A DNA stretch of 64,000 nucleotides from Pseudovibrio sp. Ad37. GTDB taxonomy: Bacteria; Pseudomonadota; Alphaproteobacteria; Rhizobiales; Stappiaceae. The stretch's first letter is position 1. Every line of letters begins with the position of its first letter. Below, in pieces: positions 1 through 64,000 of this stretch. The position numbers and the translations under genes were made by a program. The notes under the pieces were generated by a model that saw nothing but the letters and a program-made list of their open reading frames with translations, searched no databases and was not told the origin of the DNA. The DNA lies in the NCBI RefSeq assembly GCF_001623075.1, contig NZ_LMCF01000218.1, positions 62,001-126,000 of the forward strand, written 5' to 3'.

Positions 1-1187
1 CCTACACTTGTTTGCATCTCATCAATACCGATCATCCGCATCAGCACCGCAGCCAACGCCAGCGCAGTGAAGATTGGCCCCACCGGGAAGCCGTGAGCCG
101 CCAGCCCAATATTAACGATCGGCAAAAGATAAACCGCAAACAAAAGGAGCGGCGCCACAAACGGAGAATTTGCATCATCATCAAACAGACCAGTACGCGT
201 CGCATAAAGGTAGAGCGCTGGAGAAAGCACTGCATAGTCCCAGAGGAACAGGAAAGGCGTTGCCAGCAAAACACACAGCGTCACAGCAAGATTACGGGCA
301 ATCGGTTCACGCTCACGCATAAACAGCCAGAACACCACCACGAACGCCAAAACCGTAAAGGGCAATTGCACCAGATATCCAGCCGTTGCAGAAAACCCGA
401 GCGCCCGCATGGCACCAAATGCAGACGGGATCAGATAAAGGAAGCTGCCCTCACCTTGGTCCATGACAGTTGCCAGCAAGGACGGAACCGTGTCCAGATA
501 GATCCACCAAAGACCGGACCCAAAGAACACAGCAGAGGCATCAACAAGGAACGCCACAGTCGCAACACAGGCGCACAGCGCGATGATGCTGCGATGGGCA
601 ATCAGTATAATCGGGATCAGCATAAACAGCTCAGGTTTGATGGAAACACACCCAAGCAACACACCCGCCCATGCCGGATGCCGGTCCAGCAGACGCAACC
701 CGCCATAAAGGAACCCGCCCGCCAACATGCCAAACTGGCCGTAAAACAGGTTCACCAGTGTTGCAGGAGCAAAAATGAAAAAGGTGAACGCACGAATGGG
801 CGCTTTACGGCTAAAGGCGACAGAAAACGAGAGCAAAGCTCCCATCCCCATCCAAAGGCTATAAGCTTGTAGGTAGGTAAGTCCAGACAACGGAACCAGA
901 AAGACCAACAGACTTGGCGGATGCACCCACGCGTAAAAGCCGGAGCCACCAGCCACATTGCGCTGTACTTCATCATAAAACCAGCCAAAGTCATAAAGCT
1001 GCGCAGCTTGCCCCGCCACAGCCATGCGAGAGGCAAGCAGGAACTGGTAGAAGTCGCCGCCCACCCTGCGCAGATCGAATCCATCAAGGCCCATCACCGA
1101 TCCAAACAGATACAGCGGATAGACCACCACAATCAGCAGCAGCGCGATGACAAAATAGATCTGTAAGCGGGCGAACGAGATAAACAT
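1..1187 (-). CDS. GT87/DUF2029-like polytopic membrane glycosyltransferase, partial
   Basis: The gene runs off the left edge, so only the N-terminal ~395 residues are visible. I translated the region 601-1187 by hand and it is open on the minus strand from an ATG at 1187. It starts with a membrane segment, followed by a GGDF motif, a W-V-H-P-P-S-L loop (the usual YPP loop), a YGQFG motif and an IKPE motif after a hydrophobic stretch. This order is that of the GT87 (DUF2029) family of polyprenyl-phosphate-dependent mannosyl/arabinosyltransferases, which act on the periplasmic side of the inner membrane. The substrate cannot be told. It is divergent from the fetAB pair. The long plus-strand frame over the same DNA is a shadow. 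Confidence 0.7.
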   Translation of the reverse strand, partial: MFISFARLQIYFVIALLLIVVVYPLYLFGSVMGLDGFDLRRVGGDFYQFLLASRMAVAGQAAQLYDFGWFYDEVQRNVAGGSGFYAWVHPPSLLVFLVPLSGLTYLQAYSLWMGMGALLSFSVAFSRKAPIRAFTFFIFAPATLVNLFYGQFGMLAGGFLYGGLRLLDRHPAWAGVLLGCVSIKPELFMLIPIILIAHRSIIALCACVATVAFLVDASAVFFGSGLWWIYLDTVPSLLATVMDQGEGSFLYLIPSAFGAMRALGFSATAGYLVQLPFTVLAFVVVFWLFMREREPIARNLAVTLCVLLATPFLFLWDYAVLSPALYLYATRTGLFDDDANSPFVAPLLLFAVYLLPIVNIGLAAHGFPVGPIFTALALAAVLMRMIGIDEMQTSV

Positions 1188-1553
1188 CTACCGGCCTCCA
1201 TCTATGCATATCCCCGTAAGTGGTTCCGGTTTTCGGATGAGAATATGCGCAAGTATAAAGTCTTGGTTGCCGGAGAGTTTAGAAGATACCAAGTTAATTA
1301 TTTGAATACGCTACGTAATTTAAGATTCTTTTAGGGAAATGAAACAGTGTTCACAAGAGAAGGTATGCCACCAAATTCTTTATAGGAAAATCTGAAGAAG
1401 GGTTATGCTCGCAAAACCTGTCCCTTGCGCCTAGTTAGAGCACGGCCTTGGCTCACCCAAAAAAGGTCCACTCCCAAAACACCATGGCCACCACTCCCTC
1501 CTTGATTTTCAGCAGTAACTAGGGAACTCTCCCTCCTGCAATCAGGAGTTCCA
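1188..1553. other. Divergent intergenic region
   Basis: This 366-bp stretch separates the divergent glycosyltransferase and fetA genes. It is AT-rich around 1250-1400 and must hold both promoters, but I cannot assign them with confidence. The only clear structure is the hairpin over the fetA ribosome-binding site, listed separately. Confidence 0.5.
1523..1552 (+). promoter_or_regulatory. Hairpin covering the fetA Shine-Dalgarno
   Basis: The Shine-Dalgarno AGGAG (1544-1548) lies six bases before the fetA ATG. It can pair in two mutually exclusive ways: CTCCTG (1533-1538) with CAGGAG (1543-1548), or GGAACTC (1523-1529) with GAGTTCC (1546-1552). Both would hide the ribosome-binding site. This is seen in the sequence; a regulatory role is inference. 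Confidence 0.4.
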
Positions 1554-2237
1554 ATGGCCGCCCCTCAGGACGCAAAGCGTGTGCCTCTTATCGAGGCCCG
1601 AAATATCTCAGTCACCAAGCAAGGGCGTCAGCTCTTTTACGCCTATTCGTTCAAGCTGTATGAAGGCGATAAACTGTGCCTCAGCGCTCCTTCCGGTCGT
1701 GGCAAAACAGTTCTCCTTCGCATTCTCGCAGGGCTGGATAAACCGGAGGCAGGCGAGCTGCTCTTCAATGGCGTCTCTTACACAGCAGGCGGACGAACGC
1801 AGCTTCACAAACAGCTCAACTGGCTGCCTCAACGCGTCAGCCCTTTGGCAGATCATATTCGCGATGCCCTGCTGGCCCCGTTTGAGCTGCAAGCCAACCA
1901 CAAACGCAGGCCATCAGATGTTCAAATGCTGGAAGCTCTCACAGTAGCAGGTCTACCCAACGCAGCACTCGATCAGGCGACAAGCAGCCTTTCTGGCGGG
2001 GAACGTCAACGCCTCGCACTCGCCCGTGCACTTCTCCTCCAGCGCCCGTTATGGATTGCAGACGAACCTACAGCCGCCCTCGACAAAGCCCACGCCCTCG
2101 CCTGTGGCGACCTGCTAATGGAAACCACTGGGACACTGCTGGCTGTCACCCACGACGCCCACCTTCAAAGCAAGATTGATCAGGTAATTGAACTGCCAGA
2201 ACCAGCACAGCCAGGCTCACAGGAGCGCGTGCAATGA
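1554..2237 (+). CDS. fetA: ABC transporter ATP-binding protein, FetA/YbbL-like
   Basis: A 227-residue ATPase subunit. Walker A is APSGRGKT (about residues 45-52), the signature SLSGGERQR is at 147-155, Walker B plus catalytic Glu is LWIADEP (168-174), and the switch His is in AVTHD (~202). The length is short for an ABC ATPase but normal for FetA. Its stop overlaps the start of a UPF0014 permease by four bases (ATGA), which is the partner of FetA (YbbL) in E. coli, where FetAB exports iron under oxidative stress. The function here is by family and gene pairing. A good AGGAG site supports the ATG at 1554. Confidence 0.85.
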   Translation: MAAPQDAKRVPLIEARNISVTKQGRQLFYAYSFKLYEGDKLCLSAPSGRGKTVLLRILAGLDKPEAGELLFNGVSYTAGGRTQLHKQLNWLPQRVSPLADHIRDALLAPFELQANHKRRPSDVQMLEALTVAGLPNAALDQATSSLSGGERQRLALARALLLQRPLWIADEPTAALDKAHALACGDLLMETTGTLLAVTHDAHLQSKIDQVIELPEPAQPGSQERVQ

Positions 2238-2992
2238 CCTCAAATGTCGCATGGAGTGATCTGGCTCTCTTTTATCTCATAGCAATCATCCCACTGTCCC
2301 TGCTGTGGACCATGGGTCTGAGGGACCTTTCACGGGATCTGGCAATATCCATTGCCCGCATGAGCATTCAGCTGCTGGTTATCGGGTTCTATCTGCAAAC
2401 CGTCTTCGATCTGGACAATCTGGCCCTTAACCTGCTCTGGCTGGTTGCCATGGCAACAATTGCTGCAATCACCTCGGCTGGCCGCGCACAAATGCCCCGC
2501 CTCAAATCAACAGCCCCGCTCACGGCAGCTATACTCATTGCCATGCTGCCAGTGCTGCTGATGTTCATCGTAATCCTCAGCCGTCCTGTGCCGTGGTACT
2601 CCGCGCAAGTCACCATTCCAATCGCCGGCATGCTGCTCGGCAACGCTCTGGGTTCACTGGTCATCGCACTGCGCCGGTTCAACCTGAGAACGCCGGAAGA
2701 TAAGGAACACATCGAGCTGCTCACCACCATGGGAGCGACCAAACTGGAAGCCCGGCGAACACTCGTCAAATCCTCCCTGCGCGCAGCCGCCTCCCCCGTT
2801 ATCGCCAGCATGGCAACACTGGGACTGGTCTCTCTTCCGGGAATGATGACCGGTCAGATTCTCGGCGGCTTCAACCCGATCGAGGCAGTCCAGTACCAGA
2901 TCGCCATCATGCTCGGCATCTCCGCCACCCAAACCCTCGCCATCATCCTCGCCCTCCGCTTCACCATCTATATGGAGTCGGAGTACGAGTGA
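2234..2992 (+). CDS. fetB: UPF0014 metal export permease, FetB/YbbM-like
   Basis: A 252-residue integral membrane protein with about seven hydrophobic segments. The C-terminal half carries the family's conserved stretches: MGATKLEARR in a cytoplasmic loop, then a SLPGMMTGQILGG motif and a final TM segment. It is translationally coupled to fetA by a 4-bp overlap. UPF0014 proteins of the YbbM type form an iron exporter with FetA; the metal exported in this organism is not established by sequence. It converges with recN. Confidence 0.85.
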   Translation: MTSNVAWSDLALFYLIAIIPLSLLWTMGLRDLSRDLAISIARMSIQLLVIGFYLQTVFDLDNLALNLLWLVAMATIAAITSAGRAQMPRLKSTAPLTAAILIAMLPVLLMFIVILSRPVPWYSAQVTIPIAGMLLGNALGSLVIALRRFNLRTPEDKEHIELLTTMGATKLEARRTLVKSSLRAAASPVIASMATLGLVSLPGMMTGQILGGFNPIEAVQYQIAIMLGISATQTLAIILALRFTIYMESEYE

Positions 2993-3233
2993 TCAGAGAC
3001 AAAGTGTCTTTCACCAGCAATTCTTGGGCATCAGCGATTTTGCGGGAGGGGTCAGCTTTTTCGATATGATGGAATGAGCCAACATATGGGCAATTTCTTT
3101 GTGACAATCTACCGGTGTATCGTCGGAGACGCGATTCCGGGTAACTTAGGCTATAAGTAAGTCAATAACTTACCATAGGAGAGGATCAAATTTACCCTTA
3201 TGTGTTGCAGGAACTCCGATCAAAGTAGGAAGC

Positions 3234-4907
3234 TTAAATCAGCTCTTCTTGGCCCATTAGACGCTTGGCTGCGGCACGGGCTTCTTCGGTGATGGTGGAA
3301 CCGGCGAGCATACGGGCGATCTCTTCGTGTCGGTCGCCCTCGGCGATCTCAGTCACGCGGGTCGCCACACGGTCCTTCTCCACCTCATCCTTGCGGATCA
3401 GGAAGTGACCATTGGCACGCGCGGCCACTTGCGGCGCATGCGTCACCGTCAGCACCTGAACACTGTTCGCAAGGCGGGCAAGACGCACGCCAATCGCTTC
3501 AGCCACGGCACCGCCAACACCCGTGTCGATCTCATCAAACACCAGTGTCGGAGACGAGCCCTTATCTGCCAGCGACACCTTCAGCGCCAACAGGAAGCGG
3601 GAGAGTTCACCACCCGAAGCAACCTTGAACATAGGCCCCGGACGAGTACCCGGATTGGTCTGCGCCCAGAACTCGACAGTGTCGATACCGGACGGCCCGC
3701 GCTGTTCAACATCACTCTCGATATTGATGATAAACCGCGCCCGTTCCAGCTTTAGTGCCGGAAGCTCAGCATGAACCGCAGCCTCAAGGCCTTTAGCAGC
3801 TTTCTGACGCTTCTTTGACAGCGCCGCCGCCAGCTTGTCATAGGTTTGCTTGGCAACCTCTACAGCGCTTTCCAGCGCCTGCAATTTCTCTTCACCTGCA
3901 TCCAGATCAGAAAGGTCACCTTCCATCTGGGCCCGCAGTTTAGCAAGATCATCCGGCTGTACAGAATACTTGCGAGCCGCAGCCCGCAATGCGAACAGAC
4001 GTTCTTCCGTCTGCTCCAGCTCTTGCGGGTCAAAATCAGTATCGCGCAGCGCCTGCTCCAAACCACCGCGCGCTTCCTCCAGCTGGTCCAAAGACCCGCC
4101 GATGGCTTCAACCACACTTGTCAGATAGTTGGGCGCCAGATCAACTTTGCGCTCAAGACGGCGCAACAAACTGGAAAGCTCAGGAATTGGAGAGGCTGGT
4201 CCGTCAAGTGCTTCATAGCCCTCGCGCAGATCGCCTGCGATCTTCTCCACCTGCATCATATCCTGACGACGCAGAGCAAGCTCATTCTCTTCCCCATCAC
4301 GAGGGTCAAGCGCACTCAGCTCATCAGCACTGGAGCGCAGATAATCCGCCTCACGACGGGCTTCCTCAATGCGAGCAACATGATCCTTCAGAGCCTTCTC
4401 AGCACTACGAACCGCTTTTGCGCTCTGCCCCACCTTCGCAGCATCACCTTCCAGCCCGCCAAAGCTGTCCAGCAGCTGGCGATGGCTCTCAGGATCAATC
4501 AGTGCACGGTCATCATGCTGCCCATGAACCTCAACCAGCAACTCTCCGATCTGCCGCAGCAAACCAGCACTCACTGGCGAGTCGTTCACAAACGCACGGG
4601 TGCGTCCATCAGACGCCTGCACGCGGCGCAAGATGATATCGCTGTCGTGCTCTAGTTCATTTTCCTGAAGAAGGGTGCGCAGAGGATGCGCCATTGGAAC
4701 GTCGAAAACCGCGCTCACCTGACCGCGGTCCTGACCATGCCGAACCAGTCCGGCGTCTCCCCGCCCACCAAGGGCGAGGCTTAAACTGTCGAGAAGAATA
4801 GACTTACCTGCACCGGTTTCACCCGTCAAAACACTCATGCCGTCGCTGAAATGCAAATCCAGCTTATCAATGAGAACGATATCCCGAATAGAAAGCGATG
4901 CCAGCAT
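3234..4907 (-). CDS. recN: DNA repair ATPase RecN
   Basis: An SMC-like protein of 557 residues, the normal RecN length. The N terminus has the RecN pattern SIRDIVLIDKLDL and Walker A GETGAGKS (~29-36). The middle (about 160-390) is rich in Glu, Lys and Ala and fits the coiled coil. The C-terminal head has the signature ASGGELSRF and Walker B LVFDEIDTGVGG, then VTHAPQVAA. RecN acts early in recombinational repair of double-strand breaks. It is the last gene of the long minus-strand block, 33 bp after bamD, an order common in alphaproteobacteria. Confidence 0.95.
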   Translation of the reverse strand: MLASLSIRDIVLIDKLDLHFSDGMSVLTGETGAGKSILLDSLSLALGGRGDAGLVRHGQDRGQVSAVFDVPMAHPLRTLLQENELEHDSDIILRRVQASDGRTRAFVNDSPVSAGLLRQIGELLVEVHGQHDDRALIDPESHRQLLDSFGGLEGDAAKVGQSAKAVRSAEKALKDHVARIEEARREADYLRSSADELSALDPRDGEENELALRRQDMMQVEKIAGDLREGYEALDGPASPIPELSSLLRRLERKVDLAPNYLTSVVEAIGGSLDQLEEARGGLEQALRDTDFDPQELEQTEERLFALRAAARKYSVQPDDLAKLRAQMEGDLSDLDAGEEKLQALESAVEVAKQTYDKLAAALSKKRQKAAKGLEAAVHAELPALKLERARFIINIESDVEQRGPSGIDTVEFWAQTNPGTRPGPMFKVASGGELSRFLLALKVSLADKGSSPTLVFDEIDTGVGGAVAEAIGVRLARLANSVQVLTVTHAPQVAARANGHFLIRKDEVEKDRVATRVTEIAEGDRHEEIARMLAGSTITEEARAAAKRLMGQEELI

Positions 4908-4940
4908 GGTAGTCTAGGAAACTCCGATTCCTTGAAAGGC

Positions 4941-5807
4941 TTAAAGGAGTTTCATATCCCCAAATGCCCTGCTAAGCCAGCTGCCTTTGTTCTCATGTGG
5001 CTCCAGACCGCCCTTTTTCAAAAGAGAAAACGCATCTTTGTACCACTGGCTCTGCGGGAAGTTGTGTCCCAGCACCGCTGCAGCTGTCTGTGCTTCGTTC
5101 GTCACACCAAGTGCATAATAGCTTTCGGTCAGACGATAGAGCGCTTCTTCAACGTGACGGGTGGTCTGATAATTGCTCACCACAGTCTTGAAGCGGTTGA
5201 TAGAGGCAAGGTAGTTACGGCGCGCCAGATAGTAGCGGCCAACTTCCATTTCCTTACCAGCCAGCTGGTCTTCCGTCGCGCGGATACGCTGACGAGCCTG
5301 CTTGGTGTATTCAGAATCTGGGTAACGCTGAACAACTTCACGCATTGCATCCAATGCTTTGGCGGTCACAGCCTGATCACGACCCACATCTGGGATCTGA
5401 CGGAAGTAGGACTCACCAATAATGAAGAGCGCGTAGGCGGAATCATCGTTACCAGGATAAAGCGAGGTAAAGCGCTCAGCAGCGGAAATCGCTTCAGGAT
5501 ACTTACCCATTTTGAAGTTCAGGTAAGCAATGTTGATCAGCGATTTACGCGCGAATTCGGAGTAAGGATAGATGCGGTCAAGCTCGTAGAACTTTTTCGC
5601 AGACGCTTGCACGTCGCCAGATGCACGAAGAGCCAAAGCCTCATTGAACATTACTTCCGCAGGAGTTTCATCCAGCGCAAGATCATCAACATCATCCTTG
5701 GTTGCACAGCCCGCAATAACGAGTGCCATCGCCAAAGAGGTATATCTAATCGCTCTTTTGAGGCGATTAGCCCCCAAAGCAGTCCCGGCAGCATCTGAAC
5801 GCAGCAA
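4941..5807 (-). CDS. bamD: Outer membrane assembly lipoprotein BamD
   Basis: A 288-residue lipoprotein. An Arg/Lys N-region (RLKRAIR) and a hydrophobic segment lead to the lipobox VIAGC, the predicted lipidated Cys being about residue 34. The mature part contains TPR-like repeats with the BamD patterns AKKFYELDRIYPYSEFARKS and YPDSEY. BamD is an essential part of the BAM complex that inserts beta-barrel proteins into the outer membrane. The best start is TTG at 5807, preceded by GGAG at nine bases; no ATG lies before the hydrophobic core. It lies between lpxC and recN. Confidence 0.92.
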   Translation of the reverse strand: MLRSDAAGTALGANRLKRAIRYTSLAMALVIAGCATKDDVDDLALDETPAEVMFNEALALRASGDVQASAKKFYELDRIYPYSEFARKSLINIAYLNFKMGKYPEAISAAERFTSLYPGNDDSAYALFIIGESYFRQIPDVGRDQAVTAKALDAMREVVQRYPDSEYTKQARQRIRATEDQLAGKEMEVGRYYLARRNYLASINRFKTVVSNYQTTRHVEEALYRLTESYYALGVTNEAQTAAAVLGHNFPQSQWYKDAFSLLKKGGLEPHENKGSWLSRAFGDMKLL

Positions 5808-5960
5808 TGTTTCCGACTCCTATCGTGTTGGGATTCGGGTAAAATCCCTCCCAGTTCACGCTTCTATCTCAATGTTTGGATAACGTCACGTAGTACCACA
5901 GCATTTGCCTCGAATTTATGTCGGAATAGAGGCAAAAACCGTTGAATAACTATTTTAGCC

Positions 5961-6959
5961 TCAGGAGACGTTAGGGCCAAATGCTGCAGCCTGCAGTCCG
6001 CCAATCAACTCGGCATGACCTTTTTCGCGTGCATGACGATCTACCAGAGCAACATCAGCTTCGACAATTTCAAAAGCATCCGGGTTCTTGAAAAGCTCCA
6101 CAAGGATGCAGTGATTCATACGGTGACCGCCTTTGTAAGAGCGGTACTCGCCCAAAATAGGCAGACCAGCAAGAGCAAGATCACCGATCGCATCAAGGCT
6201 TTTGTGACGTACGAATTCGTTTGCCCAACGGGTTCCTTCAGGGTTCAGAACGCGATCACCGTCAAGAGCGACGGAGTTCTCTAGGGAAGAGCCCATGGCA
6301 AAGCCAAGCTTCCAGAGTTTCTCAACATCCTGCACGCTACCAAAGGTACGGGCACGGGAAATCTCATCACGGAAGTAATCAGGTGTCAGGTCAAACTTGA
6401 GCTGCTGACAACCAATTTTTTCGTGATCGAAATCGATGGTGATGTCAAAACGGGTGCCGTCAAACGGGTTGAGTTCACACCACTGATCACCAGAAACGTA
6501 GCGAACTTTTTCTTTGATGCGGATAAAGCGACGCTTTGTGCCGAGCGTTTTCAGGCCAACGCGGTCGATAGCTTCAACGAATGCTTCGGAGCTACCATCC
6601 ATGATTGGCATCTCAGGTCCATCAATGTAAGCGGTCACATTGTCAACGCCCATACCGCGCAGAGCAGCCATCAGGTGCTCAACGGTAGAGATGCCGCTGT
6701 CATGAGGATCACCAAGTACGGTGCACAAAGATGTTGCAGTGACTTCCTTCCAGTTTGCTTCCGTCTGCACGTAGCCACCCTTGGTGCTACGATGGAAAAC
6801 AATGCCGGAGTTCGCGTCTGCTGGGTGAAGTGTAATGGAAGCTGGACCGCCAGAGTGAACCCCAATACCATTCAAGGTTACACTGTCCGCAAGCGTTGTC
6901 TGTTTTTCGACACGCATTCCCATATTGTTCCAGCCTTTATCATTCCGCTCCAGGTACAT
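5961..6959 (-). CDS. lpxC: UDP-3-O-acyl-N-acetylglucosamine deacetylase LpxC
   Basis: The zinc enzyme that commits UDP-acyl-GlcNAc to lipid A synthesis. Visible hallmarks are GIGVHSG near the N terminus, STVEHLMAAL (first zinc-binding His), the FVRHKSLDAIGDLAL segment holding a second His and the zinc Asp, and a C-terminal GHRMNHCIL with the catalytic His region. I chose ATG 6959 because GAGG lies six bases upstream; ATG 6923, which starts nearer the conserved core and has AAGG before it, is also possible. A terminator separates it from ftsZ, so it probably has its own promoter in 6960-7108. Confidence 0.95.
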   Translation of the reverse strand: MYLERNDKGWNNMGMRVEKQTTLADSVTLNGIGVHSGGPASITLHPADANSGIVFHRSTKGGYVQTEANWKEVTATSLCTVLGDPHDSGISTVEHLMAALRGMGVDNVTAYIDGPEMPIMDGSSEAFVEAIDRVGLKTLGTKRRFIRIKEKVRYVSGDQWCELNPFDGTRFDITIDFDHEKIGCQQLKFDLTPDYFRDEISRARTFGSVQDVEKLWKLGFAMGSSLENSVALDGDRVLNPEGTRWANEFVRHKSLDAIGDLALAGLPILGEYRSYKGGHRMNHCILVELFKNPDAFEIVEADVALVDRHAREKGHAELIGGLQAAAFGPNVS

Positions 6960-7099
6960 ACTGAACCTCACGAGCCACTACTTTCGAATACCCTCTGCGG
7001 GTTGGCTGGAACATAGCTCTTGGAGCTTACCAAATAAAATAAAGCTTTATTACGGTTTGTAACGTCCTGAAAATTTTAGGTACATTTACCGACAATTCC

Positions 7100-7145
7100 A
7101 TTTAAAAACGCAAAGCAGCAACCCGGAAAAATCCGGATTGCTGCT
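7100..7145 (-). terminator. Rho-independent terminator after ftsZ
   Basis: On the minus strand a 14-bp stem (7132-7145 with 7114-7127, one G-U pair, AAAA loop on the plus strand) is followed by a T-rich stretch that includes five Ts. It lies 25 bp past the ftsZ stop and before lpxC. Confidence 0.75.
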
Positions 7146-7170
7146 CGAGAGGCGCGAGTTCTGTTGATAA

Positions 7171-8934
7171 TCAGGTGGCTTGGCGGCGCAGGAACGCCGG
7201 GATTTCCAACTGATCATCTTCGATCATTTGTGAGCGTGCAGGCGCAGGGCGTCCACCAGCGTCCAGAGTCCCGGCTGCACCGTGATTCTGAGGCTCGGTT
7301 GGACGAGGCGCTGCTGGCTGGCGTGGAGCCTCAGCAAACGCATCTGCCTGTACTGGCTCATGGTGCTCCATGTGCTCATCTTCACGGCGGCCAAGACCAC
7401 CAGTCAGACGGCGCAGAAGACCCATTGGGCGACGCTCTTCTTCCATGTGATGCTCATCATGCTCTTCAACCTGCTGGGCCATAGTGGCTGGAGCTGGCTG
7501 AGGAGTTGCAGATGCCGGCTGTGGTGCAGGCGCTGCAGCAGGAGCATCCGTGCGCGCACGAATTTCACGCTGTGCAATTGGCGGAAAGTCTTCAACACGT
7601 GGCATACGTGTCTGAGGCTCTACCTTTTGTGCAACAGGTGGAATAAATGGCTCAGGAATATTGGTAGGCTCATCAAAAGCCTGCGTTGGTTCCTCAAGTG
7701 CATCATATTCCTGCACAGGCTCATAACGACGAGACTGATAAGGAGAAATTTCCACTTCCGGGTCAGTTGCAACAGCAACCGGCTCAGAGTGCATAAGTGT
7801 TTCGGCTGCTGCGGAGCCCATCGCGCGCATCGCACGAACTGGGGTGGGTGCAGGAGCTACTTCTACCGGCGCAGCTACCGCTGGACTGGGCGTAGGCGTA
7901 GTAGCGCTCTGCAGACGCTCTGTGAGTTCAGCCATACGAACCTCTGCAGGAGAGATATCTTCACGCAGCTCTTTGTCGATGCCGGTGGCAACAACAGAAA
8001 CGCGGATAATACCGTCCAGAGATTCATCGAAGGTCGCACCAAGAATGATGTTCGCTTCTGGATCTACTTCCTCGCGGATACGAGTTGCAGCTTCATCAAC
8101 TTCAAACAGCGTCAGGTCGTTACCACCAGTGATGGAGATAAGCAGACCGCGCGCGCCCTTCATGGAAGTCTCGTCAAGCAGCGGGTTCGCAATCGCAGCT
8201 TCAGCAGCCTGGATGGCACGCTGTTCGCCGGATGCTTCACCGGTACCCATCATCGCTTTACCCATGCCACGCATTATGGAGCGTACATCAGCAAAATCGA
8301 GGTTGATGAGACCTTCTTTGACCATCAGGTCAGTGACGTTCGCAACGCCGGAATACAGCACCTGGTCAGCCATGGAGAAGGCGTCAGCAAAGGTGGTCTG
8401 TGCATTCGCAATGCGGAACAGGTTCTGGTTTGGAATAACAATGAGAGTATCAACATTACGCTGTAACTCTTCGATGCCGGCTTCGGCAACACGCATACGT
8501 CTGGACCCTTCAAACTGGAAGGGTTTGGTAACCACACCGACGGTCAGTATACCTTGTTCACGCGCAGCTCGAGCAACAACTGGCGCAGCACCGGTACCGG
8601 TGCCACCACCCATACCCGCGGTGATAAACACCATATGCGAGCCGGACAGGTGATCGTTGATCTCGTCAATAACTTCTTCTGCAGCAGCTGCACCAACTTC
8701 AGGCTGGGAACCAGCGCCCAAGCCTTCCGTAACAGCAACGCCCATCTGGATAACACGCTCAGCCTGGCAAAGAGCCAATGCTTGTGCATCTGTATTAGCA
8801 ACAACAAAGTCACAGCCCTGAAGACCGCTCGTTACCATGTTATTTACGGCGTTTCCGCCACCGCCACCAACACCGAATACGGTGATCCTGGGCTTCAATT
8901 CCTGAATATCAGGCATTTTCAGGTTGATTGTCAT
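7171..8934 (-). CDS. ftsZ: Cell division GTPase FtsZ
   Basis: The tubulin-like GTPase that forms the Z ring. The GTP-binding glycines [11 protein letters not shown] are at about 20-30 and the tubulin signature GGGTGTG at 109-115; the synergy loop and T7 region follow and the folded core ends near residue 325. The protein is 587 residues, long for the family because of a roughly 245-residue linker rich in Pro, Ala, Glu and His. The last residues [12 protein letters not shown] match the conserved C-terminal peptide that binds FtsA and other tethers. The start is supported by GAGGT five bases before ATG. It ends the dcw transcription unit. Confidence 0.98.
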
Positions 8935-8955
8935 ATTAACCTCGCGACCCTAATA

Positions 8956-8977
8956 ACATGCCCGAAGTCGGGCATGT
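8956..8977 (-). promoter_or_regulatory. Stem-loop in the ftsZ leader
   Basis: A perfect 10-bp stem, ACATGCCCGA (8956-8965) with TCGGGCATGT (8968-8977), lies 22 bp upstream of the ftsZ start. A second hairpin (GTGGGG 9024-9029 with CCCCAC 9040-9045) touches the ftsA stop. They may act in processing, attenuation or mRNA stability; the role is inference. Confidence 0.4.
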
Positions 8978-9044
8978 CGTTCTTCCTCTCGTGCGTCCGC
9001 CGCATCTGGCGAAACTCGTGATAGTGGGGGTTATGCGATCCCCA

Positions 9045-10367
9045 CTAGAAACTTTCTCTAATCCACTGACCAACCCGAGCCAGATAGCTCCCGCGACCCT
9101 TAAGGCCACGGCGTTGGTGCCGGGGTTCGAATTGCTCAATCTGTGCTACCTGCGGATAAATCAGCAGGCCCACAGCTGCCGAGAACGCCGGACCCTTGGC
9201 TTCCTCTGGCAAACCGGAGATACCCAGCGGACGCCCCAGACGCACACTGCGCCCAAGAATGCGTCGTGCCGTTTCAGAAAGGCCAGTCAACTGACTGCCC
9301 CCGCCTGTCAGCACAACACGTTTACCCACTCGGCCTGCAAAACCAGAAGCGACAATCCGGTCTCGCACCATCTCCAATATCTCTTCAACGCGCGGGCGAA
9401 TAACCCGCGTCAGCATCGCCCGGGGGATCTGCGTTGGCAGATCGCCATCCGTATCCACGGGCGGCACCTGAATAAAATCACGGTCATCCACCACACTTGG
9501 CAGCGCAGACCCATGTAAAACTTTCAAACGCTCAGCAGCTTCCATCCGAGTGGAGAGCGCGCGCGCCACGTCCATGGTGACGTGATTACCGCCAACAGCC
9601 AGCGCATCCAGATGCACCATCTGACCATCAACAAAAATCGAAAGCGTGGTTGTGCCACCGCCCATATCAATACAGGCAACACCCAGCTCAATCTCGTCTT
9701 CTACCAGCGTGGAAAGGCCTGCTGCGTAAGGCGTCGCAACCAGTGACTCCACTTGCAGGTGTCCACGCTCAATACAAAGCTCCAGATTACGCACTGGCGG
9801 TACTTCTGCAGAAACCACCTGCATGTCCACGCCCAGCTTGCGGCCCATCATGCCGCGCGGATCACGAATGCCGCGGTTGCCATCCAGCCCGTAGGAGATC
9901 GGTAGCGCATGCATCACCGCCCGTCCCTCGGTCGCCGTATGGGTAGAACCCGCCGCCAGCACACGCTGAATATCGGCCTCAGTCACACCTTCAGTTCCAA
10001 GCGGCACAGTGGCGGAGAAGATCTCGCTCTGCAGACGGCCACAGCTGACAGTCACCAGCAGCGTTTCCACCATCACACCGGCCATACGCTCGGCCTGATC
10101 AACAGCGCGGCGGATCGCCTGCTCAGCCTGATCCATGTCCACAACAACGCCGGACTTCATGCCTGCAGACGCCTGATACCCGTATCCCAGCACTTCAATG
10201 CCATGCGAACGGCCCGGCATCAGGTCTTCCTCGTCGCCAGGCACCAATTTCGCGATAATACAGCACACTTTCGTGGAGCCGACGTCCAGCACAGAAACCA
10301 CAACAGATCTGCGGCTCGGCAAAGGCCGCATCCGCGGCAGAAAAATCACGTTCTTATTCGAGCTCAT
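9045..10367 (-). CDS. ftsA: Cell division protein FtsA
   Basis: An actin-like ATPase of 440 residues that tethers FtsZ to the membrane. Phosphate-binding loops are visible as LDVGSTKVCCI (~26-36) and IDMGGGTTTLSIF (~220-232), with the adenosine motif VLTGGGSQLTGL near 350. The C terminus RVGQWIRESF is a short amphipathic helix, the usual membrane-targeting sequence. Its start overlaps the ftsQ stop by four bases. The N-terminal extension with Pro and Arg is common in alphaproteobacteria. Confidence 0.96.
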   Translation of the reverse strand: MSSNKNVIFLPRMRPLPSRRSVVVSVLDVGSTKVCCIIAKLVPGDEEDLMPGRSHGIEVLGYGYQASAGMKSGVVVDMDQAEQAIRRAVDQAERMAGVMVETLLVTVSCGRLQSEIFSATVPLGTEGVTEADIQRVLAAGSTHTATEGRAVMHALPISYGLDGNRGIRDPRGMMGRKLGVDMQVVSAEVPPVRNLELCIERGHLQVESLVATPYAAGLSTLVEDEIELGVACIDMGGGTTTLSIFVDGQMVHLDALAVGGNHVTMDVARALSTRMEAAERLKVLHGSALPSVVDDRDFIQVPPVDTDGDLPTQIPRAMLTRVIRPRVEEILEMVRDRIVASGFAGRVGKRVVLTGGGSQLTGLSETARRILGRSVRLGRPLGISGLPEEAKGPAFSAAVGLLIYPQVAQIEQFEPRHQRRGLKGRGSYLARVGQWIRESF

Positions 10368-11299
10368 GTGTCCCTCCCGGAGTTGGAGGGCGTACCCCGT
10401 TGCTCGATGGTGGTTTTGCGGCGAATGGCGGCGTCATCCGAAAGACGCACCACAACGCGATCCTGCAAACGCAGGTCCACCGCGACGATATCGCGGGAGA
10501 GCAAACCACCTTGATCATCCAGCTTCTTAAGTTCCGCCAGCGCATCGCCAACATCAAATTCTGGCAGGCGCACTGTAATTCCGTTTTCCAGGGCAAGATC
10601 CCAGCGTCGTTCGGAGCGCAGCTTTGCAGCGCGCACCCGGGCACGGATACCTGGGAAATTGTCCAGCTCGCTCATAATCTCACCAGCACGCAGCTGCGCA
10701 CCGTGATTAACCACGCGAAGCAAATTCGCATAACGGCCATCCACCTCATCGGTGATGACCTCGCCTTTTTTGGTGATGACAGACGTAATGTCCCCACGCT
10801 GCCAGAGCGCATAAGGCTCTTGCTCTTTGATCATCACACGCAGCGTACCGGGGTAGAACTTCTGGATGGCCGCATTCCGGATCCAGGCAATACCTTCCAG
10901 ACGCTCTTTCGCGTCAGCCGCATCAAACAACATCAAAGAAGGGCGTTCGTGAAGTTCAAGCGCTTCCAGCACCTGAAACTCGGTAACACGCTGCAAACCT
11001 TCCATTTTGATCTCGTTCACCGCGAAACCGACGGAGGATGTAACTGATTCGCTCACATTACGGGCGTGTCCACCCAGCGTAATGCCATAAGCAGCGGACA
11101 ATGCAAGGAAGCCAAAAGCGCCCGCAGTTGGTGCCCAGGATGGGATAAGTGCAAAAAATCCAGTGACCCCCCAAGCGGGTCTCTGGTGCAAACGCGATAC
11201 GCCACGACTTCTGAAGCGATAGCTCCAGACGCCTGTGCGTTCCCGCAATGCATCAAATTTTGCCTTTATCTTCCGCAACTTGCGTCCTCCACGATCCAA
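10364..11299 (-). CDS. ftsQ: Cell division protein FtsQ
   Basis: A 311-residue bitopic divisome protein. A basic cytoplasmic N terminus is followed by one TM segment (about 50-72). The periplasmic POTRA domain begins with [21 protein letters not shown], and the beta domain contains [31 protein letters not shown], the most conserved part of FtsQ/DivIB. It links early and late divisome proteins (FtsB/L/W/I). It overlaps the end of ddl by 34 bp and the start of ftsA by 4 bp. Confidence 0.93.
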
Positions 11300-12189
11300 C
11301 TCACCAATTCTTGAAAATCATGTCCGGCATGTGCCGCGATTTCCGGGAGCAGTGATGTTGGCGTCATGCCGGGTTGAGTGTTCACCTCAAGACAAATCAG
11401 TTCGCCTAGGCCACCGGGTCCTTCGTTAAAACGGAAGTCGGCGCGTGTAACGCCGCGACACCCCAGAGCCTGATGTGCCTTGAGACTTGATTTTTGTATT
11501 TCTTGGTAAACAGATGGTAAAATTTCCGCAGGAAGTATGTGTTGTGAACCGCCTGGGACGTATTTTGCGTCATAATCGTAATAAGTGTGACCCAGCGGTA
11601 CAATTTCTAGTACCCCTAACGCCACATCACCCATCACCGCGCACGTCAATTCGCGGCCTGGTATGTAACGCTCGACCATGAGCAAATCACCATACTGCCA
11701 ATCTTCGCGTGTCAATTCCTGCGGAGGATGCTCTTGCCCCTCCTTCACAATCAGCACACCGAAGGACGATCCTTCGTTGATTGGTTTGATCACATAAGGC
11801 GGTTCCATCACATGACGGCGCGCAGCATCAGCGCGGCTGGCCACAATGGCATTGGCAACCGGAACACCGGCAGCCTTCATCACGGCCTTCGCCTTTTCCT
11901 TATGCATGGCAAGCGCAGACGACATCACCCCGGAATGGGTGTAGGGAATATCGAGCACTTCCAGAATACCCTGAATAGCCCCGTCTTCGCCAAACGGCCC
12001 ATGCAGCGCATTGAATGCCACGTCTGGTTTCAGTTCCTGAAGCACAGCAGAAATGTTGCGGTCAACATCCACACGCGTGATCTGATAACCAGCCGCTTCC
12101 AGAGCGTCCGCACAGTCTTTGCCTGAAGACAGAGAAACAGGCCGCTCAGCAACCCATCCACCCATCAAAACTGCAACATGCTTGGTCAT
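11266..12189 (-). CDS. ddl: D-alanine--D-alanine ligase
   Basis: An ATP-grasp ligase of about 307 residues making the D-Ala-D-Ala dipeptide used by MurF. N-terminal [20 protein letters not shown] contains the Glu and Ser of the first substrate site; [12 protein letters not shown] is the Ddl signature; [14 protein letters not shown] holds the ATP-binding Lys; and [20 protein letters not shown] is the C-terminal metal/product loop. I start at ATG 12189 rather than an upstream TTG at 12201. It lies between murB and ftsQ. Confidence 0.95.
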
Positions 12190-12238
12190 CACAAAACCCA
12201 ATCCTGATTTAAACGCCTAAAACAACACGTGAACGGAA

Positions 12239-13213
12239 TTAGCCCGCTTTACCCAAAAACGGCTTAATCGCCGCTCCGTCCACAAACGTCCCAAGACGCT
12301 TGATTTCCCATTCCAGACGCGTCCCTGTCTTTGCCAGAGCATCCCGGCGAACAGTCTCGCCAAGCATTTCCAAATCGTGAGCGGTAGCGTCTGCAACGTT
12401 CAACATAAAGTTGCAGTGTAATTCCGACATTTTTGCGCCGCCGATCTGCAATCCACGACATCCAGCCGCATCAACCACCTTCCAGGCACTGTTGCCGTCA
12501 GGATTTTTGAAGGTGGAACCACCGGTTTTCTCGCGAATGGGCTGTGCTTTCTCACGATGAGCAACAACTTCAGCCATTTCCGCTCGGATCTCATCTTCAC
12601 TCTGCGCAAAACCTTCAAACACCGCACTGGTAAAAATCAGGTCCTTGGAGGCAGAAGAATGGCGATACGCATAGCCCATTTCCTCATTGGAAAGAGTGAG
12701 GATTTCGCCGGATCGTGTCACCGCGTTAACGTTAACAACAAGGTCCTTTGTCTCTGTCCCGTGAGCTCCTGCATTCATGCGCAAGGCGCCACCAACAGCA
12801 CCCGGAATACCGGTGTAGAATGCAAATCCACCCGTGCCCGTCTTGGCCGTTTCTTCCGCCAGCTTCTTGTCAGGAACGCACGCCCCTGCCCGCAGCTTAT
12901 GGCCGCCAAGGTATTCAACCTGACCAAACCCGCGGATTGGCAGACGAATAACAACGCCTTCAATGCCACCATCACGCACCAGCAAGTTGGAACCAAGCCC
13001 AACCACAGTCACCGGCACATCCTCTGGCAGTGCTTTCATGAACACAGCCAGATCTGCCTCATCAGCAGGCTGGAACATCAACTGCGCGGGGCCGCCCACA
13101 CGGAACCATGTCACAGCAGAAAGCAGCTGGTTCGGAATAAGACGACCACGAATGTCTTCGACAGCATCACCAAGAAGCGGCAGGAGATCAGGGTAGCTTA
13201 CAGTTTGGCTCAT
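12239..13213 (-). CDS. murB: UDP-N-acetylenolpyruvoylglucosamine reductase MurB
   Basis: The FAD enzyme that reduces UDP-GlcNAc-enolpyruvate to UDP-MurNAc. Motifs: [13 protein letters not shown] at the start of the FAD domain, [14 protein letters not shown] for FAD binding, [18 protein letters not shown], the catalytic-Ser segment GGSTFKNP, and the C-terminal [12 protein letters not shown]. It is a 324-residue type I-like MurB. The open frame reaches farther upstream into murC, but ATG 13213 has AAGGAG upstream and forms a clean ATGA overlap with the murC stop. Confidence 0.95.
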
Positions 13214-14631
13214 ACAGTCTCTCCTTTGGGAGAGAGCGCTTCCAGCTCTACAGGCAACTTGTAAGCCCACTGGGTAATGTTCCCTGCACCAAGGCAAATC
13301 ACCAGATCACCCGGCTCCGCCAGCTCTGCAATCTTACCAGCCAGCTCATCAGGACCGGCAATGCTGTGAACCGAACGGTGACCACCAGCACGCAAACCAG
13401 AAATCAGGTCAGCCTGATCAGCCCCTTCAATCGGCTGCTCACCAGCCGCAAACACAGGTGTAATCACAACCTTGTCTGCATCATTGAAGCAGGCACAGAA
13501 ATCTTCAAACAGGCTCTGCAAGCGCGTAAAGCGGTGGGGCTGCATCACAGCAACCACCTTGCCTTCAGCTGCCTCACGTGCCGCATGCAAGACGGACTTA
13601 ATCTCAACCGGATGGTGCGCGTAGTCATCAAAGAACTCTACGTCGTTCCAGGAGCCAGTGTGCGTAAAGCGACGCTTCACTCCGCCAAAGCTTGCAAGCC
13701 CCTTGCGGATGTTCGCATCAGAAATACCGAGAGAATGCGCCAGAGCAATTGCAGCCGTCGCATTGGACACGTTGTGCAGACCCGGCATTGGCAGCACCAG
13801 ATCTTTCAGCTCAGTTACCTTGTCCCCGCGACGATCATGAATGATCACGGTGAAGATGGACTTGCCACCCTTGGTGGAGACATCAGTAAAGCGAACATCT
13901 GACTGCGGGTTGGTGCCGTAAGTGATGATGCGGCGGTCTTCAATCTGACCCACAAGGCTCTGCACCTCTGGGTGATCCAGACACATAACCGCAAATCCGT
14001 AGAACGGAACATTCTCAACGAACTGGGCAAACGCAGCACGGACACCATCAAAATCGCCGTAGTGATCAAGATGCTCAGGATCAATGTTGGTCACCACAGC
14101 AATATCAGCAGGAAGCTTGACGAATGTCCCGTCGGACTCGTCCGCCTCAACCACCATCCAGTCACCCTCACCCATACGGGCATTGGTGCCGTAAGCGTTG
14201 ATGATACCGCCATTGATAACAGTCGGGTCCATATGGCCAGCATCCAGCAGCGCCGCAACCATAGAGGTCGTCGTCGTCTTGCCGTGCGTACCGCCAATGG
14301 CAATCGCTTGCTTGAAGCGCATCAGCTCCGCCAGCATTTCAGCGCGGCGCACAACAGGCATGTTGTTTTCGCGTGCAGCCTTCAGCTCAACATTGCTGCC
14401 TTTGATTGCGGAAGAGATGACACAAACATCAGCGCCCTCAAGGTTCTCGGCAGCATGACCCACCATGACCTTGATGCCCTTATCACGCAAACGCTGCACA
14501 TTTGCATTCTCGGACATGTCAGAGCCCTGAACACGGTAGCCAAGATTATGCAGAACTTCGGCAATACCGCTCATGCCAATGCCGCCGATACCGACGAAGT
14601 GTACTCCCCCAATGTCTACTGGCATTTTCAT
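13210..14631 (-). CDS. murC: UDP-N-acetylmuramate--L-alanine ligase MurC
   Basis: A 473-residue Mur ligase adding L-Ala to UDP-MurNAc. The N-terminal Rossmann motif [14 protein letters not shown] is typical of MurC. The ATP loop is [14 protein letters not shown] (~110-123), the Mur-ligase Glu/His residues lie in [11 protein letters not shown] and [11 protein letters not shown], and [11 protein letters not shown] is in the C-terminal domain. It overlaps the starts or stops of both neighbours (murG, murB) by 4 bp, indicating translational coupling. Confidence 0.97.
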
Positions 14632-15752
14632 GAGGCAATCTCTTTCTGTTCAGTTGCCGGTGCAGCACCAACAAGTGTTTCGGTCAGATCCGCAAGGCGC
14701 TGTACAGCTTCCGGCGCGCCCTGCGCCTGTGCTGCGTGTGCTGCCTGTGCAAGACGGCCCGGATTATCCATGAGTTCTTTCAGCTCACGGGCCAGTCGTT
14801 GCGGATCAAGTTCTTTTTGTGGGATCGGCCATGCGCCACCTGCCTCAGCAAGCACATTCGCATTCATGCCCTGATCGTTATCAAGAGCACCCGGTAAAGG
14901 TACTAAAATTGAAGGACGCCCAATCGCTGCCAGCTCGCATACAGTACCAGCACCGGAACGGCTGATAACCAGATGAGCCGCCGCAATGCGCTCAGGCAAA
15001 TCCGTAAAGAAAGACGCCACCTGCGCGGCAACACCCATCTCGCGATAGGAGCATTCAAGCCCTTCCAGATCTTCAGGGCGGGCCTGCTGCACAACGACCA
15101 GCTGCTCGCGATCTTCCGGCGCCATCAGCTTCAACGCAGCCGGCAAAATCTGAGAGAATACACGCGCTCCCTGCGAGCCACCAAACACCAGCAGATGAAA
15201 AGCGCCACCTTTTTCAGGTGCGTTATAAGTCTGACCACACACCGCAATCACATTGTCACGCAGTGGATTGCCGGTCATCATTGCTTTAGCAGCCAGATCA
15301 GCAGGCAGTGTTTTCAGCGGAAAACTAGTCGCAACCGCACTTGCACCCTTGGCCAGCATCCGGTTCGCCCGGCCCATCACAGCATTGGCTTCATGCAAAA
15401 TGGATGGAACGCTTAAGAGACGGCCAGCAAACATTGGCGGAAAGGTCGGATACCCGCCAAAACCAACAATCGCAGCAGGTTTAGCTGCGCGGATTGCTTT
15501 CATGGCCTGCAATGTACCCAAACCAAGCTTGATCGCTGTCTTGGCAAGGGAGATCGGGTTCCTGCCGCGAATGGTATCACTCTTGACCAGATGCACGTTA
15601 TCTGCCGGAAAAGCGCTGCCATACTTGTCAGCGCGACTGTCCGTGATGAGCTCAACACCATACCCACGGCGCTTCAGCTCACAGGCCAGCGCTTGTGCAG
15701 GAAACAGGTGACCACCCGTTCCTCCAGCAGTGAGCATAATCTTTGGCTTCAT
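14628..15752 (-). CDS. murG: Lipid II synthase MurG
   Basis: The peripheral membrane GT-B glycosyltransferase that adds GlcNAc to lipid I. The N-terminal signature [15 protein letters not shown] is visible, then [12 protein letters not shown], the glycine-rich [10 protein letters not shown] at the domain hinge, and the UDP-GlcNAc site [21 protein letters not shown] start at ATG 15752 (374 residues), which has GGAGAG five bases upstream, instead of a farther in-frame start with no family similarity. It overlaps murC by 4 bp and follows ftsW by 28 bp. Confidence 0.96.
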
Positions 15753-15780
15753 TTCACTCTCCGACACAGGCAAAACTCTT

Positions 15781-16938
15781 TTAGGCAGGCTGCACAGGGG
15801 CAGCACGGGTAACGGTAATAATCGGGTTCTTGCGCGGTTGCGGACGTTTCCGCGTCAGCGCCAGCACAAAACCCATCGTCAGGGAAATCGCCATCAACGA
15901 CGACACACCTGATGAGATCAATGGAAGGGTCATTCCCTTCGCAGGCATTAGATTGAGGTTCACCGCCATGTTGATGGTGCTTTGCAGGCCAAACATGACG
16001 ATAAGACCGGACGACGCCAGACGGCCAAACGGATCCTGATCCTGTGTTGCCATGTAAAGACCACGCAGCACAACGAATGCAAAAACGGTCACCAGCACCA
16101 CACAAACGATGATGCCGTATTCTTCCGCAGCCACTGCAAAAATGAAGTCCGTATGACTATCGGGCAAAATTCGTTTCACCGTACCTTCACCCACACCACG
16201 ACCTAACCACCCCCCGGCAATGAAGGAGTCGATCGCTTTATCGATCTGGTAGGTGTCACCGGAAGACGGATCCAGAAAACGCATGATACGCCCGCGAACG
16301 TGCGGCAGATACGTAAAGCCCGCAGCAACGCCAAGAATGCCCATGATCCCAAGCGGCACAATCGCCAGCCAGGACAACCCGTTCAGGAAGAACAGCGCAA
16401 ACAGCACAATGGTCAGCAGCATGGTCTGCCCAAAGTCAGGCTGCGCCACGAGCATGGCGGCCACAATGCCAAACAGAAGAATGGAGATCAGCTGCCCCGG
16501 AATGTCCTGCGCTTTACGCCCCTCAGACAACAGAAACGCAATGATTACCACCAGCACTGGCTTGATAAACTCTGACGGCTGAATGGAAATACCAAACAAG
16601 CTCACCCAGCGCCGCGCGCCTTTAATGTCAGACCCGAAAAACAGCGTGCCCAACAACAGCACCAGCATCACGCAGAACACCACCAGTGCCACCCGGCGGA
16701 TATAGCGCGGGGACAGCGCAGAAACGCCCAGCATCACGGCAGCGCTTGGAATAAGGAAAAGCGCCTGCTTCTTCACGAAGTAGAAGCTCTCAAGCCCAAG
16801 GCGTTCAGCAACAGGAGGGCTCGCGGCAAGAGACAATACCAAACCAGACACCATCAGCGTGAAGATGCCGATCAGCATGTAACGATCAATCGTCCAGAGC
16901 CATTCTGCAAATGCACTGCGATCCGTACGTGATACCAT
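15781..16938 (-). CDS. ftsW: Septal peptidoglycan glycosyltransferase FtsW
   Basis: A SEDS-family polytopic protein of 385 residues with about ten TM segments. Conserved positions: KGARRWVSLFGISIQPSEF (loop with the SEDS motif), QPDFGQTMLL including the catalytic-type Asp, the DSHTDFIFAVAAEE segment, and LPLISSGVSSLM near the C terminus. FtsW polymerises glycan strands with FtsI at the septum. The start codon overlaps the murD stop by one base (TGATG). Confidence 0.96.
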   Translation of the reverse strand: MVSRTDRSAFAEWLWTIDRYMLIGIFTLMVSGLVLSLAASPPVAERLGLESFYFVKKQALFLIPSAAVMLGVSALSPRYIRRVALVVFCVMLVLLLGTLFFGSDIKGARRWVSLFGISIQPSEFIKPVLVVIIAFLLSEGRKAQDIPGQLISILLFGIVAAMLVAQPDFGQTMLLTIVLFALFFLNGLSWLAIVPLGIMGILGVAAGFTYLPHVRGRIMRFLDPSSGDTYQIDKAIDSFIAGGWLGRGVGEGTVKRILPDSHTDFIFAVAAEEYGIIVCVVLVTVFAFVVLRGLYMATQDQDPFGRLASSGLIVMFGLQSTINMAVNLNLMPAKGMTLPLISSGVSSLMAISLTMGFVLALTRKRPQPRKNPIITVTRAAPVQPA

Positions 16939-18338
16939 CAGCGTGCTCCCTCACCCTTCAGCATTTTGGCAGCAGCAACTGCCGCGCTCACAAATGCATC
17001 CCCGCGAACTTCAAAGCTCTTGAACTGGTCAAACGAGGCACAGGCCGGAGACAGCAAAACCACCGCCTCACTGCTCTGATCCCGCGCAGCATCTTGCGCC
17101 GCTGCCTCAACAGCCAGCTCCAAAGAGCCAAACTTGTGCGCCTCAACAGCCCCGGCAAGCTCTTGCTCAAACTCTTCCGCCGCTTCCCCAATCAGGTAAG
17201 CCTTCACGACTTTCGGGAAGTAGGCTTTAAGCGAAGAAATCCCGCCCGCCTTAGGACGGCCACCAGCAATCCAGTAAATCCGGTCAAACGCCGCCAATCC
17301 ATGGGCAGCAGCTTCCGCATTGGTTGCCTTGCTGTCATTCACAAACAAAACCTTGCCTGCTTCAGCAACCAGCATCAAACGATGCGCAAGACCCGGGAAG
17401 GTCGCAAGCGCCCCCGCAATCTCCTCAAGCTCCAGCCCAAGCGCTGCACAAACCGCAACAGCAGCAGATGCATTCTGCCCGTTATGAGAGCCACGCAAAG
17501 TGTTGGAGAAAGACAGGTCAGCCACAACCACCTGCTCTTCATCAAAAACCTCGAAGACCTTACCGTCTTCAGCATAAACGCCAAACTCGACAGGCCCCAG
17601 ACAAGAGATCAGCTCAACCGGCTCACCGCTTTCCGCCCGGCGCTGTGCAATGGCAGCGCTGTACTCATCGTCCACGCCGACAACAGCCAAACGCGCCGCT
17701 TTAACAATCCGCTCTTTGATGGAAGCGTAATTCTCCATGTTCCCATGCCGGTCCAGATGGTCCGGCGACAGGTTCATCATCACCCCAATATCCGGCACAA
17801 GACTTGGGGCAAGATCGATCTGGTAGGAGGAGACCTCAACCACATAGACGCGATCCTCGGAAAATTCTTCTAGGTCCAAAACCGGACGGCCAATATTGCC
17901 CCCCATCTGAACATCCATGCCGCATTCTTTGAGTACATGCGAGATCAGTGCAGTCGTGGTGGATTTGCCGTTGGTCCCAGTGATGGCAACAAACGGCGCC
18001 TCAGGACAAACCGCTTCCCGCTCATTGACGAAAAGCTCCACATCCCCAATCACCGGAATACCAGCCTGCCTCGCCCGCTCCACACTCCAGTGCGGTGTTG
18101 GATGTGTCAGCGGAACACCCGGCGCAACAACCAGTGCTGCGTAGCGGGACATATCCGCCTCTCGCAGATCGATCGCAGCAAGCCCGTATTCTTCAGCCGT
18201 GGCAACGCTGGTCTCGTTATCGTCCCACACATCAACCCGAGCCCCGCCAGCCTCAAGCGCACGCGCAGTCACAAGCCCGGACCCTCCGAGCCCGAACAAC
18301 GCGACTTCTTTGCCTGCAAGATGACGGATAGGGATCAT
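16938..18338 (-). CDS. murD: UDP-N-acetylmuramoylalanine--D-glutamate ligase MurD
   Basis: A Mur ligase of 466 residues adding D-Glu to UDP-MurNAc-L-Ala. N-terminal FGLGGSGLVTARAL is the UDP-binding fold, followed by VAPGVPLTHP; the ATP loop ITGTNGKSTTTALI is at about 118-131, then EVSSYQID, NLSPDHLDRHG and FVNDSKATNA, all MurD-specific. The C-terminal LLSPACASFDQF is also typical. It sits between mraY (12 bp) and ftsW (1-bp overlap). Confidence 0.97.
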   Translation of the reverse strand: MIPIRHLAGKEVALFGLGGSGLVTARALEAGGARVDVWDDNETSVATAEEYGLAAIDLREADMSRYAALVVAPGVPLTHPTPHWSVERARQAGIPVIGDVELFVNEREAVCPEAPFVAITGTNGKSTTTALISHVLKECGMDVQMGGNIGRPVLDLEEFSEDRVYVVEVSSYQIDLAPSLVPDIGVMMNLSPDHLDRHGNMENYASIKERIVKAARLAVVGVDDEYSAAIAQRRAESGEPVELISCLGPVEFGVYAEDGKVFEVFDEEQVVVADLSFSNTLRGSHNGQNASAAVAVCAALGLELEEIAGALATFPGLAHRLMLVAEAGKVLFVNDSKATNAEAAAHGLAAFDRIYWIAGGRPKAGGISSLKAYFPKVVKAYLIGEAAEEFEQELAGAVEAHKFGSLELAVEAAAQDAARDQSSEAVVLLSPACASFDQFKSFEVRGDAFVSAAVAAAKMLKGEGAR

Positions 18339-18350
18339 GTGTCGAACCTC

Positions 18351-19445
18351 CTAGCGCAGCTTCAGTGTGGCAAGACCAACAAGGGCCAGCACAACAGCAA
18401 TGATCCAGAAACGAATAACCACCTGGCTCTCAGTCCAGCCCAAATGCTCAAAGTGGTGGTGAATTGGCGCCATACGGAACACACGTTTGCCAGTCAGCTT
18501 GAACGACGCCACCTGCACAATCACAGAAACCGCTTCCAGTACAAACAGACCGCCGATGATCGCCAGAACAATCTCGTGTTTGGTCGCAACAGCAATCGCG
18601 CCCAGCATACCGCCCAGAGCCAGAGAACCCGTATCACCCATAAAGATCGCTGCAGGTGGAGCGTTGAACCATAAGAACCCGAGCCCTGCCCCAATCACCG
18701 CACCACACACAACAGCAAGCTCCCCTGTGCCCGCGACATGGTGGATCTGCAAATAGCTGGAGAACACAGCATTACCAGTCAGATATGCGACCAGACCAAA
18801 CGCGGCAGCAGCAATCATCACCGGCACAATCGCAAGACCGTCCAGACCATCAGTCAGGTTCACCGCATTGCCCGCGCCAACAACAACAAAGGCAGCGAAT
18901 GGGATGAAGAACAGACCAAGGTTCAACGTCAGCTCTTTAAAGAACGGAAAACCGATACTGGTGGAAAATGGCTCAGCATCCAGAAGCGTCACCGCAAAAG
19001 CCGCAAGACCCGCAATCAGGAACTCAAGACCCAAACGCGCTTTACCGCCAAAGCCTTTGTGCGAAGACTTGGTGACTTTCAGATAGTCATCATAAAAACC
19101 AATGAGGCCAAAACCGACAGTCACACCCAGAACGATCCAGGTATAGGGATTGCGAAGGTCAGCCCACAACAGCGTCGCCACAATCATCCCGGAAAGGATC
19201 ATCAGGCCGCCCATGGTAGGCGTACCCTTTTTTGTCAGCAGATGGCTCGCAGGCCCGTCTTCACGAATAGGCTGTCCGTGACCCTGACGCGAACGCAATG
19301 CATCAATGATGCGCGGGCCAAACAGGAACACAAACAACAAAGCAGTCATAATCGCGCCGCCGGTACGGAACGTAATGTATTTAAAAACATTCAGCGCAGA
19401 CAGGGAAGGATAAACCTCTGAAAGCTCCGCCAGCAAATATAGCAT
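18351..19445 (-). CDS. mraY: Phospho-MurNAc-pentapeptide transferase MraY
   Basis: An integral membrane enzyme of 364 residues that makes lipid I from undecaprenyl phosphate and UDP-MurNAc-pentapeptide. About ten TM segments are seen. Family motifs: [19 protein letters not shown] (the Asp-Asp pair), [25 protein letters not shown] and the cytoplasmic [12 protein letters not shown] histidine loop. Lengths and order match E. coli MraY. It is 10 bp downstream of the murE-murF fusion. Confidence 0.97.
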
Positions 19446-19455
19446 TTAGTCAACC

Positions 19456-22400
19456 TCAGGACTTACCGGTTGCAGCCGGTTCAGGAAAACGTTTCTTCAA
19501 GGCATCCACAAGTGGACCCATACGGGTTCCAAGGGAGCCCTTTACCATCACGATGTCGTTGGGACGCACTTCCGACAACAGGTCTTTTTCCAGTTTGTCG
19601 GAGGTCTCTGAATAGGCGCCTCTGGTCTGTGCAGGCAACAGGTCCCAGAGCACCTTCATGTGAGTACCCACACAATAAACCACGTCGATCTTTGCGCGCT
19701 CCAATTCACGCGCAAGGTCTGCGTGCAACTTGTCGGAATCTGCACCTAATTCGAGCATATCTCCCAATACGGCGATGCGACGGCCATTCTTCGCAACGGG
19801 CAGACCAGCCACCAGATTGATCGCAGCGCGCATACTCGCCGGGTTGGCATTATAACTCTCGTCAACAAGCAACGCCGTGCCACCATTCACATCAAGAACG
19901 GTCTGCGCACCACGCCCTTTCGGAGCAGACATTTCCGCCAGAGCCAGACCAGCAAACGCAAGGTTGGCCCCCAGTTCCATGACCCCAGTCAGCACGCCCA
20001 AAGAGTTGATCACATGGTGTGCGCCCGGAGCGCCGATCTTGTAGGAAATCTCCTGCCCGAGAATATTGGCATTCAGACAAGAGCAATCTGGGTTTGCGGC
20101 TACTTTCTTGGCGATAGACTGAGCACCTGGCCGCATGCCAAAGCTGACAATGTTCCGTACCCCGGCCACAGCTGCCAGATAACGCAGCAGGTCATACTGG
20201 CGGTTATCCCGGTTCAGGATCGCCACGCCGCCCTTCTCAATACCACTGAAAATCTCGGCCTTTGCACGCGCAATATCTTCAACTGAGTTAAAGGCTTCCA
20301 GATGCACGGGTTCCACAGTGGTTACGATTGCCACATGCGGACGAACCATTTTCACCAGTGGAGTGATCTCACCCCGGTGGTTCATGCCAATCTCAAAGAT
20401 GCCAAACTCAGTATCAGCATGCATACGCGCCAATGTCAGCGGCACGCCCCAATGGTTATTGAAGCTCGCGACAGGCGCATGGGTGATACCGGACTTGGAC
20501 AGGCAAAGACGCAAAGCTTCTTTCGTGCCTGTCTTGCCTACAGAACCAGTGACCGCGATGATCCGTGCTTTAGAGCGAGCGCGAGCAGCCACACCAAGAC
20601 GCTCTAACGCTTGAAGCACATCATCAACAGCCACGTATCGGCCACCTTCTGGCAGCTCCGCAAGCTTGTCACGCGCAACAACAGCGACGACGGCACCAGC
20701 CTCAACAGCTGTTCCGGCAAATGCATGACCGTCAAAGTTCTCGCCCTTGATCGCAAAGAAGGCATCTCCGGGTTGGATCACCCGACTATCGATAGAGATT
20801 CCGGTTACGTCATCGCTCAGATCACCGTAAACATCCCCATCTACTGCCTCCAGAAAATCGTTAAGCAGCCACAGCGGCCCACGGTCTATTTCAGGCAGTT
20901 CAATCATTTGCCGCTCATATTCCGACTTAATGTCCGGGTCCAATAGGTTGATATGGGGGACGATAGTCCACTCAGGCTTGTCTATCGCTGACTTGAGCTT
21001 TGGTTTTTCTTCGGTTTTGCTCTCGAAAGCAGCGGTCTCAGCCCTCTCAGCAGGCTCCTCAGAAGCAGGTAATCCACCTAATGCTTCTTTACCGTCCTGC
21101 TCATCCGGTTGAGTGGACTGCGATACATCCTCAGTGACCTTGGGAGCAACCTCTTCGAGACCTTCATCCGCAAGAAATGCATCCGCATCCGTGTTTGTCT
21201 CTTCTTCCGGCGCAGGAGCACTCTCAGCGTCTGCGTCTGCCTCAACCTTCTCCTCGGCTTCGGCTTCGGCTTCGGCTTCGTTAGCCGCTAAATCACCCAG
21301 CAGCTCGTCTTCAAGTGCATCCGGTGTGTCTTCCGCAACATTCGGAAAGCCATCCTTGCCAAAATCAGGATCATGGCTTTCAACATCAGCTAATTCTGCA
21401 TCTGCCAGATCATCAGCACCCAGAACGTCTTCTTCCAGCGCCAGCCAGTCTTCTTCCTCTTGGTCCTGCGCATCATCGGGGTTTTCCGGCAGAGCAGCTT
21501 CCAGCTCCTCAACACCAGCCTGAACCGCAGCCAATAGATCATCATCATCCAGCGCGTCTGCAGCAGCAAGCTCATCACCTTCATCTGCAAGAAGATCCAT
21601 CTCATCCAGATCAAGTGAGATCTCAGGGAGGTCATTCTCAACAGCAGGAGAAGCGCCATTTTCAGCAGAAGCTTCGGCCAGTGCCTTCTGGATTTCTTCA
21701 TGGTCAGAGAAAGGCAGGACTTCTGTTCCAACAATCTGCCCTGTTTCATGCCCCTTACCGGCCACACAAAGCACATCGCCTTCTTGCAACATCTTCACCG
21801 CTTGGCGGATGGCAAGAGCACGATCCCCAATCTCAAGAGCAGCAGGACAGGCAGCAACAATCTCCTCACGAATTTTGTCAGGATCTTCCGTGCGCGGATT
21901 ATCGTCAGTCACAATGGAAACATCCGCAAGACGATCAGAAATCTCGCCCATCAACGGACGTTTACCCGCATCACGATCACCGCCACACCCCAACACACTG
22001 ATCAGGCGACCAGCCGCAAAGGGACGCAAGGCTGCAAGCACATTCTCCAGCGCTTCCGGCTTATGAGCATAATCAACGAATACCAGAGCACCGTTTTCAC
22101 GTGTGCCCACATGCTCAATCCGGCCCGGCGCACCACGCAGAACAGTCAGCGCTTCAAGAACAGTTTGAAGCTCTACACCAGCAGAAATTGCCAGACCTGC
22201 AGCAATCAGCGCATTGCTCACCTGAAAATCACCAGCCAGCGGCAACGCAACAGAAAACACGCCCTCAGCCGTTTCCAGCTCAAGAACCTGACTGAACCCT
22301 TCGGGCTGAACGCTAAGCACCTTTAGATCATCGCCGAAGACACCCGTCGTAAACGTCTTAAGGCCGCGCTCCTCTGCATTCGCAAGAACGCGGTCAGCAA

Positions 22401-23145
22401 ATTGCGTTTCCGGGTCAACGACAACCACACCATCATCCGGCAGCAAATCGCAGAACAAACGCAATTTTGCCTGAAGGTAGTCTTCCACCGTTGGGTGGTA
22501 GTCCATGTGGTCTCGGCCAAGGTTGGTAAAACCAGCTGCAACAATTTGCACACCATCAAGACGATGCTGATCCAACCCGTGACTGGACGCCTCCAAGGCC
22601 GCATGGGTAATCCCATCCTCAGCCAGACGCTTAAGGTCTTCATGCAAAGACACAGGGTCAGGCGTGGTCAATCCGCCATAGCTCTGCCCTGTCGATGTGA
22701 CAGTACCAATAGTTCCAAGACTGGCAGAAACCAACCCGGCATATTCAAAGATCTGACGCACGAAAACAGCAACAGAAGTTTTGCCCGCAGTGCCAGTCAC
22801 AGCAACCATCTTCTCAGGCTGTTTGCCAGAGAAAGCCGCAGCCATCAAAGCAAGTTCCCGGCGCGCATCTTGTGCAGCGATCAGCGGAACCTGTTTGGCT
22901 TGCTTGCGAATATCATCAGAAAGTCTGTCCGCATCAATCAAAATGGCAGCAGCACCCGCGTCCACGGCTTGCTCGATAAACTGCGCACCATCAACTTTCG
23001 CGCCCTTAAGGGCAGCAAAAACAAAACCGGGCTCCACTGCTCGACTATCAGCAGTAAGCCCCGAAATATTAAGAGTATCAACCCCGTCTGGCCCATCGCC
23101 CTCGGCGGAGATTATCTCTTGTTTTGTAAGGTCTTTAAGCAACAT
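19456..23145 (-). CDS. murEF: Fused MurE-MurF ligase with a long acidic linker
   Basis: A single 1229-residue open frame with two complete Mur ligases. Residues 1 to about 482 are MurE: ATP loop VTGTAGKTS (116-124), DHMDYH, and the meso-diaminopimelate selectivity motif DNPR (~414), so this half should add meso-DAP. Residues about 483-755 are a low-complexity linker dominated by Glu, Asp and Ala, including an EAEAEAEAEE run. Residues about 757-1229 are MurF: SRVIQPGDAFFAIKGENFDGH, ATP loop VTGSVGKTG (~866), NHRGEI and DESYNANPASM. MurF adds D-Ala-D-Ala. Adjacent separate genes are usual in this class; here they form one polypeptide. No stop or start signal separates the halves. Confidence 0.95.
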   Translation of the reverse strand: MLLKDLTKQEIISAEGDGPDGVDTLNISGLTADSRAVEPGFVFAALKGAKVDGAQFIEQAVDAGAAAILIDADRLSDDIRKQAKQVPLIAAQDARRELALMAAAFSGKQPEKMVAVTGTAGKTSVAVFVRQIFEYAGLVSASLGTIGTVTSTGQSYGGLTTPDPVSLHEDLKRLAEDGITHAALEASSHGLDQHRLDGVQIVAAGFTNLGRDHMDYHPTVEDYLQAKLRLFCDLLPDDGVVVVDPETQFADRVLANAEERGLKTFTTGVFGDDLKVLSVQPEGFSQVLELETAEGVFSVALPLAGDFQVSNALIAAGLAISAGVELQTVLEALTVLRGAPGRIEHVGTRENGALVFVDYAHKPEALENVLAALRPFAAGRLISVLGCGGDRDAGKRPLMGEISDRLADVSIVTDDNPRTEDPDKIREEIVAACPAALEIGDRALAIRQAVKMLQEGDVLCVAGKGHETGQIVGTEVLPFSDHEEIQKALAEASAENGASPAVENDLPEISLDLDEMDLLADEGDELAAADALDDDDLLAAVQAGVEELEAALPENPDDAQDQEEEDWLALEEDVLGADDLADAELADVESHDPDFGKDGFPNVAEDTPDALEDELLGDLAANEAEAEAEAEEKVEADADAESAPAPEEETNTDADAFLADEGLEEVAPKVTEDVSQSTQPDEQDGKEALGGLPASEEPAERAETAAFESKTEEKPKLKSAIDKPEWTIVPHINLLDPDIKSEYERQMIELPEIDRGPLWLLNDFLEAVDGDVYGDLSDDVTGISIDSRVIQPGDAFFAIKGENFDGHAFAGTAVEAGAVVAVVARDKLAELPEGGRYVAVDDVLQALERLGVAARARSKARIIAVTGSVGKTGTKEALRLCLSKSGITHAPVASFNNHWGVPLTLARMHADTEFGIFEIGMNHRGEITPLVKMVRPHVAIVTTVEPVHLEAFNSVEDIARAKAEIFSGIEKGGVAILNRDNRQYDLLRYLAAVAGVRNIVSFGMRPGAQSIAKKVAANPDCSCLNANILGQEISYKIGAPGAHHVINSLGVLTGVMELGANLAFAGLALAEMSAPKGRGAQTVLDVNGGTALLVDESYNANPASMRAAINLVAGLPVAKNGRRIAVLGDMLELGADSDKLHADLARELERAKIDVVYCVGTHMKVLWDLLPAQTRGAYSETSDKLEKDLLSEVRPNDIVMVKGSLGTRMGPLVDALKKRFPEPAATGKS
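21253..21279. repeat. Hexanucleotide repeat in the MurEF linker
   Basis: Four consecutive copies of a 6-bp unit (CGGCTT on the plus strand) encode the Glu-Ala run of the acidic linker. Copy-number change would stay in frame and alter linker length only. Confidence 0.7.
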
Positions 23146-23257
23146 AGCGTCGATATGTCCGGCCTATGAGACATGAATGTGGCAAACCAGATTTGGAGAA
23201 CAGTTGTCTTCATATTTCCCCAAAATCTCCGTGTATTGCCTCATTCAATTCTCCTGT

Positions 23258-24982
23258 TTAGTTTCGGTTCTGATAGGAAACCGGAATTGTTTCCGCGTCA
23301 TCTGCGAAATCAGGCACCACGCCGAGCATTGGTGCAATTCTGCGGATAACAGATGCAGTGGTTGGCACAGCATTCCACCCGGCAGTAGAATAACGTTGCC
23401 CTTCCACGGCTTGTGGCTCATCCAAAACAATCAAAACGAGATACTCAGGATTGGACATCGGGAACGCCGACATAAAGGAGTTCAGATAAACACCTTCAGC
23501 ATAACGGCCATTCACAACTTTCTGCGCTGTTCCAGTCTTACCGCCAACATCATAACCCGGCACAGCAGCACGCCGCCCGGATCCACGCAGGACATTTTCA
23601 CGGTTGAGATACCGAAGGATCTCGCTGGTTTGTGGTTTCAGAACCTGTTTAGCAAGCTTGTCAGCTTCTTCCTCACTGCGAGGCAGGAACGTTGGTTCAA
23701 GATATTTACCGCCATTGACCAGCGTCGCACCCGCAACAGCCATCTGCAGCGGCGTGATGCCCAAGCCATGACCAAAAGAGATCGTCATTGCAGCAAGGTC
23801 ATTCCACTTCGGTGGAAGCAGAGGCCGCGCAACGCCCGGTATCTCGGTCTTCATTTTCTGGGTCAGCCCAATCTTTTTCAAAAACGCCTTCTGCTCCTCA
23901 ATGCCAGCTTTCTGCATGACTTTGATGGTGCCGATATTGGAGGAGTAAATGAAAACTTCAGGCACGGACAAAACACGGCGCTTCCCGTGGAAGTCATCGA
24001 TCTTCTGACCTGCAACACGGATAGGTTTGGTGGCATCAAAGCCATCTTCCAACTTCACCTTGCCACTATCCAGCGCCATCGCAATGGTAATACCCTTGAA
24101 GATGGAGCCCATCTCAAACACACCACCAGTCACCCGGTTCATGCGTTCTTTTTCAAGCGCTTGCTGACGGTTGTTCGGGTCAAAATCCGGCAGCGACGTC
24201 ATGGCGATCACTTCACCGGTGTCCGCTTTCAGCACCACACCCATGGCCGCTTTGGCCTTGTAGTATTCCATGGAACGGCGCAACTCATCACGCACTGCAT
24301 GCTGAACACGCAGATCAACCGAAAGCTTGACGGGCTCCATGGTCCGATCCTGCGTAAAGCCAAGATCTTGCAGATCCTTCAACCACGCCTGATCGACATA
24401 CTTCTCCATGCCAGAGAGGCCCTGGTTGTCGACATTCACAGTCCCCAGAATGTGACTGACCGTCTGACCACCCGGATAAAACCGCTTATTGCTCTCACGG
24501 AAGCCAACCCCCGGAAGACCCAGCGCATGTATAGCCTGACGTTGTTCAACCGAGATCTCACGCTTGAGCCAGGTAAACAGTGCATTGCTCTCAAGACGCT
24601 TCTTGATGACAGGCGTATCCAGCTCCGGCAGAATAGAGATCAGTCCATCAAAGACTTCATCCGTATCCGGGATCTTGCGCGGCTCAGCATAAAGCGCAGC
24701 ACTCTTGATATCGGTCGCAAGAATTTCACCATTGCGGTCAACAATATCAGGGCGCGCCTGAGTAACAGAACTCTGCGCAGCAAGGAACCCCTCAGCAGGG
24801 TCCCTGTCCTGCAACCCAAGCAGGATCAGACGACCAGCGATAGCCCCATACACAAACACAAAGATGGTCATCGCAAAGAAAATGCGCGAGCGTCCCGGAC
24901 CACGAAGCCGGATCGCACTTGTGCCATGTTTTTGGGTCACATTAGACCGCCGCAAAAAGGAACTGTCAGCTTTCCTGGCCAC
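23258..24982 (-). CDS. ftsI: Septal transpeptidase FtsI (PBP3)
   Basis: A class B penicillin-binding protein of 574 residues. A cytoplasmic N terminus and one TM segment (about 35-57) precede the non-catalytic domain, with RGEIL-type box as RNGEILATD. The transpeptidase motifs are GSIFK (nucleophile Ser, ~293; Ile replaces the usual Thr), YSSNIG and GGKTGTAQK (~480). It crosslinks septal peptidoglycan with FtsW. The only reasonable start is GTG 24982, since the first ATG is inside the TM segment. The start is preceded by an 11-G tract, listed separately. Downstream, 112 bp separate it from murEF. Confidence 0.93.
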   Translation of the reverse strand: MARKADSSFLRRSNVTQKHGTSAIRLRGPGRSRIFFAMTIFVFVYGAIAGRLILLGLQDRDPAEGFLAAQSSVTQARPDIVDRNGEILATDIKSAALYAEPRKIPDTDEVFDGLISILPELDTPVIKKRLESNALFTWLKREISVEQRQAIHALGLPGVGFRESNKRFYPGGQTVSHILGTVNVDNQGLSGMEKYVDQAWLKDLQDLGFTQDRTMEPVKLSVDLRVQHAVRDELRRSMEYYKAKAAMGVVLKADTGEVIAMTSLPDFDPNNRQQALEKERMNRVTGGVFEMGSIFKGITIAMALDSGKVKLEDGFDATKPIRVAGQKIDDFHGKRRVLSVPEVFIYSSNIGTIKVMQKAGIEEQKAFLKKIGLTQKMKTEIPGVARPLLPPKWNDLAAMTISFGHGLGITPLQMAVAGATLVNGGKYLEPTFLPRSEEEADKLAKQVLKPQTSEILRYLNRENVLRGSGRRAAVPGYDVGGKTGTAQKVVNGRYAEGVYLNSFMSAFPMSNPEYLVLIVLDEPQAVEGQRYSTAGWNAVPTTASVIRRIAPMLGVVPDFADDAETIPVSYQNRN

Positions 24983-24996
24983 GAGCCCCCCCCCCC
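24983..24996 (-). promoter_or_regulatory. Poly-G tract as ftsI ribosome-binding region
   Basis: The 14 bases between the ftsL stop TAA and the ftsI GTG start are eleven consecutive Gs (24986-24996) plus CTC. The tract sits where a Shine-Dalgarno belongs and contains none other. Changes in tract length would change spacing and strength without altering either coding frame. Confidence 0.6.
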
Positions 24997-25350
24997 TTAC
25001 TGCACGGATGTAACGCGACTGGCGTAACCGCTCATCGCATCAGCAGAGACTGGCTCCATCAGAACAGGTCTAACCGGCAACGCCTTCAGTGTCGTGATCT
25101 GCTCCGCACGCAGTGGCTCAAGCTTCAAAATATCGTTGTAACGATCAACGATACCCTGCAAACGCCCGGGCTGATTAAGCACACTCCACTGGGCTTTGTA
25201 GTAACGGATATCGTCTTTTTCCTTGGCAATCTCAGCAGAAAGCTGACGCACCTGATCGGCAAGGTTTTCGTTAGACATCTTGATGTCGTAAACGAGCGCA
25301 GCACCAATAACCACCGCAACAACAAAGAACAGATTTACGAAGCGCAGCAT
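24997..25350 (-). CDS. ftsL: Cell division protein FtsL
   Basis: A 117-residue bitopic protein. A very short cytoplasmic N terminus is followed by a TM segment (about 3-20) and a periplasmic helix with heptad spacing (NENLADQVRQLSAEIAKEKD), as expected for the FtsB/FtsL coiled coil. The IRYYKAQWSVLNQPGRLQ stretch matches alphaproteobacterial FtsL. It lies 3 bp after rsmH and just before ftsI, the conserved position, which supports the call because the sequence itself is weakly conserved. Confidence 0.88.
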   Translation of the reverse strand: MLRFVNLFFVVAVVIGAALVYDIKMSNENLADQVRQLSAEIAKEKDDIRYYKAQWSVLNQPGRLQGIVDRYNDILKLEPLRAEQITTLKALPVRPVLMEPVSADAMSGYASRVTSVQ

Positions 25351-25353
25351 AGC

Positions 25354-26394
25354 TTAGCCTCCTAGACCATGGAATGAAGCAAGGCGCGGAACGCCTGCCG
25401 CATGAATATCTAATTCCCGCGAAGGCGTATCCAGACGCCGCCCAGCTCTCAAACGAGCAGAACGCGCGCGAGGATTATCAGTAATCTCTTCAACGCTGGC
25501 ATCCTGATTGCCCTTCACGATAAATTCGAAAGTCGGAGGAGGAATATCCATCTCTGGCATATGACGAGATCCACCACCGCGGGTCTTGCAGCGATCTGCA
25601 AGGAACCGCTTCACAATACGATCTTCCAAACTATGGAACGTCACAACAACCAGACGCCCACCCGGACGCAAAATCCGCTCAGCAGCAGCAAGAGCACCAG
25701 CCGCCTGATGCAACTCACCATTCACATAGATACGCAGTGCCTGAAAGGTCCGCGTTGCTGGATGAATGCTGGCTTTCTTAGGATTACGCTTCACCACCTT
25801 TTCAATAACGCGAGCAAGCTCAAGCGTCGTCTCGAAAGGCTTCTCTTCACGCGCCTGACAAATGGCATACGAAACACTGGAAGCACGCTTTTCTTCACCA
25901 AGCATCCCGATGATGCGCGTCAAGTGCTGGCGCTCCATGGTATTCACCACGTCCGCCGCACTTGGACCATCCTGTTCCATGCGCATATCCAGCGGCCCGT
26001 CAAACCGGAACGAAAATCCACGCTCCGCCTGATCCAACTGCATGGAAGACACGCCAAGATCCATCACCACACCGTCAACGGCATCATAACCAAGCTCACG
26101 CGCATGGTCATCAAGATCAACAAACCGACCATGGACCAGCTGCAAGCGCCCATCGGACTCTTGTTCCAAAACACGACCGTCGCGGATCGCATCCGGATCC
26201 CGGTCAACGCCAATCACACTGGCTCCAGCCTCAAGAAAAGCCCTGGAGTAACCACCAGCACCGAACGTGCCGTCAATAATCACATCACCCGGCGCGGGGG
26301 CCATTGCCTCCCGCACCCGTTCCAGAAGGACTGGAATGTGACGCGCTGGTCCGCCAGCGATATCGGATTTGTCTCCGTCGCCGCCCGTCATCAT
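25354..26394 (-). CDS. rsmH: 16S rRNA (cytosine(1402)-N(4))-methyltransferase RsmH
   Basis: A SAM-dependent methyltransferase (MraW) of about 346 residues. Motifs: HIPVLLERV at the N terminus, the SAM-binding FGAGGYSRAFLEAG and GVDRDPDAI, DGVVMDLGVSSMQLDQAERGFSF, and the C-terminal VVTFHSLEDRIVKRF. I place the start at ATG 26394, which forms an ATGA overlap with the mraZ stop; the longer upstream frame overlaps mraZ and has no family similarity. It modifies the ribosomal P site. Confidence 0.95.
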   Translation of the reverse strand: MMTGGDGDKSDIAGGPARHIPVLLERVREAMAPAPGDVIIDGTFGAGGYSRAFLEAGASVIGVDRDPDAIRDGRVLEQESDGRLQLVHGRFVDLDDHARELGYDAVDGVVMDLGVSSMQLDQAERGFSFRFDGPLDMRMEQDGPSAADVVNTMERQHLTRIIGMLGEEKRASSVSYAICQAREEKPFETTLELARVIEKVVKRNPKKASIHPATRTFQALRIYVNGELHQAAGALAAAERILRPGGRLVVVTFHSLEDRIVKRFLADRCKTRGGGSRHMPEMDIPPPTFEFIVKGNQDASVEEITDNPRARSARLRAGRRLDTPSRELDIHAAGVPRLASFHGLGG

Positions 26395-26861
26395 AGTGCC
26401 CCTCCGGCTGCTGTCCCCGGTGCACCGCCGGAAGACAATACTGCAAGCGCCCGCTTCATGGCCTCGTCGCGGTGCTTGGCGAACCTCACAGGTTCCCAAA
26501 TCTGAAACTTAAACCCCTGCCCAACAAAGGTGACTTCACCATCAATGCCGGTGTGGTTGCGAATCATCTCAGAAAGAACAATCCGGCCATCCTGATCAAT
26601 CTTCAGGGTTTCACTGGCACCATAAAGCGCCGTGGACAGAGCGTCATACTCCATTGAGAGCGTCGAAAACGCATCAAGTCGTTTTTGGATTTCAGCTGTA
26701 AGTCCGTTACCACCTGCATCAACCGCCTCCTGAAAAGGAGATGGGAAGCAGTAGAGTCCCTCAAAGCCGTCTTTCGCCAACGCTGCACGAAAGGGTGCAG
26801 GGATCGATACACGACCCTTTGCATCCACCCGATTGGTGAAGTGCGAAACAAAACCAGCCAT
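26391..26861 (-). CDS. mraZ: Transcriptional regulator MraZ
   Basis: First gene of the dcw cluster, 156 residues. It contains two tandem SpoVT/AbrB-like MraZ half-domains: N-terminal FTNRVDAKGRVSIPAPFR and C-terminal LKIDQDGRIVLSEMIRNHTGI, both with the DxxGR DNA-contact loop. MraZ binds direct repeats upstream of its own gene and represses the operon in E. coli. Matching repeats are present about 135-170 bp upstream. Confidence 0.95.
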   Translation of the reverse strand: MAGFVSHFTNRVDAKGRVSIPAPFRAALAKDGFEGLYCFPSPFQEAVDAGGNGLTAEIQKRLDAFSTLSMEYDALSTALYGASETLKIDQDGRIVLSEMIRNHTGIDGEVTFVGQGFKFQIWEPVRFAKHRDEAMKRALAVLSSGGAPGTAAGGAL

Positions 26862-27424
26862 TGGTCCCCTCTTTAATGAGCCAGATCTTCTTGATCTGTC
26901 AGCGGCACATCAAACAACTCTCCACTCCTTGGAGAGCCAGCGCTCAAATCAGGCAAAAACAACAAGATTACTGAAGTACAAACCGGAATATCCCGGGAGC
27001 CTATGGGATACCATGGGATGCCATGGGACGTCAATGAACCCACCAGCCCAAACCGAAAAGAATGCCCCTTAACATCTGGTAGTTATCACCAATTATGGTA
27101 AACGAAGTATTGATAGGAGTTTACGCAGGGATTTCTGCGAGTTACACGCATCCAAATTGCGATTACAACCAGAAGCACTCACAGTTTTCACAAAGGTCGA
27201 AGAAAGAATTTCGCCGATTAGCTCTAGTGATTTTAACCTATCAGCCTTGGCAAAACTCCGTTTTTCCCATGCCGGACCATGAAATTCCATGCCCATTCAG
27301 AGGACGGTGGGGCAAATTCCCATACCTACCCACGATTGTCCTGAGTCGATAATTTCTGCCGGAAAGACACGTCACGCACCACGATCACAATTGGTTTTAC
27401 TGGTTATTTTGACCGCTCAAACAA
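26862..27424. other. Upstream region of the dcw operon
   Basis: This gene-free stretch of more than 500 bp holds the MraZ repeats at 26994-27028. The short frames between 27093 and 27352 show no codon or protein similarity I recognise. The dcw promoters are probably here, but I cannot fix one. Confidence 0.5.
26994..27028 (-). promoter_or_regulatory. MraZ operator: four 10-bp-spaced repeats
   Basis: Three exact TGGGA repeats (27004, 27014, 27024) and a fourth CGGGA (26994) are spaced exactly 10 bp apart, one helical turn. TGGG-type repeats with this spacing are the known MraZ-binding pattern in E. coli. Here they read on the plus strand, opposite to the direction of transcription. The dcw promoter should lie close by. 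Confidence 0.7.
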
Positions 27425-27450
27425 AGGAGGCCGGCAGTGCTGCCGACCTC
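27425..27450 (-). terminator. Terminator after the TIM-barrel gene
   Basis: On the minus strand an 11-bp stem GAGGTCGGCAG / CTGCCGGCCTC with one G-T pair and a two-base loop is followed by CTTTGTTTG. It starts about 30 bp past the stop at 27481. Confidence 0.65.
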
Positions 27451-27480
27451 AAACCTCATAAGAAGAAGCAAACTGAGCCG

Positions 27481-28299
27481 TTATCTGGCGAGACCCAGCC
27501 CAACCAGATAATCTGCGCCCTTGCGCAAAGTGGTCTCATCCATGATCTCAAGGATCAGGCGTAGGTTGCTTTTCAGTTTTGCCAGTTCCGCAAACAGCGG
27601 CTCCCACGGAATAGACCCCTCACCCGGATTCCAGTGACGGTCAGCATGGCCATCAATGTCCTGAATGTGCACGTGCTGCAAAGCATCGCCTGCTGACTTG
27701 ATGAAGTAATCAACCGGAGGAGCCCCATAGCACGAGTGCATGTAGTGAGCATGGCCGGTATCAATCGAAAGCGCCAGAGCTTCGCTCTCAAAACTCTTCA
27801 GGATCTCCAATCGGTAGGAAGGATCCAGATCTTCAATGTTCTCCAACACGATGACACAACCCATGTCCTCCGCCTTGGCAACAACGTCCTTCAGGTTTGC
27901 ATGGATCATTTCCAGCTTCATCTGGCGACCATTGTCATAAAGATCGAGGTTGTTGTGATCCCAGATCGTGTAAGGACTGTGCAGCACCATCTGGTCTGCA
28001 CCCATCTTGGCACACAACTCAATACCCTGATCCAACCGCTTGCGGACAGCCTGCTGAAACAGCGGATCAGCCGCAGAAAGGTCCAGATTCCAGAATGGGC
28101 CATGCAGACCGAGGCGCCCCTCATGTCCATCCAGAAGCTTCTTTGCTTCTGCGACCAGGTCATCACACCCATTGTCCAGCAAGTTCCAATTATAGAAATC
28201 CTGCAGCTCAAGATCGCGAGGCAGCTCCAGCAACCATTCACGATGTTGGGGAAGATGTTTGACACACATTGCTGCGCCTAAAACCGGCAAACCACTCAT
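27481..28299 (-). CDS. Sugar phosphate isomerase/epimerase-like TIM barrel
   Basis: A protein of about 272 residues in the AP-endonuclease-2/xylose-isomerase-like superfamily. Metal-site segments are visible: HGPFWNLDL, HSPYTIWDH, a VLENIEDLDP strand with the conserved Glu, SIDTGHAHYMHS, VHIQDIDGHADRHWNPGEGSIPW, and LILEIMD with the last metal Glu. This order of His, Glu, Asp-His and Glu ligands is that of the family. The substrate is unknown. I prefer ATG 28299; a longer frame to 28332 exists. It is a single-gene unit with its own terminator. Confidence 0.8.
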   Translation of the reverse strand: MSGLPVLGAAMCVKHLPQHREWLLELPRDLELQDFYNWNLLDNGCDDLVAEAKKLLDGHEGRLGLHGPFWNLDLSAADPLFQQAVRKRLDQGIELCAKMGADQMVLHSPYTIWDHNNLDLYDNGRQMKLEMIHANLKDVVAKAEDMGCVIVLENIEDLDPSYRLEILKSFESEALALSIDTGHAHYMHSCYGAPPVDYFIKSAGDALQHVHIQDIDGHADRHWNPGEGSIPWEPLFAELAKLKSNLRLILEIMDETTLRKGADYLVGLGLAR

Positions 28300-28585
28300 G
28301 CGGATATTCCAAGATAAGGCCTCAAAAGGCACTGCTTTCAGTTATGCCTTTGCTCTTACATGTCTTGCATGTCAAAGGCATTACATCGCCTAAAGCTGCT
28401 TACCTTATTCCGGCTCGCTCTCACTGCTTTAAGCGCTCATCCCGCCGCATATAATTTGCGGCAATCGGAGCACCATGACAGCTTCGATTTGCGCGGTCTA
28501 CGTACTATTCCAGAGCGATCGAGAGCATCAACAAAAAATGCGCATAACACGTTCAAACGCTGACGCTCTCGTAAGCCCGTTACAC

Positions 28586-29818
28586 TCAGTTTTCCATCCG
28601 CACAAACGCCGTTGCCGCCTTACGAACCGAGCGCCAGATAAAGACGAGTAAGCCGATAAGCGCCATACAGGTCAGCACAGTGGCCACAATCCGAAACGTT
28701 CCGGCAAATCCAACCGCAGCAATCAAAGGAATGCTGACAAAAACAGAGAGGAACTGACCAAGGAAAACGGAGGAAGTCAGCACCCCACCTGCCATACCAC
28801 GCCGGAAACTCGGAGCCACCTGAAGTGCAATCGCCGGAAAGTTCGGCATCGCAAGCGCATACCCGGCCCCCATAGAGGCCGTTCCAAGGAACACGCTCCA
28901 GGTTTCCTGCAAGGTCAGCAACATCAACCCAATCGCCATAAACCCATAGGCCAGTGTAAATGCACCACTGTAACCAACACGCGCTTTAATCCGCCCATAA
29001 AGCAGAGCCGCCGTGCCACCAGTCAACATCAACGCGCCCAGCGCAGCACCTGTCATACTCGCACTGTCATAACCTTGAGCATCCAAAAAGAACGGCAACT
29101 GTGTCGGCATGAGGAAGAAGATCATATTGGTCAGCATTTGCAGCAAAGCCAGCGCTGCCAACAACCAGACCCAAGCCGGAGATCCATCGTCTTCTGCACT
29201 TGCAACCTTCTTTGCAGCTGCTGAGTGCTTCACCGGCTCGCTGATATAACGCCACAAAAACGGCACCATGAGCAACGCAAGCCCATAAATCGCAAACGGT
29301 AACCGCGGAGAAGTGACGGCCAGCAATCCAGCCATTGAGATAAAGAGAAAACCGCCGAAGTTGCGAGCAGAAGTCTGTAATCCCATCAACGAGCTGCGCT
29401 GGTTGCCGACAAAGTAGTCACCGATCAAAGCTGTTTGCGCCGTCATCACCATGGCAACTGCAATGCCAAGTCCCAGCCGGCTCACCAATATACTCGTCAG
29501 ATCCGGCAGGATCATGCCGGCGCTTCCCATCACAGCAAACAGCAAAACACCTGTAAGCAACAGTGCCCGCCGACCGTAGCGATCTGCGATCACTCCAGCC
29601 AGCGGGGCACAGATAATAACAGTCAGCGAGGGCGTTGAGACCAAAAGCCGGGACAACCAGAGAACATTTGGATCATCCCGGAACATCTCCTCCAATCCAG
29701 CAAGAGCAGGACTGATCGTTGCGTTCGCCATGACTGTTAAAGTAGCCGCCATTAAAAGAGCAATCGCTCTGGGGTCTTTCCAGACCTGTTGCTCGGGCTC
29801 CACGTGCACTTGTTTCAT
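28586..29818 (-). CDS. MFS transporter, drug-efflux type
   Basis: A 410-residue major facilitator with about 12 TM segments. The loop 2-3 motif is GVIADRYGRRALLL, matching the MFS motif A (GxxaDrxGrr), and RLGLGIAVAMVMT fits motif B. A central cytoplasmic loop (KHSAAAKKVASAEDDG) separates the two halves. ATG 29818 is preceded by AGAGGAT. The gene is divergent from a MerR regulator, and the promoter between them has the 19-bp spacing typical of MerR control, so induction by the transported compound or a stress is likely. The substrate is unknown. Confidence 0.85.
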   Translation of the reverse strand: MKQVHVEPEQQVWKDPRAIALLMAATLTVMANATISPALAGLEEMFRDDPNVLWLSRLLVSTPSLTVIICAPLAGVIADRYGRRALLLTGVLLFAVMGSAGMILPDLTSILVSRLGLGIAVAMVMTAQTALIGDYFVGNQRSSLMGLQTSARNFGGFLFISMAGLLAVTSPRLPFAIYGLALLMVPFLWRYISEPVKHSAAAKKVASAEDDGSPAWVWLLAALALLQMLTNMIFFLMPTQLPFFLDAQGYDSASMTGAALGALMLTGGTAALLYGRIKARVGYSGAFTLAYGFMAIGLMLLTLQETWSVFLGTASMGAGYALAMPNFPAIALQVAPSFRRGMAGGVLTSSVFLGQFLSVFVSIPLIAAVGFAGTFRIVATVLTCMALIGLLVFIWRSVRKAATAFVRMEN

Positions 29819-29854
29819 TTGCTTATCCTCTTGCAAAATTACCCTGTTGAGATC

Positions 29855-29885
29855 AGGATACGACTTCAAGTCAACTTGAGGTCAA
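29855..29885 (-). promoter_or_regulatory. MerR-type promoter with SoxR-box-like dyad
   Basis: Reading towards the MFS gene, -35 TTGACC (29880-29885) and -10 TATCCT (29855-29860) are separated by exactly 19 bp, the elongated spacing of MerR-activated promoters. Between them lies the dyad ACCTCAAGTTGACTTGAAGT (29863-29882), close to the known SoxR box. The dyad includes the GAGGT Shine-Dalgarno of the divergent merR gene, so autorepression is likely. Confidence 0.7.
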
Positions 29886-29887
29886 GT

Positions 29888-30310
29888 ATGAAACTGCTAG
29901 ATATTGGAGAGATCACCGAACGCTCAGGTGTGAAGCCCTCCACACTACGATATTATGAGGAAGTCGGGCTCATTCAGTCCATAACGCGGCACGGTCTCCG
30001 ACGTCAGTACGAGCCGCAAATCCTGACGAAACTCTCTCTGATCACACTCGCCAAGGCAGGTGGATTTTCACTGACAGAGATCGCAGGCATGTTTTCTGAA
30101 AAAGGACAGCTCCAGATCCCGCGAGAGCAGATCCGTGAACGTGCCGATCTGATTGATGAGCAAATCAAGGAACTCACAGCCCTGCGCGATATCCTGCACC
30201 ACGTAGCCGACTGCCCTGCCCCGAGCCATATGGAATGCCCCTCCTTCCAACGTATGCTCAAGGCATCGGACAGAAGGAAACCAGCAAAGAAAAAACCGCC
30301 GACCAAGTAG
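29888..30310 (+). CDS. MerR-family transcriptional regulator
   Basis: A 140-residue regulator. The N-terminal winged helix is typical (IGEITERSGVKPSTLRYYEEVGLI, then HGLRRQY), with a dimerisation helix around residues 75-105. The C-terminal effector part is short and has CPAPSHMEC with two Cys four-plus residues apart, then a Lys-rich tail. It does not have the four-Cys iron-sulfur motif of SoxR although its operator looks like a SoxR box. ATG 29888 has GAGGT upstream, inside the operator. It probably controls the divergent MFS gene and itself. Confidence 0.85.
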   Translation: MKLLDIGEITERSGVKPSTLRYYEEVGLIQSITRHGLRRQYEPQILTKLSLITLAKAGGFSLTEIAGMFSEKGQLQIPREQIRERADLIDEQIKELTALRDILHHVADCPAPSHMECPSFQRMLKASDRRKPAKKKPPTK

Positions 30311-30320
30311 CCGACGGTTT
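30288..30320 (-). terminator. Terminator after pepT
   Basis: On the minus strand an 11-bp stem with two G-U pairs (AAACCGTCGGC with GTCGGCGGTTT) and a six-base loop is followed by a run of Ts. It overlaps the 3' end of the convergent merR gene. Confidence 0.6.
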
Positions 30321-30352
30321 CATATTTTCAGGACGCGATTGCTAAGTTCAGT

Positions 30353-31594
30353 TTACTTCGCTGCACGCTCAACAAGCTTAAGGCATACCTGTGTCGCGCA
30401 TGCCATATCCTGCACGCTGATCCATTCCAACGGGCCATGGATTTCCTGCATGCCGGTGAAGATGTTCGGACAGGATGTACCCTTCGCAGTCAGCACAGAA
30501 CCATCGGTTCCACCACGGATCGGTTTGGAAGATACGCTCAACCCCATGTCCTCATAAGCTGCCTTAGCAAGCTCAACTGGGGTCATATCATCACGCAGCC
30601 AATGGTGCATGTTGCGATACTGCTCTCTAACCTCGCAAGAGATGGAAGCACGCGGCTCGCTCGCCTGAACAGCAGCACACACCTGCTCCAGCAAATCGGC
30701 TTTTGCTTCAAGACCTTCCAACTCAAAATCGCGCAGTACAAAATGCAACTCCGCTTCAGCTGCATTCCCCACCATGTCAGCAACGAAGATAAAGCCATCA
30801 CGACCATCGGTGGTCTCAGGTGTCATCGTTGCATGTGGTAACATAGCGATGATTTTGCCTGCCAGATGCAACGCATTGACCAACTTATCCTTCGCATAAC
30901 CAGGATGTACAGAAACACCAGTGATCTTTACTGTCGCACCATCAGCGCAGAAGTTTTCATAGTTCAGCTCGCCCACTTTGCCGCCATCCAGCGTGTAAGC
31001 GAAATCCGCACCCAGAGCGCTAGGCAACTTGTCATGCACACCGCGCCCGATTTCTTCATCCGGCGTAAACGCAATACGAAGCTTGCTATGAGGGATCTGC
31101 GGGTTTGCCAGCAGATGACGAGCAAGACACATGATGATCGCAACACCAGCCTTGTCATCCGCACCCAGCAACGTGCTTCCACTGGCGGTGATAATGTCAT
31201 CACCGATTTTCTCGCCAAGATAACGGGAGTTCTCAGGAGACAGGGACAGCTCAGAGGCATCCGGGAAGGAAATTGCAGAACCATCATAAGCACGATGAAC
31301 GCGCGGCTTCACACCTTCAGCATGGTAGGCTGGGGCGGTATCCACATGCGCAAGCAAGCCAATCACGGGCCCATTCGTCTCGATAGTCGCAGGAATGGTG
31401 GCAAGAACAACGCCGTACTCGGTCAGTTCAACGTCGCTGGCACCAATTTCCATCAGCTCAGCACGCAGCACCTTTTGTACATCAAGCTGGATCTGAGAGC
31501 TTGGGGACTCCGGGCACGTCTCATCGCTCTGGCTATCAATAGCGGCATAGCGAACGAGGCGCTCTTCCAGTTCCTGATCAAATTCTGTTCTCAT
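30353..31594 (-). CDS. pepT: Peptidase T (tripeptidase)
   Basis: An M20B metallopeptidase of 413 residues, the usual PepT length. Zinc ligands and catalytic residues are visible: GLLAHVDTAPAY (His and Asp), LLGADDKAGVAIIM (bridging Asp), FTPDEEIGRGVHD (catalytic Glu pair), YTLDGGKVGELNYENF and SVHPGYAKDKLVNAL from the lid domain, and GGTDGSVLTAKGTSCPNIFTG with the last zinc-site region. PepT releases the N-terminal residue of tripeptides in the cytoplasm. Single gene with a terminator. Confidence 0.93.
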   Translation of the reverse strand: MRTEFDQELEERLVRYAAIDSQSDETCPESPSSQIQLDVQKVLRAELMEIGASDVELTEYGVVLATIPATIETNGPVIGLLAHVDTAPAYHAEGVKPRVHRAYDGSAISFPDASELSLSPENSRYLGEKIGDDIITASGSTLLGADDKAGVAIIMCLARHLLANPQIPHSKLRIAFTPDEEIGRGVHDKLPSALGADFAYTLDGGKVGELNYENFCADGATVKITGVSVHPGYAKDKLVNALHLAGKIIAMLPHATMTPETTDGRDGFIFVADMVGNAAEAELHFVLRDFELEGLEAKADLLEQVCAAVQASEPRASISCEVREQYRNMHHWLRDDMTPVELAKAAYEDMGLSVSSKPIRGGTDGSVLTAKGTSCPNIFTGMQEIHGPLEWISVQDMACATQVCLKLVERAAK

Positions 31595-31685
31595 AGAAGA
31601 TCTCCTTGCAGTTACCTTCTATCTGCGCGAAGCTCCATCAACTTTCAAGTTGGAACACTGCCATAGGAGCAAAAGCAAACCGCTT

Positions 31686-32280
31686 TTACCGCACCTCACT
31701 CGCAATTTTCCCTGCAAACCCAAAAAGAACAAAGCCCGACAACACACGGAACCGGCGATACCGCGCCTGAGTAATAAAGCGCGCCCGTAACAACGAGGCC
31801 AACGCAGAATACCCGCTTAAAGATAGGACAGAGATTCCGCAAAACGTTGCAACAAGAATACTGGCCTGTGGCAGCAGGGCCAACTCAGAGCTCATAACTT
31901 GCGGGAACAGAGCAACAAAAAAACAGGATCGCTTTTGGGTTGGTCACCGCCAGCAAAAACGCTTCCCAGAACAGTGTCAATCCAGATACAGAAACGCTGA
32001 CATCCCCTGATAAATCAATCTCCTCACGCTTGAAGACAAACTTAAGCCCAAGCCAGACCAGATACCCAACGCCCAACCATCGGAATAAGCTCCACAAAAC
32101 CTCAGAGGTGAGCACAAAGCTCACCACACCACCTGCGCAAAATGCACCTGCAATCGCAAGCCCCAGCGTATTACCTAGGATAGTCGGGAAAACCCGGCCC
32201 ATCCCCAACTGCGCAGCCCGTCGCACCGTGTTGAGGATCGCTGGCCCCGGCGTGACAATATTCGCCGCGGAAATCAGCAT
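31686..32280 (-). pseudogene. LysE/RhtB-type amino-acid exporter, frameshifted
   Basis: The N-terminal 131 residues (VTPGPAILNTV motif, several TM segments, TNPKAILFF) end abruptly after a seven-T run (plus-strand A7, 31917-31923). The rest of the protein (MSSELALLPQ onwards, down to 31686) continues in another frame. With six Ts the frames join as AILFFVALFPQVMSSELA, a normal LysE sequence. It could be a true mutation, an assembly error, or slippage at the homopolymer. In-frame aromatic residues also precede the ATG at 32280, so the N terminus may be incomplete too. Confidence 0.8.
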
Positions 32281-32436
32281 AAAAGAAACCCAAGCCCAAA
32301 AATCTATTTTTGTATCCCATTGTATACATAAATTAAACCTTGGGTACTTGATCGGATTGAGACAGTCAACCCAACAAGACGGTATCTGTATTTTCTTGGA
32401 TCAAGGCTCACCTTCTCGGCAAGCAAAGCAAACAGC

Positions 32437-32730
32437 CTACTTTATTGACCGTGCAACACGAAAGGTTGGATGACTACGCCGCCTGTTGGTGACAAGGCAG
32501 CCACGCTCATCATCTGCCCAACCACCACCTTTGAACACGCGGTACTCTCCATAAACAGCTGGATCATAGAGATCCCAACACCACTCCCAAACATTGCCCA
32601 GCATGTCGTAGAGCCCAAACTCATTCGGCTCTTTGCACCCAACAATCTGCGGAGTTTCAACCGAATTTCCAGCAAACCACGCGATATCTTCAAGCGGACC
32701 ATATTCTCTGGTGATTGCTGCACTCTCACG
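32437..32730 (-). pseudogene. C-terminal fragment of a SUMF1/formylglycine-generating-enzyme-domain protein
   Basis: Hand translation of the minus strand gives about 97 residues with the family core: GPLEDIAWFAGNS, then PNEFGLYDMLGNVWEWCWD, FKGGGWADD and a C terminus ending RRRSHPTFRVARSIK before TAG. An upstream in-frame stop at 32731-32733 removes everything before it, and no suitable start is present. It is the last third of an FGE-sulfatase domain. The fragment abuts the ArsR gene promoter, so the upstream part was probably lost in a rearrangement. Confidence 0.8.
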
Positions 32731-32743
32731 TTAGTGTACAAAG

Positions 32744-33460
32744 ATGAGTACTGAACCCAGATTTGATATTATCGGAGCTGCACTAGCTGACCCCAACCGC
32801 TCCCGAATCCTTTGCGAAATGATGGATGGCCGAGCGTTTACCAACAAAGAACTAGCGTGCGTCGCCAATGTAACAGCTCAAACGGCGAGCGCACATCTCA
32901 AGCAACTGGAAGCAGCAGGATTGACGGCATCTCTTCGCAGCGGGCGCAATGTTTATCACCGAATTTCAAGTGCTGAGGTTGCAAGTATTTTAGAAACTCT
33001 GGCAGGCCTGTCACCCACAGATCACCTACACCGCGCTAAGAACAGAAACAAACCAGAAGTTGACGCCCTGCGCGCACGTAGCTGTTATAACCACATTGCC
33101 GGCAGGCTTGGCGTATTGATTACAAATCAGCTCATCACAAAAGGAGCTTTGCTATTACAAGGTGACTCGGCTTCAGTTACCCCTGAAGGAGTGGCATTTT
33201 TTCACGCAATCGATATCAACGTGCTGAATATAAACAACACTAAGAAACCTGCTGTAAAACTCTGCCTCGATTGGACCGAACGCCGTCACCATATATCCGG
33301 CCCCCTGGCAACAGCCATTATGGATAGGTCTTTAGAAAAGAAATGGTTAGAGCGATGCAAAGCGAGCCGAGCGCTTAAAATAACGGCTCTTGGATATGAA
33401 GCCTTTGACCGAAACTTTGGGATCAGTCACGACAGTCTTGAAGGCATATCTCTCACCTAA
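32744..33460 (+). CDS. ArsR-family winged-helix regulator
   Basis: A 238-residue regulator. Residues 1-95 form the ArsR helix-turn-helix: ALADPNRSRILCEMM, FTNKELACVANVTAQTASAHLKQLEAAGL, then the wing SGRNVYHRIS. The C-terminal half carries the LDWTERRHHISGPLATAI motif of a widespread ArsR subgroup with a C-terminal domain of unknown ligand. It has no CxC metal site in the usual place. The downstream YqfO-domain gene is in the same orientation 83 bp away with a palindrome in front of it, a likely target. Confidence 0.85.
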   Translation: MSTEPRFDIIGAALADPNRSRILCEMMDGRAFTNKELACVANVTAQTASAHLKQLEAAGLTASLRSGRNVYHRISSAEVASILETLAGLSPTDHLHRAKNRNKPEVDALRARSCYNHIAGRLGVLITNQLITKGALLLQGDSASVTPEGVAFFHAIDINVLNINNTKKPAVKLCLDWTERRHHISGPLATAIMDRSLEKKWLERCKASRALKITALGYEAFDRNFGISHDSLEGISLT

Positions 33461-33510
33461 CAGTTCGTTCGGAACCGAACTGTCTGTTCTACCTTTTGCA
33501 GTCAAATTCA

Positions 33511-33532
33511 GTTATCTCAAATGAGAGATAAC
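33511..33532 (+). promoter_or_regulatory. Palindrome upstream of the YqfO-domain gene
   Basis: A perfect 8-bp inverted repeat, GTTATCTC (33511-33518) and GAGATAAC (33525-33532), with a 6-bp centre lies just before the Shine-Dalgarno. A hairpin ACAGTTCG/CGAACTGT (33460-33483) touches the arsR stop. Either could be the ArsR operator or an RNA structure. Confidence 0.45.
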
Positions 33533-33543
33533 CGGAGAACAAA

Positions 33544-33987
33544 ATGCCCCTTCCAACCCTAAAAACCAAAAGATTTACCCATGAACATGGCTTAAGAATT
33601 ACTGTTCAGGTTCCAGAACCAAGTGCCCAGAATATTATAGACCATCTATGCAAGATCACGTCATTAAAATATGGCGATTATGATAGCGTTACCTTTAAAA
33701 CTGCCGGAGGAATACAGCGGTTCCGATCATTGGGAAGTGGTCGCAATGCAGCGACAACGGATGCTGTCGAAGTGCTATGTATCGAGTTGTCTTTCTTCTT
33801 AGAAAACGACGCGGCTCTGGCAGCGCAGGTAATTGAAGAAGTCTATTGCACCCACCCCTATGAAGAGCCTGTCATCTTCGTAGAAAATTGTTTGCGGACA
33901 TTACACTTTCGCGGCATGGATGAGGGTAATCCAAATAGATTTTGGAATGCTGCGCCTGCCGATTGGGTCCCAGAAGAGCACAGATAA
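33544..33987 (+). CDS. Stand-alone YqfO/NIF3-insert (PII/CutA-like) domain protein
   Basis: A 147-residue soluble protein. The pattern is that of the domain inserted in YqfO-type NIF3 proteins: an initial strand (LRITVQVPEPSAQNIIDHL), GDYDSVTFKTAGGIQRFRSL, a strand VEVLCIELSFFLEN, and VIEEVYCTHPYEEPVIFV, where HPYEEP is the most typical motif. The flanking NIF3 metal-binding halves are absent. The function of the stand-alone form is not known to me. GGAG precedes the ATG. Its place next to an ArsR regulator suggests control by it. Confidence 0.65.
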   Translation: MPLPTLKTKRFTHEHGLRITVQVPEPSAQNIIDHLCKITSLKYGDYDSVTFKTAGGIQRFRSLGSGRNAATTDAVEVLCIELSFFLENDAALAAQVIEEVYCTHPYEEPVIFVENCLRTLHFRGMDEGNPNRFWNAAPADWVPEEHR

Positions 33988-33998
33988 ATCAGCTAAAA

Positions 33999-34025
33999 CC
34001 AAAGCACATTATCAATGTGCTTTGG
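33999..34025 (+). terminator. Hairpin after the YqfO-domain gene
   Basis: A perfect 11-bp stem CCAAAGCACAT / ATGTGCTTTGG with a 5-base loop begins 12 bp after the stop codon. It lacks a clear T run, so it may be a terminator or a stabilising hairpin. Confidence 0.5.
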
Positions 34026-34212
34026 GCGGCTTTAGCGAACGCGAAGAACATAGTATTTGCTAAGATACAGGTGAAGGTAGTCCTGTAAGGGCATTTCCTC
34101 AGAACAAGGGGCGAAAACTTTGGGCGAATTCCTTTCACAGATATAGAGTAACCACTATGGAAGAAAATCTGGAACAACTTGGGAAACCAGTACACTTCGT
34201 TGTAAACGAAAA

Positions 34213-34998
34213 TTAAAGTCGGAGCGCCTGAAGCGTGGAGTAATGCTCTGCTCCCTCCACAATGTGTAATTTTGCATCTGTCGGCAAAGCTTATTTTATT
34301 GCATACACCATTTCGATAGGTGACCATGTATCAGCAGACCCGTACCAAAGTTCTGTAGGGCAACGGATGCCATTCAGTACAGCAGACCAATCAGAGACAT
34401 AGGCCTTCAAATAAGCCCAATAAGTATCAGGATGTTTAACAAGGCTGCTTGTCAGTCCTGCACGCAGCACTCCAAAAACCTCAGGTTTTTCTATGAGTTC
34501 TTTTTCCTTCGCCCCGCACTTTGCAAACAGTCGGTTCAGCAAAAGCGCTGGCCCGATACGAAAGAAAAGCCCTTGAAAGGCAACTAGAAACTTCAGCAAA
34601 CGAGGTGTAGACTGCGCCACCTTAAACACAGGAGCTCCGGCAGTTTTGGGTAGGAAGTCGCCAAGACCAAGCGGAGCTGCAGCTGAAACGAATGTGAGCT
34701 TTGCCACCTTATCGGCCCGCGCACCAGCAATATGTGCAGCGGCCATCGTTCCAATCGAAAACCCAATAACGTGGATCACGGCTTGACCCCGACCAGCAGT
34801 CATCTCATCAAACTGCTGAACACAAGCCTCTTTGGGGTCCCCTTCCACATCAAGCAGATTGGGTGCAATAACCTCAACTCCTGACGGCAGGCTATCCTGA
34901 ATAAAGGCAATGTCATATGCACTTCCGGGAATGCCATGGCAAAAGTAGATCACTTGGGAAGGTTTAGAATCCTGCATGATCTGACTATATAAAAACAT
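34213..34998 (-). pseudogene. Alpha/beta hydrolase interrupted by an in-frame stop
   Basis: The open part (down to 34291) has the oxyanion segment IYFCHGIPGS, the nucleophile elbow VIGFSIGTM (Ser) and the acid in WYGSADTWSP (Asp). It then stops at TAA (34291-34293). Reading on in the same frame gives ALPTDAKLHIVEGAEHYSTL up to a second TAA at 34213-34215; this contains the GAEH motif with the expected catalytic His. The gene has therefore lost the third member of its triad through one nonsense codon, unless the stop is read through. The start is uncertain (34998 or 34977). A longer frame upstream overlaps rnpB and is not coding. Confidence 0.75.
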
Positions 34999-35079
34999 CG
35001 TAATATTGTCGACATATGCGCCAACAATCACGTTCAGCAGACCTGTGCCAAAAACACAGGCGTCCATGATGAAGAAATA

Positions 35080-35478
35080 AATACCAGTCGGCCTGTAAGC
35101 CGGGTTTTGTAAGGCACAGGCTGTTACACCCATACGCGACGGCAATTCATCTGGGATGCCCATTACTGAACACCTCTAGCGACCCACCCGGGCGGTCAGG
35201 TCTGGAAACATGACTGGAAGTAAACTTCCGCGCCGCCCCTATTCGGTCTTGCTCCCGGTGGGGTTTACCATGCCGTTTTTGTTGCCAAAAACGCGGTGGG
35301 CTCTTACCCCACCCTTTCACCCTTACCAATGCATGCACTGGCGGTTTGCTTTCTGCGGCACTTTCCCTAAGGTCACCCTCGCCGGACGTTATCCGGCACC
35401 GTGTCTCCATGGAGCCCGGACTTTCCTCCACTGCGGCCTTTCGGCACTTGCAGCAGCAACCGTCCGGCCGACTGGTGC
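35080..35478 (-). ncRNA. rnpB: RNase P RNA, bacterial type A
   Basis: The minus strand carries the universal core GGAGGAAAGTCCGGGCTCC, a GGTAAGAGCCCACCG segment and the 3' element ACAAAACCCGGCTTACAGG. The ends pair perfectly: ACCAGTCGGCC at the 5' end (35466-35476) with GGCCGACTGGT at the 3' end (35083-35093), forming helix P1. The length of about 400 nt is normal. RNase P RNA is the catalytic part that matures tRNA 5' ends. Ends are accurate to a few bases. Confidence 0.95.
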
Positions 35479-35482
35479 ACCT

Positions 35483-35511
35483 GAACTACGGAGCCTAAGG
35501 AAAAAGGTCAA
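35483..35511 (-). promoter_or_regulatory. rnpB promoter
   Basis: -35 TTGACC (35506-35511) and -10 TAGTTC (35483-35488) are separated by 17 bp, with the predicted RNA 5' end 5-8 bases after the -10 box. The spacing and position fit a housekeeping sigma factor. Confidence 0.6.
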
Positions 35512-35519
35512 GCAAAGAA

Positions 35520-36935
35520 TTACGCTTGCACACGATCTCCGCTCAGTTCCATTGCTTGCTCAAGAGCTTGAACAAAGCCACTCCGCAGCTTCTCATTCGC
35601 CTCAGCAAACCCAACAACAAGCCCCTTCTGCGGTGCGCCAAGATAAAATACAGAAAGCGGATTAACTCCAAAACCTTTCTGGTTCATCAAATCCGCAACA
35701 GCCACATCATCGCAGGTCTCCGGCAGATAAAGACAAGTCTGTAAGCCTCCGGTTGGCATGGAAACACCAACCTGATTGCCAAAACGCTCCCCGATCAATT
35801 GGCAAAGAGCCACACCGTTTTCATGGTAAGCACTGCGGATCTTGTTCAGATGCGCCCGAAAGTGCCCGCTCTCGATGAAATCAGCAAAAGCCATCTGTAC
35901 ATGCACATTGGCCAGTGCACCCGATGCCCGCTGCGCCAACTCCAATCCCACCACATGCTCTTTAGGAACAACAGCATAAGCAAGCCGGATCCCCGGCATG
36001 AGCGACTTTGCAGAAGTACCGATATAGATCACAGAGTGACGATCACTCAGCCCCTGAAGCGCTGCAATCGGCCGCCCTTCAAACAAGAACTCACTGTCGT
36101 AATCATCTTCTAAAATCACCGCACCTTTGTCATAAGCCTGCTTAAGCAACATAAGTCGCTCACTCATCTCCATGCGCCGGCCAGTTGGATATTGGTGTGA
36201 GGGCGTCACGTAGATCAAAGAGGCCCGCGTAACCTGATCGATCTCTGTCAAAGCTTGCACCTTCAACCCAGCAGCAAAAAAGGCTGATCGCGCACCCAGG
36301 TACCCCGGCTCCTCAAGCAGTGCCACGTCCCCTTCCTCAGAAAAGCACTGAGACATGAGCGAAAGCGCTGACTGTGTGGTTGGAAAAGCAAGAACCTGCT
36401 CGGGAGAGCAGACCACACCGCGCTCCTGCGCCAGATACTGCGCCAGTACCCGCTGCAACTCCGGCAGGCCGGAAGTGTGCTCATACCCAAGCGCATTACC
36501 GTTGAGCAGTCGCGCTGCTCGCCGCAAGCTCCGTGCCCACTGTTCTTTAGGAAACAGCTCCCGCGAAGGTTCACCCGGCTGCATGGAAACACCCCGCCCC
36601 GACGGGCTTGTGTAACGATGATTACAAGAAAACCGCTTTCCACGCGATGAAAGTGGAGGTGTCGTTTCACGAACAGGACCTGCAACAACAGCCCCTTCGA
36701 CCTCAGGCAAGGCCACCACTTCAGGCCGTGCACCAGACCGCACATCCACCAGCCCTTCAGAGCGCAGCAAATCATAGGCTGTGTTCACTGTGTTGCGAGA
36801 AACGGAGAGGCTGGTCGCCAACTGACGTGAGCTGGGCAACCGCTCTCCTTCAGGAACACGCCGCTTCAGAATTGCATCCCGATACTGCTGATAAATCTGA
36901 CTTGATAGCGGAGTGCTGACCTCACGATTGATCAT
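35520..36935 (-). CDS. MocR/PdxR-type regulator (GntR HTH plus aminotransferase domain)
   Basis: A regulator of about 471 residues. The N-terminal GntR winged helix is visible (PLSSQIYQQYRDAILKRRVPEGERLPSSRQLATSLSVSRNTVNTAYDLLRSEG in overall pattern), followed by a linker and a fold-type I aminotransferase domain with ILEDDYDSEF and the PLP-binding Lys in YIGTSAKSLMPG. Members of this family use PLP as an effector or make a covalent effector adduct. ATG 36935 is preferred to an upstream frame start at 36965. It is divergent from a PPOX-fold gene, which points to a role in vitamin B6 metabolism or a related pathway. Confidence 0.88.
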   Translation of the reverse strand: MINREVSTPLSSQIYQQYRDAILKRRVPEGERLPSSRQLATSLSVSRNTVNTAYDLLRSEGLVDVRSGARPEVVALPEVEGAVVAGPVRETTPPLSSRGKRFSCNHRYTSPSGRGVSMQPGEPSRELFPKEQWARSLRRAARLLNGNALGYEHTSGLPELQRVLAQYLAQERGVVCSPEQVLAFPTTQSALSLMSQCFSEEGDVALLEEPGYLGARSAFFAAGLKVQALTEIDQVTRASLIYVTPSHQYPTGRRMEMSERLMLLKQAYDKGAVILEDDYDSEFLFEGRPIAALQGLSDRHSVIYIGTSAKSLMPGIRLAYAVVPKEHVVGLELAQRASGALANVHVQMAFADFIESGHFRAHLNKIRSAYHENGVALCQLIGERFGNQVGVSMPTGGLQTCLYLPETCDDVAVADLMNQKGFGVNPLSVFYLGAPQKGLVVGFAEANEKLRSGFVQALEQAMELSGDRVQA

Positions 36936-36978
36936 CACAACATACTCAAACAACTGGCACCCCAAAATTAGATTAAGC

Positions 36979-36998
36979 GGACCTATATACAGGACCAG
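36979..36998. promoter_or_regulatory. Direct repeats in the MocR/PPOX divergent region
   Basis: GGACC occurs twice 13 bp apart (36979-36983, 36992-36996) around a TATATA stretch, and an inverted CTGGTCC lies at 37121-37127. MocR proteins usually bind direct repeats near their own promoter, so this is a candidate operator. Confidence 0.4.
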
Positions 36999-37176
36999 TT
37001 TTGCAGAGAATACGTATCAGCGCAATACTTCTTCGCCTCGCAGCGGAGGTAAGGTGCACAAATGAAACAGAAAACCCGGCAAGCAGTCAGAGCACAAACT
37101 CAAACCACTTGCCGGGCCAACTGGTCCCATATTGCCGACTTCGCTCAAAACCGGAGACCAGAAAACGGTTAAGACA

Positions 37177-37875
37177 ATGACAGCAGAAATGACACTTGAA
37201 GCAGCACCAAGCACCAGCACTCGTGAAACCAAGCCACCTAAATTTGCTCGTGTCAGAACAAGTCTGCGCGCGGATTATGATTGGAACACAATCCTCCCAA
37301 TTCTGGAGAGCTCCCTCGTCGTTCATGTTGGCTTCATGGATGAAGACCGCCCTATGGTCATTCCCATGGCTTTTGCGGTTATGGACCGCACCATCTACAT
37401 TCACGGCGCGAAAGCAGCGCGGATCGTGAAGAAGATGAGCAAAGACTCCCAAGTCTGTCTCACATTCACACTTATTGACGGCATTGTTGCTGCGCGTTCA
37501 GCTTTCCACCATTCCGTCAACTACCGAACCGCCGTCATTCACGGCACTGCCCGTCTTGTTACCGACCACCAGGAAGCATGGGACTCCCTCAAGGCAATCA
37601 CCGAACACCTTCTGCCTGGCAGATGGGATGAGGTCCGCCCGATGACGGAGAAGGAACAGATCTCAACTGGTGTCATTGCAATCGAGATCGAACACGCCTC
37701 AGCAAAAATCCGACAGGGCGCTCCGGTCGACGATGCGGAGGATTACGCGCTGCCCTATTGGGCTGGCGTTGTTCCGGTCACAACGTCACTCGGTCTACCT
37801 ATTGATGATGGGAAACTACTGGATGGCGTGAAGGTGCCCGCTTCGCCAACAAATGCAGCTCGAAAGTTCGCCTAA
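37177..37875 (+). CDS. Pyridoxamine 5'-phosphate oxidase-fold (PPOX) protein
   Basis: A protein of about 232 residues with a split-barrel flavin-binding fold: FARVRTSLRADYDW, then VVHVGFMDEDRPMVIPMAFAV, IYIHGAKAARIVKKM (phosphate-binding type Arg/Lys loop), CLTFTLIDGIVAARSAFHHSVNYRTAVIHGTARLV. This is the family often annotated as pyridoxamine 5'-phosphate oxidase-related FMN-binding protein. ATG 37177 is preferred; an in-frame TTG start at 37132 is less likely. The divergent MocR regulator suggests that its expression follows B6 status. Confidence 0.8.
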   Translation: MTAEMTLEAAPSTSTRETKPPKFARVRTSLRADYDWNTILPILESSLVVHVGFMDEDRPMVIPMAFAVMDRTIYIHGAKAARIVKKMSKDSQVCLTFTLIDGIVAARSAFHHSVNYRTAVIHGTARLVTDHQEAWDSLKAITEHLLPGRWDEVRPMTEKEQISTGVIAIEIEHASAKIRQGAPVDDAEDYALPYWAGVVPVTTSLGLPIDDGKLLDGVKVPASPTNAARKFA

Positions 37876-37908
37876 TTTTCGGGGAATTCGCCTAAAATTT
37901 TAAGAGTT

Positions 37909-37940
37909 AGGGTGGTTGACTTTGCCCGGTCAACCACCCT
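37909..37940 (+). terminator. Hairpin after the PPOX gene
   Basis: A perfect 12-bp stem AGGGTGGTTGAC / GTCAACCACCCT with an 8-base loop starts about 33 bp past the stop. No T run follows, so termination is plausible but not typical. Confidence 0.5.
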
Positions 37941-37960
37941 GATATGTCCTTGCAGACAGA

Positions 37961-37975
37961 CTGACCGTCGGTCAG
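37961..37975. promoter_or_regulatory. TetR-type palindrome without a nearby TetR gene
   Basis: CTGACCGTCGGTCAG is a perfect 7-1-7 inverted repeat and resembles known TetR-family operators. No tetR gene is present in the window close to it. Confidence 0.4.
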
Positions 37976-38044
37976 ACATTCGTAAAATTCTAAGAAACTT
38001 TGAATGGGAACTTACAGTCCCCTGCCCGAATATGCAAGATGCAT

Positions 38045-38542
38045 TTAGCTGCGTGCCATAATATCCTTAACGCGCTTGCAGTACTTGGCACTAATCCGGT
38101 TCATACGCTTGGCATAGTGGCCAGCGTTGTATCGCAAAATGGTTCCGCACAGATCTCCGCCAGCGCGCTTGTAAGCACCAGCCAGATATCGCATGCCCCA
38201 TTCGATGTTGTTCTCTGGTTTATAAAGCGCTTTGGTCGAACCGCGATAACCCATACCACGTGCGGTAGATGGCTTAATCTGCATGAGACCAACTTCACCG
38301 GCACGGCCGCGCGCTCTTGCGTTGAAGTTACTTTCCACTTCAACAACAGCCTTCGCGATGTGGTGCGGGACACCGTGCTTCTTGGCTTTCTGTTCGATCA
38401 GCTTGACGTAGCTTCCCTTTTTTGTAGCTGCTTCAGCTTCATCAGAGAAGACATTGGTATTCACAACACCGCCGAGCATAACACTTGCAGCAAGAACGGG
38501 GATTACTACGTTATTTTTTATTTTTGTAAGGTTCATCTTCAT
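38045..38542 (-). CDS. Small secreted lytic transglycosylase (SLT domain)
   Basis: A 165-residue exported protein. A basic N terminus and hydrophobic core form a signal peptide ending near EAEA-A (about 38). The rest is one SLT domain: catalytic Glu in VVEVESNFN, then RAGEVGLMQIKPSTARGMGY, the NNIEWGMRYLAGAY motif and LRYNAGH. It cleaves the glycan strand of peptidoglycan with anhydro-ring formation. No other domain is present. It is followed by a hairpin-rich gap and stands alone. Confidence 0.88.
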   Translation of the reverse strand: MKMNLTKIKNNVVIPVLAASVMLGGVVNTNVFSDEAEAATKKGSYVKLIEQKAKKHGVPHHIAKAVVEVESNFNARARGRAGEVGLMQIKPSTARGMGYRGSTKALYKPENNIEWGMRYLAGAYKRAGGDLCGTILRYNAGHYAKRMNRISAKYCKRVKDIMARS

Positions 38543-38811
38543 TTCCTGGCAATCATGTTTTGAGCAGGAGTGTTTATCTTCAGAAGATGAGACGAAAATC
38601 AGACAGGTCTGATCACAAAAAGTTACAATTTTAATGTTTAAAAATTGGCATAAACCTTAGTTTATGGCGCAAAAAAGGCTGATACAGGGCATATCAGTCT
38701 TACTTAAGGAAACTTTTCAACAAAAAAAAGTCATTCCCCTACGTAATCAATTCGTATTTCAATTACGTATTTGCCCCTGCTTCGCTGATATTTCAATGAC
38801 ATCTATCACAA

Positions 38812-39570
38812 TCAGAAGGATTTTAGCTTTTTTAGTAGGCTATGCAGTGTCGCAATGGTCTGCGCATCAGCAATTCCGTCAACTTTCGCAGGACGGAAGT
38901 GACGCTGAAACGCTTCAACTGCGTATTTGGTCTTCTCATCGAACACACCACTGACCAATACATCATATCCATAGAGCCCCAGAAGCGACTGCAGAGCTTC
39001 AATCGGCTGCCCTTCATCACCTTCCTGAAAGAAGCTCGAAGCCTCAAGCTCTACCGGCTCAATATAATGTCCAACACCAGCCTCAGCCAATCGCGCCCAT
39101 GGGAAATGACGACCCGGATCCTGTTTACGGGACGGAGCCACATCAGAATGCCCGAGCACCCGCTCTGGAGAAATACTGTTGCGTTCGCAGATATCCTTGG
39201 CGAGAACGATTACAGCTTCAATCTGCACATCAGGATAGCCTTGCGTTCCCTCTTCCTGATCCCCCAGATTGGAAATCTCGATTCCAATGCTGCGGGAGTT
39301 AAGGTCATCCTCACCTTTCCAGCTGGAAACACCGGCATGCCAGGCCCGGCGACTTTCCGGCACCATCTGCGTAACCATGCCCAGTTCGTCAACCAGATAA
39401 TGGCAGGAAACTTCTGAGCGCGGATCACACAGCCACGAAACAGCCTCCTCAGCACTTTCCATCGCAGTGTAATGCAAGATCAGCATATCAACGGCAGGAA
39501 CGCGGCGCTCGTTGTGATTGGGAGATGGACGAAGACGCGCAGGCACTGCGCATTCAGTTTTAACGCTCAT
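38812..39570 (-). CDS. N-acetylmuramoyl-L-alanine amidase (AmiD/AmpD-like) with PG-binding domain
   Basis: A 252-residue zinc amidase. The amidase_2 domain has LHYTAM (first zinc His), SCHYLVDELG, AWHAGVSSWKG, IGIEISNLG and LGHSDVAPSRKQDPG (second zinc His and the Asp). Residues about 178-245 form a PG_binding_1 domain (QSLLGLYGYDV, VFDEKTKYAVEAFQRHF). I see no signal peptide, so a cytoplasmic AmpD-like role in cell-wall recycling is as likely as an exported one. Its start overlaps the djlA stop by four bases. Confidence 0.88.
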   Translation of the reverse strand: MSVKTECAVPARLRPSPNHNERRVPAVDMLILHYTAMESAEEAVSWLCDPRSEVSCHYLVDELGMVTQMVPESRRAWHAGVSSWKGEDDLNSRSIGIEISNLGDQEEGTQGYPDVQIEAVIVLAKDICERNSISPERVLGHSDVAPSRKQDPGRHFPWARLAEAGVGHYIEPVELEASSFFQEGDEGQPIEALQSLLGLYGYDVLVSGVFDEKTKYAVEAFQRHFRPAKVDGIADAQTIATLHSLLKKLKSF

Positions 39571-40259
39571 ATTCCTCGTTCCGCGCAGATCTGCTCATAC
39601 GCTTTATTCAATGCGACCAGCTTATCACTGGCGATCTTGACGAACTCTTCAGGGACACCTCGACCAATCAACCGATCAGGATGTGTCTCCCGGACTTGCT
39701 TGCGATAGCAGGAACGCACCTCTTCATCACTCGCCGTCACATCAATGCCAAGAACCAGATATGGATCTCCGTCACCTCTTATATGACGGGCCTTAATCTG
39801 CGAGAAGCCAACCGCATCAATTCCAAAGATTTCAGCAATCCGGCTCAGGTAGGCAACTTCTCTTTCATGAATAACGCCGTCTGCCTTGGCTATATAAAAC
39901 AAGCCATCCAGCACATCCGTGCGCGTCGTCTCATCTTCAGCAAACAACACAGAGAGTTTGGAAGCATAGATCTCAAAGCCCGCTACGTCCTGCTGCGCCA
40001 GTTGGAAGAGCCGCGAAACGTTGCGCTCCTCACCCGGTGGCATCTCAAACAGATCGTAAAATGCGATCACTTCGTCATGGGTCACAACACCATCGGCTTT
40101 TGCCATTTTCGCAGACAAGGCAATCATAGCGACCGTAAAGGCAACATTCCGGCGCGCTTCACCAACTGACTGAACAAGCTGCTGCAGCCGGTCAACCAAC
40201 TGGGCACCACCGGTTTGCAGTGCACCTACAATCTTGTCAAAGCTGCCCCAAAAATTCAT
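39567..40259 (-). CDS. djlA: DjlA-like TerB/J-domain co-chaperone
   Basis: A protein of about 230 residues. The middle is a TerB-type helical domain (IALSAKMAKADGVVTHDEV, ILDGLFYIAKADGVIHEREVAYL pattern). The C terminus is a J domain with DPYLVLGIDVTASDEEV and the HPD motif in RETHPDRLIGRGVP, which stimulates DnaK. DjlA of E. coli has a membrane anchor; here only a short N-terminal stretch precedes TerB and no clear TM segment is seen. ATG 40259 has AGGA seven bases upstream. It is translationally coupled to the amidase. Confidence 0.85.
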   Translation of the reverse strand: MNFWGSFDKIVGALQTGGAQLVDRLQQLVQSVGEARRNVAFTVAMIALSAKMAKADGVVTHDEVIAFYDLFEMPPGEERNVSRLFQLAQQDVAGFEIYASKLSVLFAEDETTRTDVLDGLFYIAKADGVIHEREVAYLSRIAEIFGIDAVGFSQIKARHIRGDGDPYLVLGIDVTASDEEVRSCYRKQVRETHPDRLIGRGVPEEFVKIASDKLVALNKAYEQICAERGI

Positions 40260-40611
40260 TGGCATCCTGCTCTCTAGTTCAATCTGCTTGACAATTTCGC
40301 CGGAAAAGACAGCAAAATAATTAGTCACCGCAAATCAGGTTTATACCTAACAAATTATTTATCAATCTGAATAGTTTGTTTCCCTTGGGTTTTATTTGCC
40401 CACTGCTATCTATAAGTGCCCATTGCCAGATTTCAGTTCAAGCCTCAGTCAAGCTTGCCCTCAAAATATGACCCCATGAAACACATGGGTAATGTTTTAC
40501 AGATATATTCGCTATTAATTAAGTACACATACAGGTAACAGCGCCAACTAACTTCTCAGTTGCCTGCTGCCAGCGCACATTATTTCGTGCGTTTCGGGAT
40601 GGGGATTTCAA

Positions 40612-42690
40612 GTGGAAACGATACCTCCACATCGTAAATTACTTTACGCCGGCATAGTGTTTGCTGTGATTGGTGCCATTGCCACAAGCTTTTATGCCAT
40701 TGACCAAGCGACTTTATATTATTTATTCAAGAGTGAAGCTCAAAAAGAATTCGACACTGCAAAGAATATCATCAAATTACACCACCCTCTTGAGGCACCC
40801 CCCAGTGAAGGCACAGGACAAAAGGATGTCTCTTCTCCATTAAACTTCGGCCTGCGCGGTTCCAGCGCGGCCCCAACCACCGAAATCATCTCTCCAAGTT
40901 GGAAACTGCCAGCGACCAAAGCCACAGCAGTTAAGCAGGCTCTGGTCGAGCAGTTTGAAGAATTCGAACTGCTGGTCGTCAACGTTCCTGGCCACCCATT
41001 GGCCGTGCATCCGCGGGATATGACCAGTGACCGCGTTAACGAAATTCTGTCCGACCCCTCCGCCTATGACGCATGGCACTCAGCGCTCAACTCAGGACAG
41101 CTGGTGATCTACTCCAACTTCAACTGGTTTGAATGGCGGATACCAAAATTTGGCGTCGTCATTCCTTATGTGAATGATGACAACAAAGCCCGTGGCGGCT
41201 TCATCTTCACCACAAAACCAGCACTCAACACCGTCGTGTTTATGGATGCAATCGCCTTCGGGTCGGCCTTTGCATTCCTACTGGTCCTCGTCGTAGCAAT
41301 CGCCTCCATCATGTTCGCCTGGAAAGGGCTGCATGATCGCTGGAGAACCTCCAAAACAATCCGCTTCCTCGCGCATAATGACCCGCTGACTCATTTACCA
41401 AACCGCGCGGTTTTCTCGGACGAGTTGAACAAAGCACTCCGAAAAGCATCCATCACAGCCTCCAATGTCTATGTCATTGCCATTGACGTTGATAAGTTCA
41501 AGGAAGTGAACGACAACCACGGCCATGCAGCTGGCGATACGTTCCTCCAAATCATCTCGGACCGGTTGCGGCTCGTCTTCACCGATCATCTCGTCTCGCG
41601 CCTTTCTGGTGATGAGTTCGCCGTAATGATCGAAGGCGAATACACCAGCCACGACATCACCGTGCTTGCCCAGCGCGCCATGGCAACCACCAACTCCAGT
41701 TGCGTCATCGACAGCAAAGAAATCCAGATCTCCCTATCGATGGGCATCGCTCAGGCAACCGATGCTGCATGGCGGTCTTCCCGGCTCCTCCATTGCGCTG
41801 ACCTGGCGCTCTACCGCTCCAAGAACGGTGGCCGCTCCACTTACACCTGGTACGAGTCCAGCATGGATGAAGAGCTGGAACGCCGCCGTGAGCTGGAAAC
41901 AGAGATGATCCGTGCGCTCAAGCTAGACGGATTCTCAGTCGTGTATCAGGCTCAGGTTGGCTTGGCAGACAACAAGCTCAAAGCCTTTGAAGCCCTGCTT
42001 CGCTGGGTCCATCCTGAAAAAGGCCGCATCTCGCCAGACGTCTTCATCCCGATCGCGGAAGACACAGGCCTTATTGAAGCGCTCGGCGAATATGTGCTCA
42101 AAAAAGCTTGTACTGACGCGGCAAGTTGGGCTGACCCAAGCCTGAAAGTCGCCGTCAACTTCTCGCCTGCACAGTTCAAGACCGGATTGATCGAGCAGAA
42201 GATTTCAGAAGTCCTCGAAGAATCTGGTCTGGCACCTGAGCGCCTTGAGATCGAGATCACCGAAAGCCTTCTGATTGCCGACACCACCAGCGTGGTGAAG
42301 TCGCTCAAGAAGATCGGGAACATGGGCGTTTCCATCGCCATGGATGACTTCGGCACGGGTTATTCTTCCCTAAGCTACCTTTCTCGCTTCCCGTTCAACA
42401 AAATTAAGATCGACCGCAGCTTCATCATGAACATCGGCAAGGATGCCCACACTGATGCAATCGTTGCTGCGATTATCGGTCTTGGCCGTTCACTTGACGT
42501 ATTGATCACAGCAGAAGGCGTTGAAGAAGAAATGCAGGCCCAAATTCTGCGAGCCGGCAGCTGCGATATCGTTCAAGGTTATTACTTCGGCAAACCATCC
42601 AACGTTGATCCGGCCAATCCGCACGCAAATGTCCGCTGCACGCTTGGAACACAAGAGGCCAAGCAGACCGAAGCTGCCTACGTCGGATAA
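40612..42690 (+). CDS. Membrane GGDEF-EAL cyclic-di-GMP protein
   Basis: A 692-residue protein with two TM segments (about 12-34 and 212-234) bounding a periplasmic sensor domain. The GGDEF domain (DPLTHLPNR onward) has SGDEF at about 332-336 in place of GGDEF and no RxxD inhibitory site. The EAL domain has FEALLRW (~459), EITES, MDDFGTGYSS, KIDRSF, AEGVE and QGYYFGKP, so all the main phosphodiesterase residues are present. It is more likely a phosphodiesterase; the cyclase half may be weak or regulatory. The start is GTG 40612 after a purine-rich stretch. Confidence 0.9.
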   Translation: METIPPHRKLLYAGIVFAVIGAIATSFYAIDQATLYYLFKSEAQKEFDTAKNIIKLHHPLEAPPSEGTGQKDVSSPLNFGLRGSSAAPTTEIISPSWKLPATKATAVKQALVEQFEEFELLVVNVPGHPLAVHPRDMTSDRVNEILSDPSAYDAWHSALNSGQLVIYSNFNWFEWRIPKFGVVIPYVNDDNKARGGFIFTTKPALNTVVFMDAIAFGSAFAFLLVLVVAIASIMFAWKGLHDRWRTSKTIRFLAHNDPLTHLPNRAVFSDELNKALRKASITASNVYVIAIDVDKFKEVNDNHGHAAGDTFLQIISDRLRLVFTDHLVSRLSGDEFAVMIEGEYTSHDITVLAQRAMATTNSSCVIDSKEIQISLSMGIAQATDAAWRSSRLLHCADLALYRSKNGGRSTYTWYESSMDEELERRRELETEMIRALKLDGFSVVYQAQVGLADNKLKAFEALLRWVHPEKGRISPDVFIPIAEDTGLIEALGEYVLKKACTDAASWADPSLKVAVNFSPAQFKTGLIEQKISEVLEESGLAPERLEIEITESLLIADTTSVVKSLKKIGNMGVSIAMDDFGTGYSSLSYLSRFPFNKIKIDRSFIMNIGKDAHTDAIVAAIIGLGRSLDVLITAEGVEEEMQAQILRAGSCDIVQGYYFGKPSNVDPANPHANVRCTLGTQEAKQTEAAYVG

Positions 42691-42793
42691 CCTCTCAAAT
42701 AAGCCTAGCGAGAATAGCAGGATATCTCTCGCTAGGTGCAGCACGCTACCTTGACACAAATGACCCGCGCTTGGGATTCGCTGTGAGGTAGAT

Positions 42794-43699
42794 ATGGCAG
42801 ACAAGAGCAATGCAAATACTGAGGACATGAGCGAAGAGGAGGATCTTGCGGAGATTGCACGGCCCTTCCACTACTTGTCTTTCTTCCAGCTGCTTCAATC
42901 CCTCATTACAGCTCTCTTGCTGGGCGTCGTAGCACTCATTTCTCTGGAAGTGCTCATGTCACCCATTCCAGAATCTGCATTACGACCCATGCTGATCTGG
43001 CTTGCATTGGCGTTCTTCTTTGTCGTGATCGTAGTGCCGAAAAACTTCACACTCGGCTTTTTGTGCATGTTGCTGTGCCAACTCGTCGCTTGGCGGATTG
43101 CCTCACTTTATTATGCATACCTGCTCAGCTGGCCTCTTGCCTTTGCCTTCTTCGTCAATCTCATCTGGTTCCTCAGCACAATCCAGCGCAATTCATTTGA
43201 GACCGCAGGCCGTGGCCTGACACTTTGGCAATGGCAACTCACCTTCTTCCGCATTCTGGTTGGCTTTGTGATGGTGCCACACTTCACCGACAAGTTGTTT
43301 GCCGGGTCTCTCCCTTACATGGAGCATGTAGAGTTCTTCTCCCTACTCGGTTATCCCGACCCTGCAATGATTATTGATGCCGCAGGCTTGGCAGAACTGG
43401 CCATTGCAATTGGTATCGGCCTCGGGCTGCTCACCCGTCTCTCTTGCTTCTTCGCAGCCGCCTATATCTTGTTTGCAGCAACATTGAGCGGGGCGCTGGA
43501 GCACGGCTTTGTCTCCTTTGCCACAGCCGTCTCATGGGAGTTGCCGCTGATCTTGTTTGCGTCTTATCTTAGCTTCACCACCACAGGAGGGGGAGAATTC
43601 TCCATAGATGGCGCATTGCGCAGAACCGGTAAGATGCCCGGATGGATCAAACTGCTCATGGGAGACACAGGCCTCGCCCACAATGAGCATGTCGATTGA
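42794..43699 (+). CDS. DoxX-like multi-pass membrane protein
   Basis: A 301-residue protein with about eight hydrophobic segments. The N-terminal half (four segments) is not recognised. The C-terminal half resembles DoxX/DoxD proteins: FRILVGFVMVPHFTDKLFAG, HVEFFSLLGYPDP, AAGLAELAIAIGIGLGLLTRLS. The first 25 residues are acidic and cytoplasmic. DoxX proteins are linked to redox homeostasis in some bacteria, but no function can be given here. It lies between the GGDEF-EAL gene and a MarR regulator facing it. Confidence 0.6.
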   Translation: MADKSNANTEDMSEEEDLAEIARPFHYLSFFQLLQSLITALLLGVVALISLEVLMSPIPESALRPMLIWLALAFFFVVIVVPKNFTLGFLCMLLCQLVAWRIASLYYAYLLSWPLAFAFFVNLIWFLSTIQRNSFETAGRGLTLWQWQLTFFRILVGFVMVPHFTDKLFAGSLPYMEHVEFFSLLGYPDPAMIIDAAGLAELAIAIGIGLGLLTRLSCFFAAAYILFAATLSGALEHGFVSFATAVSWELPLILFASYLSFTTTGGGEFSIDGALRRTGKMPGWIKLLMGDTGLAHNEHVD

Positions 43700-43731
43700 G
43701 TAAGCGATAACTGGTTCCCGCTGCGATCACA

Positions 43732-44274
43732 TTACATTGCAGCGGCAGAACGAGCGGCCTGATCGTAGTGACCTGACACACTGCGCAAAACAGATGCAAG
43801 CCGGGACAGCTCGGCTTCATCAAGCCCAAGCTCTTTCACGGGCTTCACCAGCAAGGCATCACGCAGCTGCTTGTAAGCATCACAAAGCGCACGACCTTCC
43901 TCTGTAATCTCGGCAATTTTCTCCTTACCGCGCTTACCGGATTGCACAAGGCCAGCCTTCTCCAGCTTTTTCAAAGCGTAAGACACCGTGTGCGTGTCCT
44001 CAATGTTCAGAACGAGACACAGATCAGCCAGCGTTTTTGATCGCTCACGGTGATTGACCGAGTGAAGCACAAGCGTTTCCAGAGGGGATAACCCCTCCTG
44101 TCCTGCAGCTGCCATGCATCGCACCATCCAACGATGATAGGCATTCACCATCATCGTCACCGCAAATTCCACTTCAGACAGTGCAGGCAATTCACCTGAT
44201 GCAAGGTGCGATGAGGACACGACCGGTCCAACGCCCAGCCCGCCAGTATTTTTCTGCTCTAAAGCATCACTCAT
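43732..44274 (-). CDS. MarR-family winged-helix regulator
   Basis: A regulator of about 180 residues. The DNA-binding part reads LSPLETLVLHSVNHRERSKTLADLCLVLNIEDTHTVSYALKKLEKAGLV in pattern, followed by the wing KRGKEKIAEITEEG. The subgroup with an N-terminal MVNAYHRWMVRCM helix often lies beside HyuA/HyuB oxoprolinase genes. ATG 44274 has GAGGT upstream. It is divergent from the oxoprolinase gene, with a perfect palindrome in the shared promoter region, so it probably represses it. Confidence 0.82.
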   Translation of the reverse strand: MSDALEQKNTGGLGVGPVVSSSHLASGELPALSEVEFAVTMMVNAYHRWMVRCMAAAGQEGLSPLETLVLHSVNHRERSKTLADLCLVLNIEDTHTVSYALKKLEKAGLVQSGKRGKEKIAEITEEGRALCDAYKQLRDALLVKPVKELGLDEAELSRLASVLRSVSGHYDQAARSAAAM

Positions 44275-44436
44275 TTTCGACCTCACAACCATCAAGTTAG
44301 AATTGCGCAGATTCGCACCATCTCACGCAACATAATGTCGAGAGTTTACGTAGATCACACAACCTCTCTTAAAAGACCGATCCACGTAAATTTCAATACC
44401 AATCGCTGCGTTTCTCCTGACTCTCGCATATTCACA

Positions 44437-44466
44437 TTGACAATATGTCTACATTTTGTAGATGTA
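44437..44466 (+). promoter_or_regulatory. Oxoprolinase promoter with MarR-type palindrome
   Basis: A perfect -35 TTGACA (44437-44442) is followed by TCTACA-TTT-TGTAGA (44448-44462), which fills the spacer and overlaps the expected -10 region. The arrangement suits repression by the divergent MarR protein. Confidence 0.6.
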
Positions 44467-44503
44467 TCACAGAATAAGATTTCAAATCGAGGTGGGACAA
44501 AAC

Positions 44504-48109
<3,606 letters not shown>

Positions 48110-48132
48110 GCAAACAAGTCACTGCACCCACC

Positions 48133-48163
48133 AACGCCCAGCTTAAATAGCTGGGCGTTTTTA
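48133..48163 (+). terminator. Rho-independent terminator after oxoprolinase
   Basis: A perfect 10-bp stem AACGCCCAGC (48133-48142) / GCTGGGCGTT (48150-48159) with a 7-base loop is followed by a T run. It starts about 23 bp after the stop. Confidence 0.9.
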
Positions 48164-48381
48164 AATGTTTCTTGAAGAACAGAGCAATATAATTTTCAGG
48201 GTTTTGCGCTCTAAATCTTCACGATGTAATCATCTCCAAGATTTCTGGAGAATGATCTGTGGAACCCTTGGCGGACGTTCCGCTAACCACTCTGCATTGC
48301 AACCTCAACATGTCACAGGCAGCCCAAGGCTGTCCTGATAATTGGCGTTGACTCCCTCCCAAAATCTGACATCTATCGCAC

Positions 48382-48891
48382 ATGACATTACGCAAAGCGA
48401 ATAATTCAGATGCTTCTAGCATTGCAGCGATCTCGATTGAGGTATGGATAGGCACTTACCTTAAGCGTGGTGTAAGTGCTTTTTTTGCAGACTTCGCCTT
48501 GGAGGAGTTCGCCCCCTCGAAGATCGAGAAGCTTATATCTGACCCTAATCAATTCATCCTCGTTTCCGAGAATAAAGAAGGAATCGACGGCTTCATACGG
48601 GTTTCCTCAGCAAGCAAAGCCCCTGTATCAGGCTGTTCAGAAATGGAAATTGCAACCTTCTATGTTCAGCCACGCCATCATAGGAAAGGCATCGGTAAAC
48701 GCCTATTAAATGCAGGTTTCCAGCACTGTCGTGAAAAAACTGCCGATTCTGTTTGGCTAACAACCAATGCAGAAAATGACCCTGCAATCGATTTCTATCT
48801 TGCACAGGGTTTCGAGCATGTTGGAGAAACCCACTTCTGTATTGCTGACGAGGCATATCTGAACAACGTATACTCATATCGCTTGTCATGA
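48382..48891 (+). CDS. GNAT-family N-acetyltransferase
   Basis: A 169-residue acetyltransferase. The N-terminal ITLRKAN-like start (MTLRKANNSDASSIAAISIEVW) and the acetyl-CoA site IATFYVQPRHHRKGIGKRLLNAG, where Q/R-x-x-G-x-G/A is present as RKGIGK, define the family. The C terminus has NAENDPAIDFYLAQGFEHVGE, the usual second half. Many such proteins acetylate small amines or protein N termini; the substrate is unknown. It is followed by a hairpin at 48924-48947. Confidence 0.88.
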   Translation: MTLRKANNSDASSIAAISIEVWIGTYLKRGVSAFFADFALEEFAPSKIEKLISDPNQFILVSENKEGIDGFIRVSSASKAPVSGCSEMEIATFYVQPRHHRKGIGKRLLNAGFQHCREKTADSVWLTTNAENDPAIDFYLAQGFEHVGETHFCIADEAYLNNVYSYRLS

Positions 48892-48923
48892 TCCAACGCC
48901 CTCACTACCACAAACACCAGTAG

Positions 48924-48947
48924 CACCGCATGGCCTCCCATGCGGTG
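48924..48947 (+). terminator. Hairpin after the GNAT gene
   Basis: A perfect 10-bp stem CACCGCATGG / CCATGCGGTG with a 4-base loop lies 33 bp after the stop. There is no T run; it is probably a terminator-like element. Confidence 0.5.
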
Positions 48948-49473
48948 TTGAACCAGAGTTCCCGAAGGTCGGGATGAGCAAGGCGGCAGGCAATACCTGC
49001 GCTACTTGTTTAAAAATGTTTCTTCAGCATTGGCTACACGCCTTGCCCGGGTTTTCTTATAATGAACAACGTCGCCTCTTTTGCCTATAAGGCACGATAG
49101 CCGGTTTCCCGGAAAGACAGTGGCTTACCCAGTCAGGTTTCCCTAAGCAGACAGTTCCTCCGTCTCTGACAGACACATCTGCAAAAGCAGGTTATCCCTG
49201 CCATTACATCGGCCTCTGTCACCGCGTGATACCCTATAGTCCTGGGCCCTTCCCCTCAAACCATGCGGTCACGTTTGAAGTTCGGTTCACCGGACCACTG
49301 AAAGGTGCGTTACGTCTTCCAATAGCCCCGCCCAACCTACGACAAACTGACGGTCGCTCCGCCAGCAGCCCGCTACGTAGGCATAGGTTCAGAGTATGGG
49401 AGGAATTCAGAAGGGGCATAAGTTTTTTGAGACAGCCCGCCTCACCTGCCAACGCCAGCACGTATAGCACTGG

Positions 49474-49510
49474 GTACCGGATCACCGCTTCGCTCGTCCG
49501 GCATGACGGC
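49474..49510. repeat. Dispersed palindromic repeat, copy 1
   Basis: A unit of the form CCGGATCACCGC-TTCGCTCGTCCGG followed by CATGACGG. This belongs to a class of short palindromic repeats ending in a TGACG/TGACA box that are common between genes of alphaproteobacteria (recognised from memory). Confidence 0.5.
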
Positions 49511-49758
49511 AGTGGCATCGCAAGCAGTGGCCCAATCAACTCCCCAAACGGGAAAAGGAAGCGGCAGAGAACCTTGATGTCGATGGGTGAAAGCCTGATC
49601 CCGGCTCGGTCGCCTGCCACTGGTCTCCCGGAAGTGCAGTTCGGGAGACCAACTCAATCCTAACACACCTCATCACTAACAATCTCGGACCCCAAGCCGT
49701 GACCCATACAATGATTGCTGCATACCGCGAATGTAGTGCTCCTCGTGAGGTGGTTAAA

Positions 49759-49798
49759 GGTCCCGGGTCTCCGTTACGCTCCGCACATGATGACAGTG
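49759..49798. repeat. Dispersed palindromic repeat, copy 2
   Basis: A unit with CCCGGGTCTCCG-TTACGCTCCGC followed by ATGATGACAGTG, the same architecture as copy 1 at 49474 but with a different core. Confidence 0.5.
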
Positions 49799-49847
49799 TG
49801 TGGGGGGGGGAACAGATTGGCAGAGGAGCATTCCCCCTCGCCATCTT

Positions 49848-49864
49848 CCCGCACTTGATGCGGG
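49848..49864. repeat. Short palindrome of a dispersed repeat
   Basis: CCCGCA-CTTGA-TGCGGG followed by ATCC is a very common intergenic palindrome of alphaproteobacterial genomes. It is close to the two related repeats upstream. Confidence 0.5.
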
Positions 49865-49910
49865 ATCCAGAGCCACACCCAACAACGCATCCATATACGC
49901 ACGCAAAAAC

Positions 49911-49946
49911 GCTGGCCTGCGGAGGGTGGTGGCTCCGCAGGCCAGC
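49911..49946. repeat. Long perfect hairpin
   Basis: A 14-bp perfect stem, GCTGGCCTGCGGAG (49911-49924) with CTCCGCAGGCCAGC (49933-49946), and an 8-base loop. No gene ends nearby, so it is more likely a repeat element than a terminator. Confidence 0.6.
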
Positions 49947-50094
49947 AGGGTGCCGCCCGCGAGGATGCGGGGTGTAGACGCGTCTCGCTTCCGGCACCGG
50001 AGCGGATGGCATTGCTGCCAAATGCTCTTACACAGTGCGCCAGTACATGCTCCACGAAGGTAGGTTCCCTTGCTTTATGGAGCCCATAACAGGC

Positions 50095-50421
50095 TTAATC
50101 AGGAAGCGGATTTTTGGTGTTTATCGGTTGCGGATGAGCGACCCGCTCTCCTGCGTATTCCCGAAAAGTACTAGCGGTTTTCGGATAGGAATACGCATTA
50201 GATAAAGTTCCGCAGCGTTTTTGGAGTGCTTCCAGTCGGTCGCGGAAGGCATGATGCAAAGTGAACAAAGCATCACGCTCGCTGCTGTGCTGTAGTCTCT
50301 CAGTCAGCAATAAGTGCTGGATATAGCTGAGATTCTGCAGGTCTGAAACAGCGATGGTGACTTCGTCTATTTCATTTTGGAAAGTATTTGTGGTGCCACA
50401 GGCACATGCAAGGTCGTTCAT
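50095..50421 (-). CDS. Small protein of unknown function
   Basis: A 108-residue frame that looks real: ATG 50421 with GAGG eight bases upstream, and a soluble helical composition (ERLQHSSERDALFTLHHAFRDRLEALQKRC). It begins MNDLACACGTTNTF with two Cys close together. I do not recognise the family. It is the only gene in the repeat-rich region and has an unusually structured leader upstream, which recalls small phage genes under antisense RNA control. Its product might be phage-derived; this is inference. Confidence 0.55.
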   Translation of the reverse strand: MNDLACACGTTNTFQNEIDEVTIAVSDLQNLSYIQHLLLTERLQHSSERDALFTLHHAFRDRLEALQKRCGTLSNAYSYPKTASTFREYAGERVAHPQPINTKNPLPD

Positions 50422-50427
50422 TTTCAA

Positions 50428-50745
50428 AGCCTCGTTGTTGGCTGTTGAAGGACCGCACGACAGATAGGGCTTTCTAGTGCCCGCTGGCGAGCGGGAGGCT
50501 AGAAACCTGACAACGACAGGCGAGTTTATTCCCTCCCGAAGGAGGTATTGTATTCACCGCCCTCCCGCTCATAGCAAAAGCTTGCGCCTTCAGAAAAAAG
50601 ACACAAAAAATCCGCTAGTTAACGGGAGCGGGTACCGCGTTGAGAGGGTTCTAGGCCTCAAGGTTGAGTGTGGAGTGAAAACCTATGGTTGTCAAATCGG
50701 CAGGTTTGACAAGGGTGTGGATGACGAGAGAAACCCCAGGCACCA
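50428..50745 (-). other. Structured leader of the small unknown gene
   Basis: A 318-bp stretch between the exchanger gene and the small protein. It includes a large hairpin: on the plus strand GGCTTTCTAG-T-GCCCGCT (50468-50485) pairs with AGCGGG-AG-GCTAGAAACC (50490-50507). A further GAGCGGGAGG (50489-50498) has an exact complement CCTCCCGCTC at about 50563-50572, and two more GGGAG/CTCCC segments follow. Alternative pairings are therefore possible. It resembles phage C4-type antisense leaders in layout (from memory, not checked). Confidence 0.45.
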
Positions 50746-51723
50746 TCAAACAATACCAACTGCAGCACGCAAACCGGGCGTAAGTTGAAAGACCATGTAG
50801 GCCACGTAACAGCATAGGAAAAACAGACCTTCCCGGCGGCTCACCCGCCAGCCGGTAATGCAGGCAATGGCCATCAGCACAACCGTGCCCACCATCACCC
50901 AGATATCCACCTGCGCGATCTCAGAGGGAACCGGGATTGGCACAACAAGAGCTGTTACGCCGCCAATGCCGAATATGTTGAAGATGTTACTGCCAACAAT
51001 ATTGCCAAACGCAACCTCAGCATGGCCCCGTACCGCAGCAATGGCCGAGGTGGCAAGCTCTGGCAAAGAGGTGCCAATCGCAACCAGCGTCAAACCAATC
51101 ACCGCGTCAGAAACCCCAAAATGCTTGGCAATCACGATACTTGAGGACACAAGCAAACTCGCCCCAATGACGATGCCAACCACACCCACAATAAAGATAG
51201 CAAGGCCCCACCATATGGTAAGGTTCGGATAGCTCACCTCATCGGCTTCAGCCTCATAAATCTGAGCTGCTGCTTTTCCTGCTTTGCGTTCCGAACAGTA
51301 GCTGAAGAGTGTGTAGGACAGCAGCAGAGCAATCAGAATGAAACCAGCCGATCGGGACAAATAACCCGTCAGGATAACGCCCAGCAAAATCAAGCTGGAC
51401 ACAACAAGCACAACACCATCACGTTGGAACGCTTCCCGGTTCACAGCAATCGGCAGGATCAATGCCGTGACACCCAATATCAGCAGCACATTGGCAATGT
51501 TGCTGCCCACAATATTGCCGACAGCAACACCGGGGTAACCGGCAAGTGCCCCCTGCAAACTGGCCACAAGCTCCGGCATGGACGTACCAAAACCAACAAG
51601 CGTCAGGCCAATAAACAGCTTTGAAACACCCAAACGCGTCGCAACAGCCACACTGCCGCGCACAAGGGCTTCGCCGCCAACAAGCAGCAGCACAAGCCCT
51701 CCAATCAACTGAAGGATCACCAT
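50746..51723 (-). CDS. Calcium/sodium antiporter (YrbG-type CaCA exchanger)
   Basis: A 325-residue exchanger with two inverted repeats of five TM segments. The alpha repeats are GFGTSMPELVASLQGAL...GNIVGSNIANVLLILG in the first half and AIGTSLPELATSAIAAVRGH...GNIVGSNIFNIFGIGG in the second; the Glu of each GTS-PE motif is the ion-binding residue. A cytoplasmic loop with Glu and Lys (ERKAGKAAAQIYEAEADE) joins the halves. It should exchange Ca2+ for Na+ at the inner membrane. No regulatory site is evident. Confidence 0.92.
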   Translation of the reverse strand: MVILQLIGGLVLLLVGGEALVRGSVAVATRLGVSKLFIGLTLVGFGTSMPELVASLQGALAGYPGVAVGNIVGSNIANVLLILGVTALILPIAVNREAFQRDGVVLVVSSLILLGVILTGYLSRSAGFILIALLLSYTLFSYCSERKAGKAAAQIYEAEADEVSYPNLTIWWGLAIFIVGVVGIVIGASLLVSSSIVIAKHFGVSDAVIGLTLVAIGTSLPELATSAIAAVRGHAEVAFGNIVGSNIFNIFGIGGVTALVVPIPVPSEIAQVDIWVMVGTVVLMAIACITGWRVSRREGLFFLCCYVAYMVFQLTPGLRAAVGIV

Positions 51724-51816
51724 GTCAGAAAACTTTCCATAAGCACAGGTCGCGCTCGCGGTTAAGACTGCTATGCAATTGGGGATCCCTTGAGCAGTTT
51801 ACAAGCATGGTGCACA

Positions 51817-52617
51817 TCACATTACATTCAGCCAAAGCTCTTTGATGATGAGCCCCAGACCGGAGAAAAACATCATCACCAACACGCAATAGCGGAACAG
51901 TGCCGGACTGAAATGTCGACCGATATAATTGCCGCTTTTGGTGCCGATATAGACAAACACCAGCCCGGTGATGGAGATGGCAAAAGCACCCAGATGCAGC
52001 AAGCCCATATAGGTCAGACCCAGGATCATCGTGGCTGTCACAACCGTGAAGAAGCTATTGATCGTTTGGATGAAATGGCTACGCGGGAGATCCAGAGATA
52101 CCAGAAACGGCGTAATCGGCATCAACTGTGAGCCCGTCATCCCTGTCAGCAACCCGGTTGAAAACCCGGAAAGCGAACATCCCATCTTCTCCCAATGCGT
52201 TCTCAACTTCAGGTTCTTGGAGAGCAGCGCATATCCCACAAACGCCATGATGACGAACCCCAGCAGGATCGTCAGCCAATGCGTGGAGGCCCACCCCAAA
52301 AACCAGAGCCCAATGACAACACCCGGCACCGAATAAAGATAAATCCGCCAGAAGCGAGAAAACGACTCCCGAAAATACCCGGCCTCATAAACCAGAATGA
52401 GATCACTGATGAGCCCCGGAACCACAATAAGCGGAATGCCCTTCTTCAAACCCACCGTGTAAGCGAGAACAGCAAGGCAGATTGTTGTAAACCCAAGCCC
52501 AGCAAGGCCTTTCACAAAAGCAGCAAAGAAGAACGTAAACATGATGATGACAATCTCAAAGGCCGTATAGCCGAGATACTCCGCCGCCATTGCCATGTCT
52601 GCATCCATGTCCATCAT
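51817..52617 (-). CDS. TauE/SafE-family permease, paralogue 1
   Basis: About 266 residues and eight or so TM segments. The family pattern is clear: FFAAFVKGLAGLGFTTICLAVL, PGLISDLILVYEAGYF, GLLTGMTGSQLMPITPFLVSLDLPRSHFIQTINSFF, and YIGTKSGNYIGRHFSPALFRYCVLVMMFFSGLGL. TauE/SafE proteins export sulfite or sulfonates, or take up anions; the substrate is unknown. The start is uncertain among several ATGs at 52594-52617. It follows a paralogue on the same strand. Confidence 0.85.
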   Translation of the reverse strand: MMDMDADMAMAAEYLGYTAFEIVIIMFTFFFAAFVKGLAGLGFTTICLAVLAYTVGLKKGIPLIVVPGLISDLILVYEAGYFRESFSRFWRIYLYSVPGVVIGLWFLGWASTHWLTILLGFVIMAFVGYALLSKNLKLRTHWEKMGCSLSGFSTGLLTGMTGSQLMPITPFLVSLDLPRSHFIQTINSFFTVVTATMILGLTYMGLLHLGAFAISITGLVFVYIGTKSGNYIGRHFSPALFRYCVLVMMFFSGLGLIIKELWLNVM

Positions 52618-52714
52618 GAAGCAGAGCCTAGGTGCGAACTTGCAACAATCTCTAACATCCCCATCTCCAAACTGAAGGGATCCATCAACCACCAGTTAGC
52701 CTAGAGCGGAGCCA

Positions 52715-53497
52715 CTAAAATCCTTTGACCAACAAACTCAACCCAAGCCCGAACAACAGCAGCAAAATAGACGCCCTGAAGACCGAGGGCGACATCAGCT
52801 GACGCACCGCCGAGCCCAGCTTGGTGCCCAGATACACAAACGCCAGCCCAAGCGCAGAAACACCAAGCGCACTCAGGTCAAGCAGTCCGAGATAGTAAAG
52901 ACCACCCACCATCACAAAGGAGGACAAAGTAAAGGAGCAATTGATCGCCTGCACAAAACGCTCACTGTTCAGATTAAGCGACAACAGATAGGGCATCACA
53001 GGCATGATCTGCGAACCGGTAATGCCATTGACCACACCCGTAATAAAACCGCTGACAGGCCCAAGGAAGCGCTCCATCTCATGGGAGAGTTTCAGGTGCG
53101 GTGTGAAAAAAGCAAACAGGGCATAGCTGATAAGCACAAAGCCCAGCACAACAACAGCTTCCTCAGCTGGCGCCACATCCAAGAACCAGAGGCCCAACAG
53201 AATCCCCGGCACAGTTGCAAGCAACATCCAGCGAAAGCGAACCACCATCTCCCTGAAAGACCCGGCATCGACCATCACCAGAAAATTGCTGGTAATACTG
53301 GGCAGTAAGATGAGCGGAATTCCTCTTTTCAACCCCACCGCGTAAACCAGAAACGGCAGACAAGTCGTTGAAAACCCGAGGCCTGTCGCCCCTTTAACGA
53401 AAGCTGCAAAGAAAAAAGCGCCCGCAACAGCAGCAAGTTCCGTTGAGCTATACGCAATCTCCCACACAAAGAGATAACTAGAAATACCTTTAAACAT
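52715..53497 (-). CDS. TauE/SafE-family permease, paralogue 2
   Basis: About 260 residues. The same motifs as its neighbour are seen: FFAAFVKGATGLGFSTTCLPFL, LPSITSNFLVMVDAGSF, GFITGVVNGITGSQIMPVMPYLLSLNL and YLGTKLGSAVRQLMSPSVFR. The two genes are tandem, 97 bp apart, and clearly related, so they arose by duplication; they could work as separate carriers or together. It is divergent from the thioesterase gene. Confidence 0.85.
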   Translation of the reverse strand: MFKGISSYLFVWEIAYSSTELAAVAGAFFFAAFVKGATGLGFSTTCLPFLVYAVGLKRGIPLILLPSITSNFLVMVDAGSFREMVVRFRWMLLATVPGILLGLWFLDVAPAEEAVVVLGFVLISYALFAFFTPHLKLSHEMERFLGPVSGFITGVVNGITGSQIMPVMPYLLSLNLNSERFVQAINCSFTLSSFVMVGGLYYLGLLDLSALGVSALGLAFVYLGTKLGSAVRQLMSPSVFRASILLLLFGLGLSLLVKGF

Positions 53498-53594
53498 CTG
53501 GCACAACACACCTGACCTATTAGGAAAGCTAATTCCCTATTGGAAAATCCATTAGATTTTTGTGAAAGCCCGTGAGCTATCACGTGGAGAAGAA

Positions 53595-54233
53595 ATGCAA
53601 CTCTGGTTTAGACTTATACTTTATTTCATTAAGTTCCCTTTTCAGGAAAAACTAGCAGACATGTTCAGCAAGTCTGTTGTCCGATTGCGCGTTCTCCCCT
53701 CTGACATTGACATGAACATCCACCTCACCAACAGCCGTTATCTGGCCATGATGGATTTTGGCCGTGTAGATCACATGAGCCGCACCAAGCTCGGCAAAGC
53801 GATTTTCCGCAATAAATGGACACCACTGGCCAACCATGCCACTGTCCGCTTTCGGCGCGAGCTCCCGTTTGGCGAGCCGTTCAAGCTGGAAAGCGAGATT
53901 GTGTACTGGACAGATGAGGCCTGTGTGATGGAACAACGCTTCATCTTCACCAAAGGCCCGAAGAAAGGCATCGTTGCCGCAACCGGTCTGGTGCGCGTCA
54001 GCATGTATGACCGCGCGCAGAAGGCTTTTGTCCCAACCACAGCGGTGCTGGAAGAGACCGAAACACTCGCGACAAAGCTCCCATTACAGCCACATATCGA
54101 AGCTTTTTTGAAAGAAGAGAAGGCAATTCAGGCCTATGAACGCAAATCTGCTGGTATTGCTCCAGTGGATTCATTAGAAATACCAGCTGCTGAAAACGAT
54201 CAATCAAAGGCAGACAACAGAAAGCATGGCTGA
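53595..54233 (+). CDS. Hotdog-fold acyl-CoA thioesterase (4HBT_2, THEM6-like)
   Basis: About 212 residues. After a hydrophobic N terminus (MQLWFRLILYFIKFPF) comes a hotdog domain: RLRVLPSDIDMNIHLTNSRYLAMMDFGRVDHM, where the Asp of DMNIHLTNSRY is the usual catalytic position, and FRRELPFGEPFKLESEIVYW. Proteins of this shape hydrolyse acyl-CoA. ATG 53595 has GGAG six bases upstream. It overlaps the next GST gene by eight bases, so the two form an operon. Confidence 0.8.
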   Translation: MQLWFRLILYFIKFPFQEKLADMFSKSVVRLRVLPSDIDMNIHLTNSRYLAMMDFGRVDHMSRTKLGKAIFRNKWTPLANHATVRFRRELPFGEPFKLESEIVYWTDEACVMEQRFIFTKGPKKGIVAATGLVRVSMYDRAQKAFVPTTAVLEETETLATKLPLQPHIEAFLKEEKAIQAYERKSAGIAPVDSLEIPAAENDQSKADNRKHG

Positions 54234-54909
54234 GCAGACCTCCCTCCCGATCCTGTATTCATTTCGTCGGTGTCCCTACGCAATGCGCGCCAGACTGGGA
54301 TTGGTCACAAGCCAGACAACCGTTGCCCTCCGCGAGATCGTGCTGCGCAACAAACCAGCCCACATGCTGGAAATCTCACCAAAAGGAACGGTGCCTGTCC
54401 TGCAACTGACGGATGGAACCGTTATTGAAGAAAGCCTTGAGATCATGCTCTGGGCTTTGCAGCAAAATGACCCTCAAAGCTGGCTCTCACCAGAGACGGG
54501 CACGCTGGAAGAAATGCTGCAACTGATTGAAGAGATGGACGGCGACTTCAAACGCAATCTGGACAAATACAAGTACTCCACACGCTACGAAGGCGCCGAT
54601 CCAGACGAGCACTACACCCTTGCCATTCACGAACTCTCCAAGCTCTCTAAACGCCTTGAAAGCTCAACGTATCTGTTCGGAGACCGCCCGGCTCTCGCAG
54701 ATCAGGCACTCTTCCCATTCGTGCGCCAGTTCGCCAATGCAGATAAAGATCGCTTTGAGAGAAAAGCCCCTGCAAGCATAAAAAAATGGCTGCTCGAACG
54801 GATCGACCAGCCGGATTTTAAAACCGTGTTCGGTATGAAATGGAAGTCATGGTCACCCGAGGATGACCTTGTACTCTTCCCGCAAGAAGCGACTACACAC
54901 GCCCTTTAA
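54226..54909 (+). CDS. Glutathione S-transferase family protein
   Basis: A 227-residue GST-fold protein. The thioredoxin-like N domain has YSFRRCPYAMRARLGL, with Cys-Pro-Tyr at the active position, the cis-Pro motif KGTVPVLQLTDG and the gamma-site Glu-Ser in VIEESLEIM. The C domain is all helical (LADQALFPFVRQFAN). CPY-type N termini occur in Omega/Beta-like and glutaredoxin-like members. It overlaps the thioesterase stop, and its end overlaps the convergent methyltransferase by 17 bp. Confidence 0.87.
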   Translation: MAEQTSLPILYSFRRCPYAMRARLGLVTSQTTVALREIVLRNKPAHMLEISPKGTVPVLQLTDGTVIEESLEIMLWALQQNDPQSWLSPETGTLEEMLQLIEEMDGDFKRNLDKYKYSTRYEGADPDEHYTLAIHELSKLSKRLESSTYLFGDRPALADQALFPFVRQFANADKDRFERKAPASIKKWLLERIDQPDFKTVFGMKWKSWSPEDDLVLFPQEATTHAL

Positions 54910-55549
54910 ACAGCGCAACTTCACCAACCACTTCAATCGTCACATCCCTGAAATACGTCTCCAGATTGGAGCGCAAATCATCAAGGTTGTCTTCAGCGTT
55001 CGAAAAGATGCCCTTGCTGTTGTAAAAGCCCATCAGCTTGCGCGCTGCCCAGTTTGGTTTCTGCCCTTCACCCAAAATGGTTGAGCCAAACAAGATCCCA
55101 CCGTCATTCAGCAGCGGTCTGAGGTTCTCAAACACCATATACTTCTGCTTCATGGTTCCCGGCAGGCAGTGCAGCAGATAACCCAGATTGATGCTGTCAA
55201 ACTTGGCGTCGGTCCACTCAATCGGCTCAAGCACATCAGTCTGCGCTGTACTGACATCCGCCACCACAGAGCGGGCCTTAGCATAGTCCAGACAGGTTTC
55301 ATTAAGATCCATCAGCACCAGACGTGTCTTATCCGGAAAGCGCCCGTGCTCCAGAAAGTAGCCACTGCCAACACCCACATCGAGGTGATTGGCACTGACA
55401 TTGCGATTGAAGAAGCTCAGCGCTTTTGAGGCGGAACAACGCCACAGAAACGTGTTGGAGAACCGCAGAACCAACAGGTCATAAATACGCAGAGTTTTGT
55501 CGGAGTAGACCTCTGCCCCTGCCGCACTATCCAAATTCTCTTTATTCAT
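54893..55549 (-). CDS. Class I SAM-dependent methyltransferase
   Basis: About 218 residues. The SAM motifs are LDVGVGSGYFLEHG (motif I), LVLMDLNETCLDYAKAR (motif II with the ribose-binding Asp) and FDSINLGYLLHCLPG (motif IV region), followed by LLNDGGILFGSTILGEG. It resembles bacterial small-molecule methyltransferases, but the substrate is unknown. ATG 55549 is chosen since it has a GG-rich stretch upstream. It converges with the GST gene. Confidence 0.85.
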   Translation of the reverse strand: MNKENLDSAAGAEVYSDKTLRIYDLLVLRFSNTFLWRCSASKALSFFNRNVSANHLDVGVGSGYFLEHGRFPDKTRLVLMDLNETCLDYAKARSVVADVSTAQTDVLEPIEWTDAKFDSINLGYLLHCLPGTMKQKYMVFENLRPLLNDGGILFGSTILGEGQKPNWAARKLMGFYNSKGIFSNAEDNLDDLRSNLETYFRDVTIEVVGEVALFKGRV

Positions 55550-55632
55550 TTCCGCACCAATCCTATTTTGCTTCACGCATGCATGGTTGCCATACTAGAA
55601 CAACAACATGAGAAAAACCCTACGTCATGGTT

Positions 55633-56379
55633 TTACACAGAACAACCAAGAGTTTGCATCAGCAATTTTTCAAGCTCCACGACTGGCACTGCTTGATCCC
55701 AGAAATGGCGGTAAACTGCCTCTCCATCAAAGAAATCAGCCCCTTCACCATCAACGCTCACCAGCCCCCATTTTGAGGCGCCAACCTTAAAGGTTTGCGA
55801 GGCAAACGCACCAATATCGTCTGCATGGCGCTCATTCATGCGGATAACAAGATCATGAGCGGTAGCCGCGAGCTGCTCGCGTCCCTCATCAGAAGACAGA
55901 ACATCCTCGGTATCCAGCAAGAACGCCTTACCAAAGCCGCCGTTCACGTTCACCCGCTCAACATGCAGGCGATACCAGTCGAAATCAGCAAAATCGACAT
56001 AGAGCTTGGCCTTTGGGTGCCGCATCAGATAGCGGTTGCGCAGCTCAGTGCACAACGGGTCCCCTTTGCTCAGTCGCTCAAAGCGCCCGATAACAGTCAA
56101 TCGCGGATGAGCCAGTGGGTCCCCTTTACCCGGCTCACCAATCAGCAAAGACGCCCGCTGATCTTGCTCAAGGCATTGAGAATGGTTGGAAAGGCTGGAA
56201 GCAAGCATAAACGGCGCACCAACAACATCCGAGCTGACGCCAACACGGCTGACAATAGGGTAACCGGTCTCTGGCTCCAGAACAGCAAGAGAAGCAAATC
56301 TGACAGATCTGATCAGCTTCTTGGCAAGAGCGCGTGCTTCATCGGTGGTTTCACGAATTGGATCTATTTTCTTTTCCAT
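55633..56379 (-). CDS. HugZ-like haem-utilisation/PPOX-fold protein
   Basis: About 248 residues. The N-terminal split barrel has SVRFASLAVLEPETGYPIVSRVGVSSDVVGAPFMLASSLSNHSQCLEQDQRASLLIGEPGKGDPLAHPRLTVIG in overall pattern, typical of the HugZ family; the C-terminal DUF2470-like part has MNERHADDIGAFASQ and VSVDGEGADFFDG. HugZ proteins bind and degrade haem or store it in iron-poor conditions. ATG 56379 has GAGG five bases upstream. No Fur box was recognised. Confidence 0.8.
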   Translation of the reverse strand: MEKKIDPIRETTDEARALAKKLIRSVRFASLAVLEPETGYPIVSRVGVSSDVVGAPFMLASSLSNHSQCLEQDQRASLLIGEPGKGDPLAHPRLTVIGRFERLSKGDPLCTELRNRYLMRHPKAKLYVDFADFDWYRLHVERVNVNGGFGKAFLLDTEDVLSSDEGREQLAATAHDLVIRMNERHADDIGAFASQTFKVGASKWGLVSVDGEGADFFDGEAVYRHFWDQAVPVVELEKLLMQTLGCSV

Positions 56380-56594
56380 ACCAACCTCACTTTTCCCAAT
56401 CTGACCCTGCTCAGATTCTTGGGTCTTGTCTATCTCCACTTAAGCCTATTCCCGAAAAGCGGTCTCCATAATCTGGAGAGGACGACATACTGATTTAAGT
56501 AAGATGAATAACGTACTCAACTTAAAATTTGGTAAGAAATCAGCGTCCTAAACATTTTTTCAAGCGCCTAATAAATTGACTTATATATCTTTTC

Positions 56595-56633
56595 AGAGCC
56601 ATTCATCTACATGAACAGAAGATGAATGGCTCT
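56595..56633 (+). promoter_or_regulatory. Leader hairpin of the BA14K gene
   Basis: A perfect 14-bp stem AGAGCCATTCATCT (56595-56608) / AGATGAATGGCTCT (56620-56633) with an 11-base loop lies 72 bp upstream of the ATG. A TTGACT-TATATA stretch precedes it and could be the promoter, which would place the hairpin in the 5' UTR. Confidence 0.5.
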
Positions 56634-56705
56634 CTCAAAGAAGGTTCAGGCCACTTCTGGTTAATTAGTCTCAACAAACACGAAATACCGTTTACGGAGA
56701 CGAAA

Positions 56706-57194
56706 ATGGCTAAAGCATCAGCAGTAATTTCAGTAGCACTTGCAGGGGCAATGATGTTGCCAGTCGTTTCTGCAGCTCAGGCAGGCCCGCGAAACAATAC
56801 TTACATTGAGAACAACACTTACGTTGAAAACAACTATTACCATAAGCGTAAGAAGAGAAAGCATAAGAAGCACGGCATCAATGCGGGTGAAGCAGCTGCA
56901 ATCGGCGTTATCGGTCTGGCAGCAGGTCTCATCATCGGCAATGCAGTGACACCGCAACCTCAGTACGTTGCACCACCACGCCCGGCCTACCGCCCACCAG
57001 CGCCAGCGTATCGCCCACCAGCATACCGTCCACCAGTGGTGCACCAACCAGCACCGGTTTATCACGCTCAGGCTGTAGCCCCAGCCCCGTGGTCCCCGGC
57101 TTGGTTCGCCTACTGCACCAACAAATACAGAAGCTTTAACCCGAACACCGGCACCTATCGCACGTACTCTGGCAAAAACCGTTTCTGCCAGTAA
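56706..57194 (+). CDS. BA14K-family secreted protein
   Basis: A 162-residue exported protein. A signal peptide (about 1-25, ending AAQAGP) is followed by Asn/Tyr repeats (ENNTYVENNYYH), a highly basic cluster KRKKRKHKKH, a hydrophobic segment GVIGLAAGLIIGNAV, a proline-rich part with repeated AYRPP units, and the C-terminal BA14K motif WFAYCTNKYRSFNPNTGTY with a final Cys. BA14K of Brucella is an immunoreactive lectin-like protein. The Pro-rich repeats are low complexity. GGAG lies seven bases before ATG 56706. Confidence 0.85.
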   Translation: MAKASAVISVALAGAMMLPVVSAAQAGPRNNTYIENNTYVENNYYHKRKKRKHKKHGINAGEAAAIGVIGLAAGLIIGNAVTPQPQYVAPPRPAYRPPAPAYRPPAYRPPVVHQPAPVYHAQAVAPAPWSPAWFAYCTNKYRSFNPNTGTYRTYSGKNRFCQ

Positions 57195-57300
57195 GCTCTG
57201 TCATCACAGAACACGCCCGCTTGAAAGAGATAAAGCCCCGTCTCAATCAGGTGGGCGTTCCCACATCATGCTTCTGAAAATGAATTACGAGCCCGCGCCT

Positions 57301-58110
57301 TTATTTGCAGACGCGATATTTGCAGCCCTTGCCGTGACAGCCCTGATCGAAGTGTAAGTGGTCTCGGTGATACTTGTCAGCCTCTGGGCCAAGTACGGTC
57401 GTGAAGCGCTCACAGGCTCCCTTATGTAAGCTGCTTAGGAAACGCACTTCAGCTGAAGACCCAGCCCAGCCCTCTTCAACAGTCACTTCCCGTCCATCAG
57501 ACAAATAGAAACCTGCAATATCGATGGCGTTGCCCTTGCCATGCTCTGAGAGCTTCGCGCCGCGTTTGTTATTCCGGCCACGACAAGCATACCCCGCAGC
57601 CGTGCGAATGCGCGTGATGGATACACCAAGTTCCCGCCGTGCAGCAGGCACTGCCACATCCTGCAACCAGCCATCCAGCTTTTGTGCCAGCTCGCACTCA
57701 ATCTGCACTGGCATCGTCAGGCTAATCTCTTGGCCACCACCAACCACAGACCGCAAAGAAACAGGCTGATCAATCCCACATCCATCCGGCCCGTCAACAG
57801 CGTTTGTTATCTCAACACTCCAACCACGGAGCACACACATCCTCGCATTACTTGCTGGAGGAAAAACGCGCTGGTTTTCAAGTGGCACAGGAACGAGAGA
57901 AAGCGGCTTGCCCGCAGGAACGCGCGAAGGCTGAACATCCACCTTGCTCTGAGGAAGAGGCATCGGAGGCAATAAGGTTGAATTGCCAACATAAGGACGA
58001 GCTTTTGGCATCGGTGTGGCACCAACGTGTGCAGCGCCGATGCACATACCGACAACCAAAACGGCAGACAAAAGTCTTCCGGCAGCGTTCCTACCTGTCT
58101 TGTAACCCAC
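57301..58110 (-). CDS. Extensin-like family protein (M15-like fold)
   Basis: A 269-residue secreted protein with a signal peptide (about 1-31). After a Pro-rich linker comes the extensin-like C-terminal domain: RMCVLRGWSVEIT, RTAAGYACRGRNN, SEHGKGNAIDIAGF and HRDHLHFDQGCHGKGCKYRVCK. The SxHxxGxAxD and H-H motifs are the metal site of M15 peptidases, so it probably acts on peptidoglycan in the periplasm. Several Cys form likely disulfides. It is preceded by an AT-rich gap. Confidence 0.83.
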   Translation of the reverse strand: MGYKTGRNAAGRLLSAVLVVGMCIGAAHVGATPMPKARPYVGNSTLLPPMPLPQSKVDVQPSRVPAGKPLSLVPVPLENQRVFPPASNARMCVLRGWSVEITNAVDGPDGCGIDQPVSLRSVVGGGQEISLTMPVQIECELAQKLDGWLQDVAVPAARRELGVSITRIRTAAGYACRGRNNKRGAKLSEHGKGNAIDIAGFYLSDGREVTVEEGWAGSSAEVRFLSSLHKGACERFTTVLGPEADKYHRDHLHFDQGCHGKGCKYRVCK

Positions 58111-58503
58111 CTCGAAATCCCCGATTTGAACAGGCGTTTGCCCGGCGCTGTTCCTGATTCAATGCTGAATATTTCCGTTTTCCCGCCTGAATTGTCATGA
58201 ATGTTTCAAACTATCCACGCCCAATTCACCCCAGGAAAAGCATGAGTATAGCCCGACGAGTATTCGCGAAGCTGCAGAAAACCTGCATATTGATTTGACA
58301 GAGGAAACGCAAGAATTCCCTTGGTCTTTCACAAAACAACCAGAAAGTATCCTCCGGCTTTACACATATTATTCGCTACAGAAATTTTCAGTGATCCTAG
58401 GTGCTTTTCTAGCAGTGCAATGAAAAATGGCATTTTTTTGCTTCCTAAGGCGGCTTCCGTCACATAAGCTTTAAACAGCTAGTGAGTAACGGGAGATAAA
58501 TCC
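58111..58503. other. AT-rich intergenic region
   Basis: A 393-bp stretch between the extensin-like gene and the small membrane peptide. It contains promoter-like AT-rich sequence but no gene, repeat or RNA that I can identify. Confidence 0.5.
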
Positions 58504-58587
58504 ATGACTGTCACACGAAGCTTTAACGCCGTCGCAATCACACTTGCATTTGCATTTATTGGTGCTGTCGTTATCGGCTTGCTATAG
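58504..58587 (+). CDS. 27-residue single-pass membrane peptide
   Basis: A small frame with ATG 58504 and a GGGAG site nine bases upstream. The product MTVTRSFNAVAITLAFAFIG plus AVVIGLL has a short polar N terminus and one TM segment. No long frame competes with it. Small membrane peptides of this size are often real and regulate other proteins, but no family is recognised. It ends about 130 bp from the azoR gene, which points the other way. Confidence 0.45.
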   Translation: MTVTRSFNAVAITLAFAFIGAVVIGLL

Positions 58588-58659
58588 TCCCCCTCCCCCA
58601 CACTGACCAAGTCCTTCACAAAATAAAAATCGAAGGCAAGACTTCACCAAATGCACAAA

Positions 58660-58690
58660 GAAACCCACCTTGTTACCAAGGTGGGCTCAA
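58660..58690 (-). terminator. Terminator after azoR
   Basis: On the minus strand CCCACCTTG pairs with CAAGGTGGG (58664-58685) with a short loop, followed by a T-rich run. It lies about 30 bp past the azoR stop. Confidence 0.75.
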
Positions 58691-58716
58691 GATGATTAAT
58701 TGCTTTTGCGTATCAG

Positions 58717-59313
58717 TTACGCTGCCACAACTGTCAGACCAGCCATTGTGTTCTGCGCTTGTGCAATTGCTGCATCACGGTCAACAGCAACACCTTCCGC
58801 TGCAACAACTTCCACATCGCTCACACCAATAAAGCCAAGCACCTGCTTGAGGTAAGGCACAGCAAAGTCTGCTGGAGAGCCAACAGGCACGCCGCCAGCT
58901 GCTGCAACGATGTAGGCCTTCTTGCCCGTCAGAAGGCCCTGTGGGCCGTATTCGGTGTAATTGAAGGTCACACCCACACGTGCAATCTGGTCAACCCATG
59001 CCTTCAAAACAGCTGGCACAGAGAAGTTGTAGATCGGCGCACCAATCACCAGCACATCCGCCTCTTTTAGCTCCGCGATGAGCGCATCAGACAGCGCAAG
59101 GCCTTCTTTCTGATCTTCACTACGCTGCTCGTCAGGGGTGTAAGCAGCGCCGATCCACGCTTCATTGATAAAGGTAATCGGGGAGTTCAGATCACGCTCA
59201 ATAACGGTGTCACCATCATTGGAGATCTTGGAGGCAAGCTCATCAGAAAGCTGACGGGTTACGGATGTAGCCGTTGCCGCTGAGCTATGGATCTTCAAAA
59301 TTGTCTTCTTCAT
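58717..59313 (-). CDS. azoR: FMN-dependent NADH-azoreductase
   Basis: A 198-residue flavodoxin-like enzyme of the AzoR family. The FMN phosphate loop is KIHSSAATATSVTRQLSDE, then APIYNFSVPAVLKAWVDQIARVG and FNYTEYGPQGLLTGKKAYIVAAAGG, both typical. AzoR reduces quinones and azo compounds with NADH and helps against thiol or quinone stress. ATG 59313 has AGGAG nine bases upstream; an upstream in-frame start is not needed. A terminator follows. Confidence 0.92.
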   Translation of the reverse strand: MKKTILKIHSSAATATSVTRQLSDELASKISNDGDTVIERDLNSPITFINEAWIGAAYTPDEQRSEDQKEGLALSDALIAELKEADVLVIGAPIYNFSVPAVLKAWVDQIARVGVTFNYTEYGPQGLLTGKKAYIVAAAGGVPVGSPADFAVPYLKQVLGFIGVSDVEVVAAEGVAVDRDAAIAQAQNTMAGLTVVAA

Positions 59314-59439
59314 CGGTCGTCTCCTATGCCCCAAAACAGGAGCTATTGTCTTCTCCTGAACATACATAATGGAACCACAGCGAATGATTAGATCACTAAT
59401 TGGAAACAGTCCTTGCACACACCAGCGACAATCCGACAA

Positions 59440-59475
59440 AGAAAAAGGGCTGCGAAAGATATCCGCAGCCCTTCT
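59440..59475 (-). terminator. Terminator after metH
   Basis: On the minus strand AAGGGCTGCG (59464-59473) pairs with CGCAGCCCTT (59445-59454), loop of nine bases, followed by TTTCTTTG. It starts 23 bp past the metH stop. Confidence 0.88.
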
Positions 59476-59496
59476 AAATCTCAGTTTTTCAAAAGG

Positions 59497-62400
59497 TTAC
59501 TCAGCAGCTTCACGAGCCATCGGGTTGTAGTTCAAAATCGGAGCCAGCCAGCGCTCTGCCTTTGCCAGTTCCCAACCCTTACGCTTTGCATAATCTTCCA
59601 CCTGATCCCGCTCAATCTTGCCAATGCCGAAGTAGTGGCTGTCAGGATGGGAGAAGTAGAGACCAGACACCGCAGATCCTGGCCACATTGCGTAACTCTC
59701 AGTCAATGAGATACCTGTCTGCGCTTCCGCATCAAGCAACTCCCAAAGAGTACCCTTCTCAGTATGATCAGGCTGTGCAGGGTAACCCGGTGCAGGACGG
59801 ATACCATCGTAGTCCTCTGCAATCAGATCAGCATTAGACAGACCTTCATTCGGCGCATAGGCCCAAAGCTCAGTACGCACCAGTTCGTGCATCCGCTCTG
59901 CAAGTGCTTCTGCCAAACGGTCAGCAATCGCCTGACTGAGGATCTTGTTGTAGTCATCACCAGCTTCACCGTAGCGCTTGGCAATTTCATCCTCTCCAAT
60001 ACCTGCAGTTACAGCAAACCCGCCAACATAGTCCGGAATGCCGCTGTCAATCGGCGCAACAAAGTCCGCAAGGGCCACGTTACCGCGATCAGAGGAACTC
60101 CGATCCATCTGCTGACGAAGGGTGTAAAGACGGTTCAACTCAGTTGTTCGGCTCTCGTCGGTGTAAAGCACCAGATCATCACCATCCTGCGCACTAGGCC
60201 AGAAACCAACCACAGCATTCGCTTGCAGCAGTTTGCCGTCCACGATCTCCTTCAGCATCTCCTGCGCATCATTATAAAGCGCCTGAGCTGCCGGACCATA
60301 GCGGTCATCCGTCAACACTGCAGGATAGGCTCCCTTAATCTCCCAGGTGGAGAAGAAAGGTGTCCAGTCAATGTACCTCACCAACTCCTTCAAAGAGACA
60401 TTGGTAAATGTCTTGGTGCCGATGAACTTAGGCTTGGTTGGAGCATATCCATCAAAGTTCGGCTTGAAGCGATTTTCACGAGCCTTCTCGATGGTCGCCC
60501 GAACCTTCTTGTTCCGCGACCGCGCATGCTTTTCAGCAACATCTGCATATTCAACACGCGTTGCATCATAAAGTGTCTCGCGACCACCTTCACTCACCAG
60601 ACGGGACGCAACACCCACCGCGCGTCCAGCATCAGTGACGTAAATCGCCTGACCCTTGGAGTAGTTCGGATGGATCTTCACCGCTGTATGAACACGAGAG
60701 GTCGTCGCGCCGCCAATCAGCAGCGGAATATCCAGCCCCTCACGCTCCATCTCAGAAGCCACGTGGCACATCTCATCAAGCGACGGTGTGATCAGGCCGG
60801 ACAAACCAATGATATCAACATCGTGCTTGCGCGCTTCATCAATGATCTTGGCTGTTGGCACCATCACCCCAAGGTCGATAACCTCAAAGTTGTTACACTG
60901 CAGAACAACGCCAACGATGTTCTTGCCAATGTCATGCACATCCCCTTTAACAGTCGCCATCAGGATCTTGCCGTTAGACGAGCTCTCATCCAAACCACTA
61001 CGACGCTTTTCCTCTTCCAGGAATGGCATCAGATAGGAGACAGCTGCCTTCATCACACGAGCAGATTTCACCACCTGCGGCAGGAACATTTTACCAGCGC
61101 CAAACAGATCACCCACCACGTTCATGCCATCCATCAATGGACCTTCAATCACATGCAGCGGACGATCAAAGTTCTGGCGAGCCTCTTCCGTGTCCTCAAC
61201 GATAAAGTCCGTGATACCGTGAACCAGCGAGTGCTCAAGACGCTTTGCAACTGTTGCCTCACGCCAGCGCAGGTCAACCTCACGTTTCTTTCCACCCGGA
61301 CCTTTAAACTTCTCAGCAGCTTCAAGCAGGCGATCCGTGGAATCTGAACGGCGGTTCATGACCACATCTTCACACAGCTCACGCAATTCAGCAGGAAGGT
61401 CATCATAAACAGCCAGCTGACCAGCATTCACAATACCCATGTCCATGCCAACCTGAATGGCGTGGTACAGAAACACAGAGTGCATCGCTTCACGAACCGG
61501 CTCATTCCCGCGGAAGGAGAACGACAGGTTGGAAACACCACCGGAAATATGAGCGTATGGCAGGTTCTCAGAGATCCATTTGGTCGCTTCAATGAAGTCC
61601 AGACCATAGTTGTCGTGCTCTTCAATACCAGTCGCAACCGCAAAGATATTCGGATCAAAAATGATATCCTGAGGCGGGAAACCAACCTTATCTACCAGCA
61701 CGTCATAGGAGCGTTTGCAGATGTTGATCTTGCGTTCAAACGTGTCAGCCTGACCCGTTTCATCAAACGCCATCACAACAACAGCAGCACCATAACGGCG
61801 GATCAACTTAGCCTGCGCGATGAAGTTCTCTTCCCCTTCTTTCAAGGAAATCGAGTTCACCACAGCCTTACCCTGCACACACTTCAGGCCAGCTTCAATG
61901 ACAGTCCACTTGGAGCTGTCGATCATCACTGGAACCTTGGCAATATCCGGTTCAGCCGCAATCAGGTTGAGGAATGTAACCATGGCTTCTTCACTATCAA
62001 GAAGCCCCTCATCCATGTTGATGTCAATGATCTGCGCACCATTCTCAACCTGAGAACGGGCAACATCAAGCGCTGCATTGTAGTCATCGTTCTTGATCAG
62101 TTTGCGGAACCGCGCAGAGCCCGTCACGTTGGTGCGCTCACCCACGTTAACGAAGTTCACTTCCTTGGTGAAAGTGAACGGCTCCAGACCGGACAGACGC
62201 ATCAGGCGCGGCACTTCTGGCAAAGCACGCGGCTTCAAGCCTTCCATCGCATCCGCAAGGGCCTTGATGTGATCTGGCGTCGTGCCACAACACCCGCCAA
62301 CCACGTTGACCAGTCCAGACTCGGCAAACTCTTTCATGAGGCCAGCCATGTATTCCGGGCTCTCATCGTATTCACCAAACTCATTCGGCAAACCCGCATT

Positions 62401-63243
62401 CGGATAAGCACAAACAAGAGTATCCGCAACACGGGAAATCTCATCCACGTGCGCACGCATTTCCTTGGCACCCAGCGCACAGTTCAGGCCAACCGTAAAC
62501 GGCTCCGCATGACTGACAGAGTTCCAGAATGCTTCCGGTGTCTGACCTGAAAGGGTACGACCAGACAGATCGGTAATCGTGCCGGAGATCATGACCGGCA
62601 GCTTGATGCCTTTTTCCTCAAACACCTGATCAATCGCGAACAAAGCCGCTTTTGCGTTCAGGGTATCAAAGATGGTCTCAACAAGAATGAGATCACAGCC
62701 ACCATCAACCAGACCACGGGTCGCTTCAGCATAAGAATCCTTCAGATCATCAAAGGAAACTGCACGGAAGCCCGGATTGTTCACGTCCGGAGAGATCGAG
62801 GCCGTCCGGTTTGTTGGCCCAAGTCCACCGGCCACAAACCGGCGGCGGGAAGGATCAATCTCCTTCATCTGCTCAACAGCTTCACAGCAAAGGCGGGCAC
62901 CTTCCTTGTTCAGCTCATAAACAATGCTCTCCATCGCGTAGTCAGCCTGCGCAATAGAAGTGGAGGAGAACGTGTTGGTCTCGATGATATCTGCACCCGC
63001 TTTCAGATACTGCAGGTGGATATCTCGAATGGCATCTGGCTGGGTCAGGATCAGAAGATCATTGTTCCCTTTCAGATCCTGATTCCAGCTCTTGAAGCGC
63101 TCACCTCGGAACTGCGCTTCATTGAACTGCAGATTCTGGATCATAGTTCCCATGGCACCATCTAAAACAAGGATACGCTCCTTGGCGGCTGCTTCTAGGG
63201 CTGCAAAAATGTCCGAACCGGTCTTTTTCACCTGCAAACTCAT
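59497..63243 (-). CDS. metH: Cobalamin-dependent methionine synthase MetH
   Basis: A full-length enzyme of 1248 residues transferring the methyl group of methyl-tetrahydrofolate to homocysteine through cob(I)alamin. Domains in order: homocysteine-binding ([11 protein letters not shown] at the start; zinc Cys in the GLNCALG and [10 protein letters not shown] motifs), pterin-binding ([18 protein letters not shown]), cobalamin-binding ([13 protein letters not shown] with the axial His, then [13 protein letters not shown]), and the C-terminal activation domain ([15 protein letters not shown]). All parts are present. It lies 89 bp downstream of metF and probably shares its transcript. Confidence 0.97.
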
Positions 63244-63332
63244 GGGATCCGATCTTTTCTAGTACTTTACTTTTGCGGGTCACGAATGGGGCCGTAATCC
63301 GACAAATATCTTTATATGTGCGTGGATTGGAT

Positions 63333-64000
63333 TCAGGCAGCGACAGATGCTTTCACATCCTGTTTTGCGCGAAGACCAAGCATGTGGCAGATCGCGTAAA
63401 CGAGGTCTGCTTTGTTCATTGTGTAGAAGTGGAAGTCCTCAACACCATCATCCGCCAAGCTCATCACCTGCTCGGCAGCAACAGCTGCAGCAACCAGTTC
63501 ACGGGTGCGAGGGTCATCATCAAGACCGTCAAACCGGTGCGCCAACCAACCTGGAACAGAAGCTCCGGTCTTCTTCGCAAAACCAGAAATGCCCTTGAAG
63601 CTGGTCACAGGAACGATACCCGGAATGATTGGAATATTGATGCCGGCAGCCCGAACCCGATCCACATAACGGAAGTAGTGGTCATTATCGAAGAAAAACT
63701 GCGTGATCGCACGGGTCGCCCCAGCGTCCACCTTCGCCTTCAAAACATCCAGTTCACTTTCCCAGCTAGGAGATTCCGGGTGTTTCTCAGGATAGGCTGA
63801 AACAGAAACTTCAAAATCACCAATGGAACGAATGGAAGCCACCAGATCAGCGGTAGACTGGTAACCACCTTCATGTGGATGGTATGTTTCACCGAGCCCG
63901 GTAGCCGGGTCACCACGCAGTGCCACAATATGGCGAACACCGGCATCCCAATAAGAGCGAATGACTTCATTCACTTCTTCCTTGGTGGCATCCACACAGG
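63333..64000 (-). CDS. metF: 5,10-methylenetetrahydrofolate reductase, partial
   Basis: The gene runs off the right edge; about 222 C-terminal residues are visible. The TIM barrel shows HIVALRGDPATGLG, ATRAITQFFFDNDHYFRYVDRVRAAGINIPIIPGIVPV and a C-terminal DGVEDFHFYTMNKADLVYAICHMLGL, all typical of MetF. The N-terminal FAD/substrate part (usual length about 300) lies outside the window. MetF makes methyl-THF, the co-substrate of MetH encoded next. The C terminus is complete. Confidence 0.95.
   Translation of the reverse strand, partial: CVDATKEEVNEVIRSYWDAGVRHIVALRGDPATGLGETYHPHEGGYQSTADLVASIRSIGDFEVSVSAYPEKHPESPSWESELDVLKAKVDAGATRAITQFFFDNDHYFRYVDRVRAAGINIPIIPGIVPVTSFKGISGFAKKTGASVPGWLAHRFDGLDDDPRTRELVAAAVAAEQVMSLADDGVEDFHFYTMNKADLVYAICHMLGLRAKQDVKASVAA

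Follow-up and report, generated by a model that had tools for sequence, protein, structure and literature searches.

A predicted bifunctional MurE-MurF ligase of Pseudovibrio with a long acidic, probably disordered spacer between its two enzymes

In the marine bacterium Pseudovibrio sp. Ad37, MurE and MurF form a predicted bifunctional protein, both ligases being encoded within one unbroken frame of the window, i.e. the whole stretch of 64,000 nucleotides analysed here (Table 1). On balance, we favour the view that the two folded enzymes sit at either end of a long disordered polyanionic tether, in which charge is kept over sequence and which is resized by slippage. The Pseudovibrio fusion itself is already in print, as a 2019 paper names Pseudovibrio spp. 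with MurE-MurF as one polypeptide (PMC6420597). We found no description in the literature of the long acidic tether, the apparent conservation of its charge rather than its sequence, its hexanucleotide repeat or the synonymous constraint on the last 40 spacer codons in core Pseudovibrio.

Table 1. Features of the murE-murF gene (positions in the window)
Feature	Position	Strand	Remarks
murE-murF fusion gene	19456..23145	minus	1229 aa + stop; 1229 codons, uninterrupted from ATG at 23145 to stop at 19456
MurE part	21667..23145	minus	residues 1-493
Acidic spacer	20881..21666	minus	residues 494-755, 262 aa
Spacer block A	21490..21633	minus	residues 505-552; moderately protein-conserved in core Pseudovibrio
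Hexanucleotide tract	21254..21277	minus	4 perfect copies of AGCCGA (coding strand), translated as Glu-Ala repeats; expanded in relatives
Spacer block C	20881..21000	minus	residues 716-755; across 9 core Pseudovibrio genomes, both the protein and synonymous sites are conserved
In-frame ATG (Met747) in block C	20905..20907	minus	could initiate a free MurF; Shine-Dalgarno pairing weak
MurF part	19459..20880	minus	residues 756-1229

Both halves of the protein exceeded the curated cut-offs (in brackets) of their family profiles. MurE, the meso-DAP-adding ligase, scored 526 bits with TIGR01085 (257) and 704 with PRK00139.1-2 (476), and MurF, the D-Ala-D-Ala-adding ligase, 505 bits with TIGR01143 (289) and 729 with PRK14093.1 (544). 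The match to NCBIfam PRK11929.1 (bifunctional MurE/MurF) reached 850.9 bits, below its cut-off of 1023 and thus short of an equivalog assignment. The P-loop TGTxGKTS (residues 117-124), Lys227 and DNPR (415-418) of MurE were invariant in 24 aligned sequences; DNPR is a mark of DAP specificity. Frame and profiles bear out the fusion of two successive ligases described in the initial annotation. The acidic linker that it placed at residues 483-755 is likewise real but slightly shorter, alignment to separate relatives giving 494-755. The gene is sited within the division/cell-wall cluster of Pseudovibrio and is the sole full-length murE-murF copy of its genome. A weak second match in the same genome, at 13543-14097 of the window beyond murG, was tentatively taken for murC.

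The 262-residue spacer contains 34% D+E, 16% A and only 5% K+R and has a net charge of -75, the most acidic 150 residues contributing -58. Among 511 stop-to-stop frames of at least 150 aa, not all of them genes, from 380 kb sampled of the relative G003 (own fusion excluded), no frame reached -58 per 150 residues. The next value, -51, belonged to L217, by our reading an RNase E-like protein from the same genus. This cytoplasmic enzyme also carries long Glu/Ala-rich acidic low-complexity stretches. In contrast to the spacer, however, these are interleaved with strongly basic ones, join no two ligases and contain no hexamer array of at least 5 copies. Across the host family (Stappiaceae), murE and murF are fused in 33 of 87 genomes, 31 of them in one frame and two inferred from contigs that break inside the spacer. 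The spacers of the 31 one-frame fusions measure 18-693 aa with 24-44% D+E and are acidic in every case. In 30 of them, net charge per residue was -0.29 (sd 0.04), and acidity was restricted to the coding frame (mean 0.33 versus 0.01-0.05 in the five other frames). Between clades, acidity is conserved and sequence is not. Long acidic spacers were confined to this family among the genomes examined. In G006 the spacer comprises just 18 residues, which shows its length to be dispensable in that species. Together with 12 other fusions read, whose joins measure 0-20 residues, it shows that a long tether is not required for fusion as such.

Length differences among the closest relatives were located in, or adjoined, the hexanucleotide repeat. 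Arrays of at least 5 perfect copies of GCCGAA occurred in 5 of the 87 family genomes and, among the matches listed, each such place was a murEF spacer or one of two contig ends breaking within a spacer. The arrays comprise 93 copies in G004, 12 in G003 and 10 in G011, and the contigs of G005 and G077 terminate inside the array. Different hexamers are repeated in G086 (21 copies), G083 (16) and G081 (12). No hexamer array of at least 5 copies was present in the 380 kb of G003. A search for a duplicate of the spacer elsewhere in its own genome returned only the spacer itself.

In a charge-hydropathy analysis, all 30 spacers that reach 100 aa fell on the disordered side. In two single-chain AlphaFold models, one built on 26 sequences and the other on 24, 6 of these containing a spacer, the ligases mostly exceeded a pLDDT of 85 and the spacer mostly stayed below 50 (residues 496-533, 548-556, 558-562, 564-738 and 742-752 in one model; 498-533, 551-616, 625-735 and 749-760 in the other). 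This agrees with the absence of a fold signature noted earlier. Weak helices were predicted at residues 534-551, 556-574, 612-632 and 737-748, and these are candidates for partner binding. Both these helices and block C, which is conserved like a functional element, count against a mere tether.

In 9 core Pseudovibrio genomes, dN/dS was 0.262 for the spacer compared with 0.067 for MurE and 0.058 for MurF. Spacer sequence and length evolve fast. Within residues 491-715, acidic residues became non-acidic in 0.180 of comparisons and other sites changed in 0.445; the corresponding values were 0.086 and 0.115 in MurE and 0.076 and 0.088 in MurF. Since the two measures of a pair differ in kind, only the contrast between regions counts, and it is to be read with the reservations that genome pairs are non-independent and that the alignment may favour acid-acid matches. 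An alternative, possible but rather unlikely in our judgement, is that the spacer is nearly neutral: slippage and drift would fill a site that tolerates any soluble chain, acidity being a by-product of expandable repeats. The range of 18-693 aa without general sequence conservation across clades, and the short spacer of G006, are what such a process would leave behind. The spectrum of charge-keeping changes also agrees with it. Among single-base changes of Asp/Glu codons, the share preserving charge was 0.71 in the spacer, 0.62 in MurE and 0.65 in MurF, and in the 4 closest genomes the charge-preserving share was 0.82, 0.64 and 0.87, respectively. As the spacer is hardly above the folded domains, this spectrum alone does not show selection for charge. 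Neutrality is, however, at odds with the observation that loss of charge at acidic sites is much rarer than change at other sites, and with 31 of 31 spacers being acidic when only 13 contain a perfect dipeptide repeat of at least 4 units, repeats that account for no more than 31% of any spacer.

We return to a tether held acidic by selection. Its length would change when the repeat slips at replication, each step lengthening or shortening it by a two-residue unit (Glu-Ala, Glu-Pro or Asp-Ala), so that the frame would survive while the tether stretches or shrinks; slippage is deduced here from differences between species, each represented by one genome. Selection would maintain an acidic, Lys/Arg-poor chain rather than a binding motif, and such a chain may stay extended and soluble without adhering to membranes, nucleic acid or nucleotide-linked substrate. 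The benefit of fusion would most likely be a fixed 1:1 supply and co-localisation of successive enzymes. Electrostatic channelling is unlikely because the intermediate, UDP-MurNAc-tripeptide, is an anion that the tether would repel. With joins of 0 to 693 residues, a natural length series of one two-enzyme fusion exists, which makes channelling, fixed stoichiometry and mere co-localisation directly testable against each other.

The initial annotation had proposed that the linker might bind another protein. In its most concrete form, the spacer would be a docking segment for a cell-wall protein such as MurG, recognised through short acidic-hydrophobic helices, a reading we regard as improbable. 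In its favour, block A is moderately conserved among core Pseudovibrio (dN/dS 0.149, with 5 of 36 pairs lacking dS; synonymous sites unconstrained) and contains the helix at about 534-551 in both AlphaFold models (pLDDT about 50-60), and several spacers show acidic-hydrophobic patches by eye. According to published work, Bordetella MurE-MurF binds MurG with a micromolar KD and E. coli MurG carries a basic membrane patch (PMC6420597). Yet in held-out clades we found no shared spacer motif besides scattered matches. A motif from 11 g3 and g7 spacers outscored shuffles at the 5% level in one of 7 Pseudovibrio spacers (G008, 12/500), and a motif from these 7 in one of the 11 (G081, 2/500). Across the 21 spacers chosen for it, hydrophobic clustering was close to that of shuffles (mean z 0.59) and above chance in three: G004 (z 6.0, also the bearer of the 93-copy repeat), G014 (p 0.02) and G083 (p 0.04). 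Nor had MurG turned more basic in fused species, its mean net charge being +3.2 in 17 fused versus +6.1 in 14 separate taxa, and the spacer of G006 has just 18 residues. The proposed binding thus received little support.

The last 40 spacer codons of core Pseudovibrio are constrained at synonymous sites as well. Synonymous change at residues 716-756 was 0.168 against 0.365 expected (0 of 20,000 amino-acid-matched draws), similar to that over the gene's initial 30 codons (0.171 observed, 0.380 expected; 6 of 20,000 draws), and 22 of 712 equal-sized runs within the gene were as low. Copying of block C from another gene was discarded, since a search of 87 genomes gave matches in 10 Pseudovibrio spacers and otherwise only at E 0.036 or weaker. 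The likeness to the gene start, and an in-frame ATG in block C of 9/9 core genomes, would fit an internal start at Met747 by which core Pseudovibrio produce free MurF beside the fusion. We give this only a small chance. The Shine-Dalgarno pairing of Met747 amounts to -3.5 kcal/mol, whereas murF pairs at -5.9 to -12.8 kcal/mol in 2 outgroups and 12 family genomes without the fusion. The start of block C lies about 30 codons ahead of the ATG, no internal promoter match and no RNA structure (fold z +0.63) were found in it, and six other groups of fused genes lack a junction signal although the murE start signal is clear in 3. The synonymous signal is also not start-specific, as the last 90 codons ahead of mraY are similarly constrained. 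Some other fused genes, e.g. those of G014, G082, G081, G075 and G086, contain scattered in-frame starts with stronger pairing. That a hypervariable repeat resizes the tether within populations and an internal start supplies free MurF in core Pseudovibrio, with tether length and the ratio of fused to free MurF both tunable, is very doubtful. MurE and MurF are in general essential; if true, this would be an unusual variable-number repeat within a presumably essential biosynthetic enzyme.

A frameshift or assembly join, which the initial annotation had named among the findings that would undo it, or a pseudogene can be rejected, since assemblies of many species share this architecture, and purifying selection acts on both domains. 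Separate murE and murF genes in sister taxa, for which that annotation suggested looking, are present in the remaining 54 family genomes. Roseibium and other genera keep the same enzymes in the same cluster but as separate, adjacent genes in two frames, with an ATGA overlap in 14/14 family genomes read, a Shine-Dalgarno sequence ahead of murF in 12/12 scored, and MurE tails of a few residues without acidic chains. Because these genera retain separate genes, the data support a fusion that arose inside the Alphaproteobacteria. An AU test of one versus two origins within the family gave p 0.376 with flanking genes and 0.044 with murE and murF added. The independent origin surmised earlier holds in this sense, though the Pseudovibrio fusion was already published and fusions recur in other alphaproteobacterial families.

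The Bordetella pertussis study likewise describes MurE followed by MurF in one polypeptide, both activities residing in one purified protein, but with a linker of about 20 residues (PMC6420597) instead of 262 acidic ones here and 18-693 in the family. The 12 other alphaproteobacterial fusions (9 genomes from four families of the same order plus G294, G311 and G327 of the class) have the domain order and fusion point of Pseudovibrio, with 0-20% D+E where the join has at least 7 residues. Other long frames were rejected as fusions, with MurE and MurF lying in different frames (G161, G120, G185, G377, G387, G394, G409) or the frame passing through masked N with no MurF seen (G449). In the very long frames of G096 (1637 aa) and G179 (1099 aa), the surplus precedes MurE, and 3 residues form the join; a triple FtsI-MurE-MurF fusion in G096 was dismissed, as the upstream part did not look FtsI-like by eye in that frame.

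The murE-murF frame runs uninterrupted through both ligases, as the initial annotation described (see table). It belongs to a minus-strand division and cell-wall cluster comprising mraZ, rsmH, an ftsL-like ORF (named from its position and appearance), an ftsI-like penicillin-binding protein gene, murE-murF, mraY, murD, ftsW and murG. The 5.9-Mb source genome is a Pseudovibrio (family Stappiaceae, order Hyphomicrobiales); among named records, from which those of its own species may be absent, P. ascidiaceicola matches best, at 98%. The genome holds a single full-length copy, and the sole further match to the fusion protein, located past murG, has a weak identity of 28%. The top match among solved chains is 8f5d, a 'Multifunctional fusion protein' of 803 aa.

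Features of the murE-murF fusion gene (positions in the window)
Feature	Window positions	Residues	Strand	Remark
murE-murF ORF	19456-23145		minus	1229 codons without internal stop
MurE part	21667-23145	1-493	minus	N-terminal ligase
Spacer		494-755	minus	between MurE and MurF
Block C	20881-21000	716-755	minus	last 40 spacer codons before MurF
MurF part		756-1229	minus	C-terminal ligase
Last 90 murF codons	19456-19725		minus	before mraY

Both ligases share one frame in 31 of the 87 family genomes. In two more, G005 and G077, the gene is divided at contig ends within the spacer repeat, and we infer that these are fused as well. An assembly or frameshift error, which the initial annotation had named as a potential refutation, is thereby ruled out. 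The remaining 54 genomes (53 from the family comparison plus G017, judged separately) count as unfused because their frames of 436-637 aa cannot hold both ligases. Relatives contain the fused as well as the separate arrangement, both of which had been proposed as checks. Counting the two inferred cases, fusion extends to 16/16 Pseudovibrio genomes and, among the other genera of the family, to 3/3 of g3 and 14/14 of g7; the genes are separate throughout g2 (n=3), g4 (n=5), g5 (n=1) and g6 (Roseibium, n=45). In all 14 of the 54 unfused genomes read at sequence level, the murF ATG overlaps the murE TGA, and Shine-Dalgarno pairing at separate murF genes ranges from −5.9 to −12.8 kcal/mol (12 unfused genomes scored and two outgroups). 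The MurF match in the unfused G017 (C1:3620483-3621703) stops early, at query residue 1161 in a frame of 436 aa, possibly reflecting a frameshift or a divergent end.

The 31 spacers vary from 18 to 693 residues and contain 24-44% D+E and 0-6% K+R, with acidity confined to the coding frame (30 spacers). None of 511 frames from a relative (380 kb sampled) is as acidic as the window spacer. The earlier view of an acidic linker without fold signature holds: every spacer with 100 residues or more (30 of 30) falls on the disordered side of the charge-hydropathy plot, and in two AlphaFold models (residues 470-1229 and 1-760) pLDDT is mostly above 85 in the ligases and below 50 in most of the spacer, where weak helices are predicted near 534-551, 556-574, 612-632 and 737-748. 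Among nine core Pseudovibrio genomes (excluding G005, a member of this group whose gene is split), dN/dS is 0.067, 0.262 and 0.058 for MurE, spacer and MurF, respectively. In the spacer, charge is lost at acidic sites in a fraction of 0.180 of these comparisons and other sites change in 0.445, compared with 0.086 versus 0.115 in MurE and 0.076 versus 0.088 in MurF. In the four closest genomes the same measures are 0.047/0.164 (spacer), 0.034/0.042 (MurE) and 0.009/0.025 (MurF), so that the MurF ratio resembles that of the spacer. Charge-keeping single-base changes make up 0.71 in the spacer (0.21 expected), which hardly exceeds 0.62 in MurE and 0.65 in MurF and counts against selection for charge. 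The MurE part itself has a mean net charge of −24 in 17 fused taxa versus −7 in 14 with separate genes (window and representative loci). MurD is strongly acidic in Pseudovibrio, not in g3 or g7.

Spacer length may be adjusted by slippage at hexanucleotide repeats, whose six-base unit preserves the reading frame. The window spacer holds four copies. Perfect arrays elsewhere include CCGAAG x93 and CAGAGC x14 in G004, CGAAGC x12 in G003 and x10 in G011, CCGAGC x21 in G086, CGCAGA x16 in G083 and CAGAAG x12 in G081. Length differences among G000, G001, G011 and G003 lie in and adjoining the hexamer tract. Five perfect GCCGAA copies matched 5 of the 87 family genomes, the reversed-pattern control being the same repeat in another phase and not independent; among the matches listed, all lie in the murEF spacer or at two contig ends breaking there. 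In G004, the places among the matches listed are all in the spacer, and a count of 88 is consistent with a single array. The 380-kb sample from the relative contained no hexamer array of at least five copies. Perfect dipeptide repeats of at least four units occur in 13 of the 31 spacers and cover at most 31% of any one.

Block C is conserved in the nine core genomes, and its synonymous sites are constrained (0.168 observed versus 0.365 expected; 0/20,000 matched draws as low). Draws as low numbered 0/5000 with six genomes, 6/5000 with four, and 298/5000 and 52/5000 in two single genome pairs; 22/712 equal-sized runs were as low as block C. Within core Pseudovibrio, the signal is weaker at residues 751-780 (160/20,000) and absent at residues 757-800, and constraint is likewise present in the gene's first 30 codons and in the last 90 murF codons. 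Block C includes an in-frame ATG at 20905-20907 (Met747), at which translation of MurF might start internally. Shine-Dalgarno pairing there is weak (−3.5), neither a promoter match nor an RNA fold turned up in block C, and six other groups of fused genes lack a synonymous signal at the junction. Of these groups, g7A, g7B and g3 do show a clear signal at the murE start; the three others, of two genomes each and low in power, do not.

Chain size scales as 5.5 Å x N^0.59. On this basis, a Gaussian-chain estimate for the 262-residue tether gives ~147 Å and an effective concentration of 0.17 mM, with 20 mM for 18 residues and 0.03 mM for 693. So wide a range among relatives speaks against tuning of the tether for direct transfer, and a negatively charged chain would repel an intermediate of like charge. 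For these two reasons, we favor co-supply and co-localisation of both ligases as the service the fusion would provide, the acidic chain presumably holding the two enzymes apart, soluble and unattached. PMC6420597 already lists Pseudovibrio spp. with MurE-MurF as one polypeptide, as in Bordetella pertussis, and reports binding of MurG by the Bordetella protein. No description of the spacer was found in the open-access literature searched by title and start of abstract.

Outside the family, surveys covered genes not cut by contig ends. MurE matched in 138 of 140 genomes of the order sample; 15 had frames of at least 800 aa and 12 of these were fused, three in Stappiaceae (source genome, G020, G021) and nine in four other families (G103, G214; G143, G179, G096; G166; G126, G165, G199) with joins of 3-20 residues. 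In the class sample (117/133 matched), reading five further frames of at least 778 aa gave three fusions, G294, G311 and G327, whose joins measure 0-3 residues; the 803-aa frame of G272 contains both ligases with MurF incomplete, and MurF was absent from the stretch read in G243. None of five newly read frames of at least 900 aa in the phylum sample (130/140 matched; 802- and 818-aa frames not among them) was a MurE-MurF fusion. Given these short-join fusions in the order and class samples, MurE-MurF fusion is recurrent in Alphaproteobacteria, with very short joins in several other families. The long acidic spacer was seen only in Stappiaceae among the genomes surveyed, in line with the initial annotation, which knew of no comparable linker in the class.

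In a tree of five flanking genes (31 taxa), Pseudovibrio and g3+g7 form separate clades beside an unfused g4-g6 clade. A single fusion origin is not rejected with these genes (AU p 0.376); after adding murE and murF (29 taxa), p is 0.044. The family history may have involved a single fusion event, two such events, or one that was later followed by a split. The 18-residue spacer of G006 is most simply a secondary loss, because its sister G015 (166 residues) and the rest of the genus have long spacers.
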